A stretch of 25,223 bases of DNA. Origin: a virus. The translations under genes and the position numbers were made by a program. Location of the stretch: positions 1-25,223 of the IMG/VR virus record IMGVR_UViG_3300046642_000162; one strand, written 5' to 3'. Of this stretch, positions 1 through 25,223 are shown one piece after another (position 1 is the stretch's first letter; each line of letters starts with the position of its first letter). The notes under the pieces are model-generated. The model did no database searches. It saw only the letters and a program-made list of their open reading frames with translations, and was not told where the DNA came from.

Positions 1-1782
1 GGAAGCGAAGTTGCCTACGACGTGGAAAATCGCAATCGACCGTGGGAGAAGGAGTGGGGCATTGTCTGCTTGGGAATCTCTTGGGATGGACGAACCACCT
101 ACGTCGTCCCCCTCTACCATCCCCAGTCCCCCTTCCGCAAGAAGTGGATACCAGTGCTACAGCATCTTGGGCGTGCGCTTCGCCGTCCGGACCTCAAGCT
201 AGTAGCGCAGAACGGTAAGCATGACAACCAGCAGCTAGCGGGTGCGGGGGTATTCCTCGAGCATCGGTTCGACATCATGCTGGCTGCGCACCTGCTAGAC
301 GAAAACCGCCCGAAGAACCTCGGCTTCTTATCCCAGTCAGTACTCGGGGCTGACGTCTACAAGGGGATGGTCGAACTCAAGCCTGACAAGATCATGCAGG
401 AACCCCTACGGAAGATCTGTACGTACAACGGTAATGATGTGGGCTACACACATCAGATCTACCCACGGCTGCGTGAGGAACTCGTCGCGCAACCGAGGCT
501 GACACGCCTATTCGCCAAGCTCATGATGCCTGCCTCGCACACGATCCAGCAAGTCGAGGCAGCAGGTATGTATGTGGACAAGAAGCGATTGTTCCACAGG
601 ATGGCAATCCTACAGGAGGAGATAAACGAACGCAAGGAGGTGCTTCGTGAGAATCTTCCAAAGGCATGGCGAGAGGACTTCAACTTCAATAGCACACAGC
701 AGCTTGGGCGATGGCTTTTCTCTCGAAAGGGGCTTGGGCTTTCCCCACTTGAGACGACAGCATCGGGTCGCCCTTCGACGAAGGAAGCGGTTCTACTCCA
801 CTACCACGACCATCCGGCCGTACGGGCCCTTCTCGAATATAGGACGCTCCAACTGAAATGGATGAACACCTACTTATTACCATGGGGTACGAGGTTGGAT
901 TCGCGAAGCAGGCTCCACACAACCTACAAGTTGTACGGCACAGTGACTGGACGATTGTCTGGAGACCTGCAGCAGGTACCGAGGGACTCGTTTATACGTG
1001 GTGTGATCGGTGCTCCTCCGGGATGGTTGTTTGTCCAGGCGGACTACTCCCAGATCGAGTTACGCATAGCTGCCCACATCGCCAAGGAGAGGAGGATGCG
1101 ACGAGCATTCCTCACAAAGCAAGACTTGCATCTCGTCACCGCGTCCTCTCTTACTGGGAAATCGCCGACGATGGTGACGAAGGAGGAGAGGAAGAGAGCT
1201 AAGGCTGTGAACTTCGGGTTCCTGTACGGCATGTACCCAAAGAAGTTCCAGAGCTATGCGTTCGAGAACTACGAAGTAGAGGTAACGATGGCGGAGGCTG
1301 AGCTCGCCCGCGCCAAGTACTTCAGCATGTTCCCCGACCTGGAGGGCTGGCATGATCGGCAGAAGCGTGTTGCCCACAATTACCACAGGGTCGTGTCCCC
1401 CCTTGGGAGAGTACGTCATCTACCGGACATCCTTTCCTCCGATAACGGTGTGCGTATGGAGGCCGAGAGGCAAGCGATCAACTCACCGGTACAAGCCACT
1501 GCATCAGATCTCATGCTCTTCTCCATGGTTCAACTGCAGCCTCAACTTGACCCCCGTAACGCATTCCTTGTCGGTACGCTGCACGATGCTATCTTTCTCC
1601 AGGTCCGTGAAGATTCAGTTGACGAGATAGCCACTGTGGTCAAGGACGTGATGGAGAACTTGCCCCTAAAGAAGACGTTCGGTCTCGAGCTCAGCATCCC
1701 CATCGAGGTAGATGTGGAGTACGATCAGTACTGGACAGGTACGCCAGACGCGAGTGGGCTAGGAATCGAGGATGGTGTATAA
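1..1782 (+). CDS. Family A DNA polymerase with 3'-5' exonuclease domain, 5'-partial
   Basis: This is the replicative polymerase of the phage. The reading frame is open from base 1 with no stop, and the first codons already encode exonuclease motif I (D7 and E9 in AYDVE). The true start therefore lies upstream; the GTG at 22 is inside the exonuclease domain. Numbering from base 1 (593 residues seen), exo motif II is N71/D75 in QNGKHD and exo motif III is Y142/D146 in YNGND. The polymerase domain has motif A with D348 in DYSQIELR, motif B as RAKAVNFGFLYG, and motif C as H528/D529 in LHDA. The residue matching E. coli Pol I F762 is F405, the wild-type state. No 5'-nuclease domain is seen in this part. 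The stop overlaps the next ATG (TAATG). All catalytic motifs look intact. Confidence 0.97.
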   Translation, partial: GSEVAYDVENRNRPWEKEWGIVCLGISWDGRTTYVVPLYHPQSPFRKKWIPVLQHLGRALRRPDLKLVAQNGKHDNQQLAGAGVFLEHRFDIMLAAHLLDENRPKNLGFLSQSVLGADVYKGMVELKPDKIMQEPLRKICTYNGNDVGYTHQIYPRLREELVAQPRLTRLFAKLMMPASHTIQQVEAAGMYVDKKRLFHRMAILQEEINERKEVLRENLPKAWREDFNFNSTQQLGRWLFSRKGLGLSPLETTASGRPSTKEAVLLHYHDHPAVRALLEYRTLQLKWMNTYLLPWGTRLDSRSRLHTTYKLYGTVTGRLSGDLQQVPRDSFIRGVIGAPPGWLFVQADYSQIELRIAAHIAKERRMRRAFLTKQDLHLVTASSLTGKSPTMVTKEERKRAKAVNFGFLYGMYPKKFQSYAFENYEVEVTMAEAELARAKYFSMFPDLEGWHDRQKRVAHNYHRVVSPLGRVRHLPDILSSDNGVRMEAERQAINSPVQATASDLMLFSMVQLQPQLDPRNAFLVGTLHDAIFLQVREDSVDEIATVVKDVMENLPLKKTFGLELSIPIEVDVEYDQYWTGTPDASGLGIEDGV

Positions 1783-1955
1783 TGACTAACATGAAACTAC
1801 TAATGTCACCCGCCGAGGTCAGCCGTATCGTAGGAGTGCAGCCGAGAACGGTTGCTCGGTGGTGTCGAGAGGAGAAGATTGAGGCACTCAAGGTCGGCCG
1901 TGTGTGGCGCATCCACCGACTCACGGTGAAGAGACTCGTGAAGCGGGGTATCTGA
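1782..1955 (+). CDS. Small excisionase/MerR-type HTH DNA-binding protein (57 aa)
   Basis: This short gene is coupled to both neighbours: its ATG overlaps the polymerase stop (TAATG) and its TGA overlaps the nuclease start (TGATG). The 57-residue product reads MSPAEVSRIVGVQPRTVARW, then REEKIEALKVGRVWRIH. That is the standard helix-turn-helix plus wing of the HTH_17/excisionase-like family: a sequence-reading helix around PRTVARWCREEKI, then a basic KVGRVWRI wing. It presumably binds DNA. In this position it could be a regulator of the operon or an origin-binding or architectural protein rather than an excisionase, because no integrase is visible. The family fold is fairly secure; the role is not known. 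Confidence 0.87.
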   Translation: MTNMKLLMSPAEVSRIVGVQPRTVARWCREEKIEALKVGRVWRIHRLTVKRLVKRGI

Positions 1956-3028
1956 TGCCGGGGATGAATCAGTCGCGGATCAAGATGTTCCGTCGGTGTC
2001 AGAAGCAGTACTCCTTTCGCTATGACTACGCGGAGGATGGGCTGGAGCTCGTACCGAAACGAGCGAAGGTGCAGCTCCGACGAGGCACGTGGCTGCACGC
2101 TCTGCAGCAAGCGCACAATCAGGAGTGGGCCATCGACAGCGGCTTCAAGATCAAGGACTTCGTCCCTTGGCAGGAGGTACACGCTGCGTTCTGGGACGAG
2201 TACGACGGACTGTTCGACGAGGAGAAGGAGGAGTATGGCGATCTGCCTACGGAATGCTATCGCCTCTTCAAGGGGTACCTGCGATTCTGGAAGGACGAGG
2301 CAGAGCAGTATTCCGTCGCTGCGCTCCACAATGGAAAACCCGCTATCGAGTTCCTCGTCGAATATGCACTACCCAAGGTCGGCAAGGAGTTCCCGTTCAA
2401 GGGACGCCTTGACCTTATGGTTGAAGATCAGGAATACGGGGGTCTATGGATCCGTGACGCGAAGTGGGTAAAGAACATCCCAGACGACGAGGAACGGATG
2501 ATGAGCCCCCAGAACTGCATGTACGTGTGGGCGTGCAGGAAGATGGGTTACGACGTGCGGGGGTTTATCTACGACTACGGTCGAACGAAGCCTCCAGCGA
2601 TCCCGCAAATTCTCAAGCGCGGTACCCTGTCGATGAGGCAGCGCATGGATACCGACTACTACACCTATCTGTGGGCGATCAAGCAACTACACGGGGACAT
2701 GTGGAAGGACTACGCCAAGGCGTACTACAAGCAGAAGCTATTGGACCTCAAGCATCGTGATGTGCTGTGGTACAGACGTGAGCGTATCCCCGTCGAGGAT
2801 CACAAGATCAGGCAGGCGTTGCTCGAGTTCGTGGTATCTGTGAGAGACATCCAACGCCGCAGCAAGTATGCACCTCGCAGCTACTTCTACAACTGCCGCT
2901 GGGGGTGCGAGTACCACAGTCCATGCGTCGCAGAGTTCGCAGGCCTCGACATAGATCCGATCCTCGAGGCAGACTACACAACAGAGGATGAGAGATATGC
3001 CCCGGAACCGGACCTCCTCGCGGACTAA
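1955..3028 (+). CDS. Cas4/RecB-like PD-(D/E)XK nuclease with Fe-S cluster cysteines
   Basis: The 357-residue product has the features of a RecB/Cas4-type exonuclease. The N-terminus (SRIKMFRRCQKQYSFRY) carries the first cysteine, C15, in the usual S-x-L-x-x-F-x-x-C-x-x-x-Y context. The nuclease core has D153 in GRLDLMV and D168-x-K170 in IRDAK, matching the PD-(D/E)XK metal and catalytic residues. Three further cysteines near the end (C314, C318, C324 in NCRWGCEYHSPC) complete a set of four that in Cas4 and AddB hold a 4Fe-4S cluster. The frame is open upstream, but the ATG at 1955 overlaps the HTH stop and places the family's N-terminal motif at residue 5, so I chose it. In phages such nucleases usually work with a Sak4-type ATPase and an SSB, both encoded next. 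They process DNA ends for recombination-dependent replication. No CRISPR locus is present to suggest spacer acquisition. Confidence 0.9.
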   Translation: MPGMNQSRIKMFRRCQKQYSFRYDYAEDGLELVPKRAKVQLRRGTWLHALQQAHNQEWAIDSGFKIKDFVPWQEVHAAFWDEYDGLFDEEKEEYGDLPTECYRLFKGYLRFWKDEAEQYSVAALHNGKPAIEFLVEYALPKVGKEFPFKGRLDLMVEDQEYGGLWIRDAKWVKNIPDDEERMMSPQNCMYVWACRKMGYDVRGFIYDYGRTKPPAIPQILKRGTLSMRQRMDTDYYTYLWAIKQLHGDMWKDYAKAYYKQKLLDLKHRDVLWYRRERIPVEDHKIRQALLEFVVSVRDIQRRSKYAPRSYFYNCRWGCEYHSPCVAEFAGLDIDPILEADYTTEDERYAPEPDLLAD

Positions 3029-3797
3029 CCGTTCTGAAGTCACAGCGAGGGTACGTAAGAAGATCCACAAAGCAAGTGAGCTCTCACAGAATCAGAACTT
3101 CCTCGTGTACGGCGACTCAGGTACGGGGAAGACTCGGTTCACAGCGACAGCACCGAAGATCCTCATGCTCGACGTGAACGACAAGGGCCACGACTCAGTG
3201 AGGAGGGACATCAATCCGGACTTCATTCAGGTCGAGTACTGGCGTGAGATCAACGACATCTACTGGTTCTTACAGGAGGGGGACCACGACTATGAATCCG
3301 TTGGCATTGACACTGTATCTAACCTACAAAATATCTGCATGGACTTCGTCATGGGAGACGAGGTTGCTCGGGACGCATCTCGTGATCCCGATATGCCTAG
3401 CCGTCAGGCTTGGGGCAAGGTGGGTAAGCTCATGCGTACCCAGATCATCAACTACCGCAACCTTCCCATCAACACCATCTTCGTTGCTCAGCTCCGCGCC
3501 AAGCAGACAGGCGACGACGAAGACGAAGAGTCCGAGATAGTCTACGGTCCCGAGGTATCGCCGTCAATCGAGAAGACACTCAAGGCTGCGGTAGGTACCA
3601 TCGGTTATCTCACGAAGAGGGAGGTGGTAATCCGCAATAAGAAGACGAAGCAAGCGCGCAAAGAGGTCAGGCGTAGGCTGCTCCTCGGCGATTCGGAGCG
3701 CTACATCAGCAAGGACCGCAACGGTATGTTCCCTGAGCATATCGACGCCCCTGACCTCGCGGAAATGTTGGAACTGATCTACGAAGGGAGACAGTAG
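2988..3797 (+). CDS. Sak4-like RecA-fold ATPase (AAA_24 type)
   Basis: This is a P-loop ATPase of about 266-269 residues. Walker A is GDSGTGKT (residues 42-49 from the first ATG) and a Walker B-type strand ends at D108 in SVGIDTVSN. The size, the LMLDVNDKG strand after the P loop and the lack of extra domains fit the Sak4/AAA_24 group of phage recombinases. These are RecA-core proteins thought to load on single-stranded DNA and promote annealing or strand exchange. The start is either ATG 2988 or ATG 2997; the GAGG at 2984-2987 favours 2997 by spacing, so the first three residues are uncertain. The 5' end overlaps the nuclease gene by about 40 bases, and the stop overlaps the SSB-like GTG (TAGTG), so nuclease, ATPase and SSB should be made together. 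Confidence 0.9.
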   Translation: MRDMPRNRTSSRTNRSEVTARVRKKIHKASELSQNQNFLVYGDSGTGKTRFTATAPKILMLDVNDKGHDSVRRDINPDFIQVEYWREINDIYWFLQEGDHDYESVGIDTVSNLQNICMDFVMGDEVARDASRDPDMPSRQAWGKVGKLMRTQIINYRNLPINTIFVAQLRAKQTGDDEDEESEIVYGPEVSPSIEKTLKAAVGTIGYLTKREVVIRNKKTKQARKEVRRRLLLGDSERYISKDRNGMFPEHIDAPDLAEMLELIYEGRQ

Positions 3798-4324
3798 TGG
3801 CTCGCAAGGTCAAGATCGACTTCAGTGGAGTGGACAAGGAAATCCGCTCAGGCAGCAGGGCAGCGCACGTACCGGAGGGCGACTATCTCGCCAAGCCGGT
3901 GAGTGCAGAACTTCGCAAGTCGGAGAAGTCGGGCAGTCGTTACTTCTCCTGGCGGTTCCAGATCGTCGAGCCCAAGAAGTTCAAGGGCAAGACCCTGTAC
4001 GACCGCACGTCCCTCAAGCCCGACGCACTGTGGAATCTGCGCAATCTGATCTTCTCCACGACCGGCAAGAACATCGCCGGCAAGGTGCTCAACTTCGACC
4101 CCGAGCAGGTGTACGGTAAACCTCTAGTCATCACCGTCGAGGACGACGAGTGGGAGGGCAGGATCCGCAGCCAGATCGTCGACTACCAGCCTGCGGACAA
4201 GTACGAGGAGGCAGATGAGGACGACGATGAAGATGGGGATGATGACGAGGAAGAGGAGGAGGACGAAGAAGAGGAAGAAGAGTCCGACGAAGATCTTGAA
4301 GACGTAGACGTCGAAGAACTGTAA
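3797..4324 (+). CDS. DUF669/SSB-like single-stranded DNA-binding protein with acidic tail
   Basis: The 175-residue product has an N-terminal body of about 135 residues resembling DUF669-type phage proteins: it opens KVKIDFSGVDKEI, then VPEGDYLAKP, then YFSWRFQIVEPKKFKGKTLYDRTSL. From about residue 137 to the end it is almost entirely Asp and Glu. The acidic tail parallels those of bacterial SSB and T7 gp2.5, which bind partner proteins and regulate ssDNA binding. Its place after the Sak4-like ATPase and the Cas4-like nuclease supports a role as the ssDNA-coating partner in recombination and replication. The GTG start overlaps the previous stop and follows GGGAG at 3786-3790. The tail-coding DNA (about 4200-4315) is a purine-rich low-complexity run explained by the coding sequence. 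Confidence 0.85.
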   Translation: MARKVKIDFSGVDKEIRSGSRAAHVPEGDYLAKPVSAELRKSEKSGSRYFSWRFQIVEPKKFKGKTLYDRTSLKPDALWNLRNLIFSTTGKNIAGKVLNFDPEQVYGKPLVITVEDDEWEGRIRSQIVDYQPADKYEEADEDDDEDGDDDEEEEEDEEEEEESDEDLEDVDVEEL

Positions 4325-4692
4325 TGGGCAACATGTCCATGGCTATCTCTGAGCACGCAGAGAAACTAGAAAGGATGGATCGCAATCGTATGGAGCAGGG
4401 CATGGACCTCAACGAACGAGCACAGACAGCCCCCGACGAGATGAGCGAGATCCCTCGTGAGCTGACGATGCTCAAGGGTGCAGTCACCAGCCTTCACTCA
4501 GCAGCGAACGATCTGCTGGGCAAGGTAAGCACGACGGTGAGAGATGTCCCCGAGGACTCAGCGAAGATCAGCGAGATCCCCACGAAGTTCCCCGTTACCA
4601 CAGAACTGTCGAGGGCGCTTCGTGAGATCTACGACGAGGTCAGCACGATCGAGAACAAGCTAGCTCGAGCGTACCACCGCTCAGAGCTGTAA
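4324..4692 (+). CDS. Small helical protein of unknown function (122 aa)
   Basis: I do not recognise this protein. It begins at an ATG overlapping the SSB-like stop (TAATG) and ends just before the terminator hairpin at 4710, so it is the last gene of the replication operon. The sequence is rich in Glu, Met, Leu and Ala without long hydrophobic stretches. The patterns EHAEKLERMDRNRMEQ and LSRALREIYDEVSTIENKLA look like amphipathic or coiled-coil helices, separated by a Pro/Ser region near the middle. There is no signal peptide and no cysteine. Co-translation with recombination genes suggests an accessory role there, but nothing in the sequence names it. Confidence 0.8.
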   Translation: MGNMSMAISEHAEKLERMDRNRMEQGMDLNERAQTAPDEMSEIPRELTMLKGAVTSLHSAANDLLGKVSTTVRDVPEDSAKISEIPTKFPVTTELSRALREIYDEVSTIENKLARAYHRSEL

Positions 4693-4709
4693 GTTCCGCA
4701 GCGCGCGGA

Positions 4710-4749
4710 GGGAGGGTGCCCCGATGCGGTGGGGCATCCTCCCACTTTT
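4710..4749 (+). terminator. Rho-independent terminator of the replication operon
   Basis: Bases 4710-4722 (GGGAGGGTGCCCC) pair with 4731-4743 (GGGGCATCCTCCC) in a 13-bp stem with a single G-T pair and an 8-base loop. AC and then TTTT (4746-4749) follow. It lies 18 bases after the stop of the last operon gene. The right arm ends only 8 bases before the -10 box of the next gene, so terminator and promoter are fused. Confidence 0.85.
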
Positions 4750-4751
4750 GG

Positions 4752-4757
4752 TATGAT
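4752..4757 (+). promoter_or_regulatory. -10 box (TATGAT) for a probably leaderless VRR-NUC mRNA
   Basis: TATGAT ends six bases before the ATG at 4764, so transcription would start at or within a base or so of the start codon. No Shine-Dalgarno sequence fits in that gap. No clear -35 hexamer is seen; its position falls in the terminator's loop and right arm. The same arrangement recurs at 5539-5544. Confidence 0.6.
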
Positions 4758-4763
4758 CTCACC

Positions 4764-5144
4764 ATGACACGCCAACCCGAAGGTAAGCTCGTCGCTGCCA
4801 CACGTCGGTATCTACAGTCGCGTGGTGCACGGGCCTTCAAGATACAAGGAGGTGCTGACTCTTTCCAAGAGATCGGTATTCCGGACATCCTCTGCTGCTA
4901 TAAGGGGAGGTTCATTGGGCTAGAGGCCAAGATGCCCGGGAACGTACCGTCCGCGAAGCAAGCCGCGGTCCTCGACGAAATCGCAGAAGCTGATGGCTAT
5001 GCCATCGTGTTCACAACGGTCGAGGAGGTATCTGGTCTGCTAGCGAAGATCGACAAGGAGGTAGCTCGTGGCTCGGTTCCTATCATTGGCGGCCATCGTC
5101 GTTACATTGGGACTAGGACCGTCAGTAGGTTCCGCAAGCGCTAG
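4764..5144 (+). CDS. VRR-NUC family nuclease
   Basis: The 126-residue product has the VRR-NUC version of the PD-(D/E)XK nuclease fold. Key features are an N-terminal helix (EGKLVAATRRYLQSRGARAFKI), then GIPDILCCYKG with the catalytic Asp, then FIGLEAKMPGN with the E-x-K pair, and a downstream Gln helix (SAKQAAVLDEI). Stand-alone VRR-NUC proteins are common in phages and act on branched or flap DNA, such as Holliday junctions, in replication or packaging. I chose ATG 4764 because an in-frame GTG further upstream (4716) lies inside the terminator stem, and because the -10 box sits just before 4764. The last ~25 codons overlap the next gene in another frame and encode a basic tail (HRRYIGTRTVSRFRKR) outside the nuclease core. 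Confidence 0.9.
   Translation: MTRQPEGKLVAATRRYLQSRGARAFKIQGGADSFQEIGIPDILCCYKGRFIGLEAKMPGNVPSAKQAAVLDEIAEADGYAIVFTTVEEVSGLLAKIDKEVARGSVPIIGGHRRYIGTRTVSRFRKR
5055..5062 (+). promoter_or_regulatory. Strong Shine-Dalgarno site deciding the GTG 5068 start
   Basis: AAGGAGGT lies five bases before GTG 5068 and inside the VRR-NUC coding region. It is the strongest ribosome-binding site on the + strand of this window. It fixes the start of the secreted protein so that a complete signal peptide is made. Confidence 0.8.
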
Positions 5145-5445
5145 CACTCAGGACTACCCCGGTGGGTATCACTTCACCTACCACTTCAAGTACCCCGGCA
5201 TCGTCCAGAACCTCTTATGTATCCACAGGTACGAGGGTGCTTGGAACGATCCCAGTGCTCCATACTATGGAGGACTGCAGATGGATCTCTCTTTTCAATC
5301 GACGTACGGCCACAAGTGGCTGCGTCATCGAGGGACAGCTGACAACTGGCCTGTGGTCGCGCAGTTACGTGCGGGGGTGAGAGCAGTCCTCAAACGAGGC
5401 TACTCACCTTGGCCGAACACGGCTCGTGATTGTGGGCTTCTGTGA
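5068..5445 (+). CDS. Secreted Rpf/lysozyme-like muramidase (transglycosylase-like)
   Basis: The 125-residue product starts with a signal peptide: R3, a hydrophobic core FLSLAAIVVTLGLG, then ASA|S with predicted cleavage after A25. The mature part has CIHRYEGAWND, then YYGGLQMDLSFQSTYG. This matches the resuscitation-promoting factor and transglycosylase-like domain of actinobacteria and their phages, with E56 as the likely catalytic acid. C51 and C122 could form the disulfide typical of exported Rpf domains. The product should act on peptidoglycan outside the membrane. It is encoded on the early strand, far from the virion lysin at 5954-7060. The first 77 bases overlap the VRR-NUC gene in a different frame; the SD at 5055-5062 supports the start. 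The role could be lysis, help with exit or entry, or acting on host walls as Rpf does; the sequence does not decide. Confidence 0.8.
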   Translation: MARFLSLAAIVVTLGLGPSVGSASASTQDYPGGYHFTYHFKYPGIVQNLLCIHRYEGAWNDPSAPYYGGLQMDLSFQSTYGHKWLRHRGTADNWPVVAQLRAGVRAVLKRGYSPWPNTARDCGLL

Positions 5446-5538
5446 TCGTGACCGCGTTCAGTGTGACGCGATTGTGTCGCTCGACGTGACCTGCATCCGA
5501 GGGGATCTGTCAAGCATACTCTGCATCGTTCCGTCGTG

Positions 5539-5544
5539 TATGAT
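5539..5544 (+). promoter_or_regulatory. -10 box (TATGAT) for a probably leaderless SLOG-gene mRNA
   Basis: TATGAT ends six bases before ATG 5551, the same hexamer and spacing as at 4752-4757. No SD sequence precedes the ATG and no convincing -35 box is seen. The 105-base gap from 5446 to 5550 otherwise holds only a weak 5-bp hairpin (5453-5470). Confidence 0.6.
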
Positions 5545-5550
5545 TGACGT

Positions 5551-5907
5551 ATGAACGAACAACGACTCCTCGTGTTCGGCGACCGCAACTGGGATAACTT
5601 CCGTGCGGTCAAGCGGGAGATCGAGCGTCGGATGCCCGGTGTAATCATCGAGGGGGAGGCTAAGGGTGCTGATACCCTAGCTCGCCTCGCCGGTGAGGAT
5701 CTGGGCATTGTGGTGCTTCAGTTCCCCGCGAAGTGGTCGGAATACGGTAGAGCCGCTGGCCCCATACGCAATCGTCAGATGTTAGACGAGGGCAAGCCAA
5801 CGGAAGCGATCGGGTTCCATGAAGATATCGCTAACTCCAAGGGTAGTAAGAACATGATGGAGCAGGCGATGAAGCGTGGGATACCCACGACTATCTACCG
5901 GAAGTAA
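5551..5907 (+). CDS. DUF2493/YpsA-type SLOG nucleotide-binding protein
   Basis: The 118-residue product matches the SLOG (Rossmann-like) DUF2493 family over its full length: LLVFGDRNWDN at the N-terminus, IIEGEAKGADTLARLAGEDLG, then FPAKWSEYGRAAGPIRNRQM, then a short acidic/Ser stretch and an AMKRGIP C-terminal helix. SLOG domains bind nucleotides or nucleotide-derived signals such as ADP-ribose forms. DUF2493 versions are frequent in actinophages with unknown function. The gene stands alone between its own -10 box and the convergent terminator. A role in nucleotide sensing, or in countering nucleotide-signal defences, is conceivable but only an inference. Confidence 0.85.
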   Translation: MNEQRLLVFGDRNWDNFRAVKREIERRMPGVIIEGEAKGADTLARLAGEDLGIVVLQFPAKWSEYGRAAGPIRNRQMLDEGKPTEAIGFHEDIANSKGSKNMMEQAMKRGIPTTIYRK

Positions 5908-5917
5908 CCTCGCTGTG

Positions 5918-5956
5918 TAGGGTGGGGAGACCAGGGGTCAGAATCTCCCCACCCTA
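5918..5956. terminator. Bidirectional terminator hairpin between convergent operons
   Basis: TAGGGTGGGGAGA (5918-5930) is perfectly complementary to TCTCCCCACCCTA (5944-5956), giving a 13-bp stem with a 13-base loop. It sits between the stops of the two convergent blocks and contains the TAG stop of the leftward lysin gene (5954-5956). The tail beyond the stem is TCTCTGTTTA on the + strand. On the - strand no T run follows, so termination in that direction is less certain. Confidence 0.75.
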
Positions 5957-7060
5957 TCTCTGTTTACCCTTCCCACCTCCCCCCGGAGGGGGTGGCAACT
6001 TATGCGTATAGCGACGAGCTGCTACGAACCCGCCCCCGAGGTAGTTCTTGAGGGGGATGAGGCTATTCACCGTCCCCGTGTGAGGCGACTCCTGAACCAT
6101 GCCGTGGCCTACGTACAATCCGACGTGATTAGGACCCGCATGACCCGGCTCAGTGAACACCGCATCCCCCGGTTGTAGTTGCTTCAGGGAGACAGGGGAA
6201 CCTTCGTTGACCTGCTCATACGTGGTGCGCCCGATCTTGACGCCCACGTCCTTGAAGACGTTCTGGAGGAAGCCAGAGCAGTCCATCCCACCCTTGCGTG
6301 ACGTGCCACCCCACTTGTAAGGCACACCGAGATACCCACGCGCGGCTTGCACGATGCCCATACCGCCACCGTGAGCTTGAATGTTCACTGAAGCGCGGGG
6401 GCTGAACTGGCGTAGAGGCGCGTTCATGGGCGTGGGGTTAGACGACTCAGATGCGAACTGCTGCCACGCATTGGGATCTGCTTCAGGCAGCTGAAGACCT
6501 GGCTGCTGTTCATCCATCGACTGTGACATGGCGGGCTGCATCTCTCCCTGCTGCGCGAGGTTCTGTGCTAGCTTCATGAAGTCGGGTCCTTGCGGTTGTG
6601 GTGCTGTGGGGGCGCTAACACCCATGCCGGCTGAGGCAGCAAGCACCGGCGGCGACTCTTGGGGAGCGGCCCCCACATGTGGAATACCACCAAGAACTTT
6701 GTGGACGTAGTCCTGAGTCTCAGCGTAGGGGGGAACGCCTCCATACTTTGCCACAGCACCTGGGCCAGCATTGTACGCTGCGAGTGCTAGGCGCCAGCTG
6801 CCGAACTTCTGCTTCTGCTCTGCGAGGTACTTCGCACCACCCATGATGTTCTCGTGCGGGTTGAGCGGATTCTCTACTCCCAGGCCCCTTGCCGTACCCG
6901 GCATGAGCTGCATCAACCCGAGTGCACCGGAGGGCGACCTCGCTCCGGGATTGCCACCTGACTCTGCCATGATCTGGCGCGAGAGTAAGCCCTCTGGTAT
7001 GCCGTACATGCGAGCAGCCCGCTTGATCGTGCCAGCGTATAGGTGTATCGCGTTAGCCAC
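5954..7060 (-). CDS. Virion lysin: lytic transglycosylase (SLT) plus NlpC/P60 peptidase
   Basis: The 368-residue product has two cell-wall domains. Residues ~1-125 are an SLT lytic transglycosylase: [14 protein letters not shown] with catalytic E33, [14 protein letters not shown], and [18 protein letters not shown]. After a Pro/Gln-rich linker, residues ~230-355 are an NlpC/P60 endopeptidase: [19 protein letters not shown] with C261, and PNHVGLYVG with H312. It can thus cut both glycan and peptide parts of peptidoglycan. The GTG start overlaps the stop of the 1063-aa internal protein by 8 bases. That position, last in the virion operon and coupled to ejection-type proteins, suggests a virion-associated lysin used at entry, though it could also serve as the endolysin. 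No holin is recognised next to it. The C-terminus is a basic Gly/Pro tail. Confidence 0.92.
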
Positions 7061-10000
7061 GGCCAGCCTGCAGCGGTGCGGGTTGAATCTCCTTCATCGT
7101 TGACTTCCACTGAGTAGCTATCTGTCCGATGGGGTAATACTGCCACAGGTCTGTGGCCATCTGACTCATCTCAGTCTCGCTGTTGTCCCGCTTGATCTGC
7201 GCGATCTGAGCCATCGCATCGCGGGCATCTGACGGGGTCATGTGCTTATTAGCGAGCAGGAACTTGACTGCACCCTCTGCCTTATCGACGGCAGGCAGGC
7301 TGCGGTATGAGTGAACGCCCTTGGACGCGGCATAGTGATACTGCCACAGGTCAAGTTGCTCCTTGGCATCCAGATCGCCCTTGATCGCCGCGACTTGTGC
7401 ATGGTCGTATGGCGTTCCGTTAGCCTTTGAGTACATCGCCATCTCGTGGGGGAGCTGCTTGATTGCTTGCTGGGTGCGGAACTGAATCTCGGCGGGCTTC
7501 GCTAGCGTCGATTCGTAGTCCTTCATGCCCAGTGCAGCGGTGGTCTTCGGATCACGGAGTTGCTTGTAGGGGATGCCGAGTTCGCTGAGCGCGAAGGGCT
7601 TGGCACCTTCTAGGAATGTACCGCCACCCTTCTTGGCACCCGCGAACATGTTGAGGTAGGACAAAGGCGTGAATCGCTTGGCCGTGTCACCGGCAGCTTG
7701 CTGAGCCCGGCCCGTAAGCCCTCCCCTTATCAGATTCCCAAAGCGATCACGCCCCGTGGCGAACTCGTACAGACCCTGCGCTGCTGGTCCCAACTGCTCC
7801 GATGGAGATTCTGACGAACCAGGAAGGAGACCCAACGAACCAAGCGCAGCTCCTAGTGTCTCGCCGGGGTTGATATCCCCGGAAGCTAAGAGGCCTGGGT
7901 GTTTGCTGCCAATGCCGAGCGGCATTGAACCAGCCAACCACGAAGGGACCATCCCGCCCTGCTTCGACCAGAAGGCGTCACGTTGCTTCTTGCCCTCCTT
8001 CGCCAGCTCGCTGAGTACGGTAGCCTGGACAGGGTGTTCAAGCGCGAAGCGTGCGGTATACGTCGATGCACCTCGAGTCCAGCCATATGCCGTGAAGAGC
8101 TTCTGCATCGTGGCCCGCTCGGTCGGTGACATTTCGGCGTAGTCAATCGCCTGGTGCTGCGCCTTCTGCGCGATGCTGCGAAACTTGACTGGGTTCTCCT
8201 TCATCAACTTCGTCCAGTCCTCAGCGTTGTGGTAGCCCATGCGATTGAGTTCGTGGATCAGCGACAACTGACGAGGAACCTTGTCATCTACGTTATGCCA
8301 GAGACTTGCCAACCCCTTGGTGGTACCCTTGAAGTAAGATTCCTCGCCACCACCTGTGGCACGAGCGATACCACCGCCGAAGTGACCGGCGCCCACAGCG
8401 TTGTTGAACTTGGCAAGCCACTCAGGGGTCATCTTTGGTACTTCATTGCGTAGCTGATGGACGTTACGGAAGACGTGCATGCCAGCCTGCGACAAGTGGA
8501 GGACGCCATTCTGTACCCCCCACGCCGCATACCCCGGATGGATGAATCGCCCCGAGCGGATCGCCTGGTTACCCGCGTCAATGTAGTTCATGCCCTTGAC
8601 TACAGGATCTCCGTATGATCGCTCGCCCGGTCGCAATCGCTTCCACATCGCCTTCGGAATGTACTGGTAAGCGCCGGGGTCAGCCTTGAGTTTCTCAGGG
8701 TCTGTTTCCACTGTGCGATTCCACTGATGGAAGATCTGTCGCTCACTGGAGTACTTGGCCAGGTCCTTCTTAGACCATGACGCGGGAGGCTTCCTGACTC
8801 CGATGTAGGCATTTGGATTCTTCTCGAACGCCCTAGGAGATGCGCCACCATCCCACAGACTGTGCCACAGATTGGCGTGGGATGTCGCAGCGTGGGTTGC
8901 ATAGGCTGTAGCCTGCGCCTTAGCTACTTCGGGATCAGGATGGAAGGCTCGCCCGATCTTCTGCTTGATCCCCTTAGGCGCTGGCAGCAATTTGCCCTCC
9001 TTCGCTAGCTGCTCAGTCAACTTCGCTTCCATCCCACCGCGCTCCATCTGCGTCCGCATCTCTACATCACGGCGCATGAGCTTGCCCATGTGGTGCTCAG
9101 CGAATGTCGATGCCGCACGCGAAAGCCTATCCGTACCTGGTACATTCTTGCCCAAGAACTGTAGTGGTTCGTTGCCTGTTGCTCGCGTTTCGATTGCCTT
9201 CTCTAGGAGTGGATCCCACGCCTTGGTGTGTATGTATCCACCCAACGAGCTCTTGAACGCGGGTGGCTGCAACCGGACTGAACTCTCACCAGGCAGCGGT
9301 TTGATGCTGCGCTCCATGCGTGGGGTCCGGTACAACGCCTTCCCTAGTCCTTTCGCAGCTGCACCTGCAGACATCTCACCACGACCCGCTGCCCCGAGCA
9401 CTTCTGCTGCCTTACCTGCGCGAGCGACACTGCCTGCACCCAACGAGGCAAGCGTAGCGAGGTTCATCACGCCCTCGGCTGGGTTAGTAACGAACTCCCG
9501 ACCCGGATGCGTCACCATGCCAAGCATGCTTGAGCCTATGCTCTTACCCATCGTCTCGGGGGTGCCTAGCGGGTGGTGGTACATCGCAGCGGGTAGGTGA
9601 ACCATTCCTACACCGGCGTCGATAGTGCTCTGACCCAGTCCACCGACAAGTCGCTGTCCCCACGCTGCTACAGGGTTGCTGAACAGCGGTACACCCGGGA
9701 TTCCCTGAGTCAGCGGTTTCTCATTCCTAATCCTCAGCGCTTGCTGGTGCATAGCCCGATTCTCAGCGGGAGTTGCTGCTCGTACGGTTGGCGGTCGAAT
9801 GGCGTTCAGTTGCTGCTGGATCAGGTGATGGTTCGGGCGAAGTGATGGGTTGTAGTCCAAGTGCATCTGCAGTTTGGGACTAGGCTGTGCAAGTAGCGAT
9901 TTGACCTTGGGCGATGCGGTGACCCAGCCCTTGGGGTTCTTCATGTAGCCCAACGCTCGCTTCTCAGCGCCCTGAAGCTTCGGCATCTTCGGCTGCTGAG

Positions 10001-10244
10001 GTAGGTCGTGCATGAACGCCGGCATCCCACCTAGGAGGTTGAAGTGCTGCTGAGGCTGTGGGTGCGGCTGACGACCCATTTGTGCCACAGCTCCCAAGTT
10101 GATGCGCGGAGCCTGTGCGGGGTGGATATGGGGAACACCACCCACAGAGGGAGGCAGACCGCGAACGGGTTGACCGGGCTGCCAACTCGAACCGCCCTTC
10201 ATGCCCTGCCCCAGCTTGAGGCGTGTATCTGGTCCAAACCTCAC
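7053..10244 (-). CDS. Large internal (ejection-type) virion protein, 1063 aa
   Basis: This is the largest gene of the window. It starts at a GTG overlapping the previous stop (GTGA). The first ~200 residues are Pro/Gln/His-rich and probably disordered. Residues ~245-310 contain Ala/Gly-rich, partly hydrophobic helices ([20 protein letters not shown]). Around residues 698-760 a stretch ([20 protein letters not shown], then [15 protein letters not shown]) resembles the LPD38-like segments of large polyvalent phage proteins, with a T/S-x-x-E-R, aromatic-rich turn and a hP motif. The rest is mainly helical with no enzyme motif I can name. Size, place before the lysin and after the tail genes fit an internal virion protein of the T7 gp15/gp16 type, which forms the DNA-ejection channel. 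The assignment is by position and composition. Confidence 0.75.
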
Positions 10245-11728
10245 GGGTTAGCCCCCGGATGACCGGGGTTGTGGACGCGAGACATGATGAAGTCGACGAG
10301 AGCTTGACGCCCAGCCTTCCTAATGACCTTCGGATACCCCGCATCCTTGGCGATGCCATACAGCACACCGAGCGGCATGCTATGGAGGTCAGCGCCCGTA
10401 TAGTTCATGTTCTTACCCGGTGACCAGTTCTTCATGTTGGTCTGCGCGCGGATGAGATTGACCGTCGCCTTCCGCCCCAACTGTGGGAGGCTTCCGCGCA
10501 CCAGGTCGTACAGGCGGTTTGGATCTGAGATCGCCCCGCTGCCAGCGCCACCCTGCCCAGTAAGCTGGTTGAACTGCTGGGGGGTCATCGTCTCGTGACC
10601 GATACGGTACCAGTTACCCTTCTTCGGATCCCAGTACGCGCCGGGCGGAGTGTGGAACTTGTTGGTTCCCTGCCCCCCTGGTACGTAGGCGCGATACGTC
10701 CTGCTGACTGGCTTGCCGCCACCCATCGCAGCCTGCACCATGGAGATTGCATCTTTGGAGATCGAGTCGGAGACCCTTGCCGCACCAGCCTTGGTCGTAG
10801 CCCGCTGATGCTGGATCCGTGCAGCGAGTGCCTCTCTCGAGAGACCCAGGCGCGCCCAAGCCTGCCTTTCTGACACGCTCATATGCTGGAGCTCGGCATT
10901 GAGTCGCTTCTGGGACATCTTCTGACTCTGCTCCTGTAGCCCAAGTGAGATGCCTGCGCGCTTCGCAGCTGCCTTCGACATCTTGCCACTGAGCTTGGAT
11001 GACGCAATCTGCTGCTGTTGGACCTTCCAGTCACGCTGAGACTTGAGTTTGTCTAGTTTTGCCTGCGTAGTCTGGAGTTTGAAGTCCCGCTCCTTCTGGA
11101 GCAAGTCGCCGAGCTTCGAGTTCGTCAGTTCAGACTTCGTGCCCTCGTTAGCCGCGATCTGGCCCTGGAGAGTCTTGATCTGGTCGTTGTAGTAACTGTC
11201 GGAGTTCGCCTGCTGCTCAGTCTGCATCGCAGGGAAGACCTGCCCCGCGAACTGCTCTGCCTCCTGAGCACCCGACATGGCCATGCCCAGCCCATGGAGC
11301 ATACCAGAGGCCTGCATGTTGGGCATGTTCTGCTCGTACGGTGCCAGCGCCTGAGTGAACTGACCCGCTGACACAGGCCCACCCATCTGCTGAGCGAGTT
11401 GCTGCGCCTCCGCAGCCATGTTCTGGTGGAGCTGATTCATTCGCTGCCCTGCAGCCGCGAACACCTGCTGCTCCATCGTCAGTGCCTGACCCTCAGCAGC
11501 CCCTACGCGCTGAGCGGAGGACTGCACGTACGGCATAAGCGCCCCGAACTCACTACCGATATTCGTGCGAGCCGTCGTTTCCTGAGTCCCAAGCGTACCC
11601 GCTTCAGCTGTAAGCGGCGCGTTCTTACCAGCGATCTCAGATGACGCTTGCGAAGCCGCAAGGGCCTGCAGCTGCTCATAGGTCATCGGGGCGTTGATCG
11701 GGTCCTGCTGTGTGTCAGTCGTAGCCAT
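10241..11728 (-). CDS. Internal virion protein, coiled-coil rich (495 aa)
   Basis: I do not recognise a named family. The N-terminal ~180 residues are Ala/Gln/Met-rich with Gly breaks. Residues ~190-330 form long charged helices (KSELTNSKLGDLLQKERDFK, then AKLDKLKSQRDWKVQQQQ), likely coiled coils. A Gly-rich break leads to a C-terminal domain with AYWDPKKGNWYRIGHETM and a basic helix near the end (VIRKAGRQALVDFIMSRV). The start ATG overlaps the stop of the 405-aa gene (TAATG), and the stop overlaps the start of the 1063-aa gene (GTGA). The layout, with three large helical proteins before a lysin, matches podovirus ejection-protein clusters. Confidence 0.72.
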   Translation of the reverse strand: MATTDTQQDPINAPMTYEQLQALAASQASSEIAGKNAPLTAEAGTLGTQETTARTNIGSEFGALMPYVQSSAQRVGAAEGQALTMEQQVFAAAGQRMNQLHQNMAAEAQQLAQQMGGPVSAGQFTQALAPYEQNMPNMQASGMLHGLGMAMSGAQEAEQFAGQVFPAMQTEQQANSDSYYNDQIKTLQGQIAANEGTKSELTNSKLGDLLQKERDFKLQTTQAKLDKLKSQRDWKVQQQQIASSKLSGKMSKAAAKRAGISLGLQEQSQKMSQKRLNAELQHMSVSERQAWARLGLSREALAARIQHQRATTKAGAARVSDSISKDAISMVQAAMGGGKPVSRTYRAYVPGGQGTNKFHTPPGAYWDPKKGNWYRIGHETMTPQQFNQLTGQGGAGSGAISDPNRLYDLVRGSLPQLGRKATVNLIRAQTNMKNWSPGKNMNYTGADLHSMPLGVLYGIAKDAGYPKVIRKAGRQALVDFIMSRVHNPGHPGANP

Positions 11729-12945
11729 TAGTACACTGGCCTACCCGGGGGAAGTACCCCGATTGGAGGACTCGGATCGAGGAACGGATGAAGGAGCCCT
11801 GGCGGGACCGGGTGTGTGCGGAGATTGCTGGCGCGGTTCGCCATCGCATGCTGAGCCCAACCCGGCATGATCGCGCGACCTGCCACAGCAGCGGCGTGGT
11901 GCGCCAAGTACTGATCGAGAGCCTGAGCGTGATGACCCGCCATGTAGAGTGCGTGAGCTGGGGTGAGAGGTGGTACTGTAGGCGGTGGGCCGAACGGCGG
12001 GTTCTCTGGCGGGTAGTCCACGCCAGCGCCGCCCGGGCCGAACCAGTGGATACCCGGCTCATCGTTGCGCCGCATGCCGCCTCCCATTCGTGCCTGTGCA
12101 GCAGCTTGGAGGTTCGTGAGCTGTTGGTTCTCGTCGGCGTTGAGGCCTGTGCGCGGGACCACAGATTCAGGGCCGTCTTCGCCGATGAGTGCGTTGGTGG
12201 GGCGGTCGACCTCGCCGCCACCAGCCATAGCGATGAACGGCTGCGTACCTGAACGGTATGGAAGCGTTTGGTATGTGTATGTTCCGCTGGGGCCGGTCGG
12301 GATACCCTCGAAGGTGTTGGTTGGCGTTGAAGTCGGCGGAGGTGTGGAAGTGACGTTCGTAGAAGGCGCGGTTGATGCTGGTGCCGCTGGTGCGGTAGCC
12401 TGTTGTTGCTGGGCTGCAGTGTAGCGAGCGGCTGCGGCCGCCAGTTCCTGGTCGTTCCTGGTGTTGTATTCGCCGATGAGCCCAGCAGCGTTCTGATACT
12501 GCGTCGCCAGGTCCTGCGGGAGCTGGGTCTCCGTCTGCGCGATCTGCTGGAGCCAGGGTGCCTCAGCCTGAGCCTGCATCTCCCCACGCTTGCCGCTGAA
12601 CAGGATGCCCTGCTGCTGAGCGTTCTGCGTGTTCTGAAGGATGGCCTGCTGACGCTGCTGCTCTGCGTTACCCTCGGCGAGGTTAGCGTTCTGGATGAGG
12701 CTTCCGGGGATGAACTGACCCGTGACCGGATCGACGTACCCTAGCTGCTGGAGGATATCTGCGTACCGTGAGCTAATGTCACCACGGAGCGCTGCCTCGT
12801 TGGCAAGATACGTCGAGTCTACGTTCGCACCCTCAGGTGGACCTGACGGGAGACCACCCTCGATGTTCTGAGGCAGAGCATACTGTGAGTAATCCGCCCC
12901 ACCAATACCTCCCGCCGTCTGTGGGTTTGGTGCCATTGCACTCAT
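11728..12945 (-). CDS. Internal virion protein with tape-measure-like GE-GPE-VVP motif (405 aa)
   Basis: The N-terminal half is helical and Gln/Ala-rich (QGILFSGKRGEMQAQAEAPW; QLPQDLATQYQNAAGLIGEY). A Thr/Pro/Ser linker follows at about residues 170-205. Residues ~239-262 read AMAGGGEVDRPTNALIGEDG then PESVVPRT. This is close to the GGG-V-RPT-ALVGE-GPE-VVPL motif often found near the ends of tape-measure and other tail proteins. The C-terminus is Pro/His-rich. An in-frame ATG at 12963 exists, but ATG 12945 overlaps the upstream stop in an ATGA and avoids an 18-base extension inside the neighbour, so I start there. It is probably one of three internal or tail-tip proteins; the exact role is unknown. 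Confidence 0.73.
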   Translation of the reverse strand: MSAMAPNPQTAGGIGGADYSQYALPQNIEGGLPSGPPEGANVDSTYLANEAALRGDISSRYADILQQLGYVDPVTGQFIPGSLIQNANLAEGNAEQQRQQAILQNTQNAQQQGILFSGKRGEMQAQAEAPWLQQIAQTETQLPQDLATQYQNAAGLIGEYNTRNDQELAAAAARYTAAQQQQATAPAAPASTAPSTNVTSTPPPTSTPTNTFEGIPTGPSGTYTYQTLPYRSGTQPFIAMAGGGEVDRPTNALIGEDGPESVVPRTGLNADENQQLTNLQAAAQARMGGGMRRNDEPGIHWFGPGGAGVDYPPENPPFGPPPTVPPLTPAHALYMAGHHAQALDQYLAHHAAAVAGRAIMPGWAQHAMANRASNLRTHPVPPGLLHPFLDPSPPIGVLPPGRPVY

Positions 12946-13340
12946 ACAGCCATCACCATCCAATCGAAGCCTACGCCACCACTAGGCGCAGCAACAGATA
13001 GATTGATTTGGAACGAGTTGTTGGTCTTACCTGAGATCCAGTACCCACCCCCACCCCACACGATAGCGATGTTGGCGGTATTCGGTGTGAGTCCTACCGC
13101 GTTAGGGAGGCCGAGTGAGTGAGTAATCACCAGCGAACTTGTCCCGACCGGCAGAGTCGCAGAACCCGCCTTCTGTGAGGTAGTTCCACCAATCGCAGCG
13201 ATCTGGTGCTGCAGCAGGGCGATCTGGGTATCGTAGATCGCATTGATGAAGTACACCAGCATGGTCCAAGTCGTCCAGACTTGCTGGTTGACAGGAGACT
13301 TGCGAGCGGGATGCTGTGGGAGTTGAGTTTGCTGGGCCAT
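12942..13340 (-). CDS. Small tail-fibre tip / structural protein (132 aa)
   Basis: A short N-terminal helix region (VNQQVWTTWTMLVYFINAIYDTQIALLQHQIAAIGG) precedes a beta-rich C-terminal domain: VGTSSLVITHSLGLPNAVGL, NTANIAIVWGGGGYWI, FQINLSVAAPSGGVGFDWMV. The latter resembles small beta-sandwich domains at phage tail tips. These have the H-x-LG-P pattern shared here with the 115-aa and 401-aa proteins of the same cassette. Twenty bases separate it from the 223-aa gene and no strong SD is seen. Its stop overlaps the next start (ATGA). Likely part of the adsorption apparatus. Confidence 0.68.
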   Translation of the reverse strand: MAQQTQLPQHPARKSPVNQQVWTTWTMLVYFINAIYDTQIALLQHQIAAIGGTTSQKAGSATLPVGTSSLVITHSLGLPNAVGLTPNTANIAIVWGGGGYWISGKTNNSFQINLSVAAPSGGVGFDWMVMAV

Positions 13341-13360
13341 TAGTAGAAACTAGGACTCTG

Positions 13361-14032
13361 TCACGAGATTCTCACGGGATGAACTAGAAGGCTGCGCTGC
13401 GCAAACGAAGAGAAGCCCCCGCCAATACAGCAGTACATCAGCCGCAGATCGTTGCCCGCGGCGAGGCCGTTGAATCGGCCGCTCATGCCCAACATCGTCT
13501 CTGCGTTGGCTGTCGAAGACGTGAACACGGGCGGGTCGTAATAGATCGCCGAGCTTCCAGAGACAATCGTGGCGATGCTGCCAACATTCGCCGTGTTGTT
13601 GGAGCAGCGCACGCACCAGTTGAACTCGTAGTCCCCGTTCCGCGTTACCGGTACGAACGGGCCGAATGTAGTCAGATCGGCGAGAGTACCCCACTGCGAA
13701 CCAGTAGTCTCCTTCGTCACAACGTAGGCGTGAACGTCGGCGCCGCCGATGAACTCCCACTTGTAAGCCGAGGCAGAACCTGCGTTGTAACGGAACTGCC
13801 AACAAGTGCCGTTCGCGTCGACAGCCGCGGCTACCCAGATGTCTCCATCAGCAGGCGATGCGGGTGGACCGCCAGAGTATGCAGATATCTTCGGACTCGT
13901 GGCAACCCAGAGGGTGCCGTTCCAGTAACGGAGCAGGCCGGTAACACTGTCGTAGTAGACCTCACCCAGTGCTGGAGTCGCGGGCGCAGTTGCGATCCGG
14001 GGAGTACGGAGTCTGCCAACAACCTCAGGCAT
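13361..14032 (-). CDS. Tail-fibre or receptor-binding-type protein (223 aa)
   Basis: The N-terminus has the tail-fibre repeat PALGEVYYDSVTGLLRYWNG, then TLWVA, also present in the 401-aa neighbour. It is followed by SPADGDIWVAAAVDANGTCW, then QFRYNAG, typical of phage fibre or appendage proteins. The remaining ~130 residues are beta-rich with Cys and Gly near the end (LMYCCIGGGFSSFAQRSLLV) and may form the binding head. The ATG overlaps the stop of the 401-aa gene (TGATG). Call by composition and position. Confidence 0.72.
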   Translation of the reverse strand: MPEVVGRLRTPRIATAPATPALGEVYYDSVTGLLRYWNGTLWVATSPKISAYSGGPPASPADGDIWVAAAVDANGTCWQFRYNAGSASAYKWEFIGGADVHAYVVTKETTGSQWGTLADLTTFGPFVPVTRNGDYEFNWCVRCSNNTANVGSIATIVSGSSAIYYDPPVFTSSTANAETMLGMSGRFNGLAAGNDLRLMYCCIGGGFSSFAQRSLLVHPVRIS

Positions 14033-15237
14033 CAGCCGACAATCGTGACCATCTTGGAGTTGGCAGTAACTGCGACGGCGTAGGTGATCGTAACGTCACC
14101 GTTGGCTGCTATCGTTATATCTGGTAGTTCCCAGGCACCGGTAGTCACATCATGCACCTGCACGATTAGACCACGACTAGCGTGACAGCCGTGCGTAGCC
14201 TGCGTGATCGTCCACGTAGTCCCAGCGCCCTGCACCGCCGATGAGTAGTAACGCGGGATGATCGCTGGGTCGACTAGTACCGTGTCGGCAGCAACTGTGA
14301 TCCCCGTACCAGCGCCCACATCAAGCGTGTTACCCGTCTTCGTCAGACCTGCGCCAGCGATAGCGGCGCCAGCAGACGAGAACTGTGTCCAGGTGATCGA
14401 AGTCGTACCCAACGTACCACCAGCATCTGCTGTGACGACCCAGCCAGTGTCAGCGTTCACCGTACCCTGCTCAACCCAAGTGTACGCGCTTGGTACTTCG
14501 GTCCACGCATCCATGTCGGTAGCGCGCGTCCAGGTACCATTGACTCCGGTACCGAGCGTCGTCACCGTATAGATGCCGTTCTGGTTGGCTGTGGTCTGAT
14601 CCTTGACCAGCACGCGGTCGTTCGCGGCAAGTGTGATGCCATCGAGGGTGTTCGGCGCACCACCCGCGAGGGTAGCGATATTCGCACCCGCTGTAGCTGC
14701 ATGGACAGACGCCTTCGCGTCGAGGCCCTGAGCAGTTACGTCCACATAGTTCTTGGTAGCGCTATCTTGTGGTGCAGTCGGATCGAGTTGGTTGATGATC
14801 TTGTGGGAGTTGGCGTTGATGTCCGCTGCTGCCGCAGTGATCGCATCCAGCGTACGGTTACCGGGCATCGCCTGCTGAGCACCCGCACCAAGCGTTCTCA
14901 TCGACGCTAGACCAACGACACCATCCTTGTTCGCAGCAGCTACCTTGGTATCGGTGATCGCACCCGCAGCAATGACAGGCGCAGCTGCAGTTCCACCGCC
15001 GCCGAGATCAGCAGCGAGCTGGATGATACCCTTGACAGATGCAGTCGCGTCGGGCGGTGTGCCACCTCCACTCGCGGAGATCCACGAAGTGCCGTTCCAC
15101 CAGAAGAGTGTATTCGAGCCTGTATCGTAGTAGAGCTGCCCCGTGACTGGTGAGCCAGGAGCTGCGCCGAGCTGGTGAGCCCGGAAATTGCGACCCTCAA
15201 GCTTGGCGAAATCGAGTGCTGCACCGAGAACTGGCAT
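14032..15237 (-). CDS. Tail-fibre protein (401 aa)
   Basis: The N-terminus carries PVTGQLYYDTGSNTLFWWNG, the YYD-x4-6-L-x-WNGTxW unit shared with the 223-aa protein. A Gly/Ala/Thr-rich repeated beta region follows (TASVKGIIQLAADLGGGGTA; PQDSATKNYVDVTAQGLDAK), typical of long tail fibres. It is followed by a segment with NDRVLVKDQTTANQNGIYTV, a common fibre motif. The C-terminal ~75 residues (TTWTITQATHGCHASRGLIV; ITIAANGDVTITYAVAVTAN) look like a small beta tip also found at the end of the 115-aa protein. The ATG overlaps the previous stop (TAATG). It is the most convincing fibre of the cassette. Confidence 0.85.
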   Translation of the reverse strand: MPVLGAALDFAKLEGRNFRAHQLGAAPGSPVTGQLYYDTGSNTLFWWNGTSWISASGGGTPPDATASVKGIIQLAADLGGGGTAAAPVIAAGAITDTKVAAANKDGVVGLASMRTLGAGAQQAMPGNRTLDAITAAAADINANSHKIINQLDPTAPQDSATKNYVDVTAQGLDAKASVHAATAGANIATLAGGAPNTLDGITLAANDRVLVKDQTTANQNGIYTVTTLGTGVNGTWTRATDMDAWTEVPSAYTWVEQGTVNADTGWVVTADAGGTLGTTSITWTQFSSAGAAIAGAGLTKTGNTLDVGAGTGITVAADTVLVDPAIIPRYYSSAVQGAGTTWTITQATHGCHASRGLIVQVHDVTTGAWELPDITIAANGDVTITYAVAVTANSKMVTIVG

Positions 15238-15584
15238 TAGTTGATATACGCCTTTCCTGAGGTCGCGGCCGCGAAGCTAGCCGTGACAGTGTTAGTATCA
15301 ACGTAGACTATGTCAGGGATGATTACCGTACCACCAGAGTCTACCACTTCGACGGACGGATACTTGCCGAGGTTGTGAACGATTGTCCACAGGGCTGACA
15401 GGATCGACTGGGTGAAGACGAGAGTCGGTATCTTGGCCAGTGAGATACTGCCGCTGATGTTAGAGTCATCGAGGCCACCATTGACTATGCTCTGGATAGC
15501 TTGGAAGTTGGCGAGTACGTCCTCGATGTGCATAGGTGCACCGGTAGCAAGGTTGGCGGGGTTGACGATAGCGTAGTTAGCCAC
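15237..15584 (-). CDS. Small tail-tip protein with attachment and tip modules (115 aa)
   Basis: The N-terminal ~50 residues (YAIVNPANLATGAPMHIEDV, then LANFQAIQSIVNGGLDD) closely match the first 45 residues of the 285-aa Gly-rich protein, suggesting a shared attachment domain. The C-terminal half (LWTIVHNLGKYPSVEVVDSG, then TVIIPDIVYVDTNTVTASFA) is a compact beta domain of a kind seen at tail-fibre tips. It starts at GTG 15584, three bases after the neighbouring stop, and ends overlapping the 401-aa start. Probably a paralogous minor fibre or adhesin. Confidence 0.7.
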   Translation of the reverse strand: MANYAIVNPANLATGAPMHIEDVLANFQAIQSIVNGGLDDSNISGSISLAKIPTLVFTQSILSALWTIVHNLGKYPSVEVVDSGGTVIIPDIVYVDTNTVTASFAAATSGKAYIN

Positions 15585-15587
15585 GGT

Positions 15588-16445
15588 CTAGTAGAACTCC
15601 CAGACGATTATCATACCTGCACCACCTGCACCACCAGTGTGCATCGTTGCTTGAGATGGATTGTTCGCTGCACCACTACCACCTCCACCAAAAGCGCCTC
15701 CGGGGTTACCGTCTGCACTAACTGCTAGGTTCTGCATACCTCCACTACCCCCGCGTGCGGCGGTTCCGCCTATGCCGCCCATCGCATAGTTACTTAGGCT
15801 AGAACCGTACATCCCAGGACTACCCAGGAGATTTAGATCACCCCCAGTAGGATTCTGAGGTACTCCAAATCCACCAAGCCAACTATTCGGTACACTCTGG
15901 GAAGTCTGACCGCCACCAGTACCGCCTTTTGCAGCCATACCCGCGATAGTGGTATCACCACCAGTGCCTCCAGTTGCGTTCAAGACACCTACACCGCCAG
16001 CACCGACTACATAGGCGTATGTTCCAACAGGAGTCTGGACTAGTTTCATCGTGTAACTACCACCAGCGCCTCCACCACCTGCTGAGTAGTTACCCGCGCT
16101 TGTCGCTGGGCAGCCACCACCTGCACCGCCACCTCCGATTGCTTCGAAGATGACAGCTTTGACGCCGGCCGGCGTGGTGTAAGTACCTGAGCCTGCAGTA
16201 GTAAATATCTGCTGCGTCGGCGACACGCGACCCCACGAACCGTCACCGCGAAGGGCGAGTGCCTGGTTATTCGGGTAGCCTGCGAACTTGCTGGCCTGGA
16301 TCGCTGCGGTGGAACGGACGTTCACGTCGTCGATCCCGCCGTTGAGGACTGCCTGAATCGCCTGGAAGTTGGCGAGGACCTGTGACACGTCCTCAGGCTG
16401 CCCCGGCACGAGTGAGGCAGGATTCACGATGTTGTAGAGACTCAT
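15588..16445 (-). CDS. Glycine-rich tail adhesin / receptor-binding-type protein (285 aa)
   Basis: The start is ATG 16445, with GAGGGAG at 16451-16457 five bases upstream and an ATGA overlap with the nozzle stop; a longer open frame to 16502 would run into the nozzle gene. Residues ~1-70 form the attachment module (YNIVNPASLVPGQPEDVSQV) shared with the 115-aa protein. Then comes GTYTTPAGVKAVIFEAIGGG, the entry of the Gly-rich domain. The rest is a chain of GGxGG clusters with intervening variable loops, ending in GGAGGAGMIIVWEFY. Such domains fold as polyglycine sheets in phage adhesins and place host-contact residues in loops. Part of the gene is lower in GC than its surroundings (27/60 and 31/60 G+C counted in 15781-15900), as if acquired or fast-changing. 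Confidence 0.85.
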   Translation of the reverse strand: MSLYNIVNPASLVPGQPEDVSQVLANFQAIQAVLNGGIDDVNVRSTAAIQASKFAGYPNNQALALRGDGSWGRVSPTQQIFTTAGSGTYTTPAGVKAVIFEAIGGGGAGGGCPATSAGNYSAGGGGAGGSYTMKLVQTPVGTYAYVVGAGGVGVLNATGGTGGDTTIAGMAAKGGTGGGQTSQSVPNSWLGGFGVPQNPTGGDLNLLGSPGMYGSSLSNYAMGGIGGTAARGGSGGMQNLAVSADGNPGGAFGGGGSGAANNPSQATMHTGGAGGAGMIIVWEFY

Positions 16446-18013
16446 GTTTGCTCCCTCACTCCCAATAGCTGACCGTCGAGGATGCACCCCAGGATCGACC
16501 ACTGACCAGTGAGCTTCGTGTAGTCACGAGAGCCCACAGGGACGATCATCGTACCCGGGTTGGGGCTGGAATCTGAGAAGACCAGCGTGATGAATCGACC
16601 GTAGGCGTCGGGGTTCAGTGTGATCTCCTTGACATTCGCGTCGGGGCCCCATGAGCCGATGTTCCAGTTGTGGCTATTCCATAGGTCTGAGGCGAATGAC
16701 AGGTCAGCGACGTGTGTCCACAGGACAGCGTTCTGGAAGTTCCGCTTGATCTGGACGGTGAACAATCCGCGTCCGAGGAGTCTCATACGGCGAATGTACT
16801 TCGTCAGCAACGGTGCGCCAAAGTCGAACGCCGCAGTCTCCAGGATCGCCTGGAACGCCACCCCATCATCCTGCCCCACCGCATCAGCGAACACCCAGTA
16901 GAACTTGTTCGCAGTAGTGGAACCTCCGAACAGACGGATTCTGTCCTGGTATCGCCAGATCGTAGCGCAGGCAATCGGAATTCGGTCGATACTCCACGGT
17001 CCTAGGCCACGCACCCCAAGCGCGGTGAGCTCAGCAAGCCGGGGGTAGTAATTGACCTGCATCGTCGGGTATGCCGCTCCCGTTTCGGGGACACACCACG
17101 ACACAACCTGACCGTATGAGTAGGCCCACGCTTTGATAAGGCCGTCGTAGTTCAGTATGTGTGGGTCAAAGACGGGGTCGATCTTGTACGAGATGAGGCT
17201 CGCGGGTGCGTCACCCTGCCACTCAGCGATACCACGGCGTGTGAGATAGAAGATGCTCGACTCGTGCTGGATCACGCCCCAATGACTCTCGATCCCCTTC
17301 TCGTAGTCGAAAACGCGGTTGTAGAACAGCGCCGGGTCGTAGATGATCGTCCCAGAGTTGCGCTTACCAACGATCAAGTACACCCCGTCTGTAGCCAACG
17401 CACGGATCGCATCGCCGTCGCCGTGGCGGATATCGACCCAGTTCGCAGCAGGCCACGTCTCAGCGTCACCCGGGTTCGACGAGTAGACCCTGTCGTCAAG
17501 GCTCGTGACCCCCGCCCCCCACATAGTGTCCTTGTAGAGACGCAGGTACTTGACCTTAGGCGCAGACGAGTACGTGGCATATGTCGTACCATCCCACGAG
17601 GAGTACACCGACAGACCATCGCAGAAGTAGACCTTGCCGTTGAAGGTCTCCCAAGACATGGGCTGGTTGAGCGAGAATGTCCCACCGATCTGAGTCCACG
17701 ACACAGTCGTTGCCGTCGGGTCTGCGGTGTAGTAGACCTTCCCCGCTGTAGTATGGATCATGTAGTGAGGCGCCAAACTACCACCGCGATTGAAGACGTA
17801 GGTGCTGATGATGCGATCCCCCGACGCACCCACAGTGCCCATGTTCTGGCAGCCTGCGCGCTTGGTGAACCCGCCACGCTCGTCGAAGAGACCATTCTCC
17901 GCGCGCCTTACCTCTTGGTTCGTGAGGAGGTTCGGTGCGTCCTGGAGATTTACCCCCTGCTGGAAGCCCTGGGTGGCGATCTCTACTTCTTTGATGCTAG
18001 ATACTTGTGGCAT
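16442..18013 (-). CDS. Tail nozzle / stabilisation-type protein (523 aa)
   Basis: The product opens with GFQQGVNLQDAPNLLTNQEV and then a RAENGLFDERGGFTKRAG segment typical of podovirus tail-hub/nozzle proteins (P22 gp10, T7 gp12 and SU10 nozzle class). Repeated beta-propeller-like blades follow, rich in W, Y and G: KVYFCDGLSVYSSWDGTTYA, WGAGVTSLDDRVYSSNPGDA, IIYDPALFYNRVFDYEKG. It probably extends the tail below the adaptor and binds the fibres encoded next. ATG 18013 follows the small upstream gene with a 17-base overlap. The stop overlaps the Gly-rich protein start. No truncation is evident. Confidence 0.8.
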   Translation of the reverse strand: MPQVSSIKEVEIATQGFQQGVNLQDAPNLLTNQEVRRAENGLFDERGGFTKRAGCQNMGTVGASGDRIISTYVFNRGGSLAPHYMIHTTAGKVYYTADPTATTVSWTQIGGTFSLNQPMSWETFNGKVYFCDGLSVYSSWDGTTYATYSSAPKVKYLRLYKDTMWGAGVTSLDDRVYSSNPGDAETWPAANWVDIRHGDGDAIRALATDGVYLIVGKRNSGTIIYDPALFYNRVFDYEKGIESHWGVIQHESSIFYLTRRGIAEWQGDAPASLISYKIDPVFDPHILNYDGLIKAWAYSYGQVVSWCVPETGAAYPTMQVNYYPRLAELTALGVRGLGPWSIDRIPIACATIWRYQDRIRLFGGSTTANKFYWVFADAVGQDDGVAFQAILETAAFDFGAPLLTKYIRRMRLLGRGLFTVQIKRNFQNAVLWTHVADLSFASDLWNSHNWNIGSWGPDANVKEITLNPDAYGRFITLVFSDSSPNPGTMIVPVGSRDYTKLTGQWSILGCILDGQLLGVREQT

Positions 18014-18242
18014 TGGCGTAGGAGGGTAGGTCAGCCACGATCATGTCCGCGACGTGAGTCTCGTCAGCGAGGTTGTCGTGGCCGAAGGTGTTTACCATCG
18101 GGTCGTCAAGCTCCAACTCGTTGACCTTCTTGTGGATCCAAGTCGCCAACGTATCGACAGGATCCTCCAGATCGTTGAACTCGTCGATCCACCCGGAGAC
18201 CATCTCACGGGTGATGGAGATATCTTTGGGTGTCAGAGCCAT
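17997..18242 (-). CDS. Small virion-region protein of unknown function (81 aa)
   Basis: I do not recognise this protein. The chosen ATG 18242 gives MALTPKDISITREMVSGWID, then a strongly acidic, helical sequence (EFNDLEDPVDTLATWIHKKV). The frame stays open to 18287, but that start would lie deep in the adaptor gene, so the shorter form is preferred; its 10-base overlap with the adaptor stop is normal here. It lies between adaptor and nozzle and may be a small head-tail joining or assembly factor. The role is unproven. Confidence 0.72.
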   Translation of the reverse strand: MALTPKDISITREMVSGWIDEFNDLEDPVDTLATWIHKKVNELELDDPMVNTFGHDNLADETHVADMIVADLPSYANATSI

Positions 18243-18901
18243 TGGTTGTCGGGTACCACCCGCTCCTGTTGTTCCTCCATTGTCCACACGTCGTCAGCGA
18301 GGATGTCCTGGAGGGCCTCGTTGATTCGGCCCTGGGCGTCACCCGCGAGATCCAACTCGTGTGCGCGTCTGTGCGCGCGAACTAATGCTGCATCGAGGAT
18401 CACCTCGTCCAGGATCTGCGGTGTAGCGGGAACGTCGGTGGGCTGCACCATGTCAGCCAGGTAGTTCTGGAAGTGCACCCTGACCGTGATCGTGGTATTT
18501 GGCGGCGGCATGATGTAGATGGATTCCTCGAAGACGTAGTACCAGCTAGGGATGCTTCGACTCTTCGCTGCCGTCAGGTCCTGTGGTAGCCACTGATCTT
18601 CGAAGGTGTCCTCGTTCATCACGCCCAGCTTGCGACGGTACGGATCTGTGATGACGTAAACTCCACTGACGTTATCTGCGCCCAGCGCACTCGCACCAGC
18701 CATCGCTAACGGCCCAGCCCCCGGAACTATGATGAAGTCGTGGGTACTCTGTAGCCAGGATGACGTATTCTTCCTCGCCACATACCGATAGCCCAGGTTG
18801 ATGATCTGAGTCCGCTCGAGGGGTTGGTACCCATCGAACCCACGAGCCACCAAGGCGGCATCGTAGTCCTGCAACTGGAGTTGACCGTTAGCGCTTGGCA
18901 C
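18233..18901 (-). CDS. Head-tail adaptor, SU10-adaptor-like (222 aa)
   Basis: The 222-residue product has the pattern of phage SU10-type adaptor proteins. The N-terminal helix (ERTQIINLGYRYVARKNTSS) is followed by FIIVPGAGPLAM, then a beta part with DPYRRKLGVMNEDTFE. Next come PSWYYVFEESIYIMPPPNTT and TVRVHFQNYLADMVQPTDVP. The C-terminal helices include ILDEVILDAALVRAHRRAHE. In this family the protein forms a ring under the portal and joins it to the nozzle, which is the next large gene. GTG 18901 overlaps the end of the upstream gene by 14 bases. The match is by motif pattern and order, both consistent. Confidence 0.8.
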   Translation of the reverse strand: MPSANGQLQLQDYDAALVARGFDGYQPLERTQIINLGYRYVARKNTSSWLQSTHDFIIVPGAGPLAMAGASALGADNVSGVYVITDPYRRKLGVMNEDTFEDQWLPQDLTAAKSRSIPSWYYVFEESIYIMPPPNTTITVRVHFQNYLADMVQPTDVPATPQILDEVILDAALVRAHRRAHELDLAGDAQGRINEALQDILADDVWTMEEQQERVVPDNQWL

Positions 18902-19340
18902 GCTGCGTCCTTCCTGCGTTTAGGCCCACAGTCATGGGGAGTGAGCCTGCGCGGCCTTCTCGCTTGAGGGCGTAGGCCATCTCCTCACTATGCCCGCGCA
19001 TACGTTCCTTGACCGCCTCATCCTTCTCGTCCTGGAGACGGTCATGAGCCTGCTCTTGCTCGTCGTACGAGTCGATGTACCCGCGGCCGTGACTATCAGA
19101 TCTCTGGAGACGCTCTAGAGCGCGCGGATCAAGCTCGACGCATGTGAAGATGAGTCGATCTGCACCGTCCTCACAATGCTCTACGAAAGCGTACGGCTCC
19201 GTCGAATCAGGGAGGAGCTCAATCGTGATCCTCCGCTCGTATAGTTCGCGGACTTGGCGGACGATGGACAACACATCATCCTCTAGCTCGATCACTCCAT
19301 GATCGTGGTTGTACCAAGCTTTGAGGGGTAGCATTTCCAT
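18888..19340 (-). CDS. Virion-region protein of unknown function (150 aa)
   Basis: This protein is not recognised. It begins at ATG 19340, with AGGAGG (19347-19352 in complement) six bases before. The N-terminal half is a mixed alpha/beta segment (LPLKAWYNHDHGVIELEDDV; FVEHCEDGADRLIFTCVELD). The C-terminal half is very charged and helical (DEQEQAHDRLQDEKDEAVKE) with a basic end. It follows the capsid gene after 33 bases and precedes the adaptor. Proteins of this size between capsid and adaptor are often assembly factors, but nothing in the sequence defines this one. Confidence 0.8.
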   Translation of the reverse strand: MEMLPLKAWYNHDHGVIELEDDVLSIVRQVRELYERRITIELLPDSTEPYAFVEHCEDGADRLIFTCVELDPRALERLQRSDSHGRGYIDSYDEQEQAHDRLQDEKDEAVKERMRGHSEEMAYALKREGRAGSLPMTVGLNAGRTQRAKR

Positions 19341-19373
19341 CGTCCGCCTCCTATTCCGTAGCTGTGGCCGAGT

Positions 19374-20657
19374 CTACGGGATGTCGTCCGCGAGGTTGTA
19401 CATGGCTGCCTGTGTCTTGCGACGGAAGCAACCGAGGTCGCAGTACTTGTACAGCGTAGCCTTGTACGCATCCGTGTCGGGGTTCTCCACCTTGCGGAGG
19501 ATCGCGCCGTCGCGGTTCATCCACCGGAAGTCGTTCCCGTTGAGCTGCACCCACAGGAAGTCGTCGGGGCGGATGAAGAACATGTACTGCTTCGGGCAGT
19601 CGTCGTCGAAGACCAACGGGAACCCGTTGTAGTCGATGTACTTGAACCCACCGTGCATCGTCCCAGCGTTGGCATCGTTCCACCGCTTCTGGGCCTTGAG
19701 CGTGTTCACGTACCGACGACGGATGCCCCTCGTGGTGAGGAGCATCTCGGTCTCCCAGCCCTCCGCACCGACCTGGTCGAGCATGAGCTGGCCGGCATCT
19801 TCGTCGAAGGTGCTGTTGCCGCCATCCGCCTGCTTCGCCTTCCAGTACTCGTTTCCCGCCACCGAAGCGTCGATGGAGTGCAGGGAGTAGTTCTGGGAGA
19901 GATCGCTGCGGATGATGTTGCGGAGACCATTGATCTCCTGCTTCCAGTTACCCTCGACCGCGAGGACGTGGGTGCCTGGCACAGCCGTCAGGTCGGAACC
20001 TGAGTAGGTCACGACCCTCGTGGCTGGCACGATGCCCGTGATCTGCACCCTCGCGCCGAGAATCGCGTCCGTGGACTGATTGACGATGTCCACGTACATC
20101 CCGACGCGCAGGTACTGCAGGTTGTCGACCGTGACCGTGTTCGTACCGTCAGCAGTGATCTGACACAACGTACCGCGCTGATCGCCGTATGCCTGACGGT
20201 TCATGTCCTTCCGGAGATCGTTGACCGCACCAACGGTCTCCGCTTCGAGCAGACGCAGGTACGCGCCCAGACTCCGCTCCGTGACTTCCATCGAGAAGCC
20301 CGTGAGCTGGATCTGCTTGTACTCCTTGCGGACCTTGTCGAGAATGTCCGCCCATCCCTGCTGACCCGGGGTCGGGAGTGTCGCACCCTCCGCACGAGCA
20401 GTACCTGACTCGTTGCGTGAGACGTGCAGCGCGATGACCCACTGCCGGCCTGCGAACTCGACTACGTCCGCGTCCTTGGAGATACCCTTGTAGTCCAGAG
20501 TCTCTCCGCCAGCAGCGTTCATCGTGCCCAGTCCCGCCTCCAGCTCTGCCGGCGTGTATCCGAATAGCAAGACAGCACGCTGGTTCACCATCTCCCTGAC
20601 CACAGGGAGGTAGTAGTTCTGGAGGATCGCGTCAGCTGAGGTTGTGGTCTGTGCCAT
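19374..20657 (-). CDS. Major capsid protein, HK97-fold type (427 aa)
   Basis: The 427-residue length, place after scaffold and candidate decoration genes, and sequence features fit an HK97-fold capsid protein. The N-terminal arm (ILQNYYLPVVREMVNQRAVL) resembles the helical arm of tailed-phage capsids, followed by GGETLDYKGISKDADVVEFA and a Gly/Thr-rich loop region. A helix YLRLLEAETVGAVNDLRKDM could be the spine helix. Residues ~175-235 contain an all-beta insertion-like part (GMYVDIVNQSTDAILGARVQ). The end has the beta-rich NGFPLVFDDDCPKQYMFFIR. ATG 20657 follows a purine-rich GAGAGGAG. No protease or delta domain is visible at the N-terminus. Confidence 0.88.
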   Translation of the reverse strand: MAQTTTSADAILQNYYLPVVREMVNQRAVLLFGYTPAELEAGLGTMNAAGGETLDYKGISKDADVVEFAGRQWVIALHVSRNESGTARAEGATLPTPGQQGWADILDKVRKEYKQIQLTGFSMEVTERSLGAYLRLLEAETVGAVNDLRKDMNRQAYGDQRGTLCQITADGTNTVTVDNLQYLRVGMYVDIVNQSTDAILGARVQITGIVPATRVVTYSGSDLTAVPGTHVLAVEGNWKQEINGLRNIIRSDLSQNYSLHSIDASVAGNEYWKAKQADGGNSTFDEDAGQLMLDQVGAEGWETEMLLTTRGIRRRYVNTLKAQKRWNDANAGTMHGGFKYIDYNGFPLVFDDDCPKQYMFFIRPDDFLWVQLNGNDFRWMNRDGAILRKVENPDTDAYKATLYKYCDLGCFRRKTQAAMYNLADDIP

Positions 20658-20670
20658 GTCTCAGCTCCTC

Positions 20671-21006
20671 TCAGCCTTGACCCTTGCCGAACACAAGGCA
20701 CCTGACAACGACGCCCGTGAGGACTGTCGCCGCCGCTACCTCGTGCATAGCAACGTTCACGGCTCCTGAGCCGTCGAAGATCTGCAACTTGCCGTTCGTG
20801 TAGTCCCAACCGGCTAGCCAACCACCAGTTCTGCTGACGGTGCCCGGATCCACCATGAAGATGATTCCGTTGAGCCCGAGCCCCAACTGCTGTGGGGTGA
20901 GGGCATAACCGCCTGCTGGGTAGCTACCGTCCAGTAGGACATCCACGATGCGGAAGAACAGATCGCCGGCAGCCCCTCGATCTACGATAGTCGGGGTCGC
21001 TGCCAT
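20671..21006 (-). CDS. Candidate head decoration protein (111 aa)
   Basis: The 111-residue product is mostly beta with small residues and no charged clusters: DRGAAGDLFFRIVDVLLDGS, PAGGYALTPQQLGLGLNGII, WDYTNGKLQIFDGSGAVNVA. It sits directly before the capsid gene and after the scaffold, the common place for capsid cement proteins. Its ATG overlaps the scaffold stop (TGATG), and only 13 bases separate it from the capsid ATG. The call rests on size, composition and position, without a distinctive motif. Confidence 0.65.
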   Translation of the reverse strand: MAATPTIVDRGAAGDLFFRIVDVLLDGSYPAGGYALTPQQLGLGLNGIIFMVDPGTVSRTGGWLAGWDYTNGKLQIFDGSGAVNVAMHEVAAATVLTGVVVRCLVFGKGQG

Positions 21007-21860
21007 CAGCTCTCCTGTTCGATTCCGGGTAGACGCCCAGCTTTGATGTCCGCCATGATCTGCTTGTTCGCGGCACCGAAGTCTTTGAACTCCTCCGGTG
21101 GCGACGGCGCAGCTGCACTACCGGGCACCGAGCGAGGCGTTCCCGTTCCTCTCGACTGGACGACTGACCCAAGGGAATGGTCTCTGTCCTCGAGGTACGC
21201 GGTTCTGGCCGCTTCGGCCAGTTGCTCGAGCGTCTCGTACCCGCCACCTGCGGCAGCGGACGAGATCCACACAAGCTTGGTACGCTCGGGAACGTCAAGA
21301 CTATCCTTTTCATCCAGGCCGTCCCAGTGACGAACCACGATGTCCAGACGTTGCTGAGATTCGGCCTCGGCACGCTCCTGCATGATCTGGTCGACCTGAG
21401 CTAGTCTTTGAGCCACCTCTGGAGGAATCGTGGCATCAGTCGCACCCTCGTTATCGGAGTCTTGAGCGCCAGCACTCGCAGAGTCCGTGAGAAGTTGCTT
21501 CATCACGGCCTTCTGCTCGTCGGACAAGTCCTGTTGACTCTCGACCAAGGTTGCGATGGTGCCCCTTGGATCCTGCATGTAGGCGGCTTCGAAGTTCGCC
21601 AGCCGAAGCGCGGAGTCCGCTTCGATGCCGTATTGTTCCAGTTCCTCATAACCCTTGAGAGCCTGGTAACGGCTGTTTACCTCCTGGAATCGGGAGTACG
21701 GAATCGTCTCAGGCGGGCCACCCTGACCGGTATCGGTGTTTTGCGCCCCCGCGGGCGAGTCAGGTTGATCCGCCATTCCGGTACCCGGTACTGCAGCGTC
21801 GCCTTCAAGACCCCCATCGGCCTCGATCTGCGCCTGCATTCTGTCTGCCATTTCACCCAC
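21006..21860 (-). CDS. Capsid scaffolding protein (284 aa)
   Basis: The protein is very acidic and Gln/Ala-rich with probable disordered ends, as expected of a scaffold. Residues ~50-70 contain IPYSRFQEVNSRYQALKGYE, the IPYxRFxEVNxxY signature frequent in phage scaffolding proteins. Helical segments follow (LVESQQDLSDEQKAVMKQLL). A short C-terminal motif (FGAANKQIMADIKAGRLPGI) could bind capsid protein. GTG 21860 is chosen because AGGAGG (21866-21871 in complement) lies five bases away, although ATG 21851 is also possible. It works transiently during procapsid assembly. Confidence 0.88.
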   Translation of the reverse strand: MGEMADRMQAQIEADGGLEGDAAVPGTGMADQPDSPAGAQNTDTGQGGPPETIPYSRFQEVNSRYQALKGYEELEQYGIEADSALRLANFEAAYMQDPRGTIATLVESQQDLSDEQKAVMKQLLTDSASAGAQDSDNEGATDATIPPEVAQRLAQVDQIMQERAEAESQQRLDIVVRHWDGLDEKDSLDVPERTKLVWISSAAAGGGYETLEQLAEAARTAYLEDRDHSLGSVVQSRGTGTPRSVPGSAAAPSPPEEFKDFGAANKQIMADIKAGRLPGIEQES

Positions 21861-21865
21861 TATTT

Positions 21866-21871
21866 CCTCCT
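21866..21871 (-). promoter_or_regulatory. Shine-Dalgarno site deciding the scaffold GTG start
   Basis: AGGAGG on the minus strand lies five bases before GTG 21860. The nearby in-frame ATG at 21851 is 14 bases away, a poorer spacing. The site favours the GTG start and suggests strong scaffold translation. Confidence 0.65.
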
Positions 21872-21875
21872 AGGC

Positions 21876-22187
21876 CTACGATTTTACGCCCTCGTTGGCG
21901 GGTGGGCCTGCTGAGATTGACTTACCTGGCTCGCGTGGGCCTGGTGACTTGTGGGCTTCACGCAGGCTTTCATCGCGCATCGCAAGCCTTCTCGCGCGCT
22001 CGGCCGACATACGATACGGGATGCGCTTGTCGATACGTTCCTCGACCTCGGCCTCCAGTACCTTCTGCCGGTCGGCGAGCAGCCGTTTCACGTCGGCCGT
22101 CTTGACCACCGCGCCCTGACTCGTCGAGATGGAGATCCTGTCGATCTCCTCCATCGCATCGTTCAGGTTACGGATGTCTCTAGGCAT
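21876..22187 (-). CDS. Small charged structural-region protein (103 aa)
   Basis: No family is recognised. It is a charged, helix-rich protein: an N-terminal segment (MPRDIRNLNDAMEEIDRISI), a coiled-coil-like core (VKRLLADRQKVLEAEVEERI) with YRMSAERARRLAMRDE, and a flexible Pro/Gly tail. ATG 22187 overlaps the stop of the 178-aa gene by 8 bases. The position between portal-linked genes and the scaffold suggests an assembly helper. Frame and coupling support it as a real gene. Confidence 0.78.
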   Translation of the reverse strand: MPRDIRNLNDAMEEIDRISISTSQGAVVKTADVKRLLADRQKVLEAEVEERIDKRIPYRMSAERARRLAMRDESLREAHKSPGPREPGKSISAGPPANEGVKS

Positions 22188-22716
22188 AGCCTAGTACTGC
22201 TGGCCTCCCGTTCGTGTGGATCTCCTTGAACGCATCCAGAGGCAAGTAGAACATCGCACCCTGGCTGCGTTCCCTGACGGTGAGACTCGCATCCGGTGGG
22301 AGATACGTGATCGTCTCACCTGTGTTGGTGTCGTGCTCCACCGCTGTGGGCCAGTCGATGACGGCCGCGATTGCACCGTCCCACCTGTCATCGACCAGGT
22401 CGTGTGAGCCATCCAAGATGACCCACGACTCAGCGTTCAGAGGCGCCATGTGCTCACCTTCGTACTCTTCGACCGGTACGTCGGCAATGTCCACTTCCAC
22501 GGGCCTCCGCTCGGGGTTGAGCTCGCTGGGAGTCGTGTCGAAAGGCCCCGTCGGAGCCTCCTCCTCGTCAGCGACTTCGTCCTCGCCCGACTCGGCGTCC
22601 TCGATCTTGGCGATCAGTTCCGCCTTGGTGTCGGACTCGTCGTATTCGACCTCGAGCTCGTCGGCCTTGTCCTGGAGCTCGGCCTTCGTGAGGTCGTCGA
22701 GGTTGTCATTTGCCAC
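22180..22716 (-). CDS. HeH/LEM-domain structural-region protein (178 aa)
   Basis: Residues ~6-42 (DDLTKAELQDKADELEVEYD, then TKAELIAKIE) form a helix-extension-helix (HeH/LEM, SAP-like) domain. This is common at the N-terminus of small phage head-region proteins. An acidic linker leads to a beta-rich C-terminal domain with a folded-looking core (SWVILDGSHDLVDDRWDGAI; MFYLPLDAFKEIHTNGRPAV). GTG 22716 is preceded by GGAGGT at 22725-22730 in complement, inside the end of the 56-aa gene. The domain may bind DNA or protein; its role in the virion is not known. Confidence 0.78.
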   Translation of the reverse strand: MANDNLDDLTKAELQDKADELEVEYDESDTKAELIAKIEDAESGEDEVADEEEAPTGPFDTTPSELNPERRPVEVDIADVPVEEYEGEHMAPLNAESWVILDGSHDLVDDRWDGAIAAVIDWPTAVEHDTNTGETITYLPPDASLTVRERSQGAMFYLPLDAFKEIHTNGRPAVLGYA

Positions 22717-22718
22717 GG

Positions 22719-22889
22719 TTATTTACCTCCCTTCTTCATCCGTGACTTTGCGGCTTGCGCCACATCTGAACCGACCACAGAGGCGTAGCAGATGGCGTAG
22801 GCATTCTTGCCTTTACCCTTCGCTTTCACCTGCGCCACGCAACGCTCCATCTTCGGCCACAAGCTCTTCGGTACGTTGGCGTACGGCAT
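22719..22889 (-). CDS. Small Lys-rich phage protein with C-x-x-x-V/YAICYAS motif (56 aa)
   Basis: Read on the minus strand, an ATG at 22889 overlaps the portal stop (TAATG) and opens a 56-codon frame ending in TAA at 22719-22721, just before the GTG of the 178-aa gene. The product is MPYANVPKSLWPKMERCVAQ, then VKAKGKGKNAYAICYASVVG, with a Lys/Arg-rich end. The pattern W-x-K-M-x-x-C-V, a K-rich turn, then Y/A-I-C-x-A-S is familiar from a small recurring phage domain found as short proteins or fused to head-region proteins; its function is not known to me. The two cysteines might bind metal. Perfect fit into the overlap chain makes this a real gene. Confidence 0.85.
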   Translation of the reverse strand: MPYANVPKSLWPKMERCVAQVKAKGKGKNAYAICYASVVGSDVAQAAKSRMKKGGK

Positions 22890-25093
22890 TACCGACCCCT
22901 ACTCGGGAGCGGGGGCTCACGGCGAGCTGTCATCTGTGTTTGCCCGCCACCGATAATGTCAGGGATCTGTGTGTTCTGCCTGACCATGCCAGGTGTCCCC
23001 GGCGGAGGTGGTCCTCCATTCCCTGCAGGAATACCACCTGCACCCTCAGGTGCGCCCTTCGCGGCCGCCTGCGCCTGAGCAGCAGCTGCCTGCTGGTCCG
23101 CCATCATTTTCTGGTGCATAGCAACATGTTCGTCGAAGAGCCGGACGATACCAGGGTGGGATACCTGCAGCTTGTCGAACTCCTCATCCATCATTTGCAT
23201 GGTGTGGTGCTCGATGTGCGTTGCGTGGTCCTGCCACGCCTTGACGGGGATAGCGGCGCTGACGGTCTGCTGCACCTGCTCATCGTTCGGGCTAGCAGGC
23301 AGTTGGAACATGCCCATCGCGAGGCCATGGAGCATGATGTTGTTCTCGCGGATGGCCTGGTTGACGTTCATATCCTTGGTCGAGGGCTGACCGCCTCCAA
23401 TGTCGAGCATTTCCTGAATCTGCTCGGGATCCGTGAGGATGCCTAGGGACACCAGCTCGAGCGTGTACTGTTGTCGTGCAGCGATGGAACGCGGCATCGC
23501 ACTCCCCGCCTGACAGACCACTTGGGTGTTATTCTTGAGGTTGGCACCCTTGAACTTCATGGCATCGAAACGACCATCGGGTCGATAGAACTGGATGATG
23601 CGCTCCACGACATAGAACTGAGAGAATCGCTCGAGCGTGAGCGAGCCCTCCATAGCTATCGCATGCTCCATGTTGTCGATAGTCGGGGCAATCTTCGTAT
23701 CGTCCTCCTCCTGGAGGTAGGCAACTGCGACACCCGACCTAACCCCCGTCGGGACGTTGCCATGCGCGACCTCCGACTGCCCCGAGATTTCCATGATCTG
23801 CTCTCGTAGACCAGCAAGCAGGGATTCCACCTGCTGTGGGAGCTGCAGACCCTGGATCGGTTCCGGAGGCGGTACATTCGGCACATGCACGTACCTCAGG
23901 ATCGAACCTGCCGCTGCTTTGATCTGCCCCTTGACCTTCTGCTGCGTCGCCACGCGCCACATCGGGTTGGCCATGTAGTCCTTCGCCTCGATGAGCTGGC
24001 TAACAATCTTGTCTACCTCCAAGTTCGGACCACGAATGTGGTTGATGACCGTGTCGGGCCAGATGCTCGTAGCCTGTGGAATGTGCTCGAAGAACACGAA
24101 CGGCATGCGGCCATCCTGGAAGGGGAATCCATCCGACTGGTCGAGGATCTTGTTCTGGCACCACCGCACGTACTTACCCTGTTCGAGGTATTTGTTCCCA
24201 CGGTACGTCTCAGGCACCAACCAGAAGGTGTGGATGTAGCACGCATTCTCCTGATTCTGGTTGTCCCACTGGCCCCATCCTGCCCGCTGCATGACGCGGC
24301 GTTCCATGGTCCCGAGATTCACGTTCTCAGGCTGGATATCCCGCGCAGCCCGCCCATAGAGGCCTTTGACGACATCCACGTCAGCGACCTCCGTGGTTAT
24401 GAGATCGTTCAGCTGATCGAAGTCCAACGCGGTCTCATCGGGGTACAACTGAAACGGGGAGTAAACTTTGAACTCCACCTCACCAAGCGGGAAGTTCACT
24501 TCCGGGGCTTCGTCGATCGAGCCATCGTCGACCAAACGTCGGATTTCCTCTTTTCGGACTGGTGAGAATGTCGGCTCACCCGTTGCCGGGTCAATCACGA
24601 ACGAGATGTTGCCCGCGCGGGTATCGTGAGAGTCCCACCCCACGTATATCGCGCTAACCCCACACTGAATCATCCACCACAGGGCCTGCTTGCGTAGCCG
24701 AGGCAGCTTGAACTTCCATTCTGCGTAGTCAAGCGCGCTACGGCCCACCTTCGTCGCTGCGAGGTCCTGCGGGTCGTCTGAGTTGGCGATCACGTCCGTG
24801 ATAGGCTTCGATTTGGTCATTTTTGAGAGCTCTGTACGAGCAACAGACAGCGCGTGGTTGATGACCATCCGCGGCTTCTTCTCCTTAGCATCCACCACAG
24901 GGTCAAAGAGCGGATCGCGGTCGACGTAAAGGGCTCTCATCGGATCCCACGTAGCGTAGTGATCGCCGGCAACGAGTGCGAGGTTGTTCCACCAGACGAT
25001 TTCCCATCCGCGGCGCTGGTTCAGACGACGTTCCCTGGCAGTATCTAGTGCAGAGAGCAGGTCGGCATCTTTGGTACATTCGCCGATTCTCAT
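22889..25093 (-). CDS. Portal protein, podovirus type (734 aa)
   Basis: The 734-residue product is the dodecameric DNA channel at the capsid vertex. Early residues (NQRRGWEIVWWNNLALVAGD, then HYATWD) and RMVINHALSVARTELSKMTK-like sequence (actual text PRMVINHALSVARTELSKMT) are typical of P22- or SU10-like portals. A mid part includes EVEFKVYSPFQLYPDETALD and later WPDTVINHIRGPNLEVDKIV, then QLIEAKDY. The stem/clip part has IMEISGQSEVAHGNVPTGVR. The C-terminal helices (FDEHVAMHQKMMADQQAAAA) could be the barrel region, followed by a Gly/Pro-rich tail. ATG 25093 overlaps the preceding stop (TAATG) and has GGAGGAG upstream. Length compares with P22 portal (725). Confidence 0.92.
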   Translation of the reverse strand: MRIGECTKDADLLSALDTARERRLNQRRGWEIVWWNNLALVAGDHYATWDPMRALYVDRDPLFDPVVDAKEKKPRMVINHALSVARTELSKMTKSKPITDVIANSDDPQDLAATKVGRSALDYAEWKFKLPRLRKQALWWMIQCGVSAIYVGWDSHDTRAGNISFVIDPATGEPTFSPVRKEEIRRLVDDGSIDEAPEVNFPLGEVEFKVYSPFQLYPDETALDFDQLNDLITTEVADVDVVKGLYGRAARDIQPENVNLGTMERRVMQRAGWGQWDNQNQENACYIHTFWLVPETYRGNKYLEQGKYVRWCQNKILDQSDGFPFQDGRMPFVFFEHIPQATSIWPDTVINHIRGPNLEVDKIVSQLIEAKDYMANPMWRVATQQKVKGQIKAAAGSILRYVHVPNVPPPEPIQGLQLPQQVESLLAGLREQIMEISGQSEVAHGNVPTGVRSGVAVAYLQEEDDTKIAPTIDNMEHAIAMEGSLTLERFSQFYVVERIIQFYRPDGRFDAMKFKGANLKNNTQVVCQAGSAMPRSIAARQQYTLELVSLGILTDPEQIQEMLDIGGGQPSTKDMNVNQAIRENNIMLHGLAMGMFQLPASPNDEQVQQTVSAAIPVKAWQDHATHIEHHTMQMMDEEFDKLQVSHPGIVRLFDEHVAMHQKMMADQQAAAAQAQAAAKGAPEGAGGIPAGNGGPPPPGTPGMVRQNTQIPDIIGGGQTQMTARREPPLPSRGR

Positions 25094-25209
25094 TATTGAC
25101 GCTCCTCCTCGACTGGAAAGTCTTCCATAAGAATCTGGCGTTCGTCAGCTGCCTTCCGCAAATCCGATTCGCCGTACGAGGCAGTGAGCCCAGGCCGCTC
25201 TAGGATCAC
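25093..25209 (-). CDS. Small upstream ORF before portal (38 aa), unknown
   Basis: GTG 25209 is preceded by AGGAGG (25215-25220 in complement) with a five-base spacer and opens a 38-codon frame: MILERPGLTASYGESDLRKA, then ADERQILMEDFPVEEERQ. Its TAA overlaps the portal ATG. The frame is also open upstream to the window edge, so a longer gene is possible, but the SD and the GTGA overlap with another frame's stop favour the short one. The product is acidic and unrecognised. Confidence 0.65.
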   Translation of the reverse strand: MILERPGLTASYGESDLRKAADERQILMEDFPVEEERQ

Positions 25210-25223
25210 TGTAGCCTCCTCAT
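25206..25223 (-). CDS. Last codons of an upstream gene (perhaps terminase), partial
   Basis: On the minus strand the window edge reads M-R-R-L-Q-stop, with the TGA overlapping GTG 25209 as GTGA. This fits the translational coupling used through the operon. If real, it is the C-terminus of the gene before portal, which in this order is usually the large terminase. Too little is visible to name it, and the ATG here is not evidence of a start. Confidence 0.4.
   Translation of the reverse strand: MRRLQ

What the first reader, a model, noticed from the sequence alone, without database searches (positions are those of the whole stretch)
5068..5445. Phage-encoded, exported Rpf-like muramidase separate from the virion lysin
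The protein has a clear signal peptide, a candidate catalytic Glu56, the YYGGLQMD motif, and two cysteines placed for a disulfide. It is on the early strand among accessory genes while the phage already carries a bifunctional lysin in its late operon. Rpf proteins wake dormant actinobacteria, so a phage version could act on neighbouring or dormant hosts. Lysis or superinfection control are alternatives. The combination merits testing.
Basis: partly seen in the sequence, partly recalled or inferred. Interest (0 to 1): 0.6.

Follow-up and report, generated by a model that had tools for sequence, protein, structure and literature searches.

The report
Soil phage exported Rpf-type wall enzyme
This soil phage carries a small gene for an exported wall-cutting enzyme of the kind actinobacteria use to restart growth; unrelated soil phages keep the same gene alongside their ordinary lysis enzymes, most likely as a helper for breaking open the host, with waking or loosening slow-growing hosts as an open alternative.

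Summary
ORF 5068-5445 is a real gene (strong ribosome-binding site, purifying selection) for an exported 125-aa protein with an Rpf (resuscitation-promoting factor) fold. A profile of its family matches only Rpf structures in the PDB (RpfB, E 3e-9), and its AlphaFold model superposes on RpfB at 1.5 Å. Glu56 sits at the end of helix 1, like RpfB Glu292. The disulfide cysteines, invariant in this family, lie one helical turn away from the Rpf positions.

About 100 IMG/VR contigs carry it, in at least seven phage lineages. 67 of 68 distinct viral copies have an N-terminal hydrophobic export segment. In five 46-48 kb relatives it sits just downstream of the same endonuclease gene, although two hold a different allele. 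Four of those five also have an amidase or CHAP lysin, plus the virion SLT lysin, so it is a third wall enzyme. The likely donors are Thermoleophilia, which encode a longer version.

Closest precedent: kayvirus Tgl, a secreted, early-transcribed transglycosylase acting as an accessory endolysin. I favour an accessory secreted lysin (about 0.5). Waking or growth-modulating dormant hosts is possible but unshown. No activity was tested.

The parts
5068..5445 (+). Exported Rpf-type muralytic protein, 125 aa, GTG start
   Evidence: family alignment; profile hits only Rpf structures; fold; purifying selection
5055..5062 (+). Ribosome-binding site AAGGAGGT, 5 nt before the GTG
   Evidence: Sequence; SD-like GGAGG before the start also in three relatives
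5068..5142 (+). Signal peptide (residues 1-25, predicted cleavage after A23-S24-A25)
   Evidence: Sequence; 67 of 68 distinct viral homologues have an N-terminal hydrophobic segment. No signal-peptide predictor was available
5233..5235 (+). Codon of Glu56, putative catalytic acid, last residue of model helix 43-56
   Evidence: Invariant; DSSP of the model; superposition endpoints 47-283 of RpfB imply Glu56 on Glu292, RpfB residue roles from PMC11978375
5218..5220 (+). Cys51, predicted disulfide partner
   Evidence: Invariant; four residues before the RpfB Cys291-equivalent position
5431..5433 (+). Cys122, predicted disulfide partner
   Evidence: Invariant; four residues after the RpfB Cys355-equivalent position
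4764..5144 (+). VRR-NUC-like endonuclease gene that precedes and overlaps the Rpf-type gene (ATG 4764 is more likely than GTG 4716, which lies in a hairpin)
   Evidence: phrog_93 endonuclease E 1e-17; same neighbour in five relatives; start
4710..4743 (+). Terminator-like hairpin before the endonuclease/Rpf unit
   Evidence: also in L003 with two paired changes
5954..7060 (-). Virion-type bifunctional lysin SLT + NlpC/P60, last gene of the structural operon, convergent with the Rpf-type gene
   Evidence: Pfam SLT E 1.6e-26, NLPC_P60 E 1.8e-22; PHROG endolysin / lytic tail / internal virion protein families
5551..5907 (+). SLOG/YspA-like gene between the two; absent at this place in the relatives, so not part of the conserved unit
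   Evidence: PF10686 E 2.2e-7; no match in five relatives

Best explanation
An exported Rpf-fold peptidoglycan glycan-cutting enzyme, kept by soil phages (probably of Thermoleophilia-type actinobacteria) as an auxiliary wall enzyme. Made with the replication genes and sent out by the host Sec pathway, it accumulates in the wall and nicks glycan strands. It does little harm until the holin of the separate lysis cassette collapses the membrane potential; then it acts together with the peptide-cutting or amide-cutting endolysin to open the cell. Shown here: gene, export-type signal, Rpf fold, conserved active-site residues, conserved placement, and co-occurrence with other lysins. Inferred: enzymatic activity, timing, membrane-potential dependence and contribution to lysis.
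For: Fold and active-site conservation. Export-type segment in 67 of 68 viral copies. Of five 46-48 kb relatives, two carry an amidase and two a CHAP lysin beside the virion SLT lysin; the fifth (G002) has only an unassigned candidate. 19 of 23 Rpf-carrying viral records have at least one other muralytic domain above the family cut-off. In L012, L056 and L057 the gene is co-directional with a CHAP endolysin and small membrane proteins. Precedent: kayvirus Tgl, a secreted, host-RNAP-transcribed transglycosylase that lyses cells only with nisin, postulated by its authors to be a second endolysin beside LysK (PMC7150955). RpfB synergises with RipA in host wall degradation (PMC4648573), a glycan-plus-peptide pairing like the one proposed.
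Against: In most lineages the gene is not in the lysis cassette: it sits among replication genes (DnaE-HU-ThyX, SNF2 helicase), beside terminase, or beside integrases. Rpf enzymes are weak hydrolases compared with endolysins (general knowledge). No activity, expression or lysis data exist.
Confidence: 0.5

Rival explanations
1. A phage-borne growth or resuscitation factor: exported early, it loosens the wall or releases muropeptides so that slow-growing or dormant infected cells (or their neighbours) resume wall growth and support phage production.
For: Rpf fold and likely host donors. Placement with replication genes in lineages A, B and F, and beside integrases in temperate lineages E and G, as lysogen-benefit genes often are. 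Four of six host rpf genes are up-regulated when phage WC1 infects Rhodococcus (PMC10986025). The peptidoglycan-hydrolase motif 3 of the TM4 tape measure protein aids infection of stationary-phase cells; the Rpf motif in Barnyard is of unclear role (PMC1796659). Relatives already have other lysins.
Against: No dormancy or resuscitation data. Phage copies mostly lack the ~75-residue spacer of host versions. The window copy was not shown to be expressed early.
Confidence: 0.25
2. A wall-modifying protein that alters infection of the same cell by other phages (superinfection exclusion) or helps progeny and DNA pass the wall.
For: Exported, made outside the late operon, small, recurrent in many phages.
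Against: Nothing specific: no membrane-anchored architecture like known exclusion proteins in the window copy, and it is not in the virion operon.
Confidence: 0.12
3. It is simply the phage's main endolysin, secreted by Sec.
For: Muralytic fold with a signal peptide; secreted endolysins such as Lys44 are known (PMC7150955). The terminase side of the window genome is missing.
Against: In four of five relatives a conventional amidase or CHAP lysin is present; 19 of 23 records with the gene have another lysin domain.
Confidence: 0.08
4. Catalytically inactive wall-binding or decoy protein.
For: The profile-based sequence alignment starts after Glu56 and would put Glu56 opposite a Gly unless helix 1 is shifted by two residues.
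Against: Glu56 and the substrate-cleft residues Y66, Q71, D73, W115 and P116 are invariant; the superposition endpoints put Glu56 on Glu292; dN/dS is low.
Confidence: 0.04

Closest known systems
Actinobacterial resuscitation-promoting factors RpfB/RpfC/RpfE (PF06737)
   Same: Fold (Z 10-12, 1.5-1.7 Å for RpfB, RpfC and RpfE chains), Glu at end of helix 1, cleft residues, two cysteines in the same two helical regions, export
   Different: Disulfide moved one helical turn on both sides (C51-C122, against positions equivalent to 55 and 118); loop after Glu two residues shorter; no G5/DUF348 or Pro/Ala domains; encoded by phage
Kayvirus Tgl secreted lytic transglycosylase (PMC7150955)
   Same: Phage-encoded, signal peptide with AxA, transglycosylase (Tgl's host homologues SceD/IsaA assigned to pfam06737 in the paper), separate from the main endolysin
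   Different: Tgl's similarity is to staphylococcal SceD/IsaA; it sits three genes from lysK; here the gene is Thermoleophilia-like and in window-type phages lies with replication genes, away from the conventional lysin
Rpf motif in mycobacteriophage tape measure proteins (Barnyard motif 1; related TM4 motif 3) (PMC1796659)
   Same: Rpf-type motif carried by an actinophage; peptidoglycan hydrolysis shown for motif 3
   Different: Those are virion tail domains acting at entry; this is a free-standing exported protein made in the cell
Thermoleophilia chromosomal Rpf-type proteins (e.g. L101, L130, L149)
   Same: Same CIHxxEGxW...GGLQMD...WPxxxxxC domain, signal peptide; likely source
   Different: Host forms carry ~75 more residues between the signal and the domain (median spacer 93 vs 21)
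T7 gene 3 endonuclease / gene 3.5 lysozyme arrangement (from memory)
   Same: Endonuclease gene followed by a wall enzyme inside the DNA-metabolism block
   Different: T7 lysozyme is a cytoplasmic amidase without a signal peptide; unrelated fold

Membership tests
Rpf / PF06737 | Sequence profile match | tested here: inconclusive
   Window protein alone: no Pfam match at E<1; 6 of 8 homologues pass the PF06737 cut-off; family profile matches only Rpf chains in the PDB, best E 2.9e-9
Rpf / PF06737 | Rpf (lysozyme-like) fold | tested here: met
   AlphaFold pLDDT 82; 4emn_B Z 11.8, 1.5 Å over 76 residues; lysozymes Z 6-7.5
Rpf / PF06737 | Catalytic Glu at the end of helix 1 | tested here: met
   E56 invariant, ends helix 43-56, superposition endpoints imply E56 on Glu292; residue-level superposition was not displayed
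Rpf / PF06737 | Cys next to the catalytic Glu, bonded to Cys three after the conserved Trp (Cys291-Cys355 in RpfB) | tested here: not met
   Both cysteines are invariant but four residues away on each side: C51 and C122 (RpfB positions from PMC11978375)
Rpf / PF06737 | Hydrophobic pocket and cleft residues (I288, W297, V309, F311, I337, W352; Q310, D312, Y305, P353) | tested here: met
   Map to I52, W59, L70, M72, L100, W115; Q71, D73, Y66, P116. All invariant except I52 (at least 90%) and L100
Rpf / PF06737 | Export signal | tested here: met
   Sequence; 67 of 68 viral copies; hydrophobicity test only, no dedicated predictor
Rpf / PF06737 | Muralytic and resuscitation activity | not testable with these tools
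   Needs purified protein
Secreted accessory endolysin (kayvirus Tgl type) | Signal peptide plus transglycosylase fold, beside a separate main endolysin | tested here: met
   the separate endolysin is seen in relatives, not in the incomplete window
Secreted accessory endolysin (kayvirus Tgl type) | Early transcription; lysis only after membrane depolarisation | not testable with these tools
   No sigma-70-like promoter found near the gene; needs RNA and lysis assays
Canonical endolysin | Only or main lysin, next to a holin, no signal peptide | tested here: not met
   Signal peptide present; relatives carry amidase or CHAP lysins elsewhere

The most novel reading that the evidence does not exclude
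Soil phages of dormancy-prone actinobacteria carry their own exported resuscitation factor that pushes resting host cells, or resting neighbours, back into growth so that infection can proceed; the gene moves between phage lineages and its genomic slot is refilled when lost.
Probability: 0.15. Interest if true: 0.88.

Novelty: new variant of a known kind. Interest (0 to 1): 0.52.

Why it matters
Rpf-type enzymes are treated as host growth factors. Finding free-standing exported versions in at least seven soil phage lineages, usually alongside ordinary lysins and in a slot that is refilled by other alleles, says phages gain from an extra glycan-cutting activity outside the cell. If it aids lysis, it is a widespread two-enzyme lysis strategy in uncultured actinophages. 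If it acts on growth state, it gives a concrete gene with which to test how phages deal with the mostly dormant bacteria of soil. The moved disulfide also offers a structural test of how Rpf activity is tuned.

Tried and rejected
Annotated cultured phages: no significant homologue (best E 0.6). Plasmids: only Miltoncostaea oceani. Direct Pfam, PHROG and NCBIfam scans of the window protein gave nothing useful. First idea, that this is the phage's sole endolysin in a T7-like position, was dropped after amidase and CHAP lysins were found in relatives. Host identification by major capsid protein in 299 genomes of the class of a Gaiellaceae MAG gave no match, so the host is inferred from Rpf relatives only. 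ERGIC-53 hits in the single-sequence PDB search vanish with the profile and are noise. G002's 162-aa protein between terminase and portal looks NlpC/CHAP-like by eye but has no Pfam match and is not counted as a lysin. No literature hit for phage-encoded free-standing Rpf in the held library; the library is incomplete. c-type lysozymes appear in the structure list at lower Z and are not excluded as distant kin.

Full report
OBSERVATION. It starts with GTG after a strong ribosome-binding site, AAGGAGGT, and overlaps the end of the preceding gene by 77 nt; an SD-like GGAGG is kept before the start in three relatives. Outside the overlap the gene shows dN 0.17-0.33 against dS 1.45-2.56 between the window and three relatives, so it is a real protein gene. 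The protein has a classical signal peptide (AxA at 23-25). The export feature is general: 67 of 68 distinct viral homologues have an N-terminal hydrophobic segment before the domain, against 68 of 684 neighbouring genes used as control.

WHAT IT IS. On its own the protein has no Pfam or PHROG match at E<1 and only a weak RpfB match in the PDB. Ninety-nine IMG/VR stretches encode relatives. In an alignment of 39, the invariant residues include C51, H53, E56, G57, W59, Y66, GGLQMD 68-73, W94, Q99, W115, P116 and C122. Six of eight homologues tested pass the PF06737 cut-off. A profile of the alignment matches only resuscitation-promoting factor structures in the PDB, best E 2.9e-9. The AlphaFold model (pLDDT 82) matches RpfB, RpfE and RpfC best (Z 10-12, 1.5-1.7 Å for the best compact chains), with lysozymes below.

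ACTIVE SITE. The superposition pairs model 47 with RpfB 283 and model 125 with RpfB 362. With helix 1 aligned without a gap, Glu56, the last residue of helix 43-56, falls on catalytic Glu292, and the loop after it is two residues shorter than in RpfB. This is inferred from the endpoints, because the residue-level superposition was not displayed. The published RpfB pocket and cleft residues (PMC11978375) map to I52, W59, L70, M72, L100, W115 and to Y66, Q71, D73, P116. All are invariant except I52 (at least 90%) and L100. The one departure from Rpf is the disulfide: RpfB Cys291 and Cys355 correspond to positions 55 and 118 here, whereas this family has C51 and C122, one helical turn away on both helices. 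It is therefore best called an Rpf-type enzyme with a moved disulfide.

WHERE IT SITS. In five relatives of 46-48 kb (G001-G005) the gene lies just downstream of the same endonuclease gene at the end of the replication block, convergent with the virion SLT lysin. The capsid protein is 73-93% identical across these phages while the Rpf-type protein is 56-70% identical. In a tree of 138 domains the window copy belongs to a supported all-viral clade of 18 (95/96) that spans several phage lineages but excludes the copies of G004 and G005 (L015, L064), which occupy the same slot. So the slot is kept while the allele is exchanged. The tree has few columns and many unresolved forks, so only that exclusion is used.

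OTHER WALL ENZYMES. The window has the SLT+NlpC lysin 5954-7060. Among the relatives, G001 and G003 carry an Amidase_2 lysin between terminase and portal (E 2.6e-8 and 2.1e-9). G004 and G005 carry a CHAP lysin after the SLT gene (E 2.4e-9 and 2.8e-6). G002 has an unassigned 162-aa candidate between terminase and portal. Across 23 viral records with the gene, 19 have at least one other muralytic domain above cut-off. The Rpf-type protein is thus usually an extra enzyme. These records are classed as linear and may be incomplete.

OTHER LINEAGES. Neighbour clustering shows recurrent settings: between DNA polymerase III alpha and HU/ThyX genes (lineage B, 18 loci); with a PolA-type polymerase, CHAP endolysin and small membrane proteins in one operon (C); beside terminase and portal (D); near a serine integrase and CHAP lysin (E); near an SNF2 helicase (F); near a tyrosine integrase (G). 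The repeated settings argue against chance, but they do not agree on one function.

HOST AND ORIGIN. Relatives in genome contigs are almost all Thermoleophilia or Actinomycetota MAGs, plus Saccharibacteria. 69 of 299 genomes of the class of a Gaiellaceae MAG match the profile. Host versions have a longer spacer between signal and domain (median 93 against 21 residues), so most phage copies are stripped to signal plus catalytic domain. The label viral/bacterial needs 12 changes on the tree against 46 when shuffled, with at least three forced, which suggests exchange between hosts and phages more than once. The window phage's own host was not shown directly.

MECHANISM. The nearest tested precedent is kayvirus Tgl: exported, transcribed by host polymerase, muralytic, not lytic in S. 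aureus until the membrane is depolarised by nisin, and postulated by its authors to be a second endolysin beside LysK (PMC7150955). I judge the same most likely here (0.5). The growth or resuscitation reading (0.25) is kept alive by the placement with replication and integrase genes, by host rpf induction during infection of Rhodococcus by phage WC1 (PMC10986025), and by the TM4 tape measure motif that helps infection of stationary cells (PMC1796659). Sequence alone cannot separate them. Expression timing, enzymatic activity and phenotype are all untested.

VERDICT. Observation confirmed; interpretation partly supported. It is a new variant of known kinds: Rpf-type enzymes, and phage-secreted accessory lysins.

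Noticed in passing
window 4710-4743: A 14-pair G+C-rich hairpin followed by ACTTTTGG lies before the endonuclease/Rpf unit; L003 has the same hairpin with two paired changes, which suggests a real RNA element or terminator.
   Followed up: partly
window 5551-5907: A YspA-like SLOG gene sits between the two convergent operons and is absent at this place in all five relatives; G001 has a small cysteine-rich HNH-like protein there instead, so this looks like a cargo slot.
   Followed up: partly
L082, L093, L096, L155, L157, L160: Contigs binned as Candidatus Saccharibacteria carry the same Rpf variant with shared upstream neighbours; these bacteria live on actinobacteria, so an exported wall enzyme there is worth a look (binning errors possible).
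   Followed up: no
L056:4818-5114 and equivalents in L012, L072, L078, L080: A small membrane protein, collagen-like in L056, recurs next to the Rpf-type gene.
   Followed up: no
G001-G005, terminase-portal interval and region after the SLT gene: The lysis enzyme changes type and place within one phage lineage (amidase, CHAP, unassigned), while the 125-aa N-terminal-membrane-segment gene before portal is kept.
   Followed up: partly
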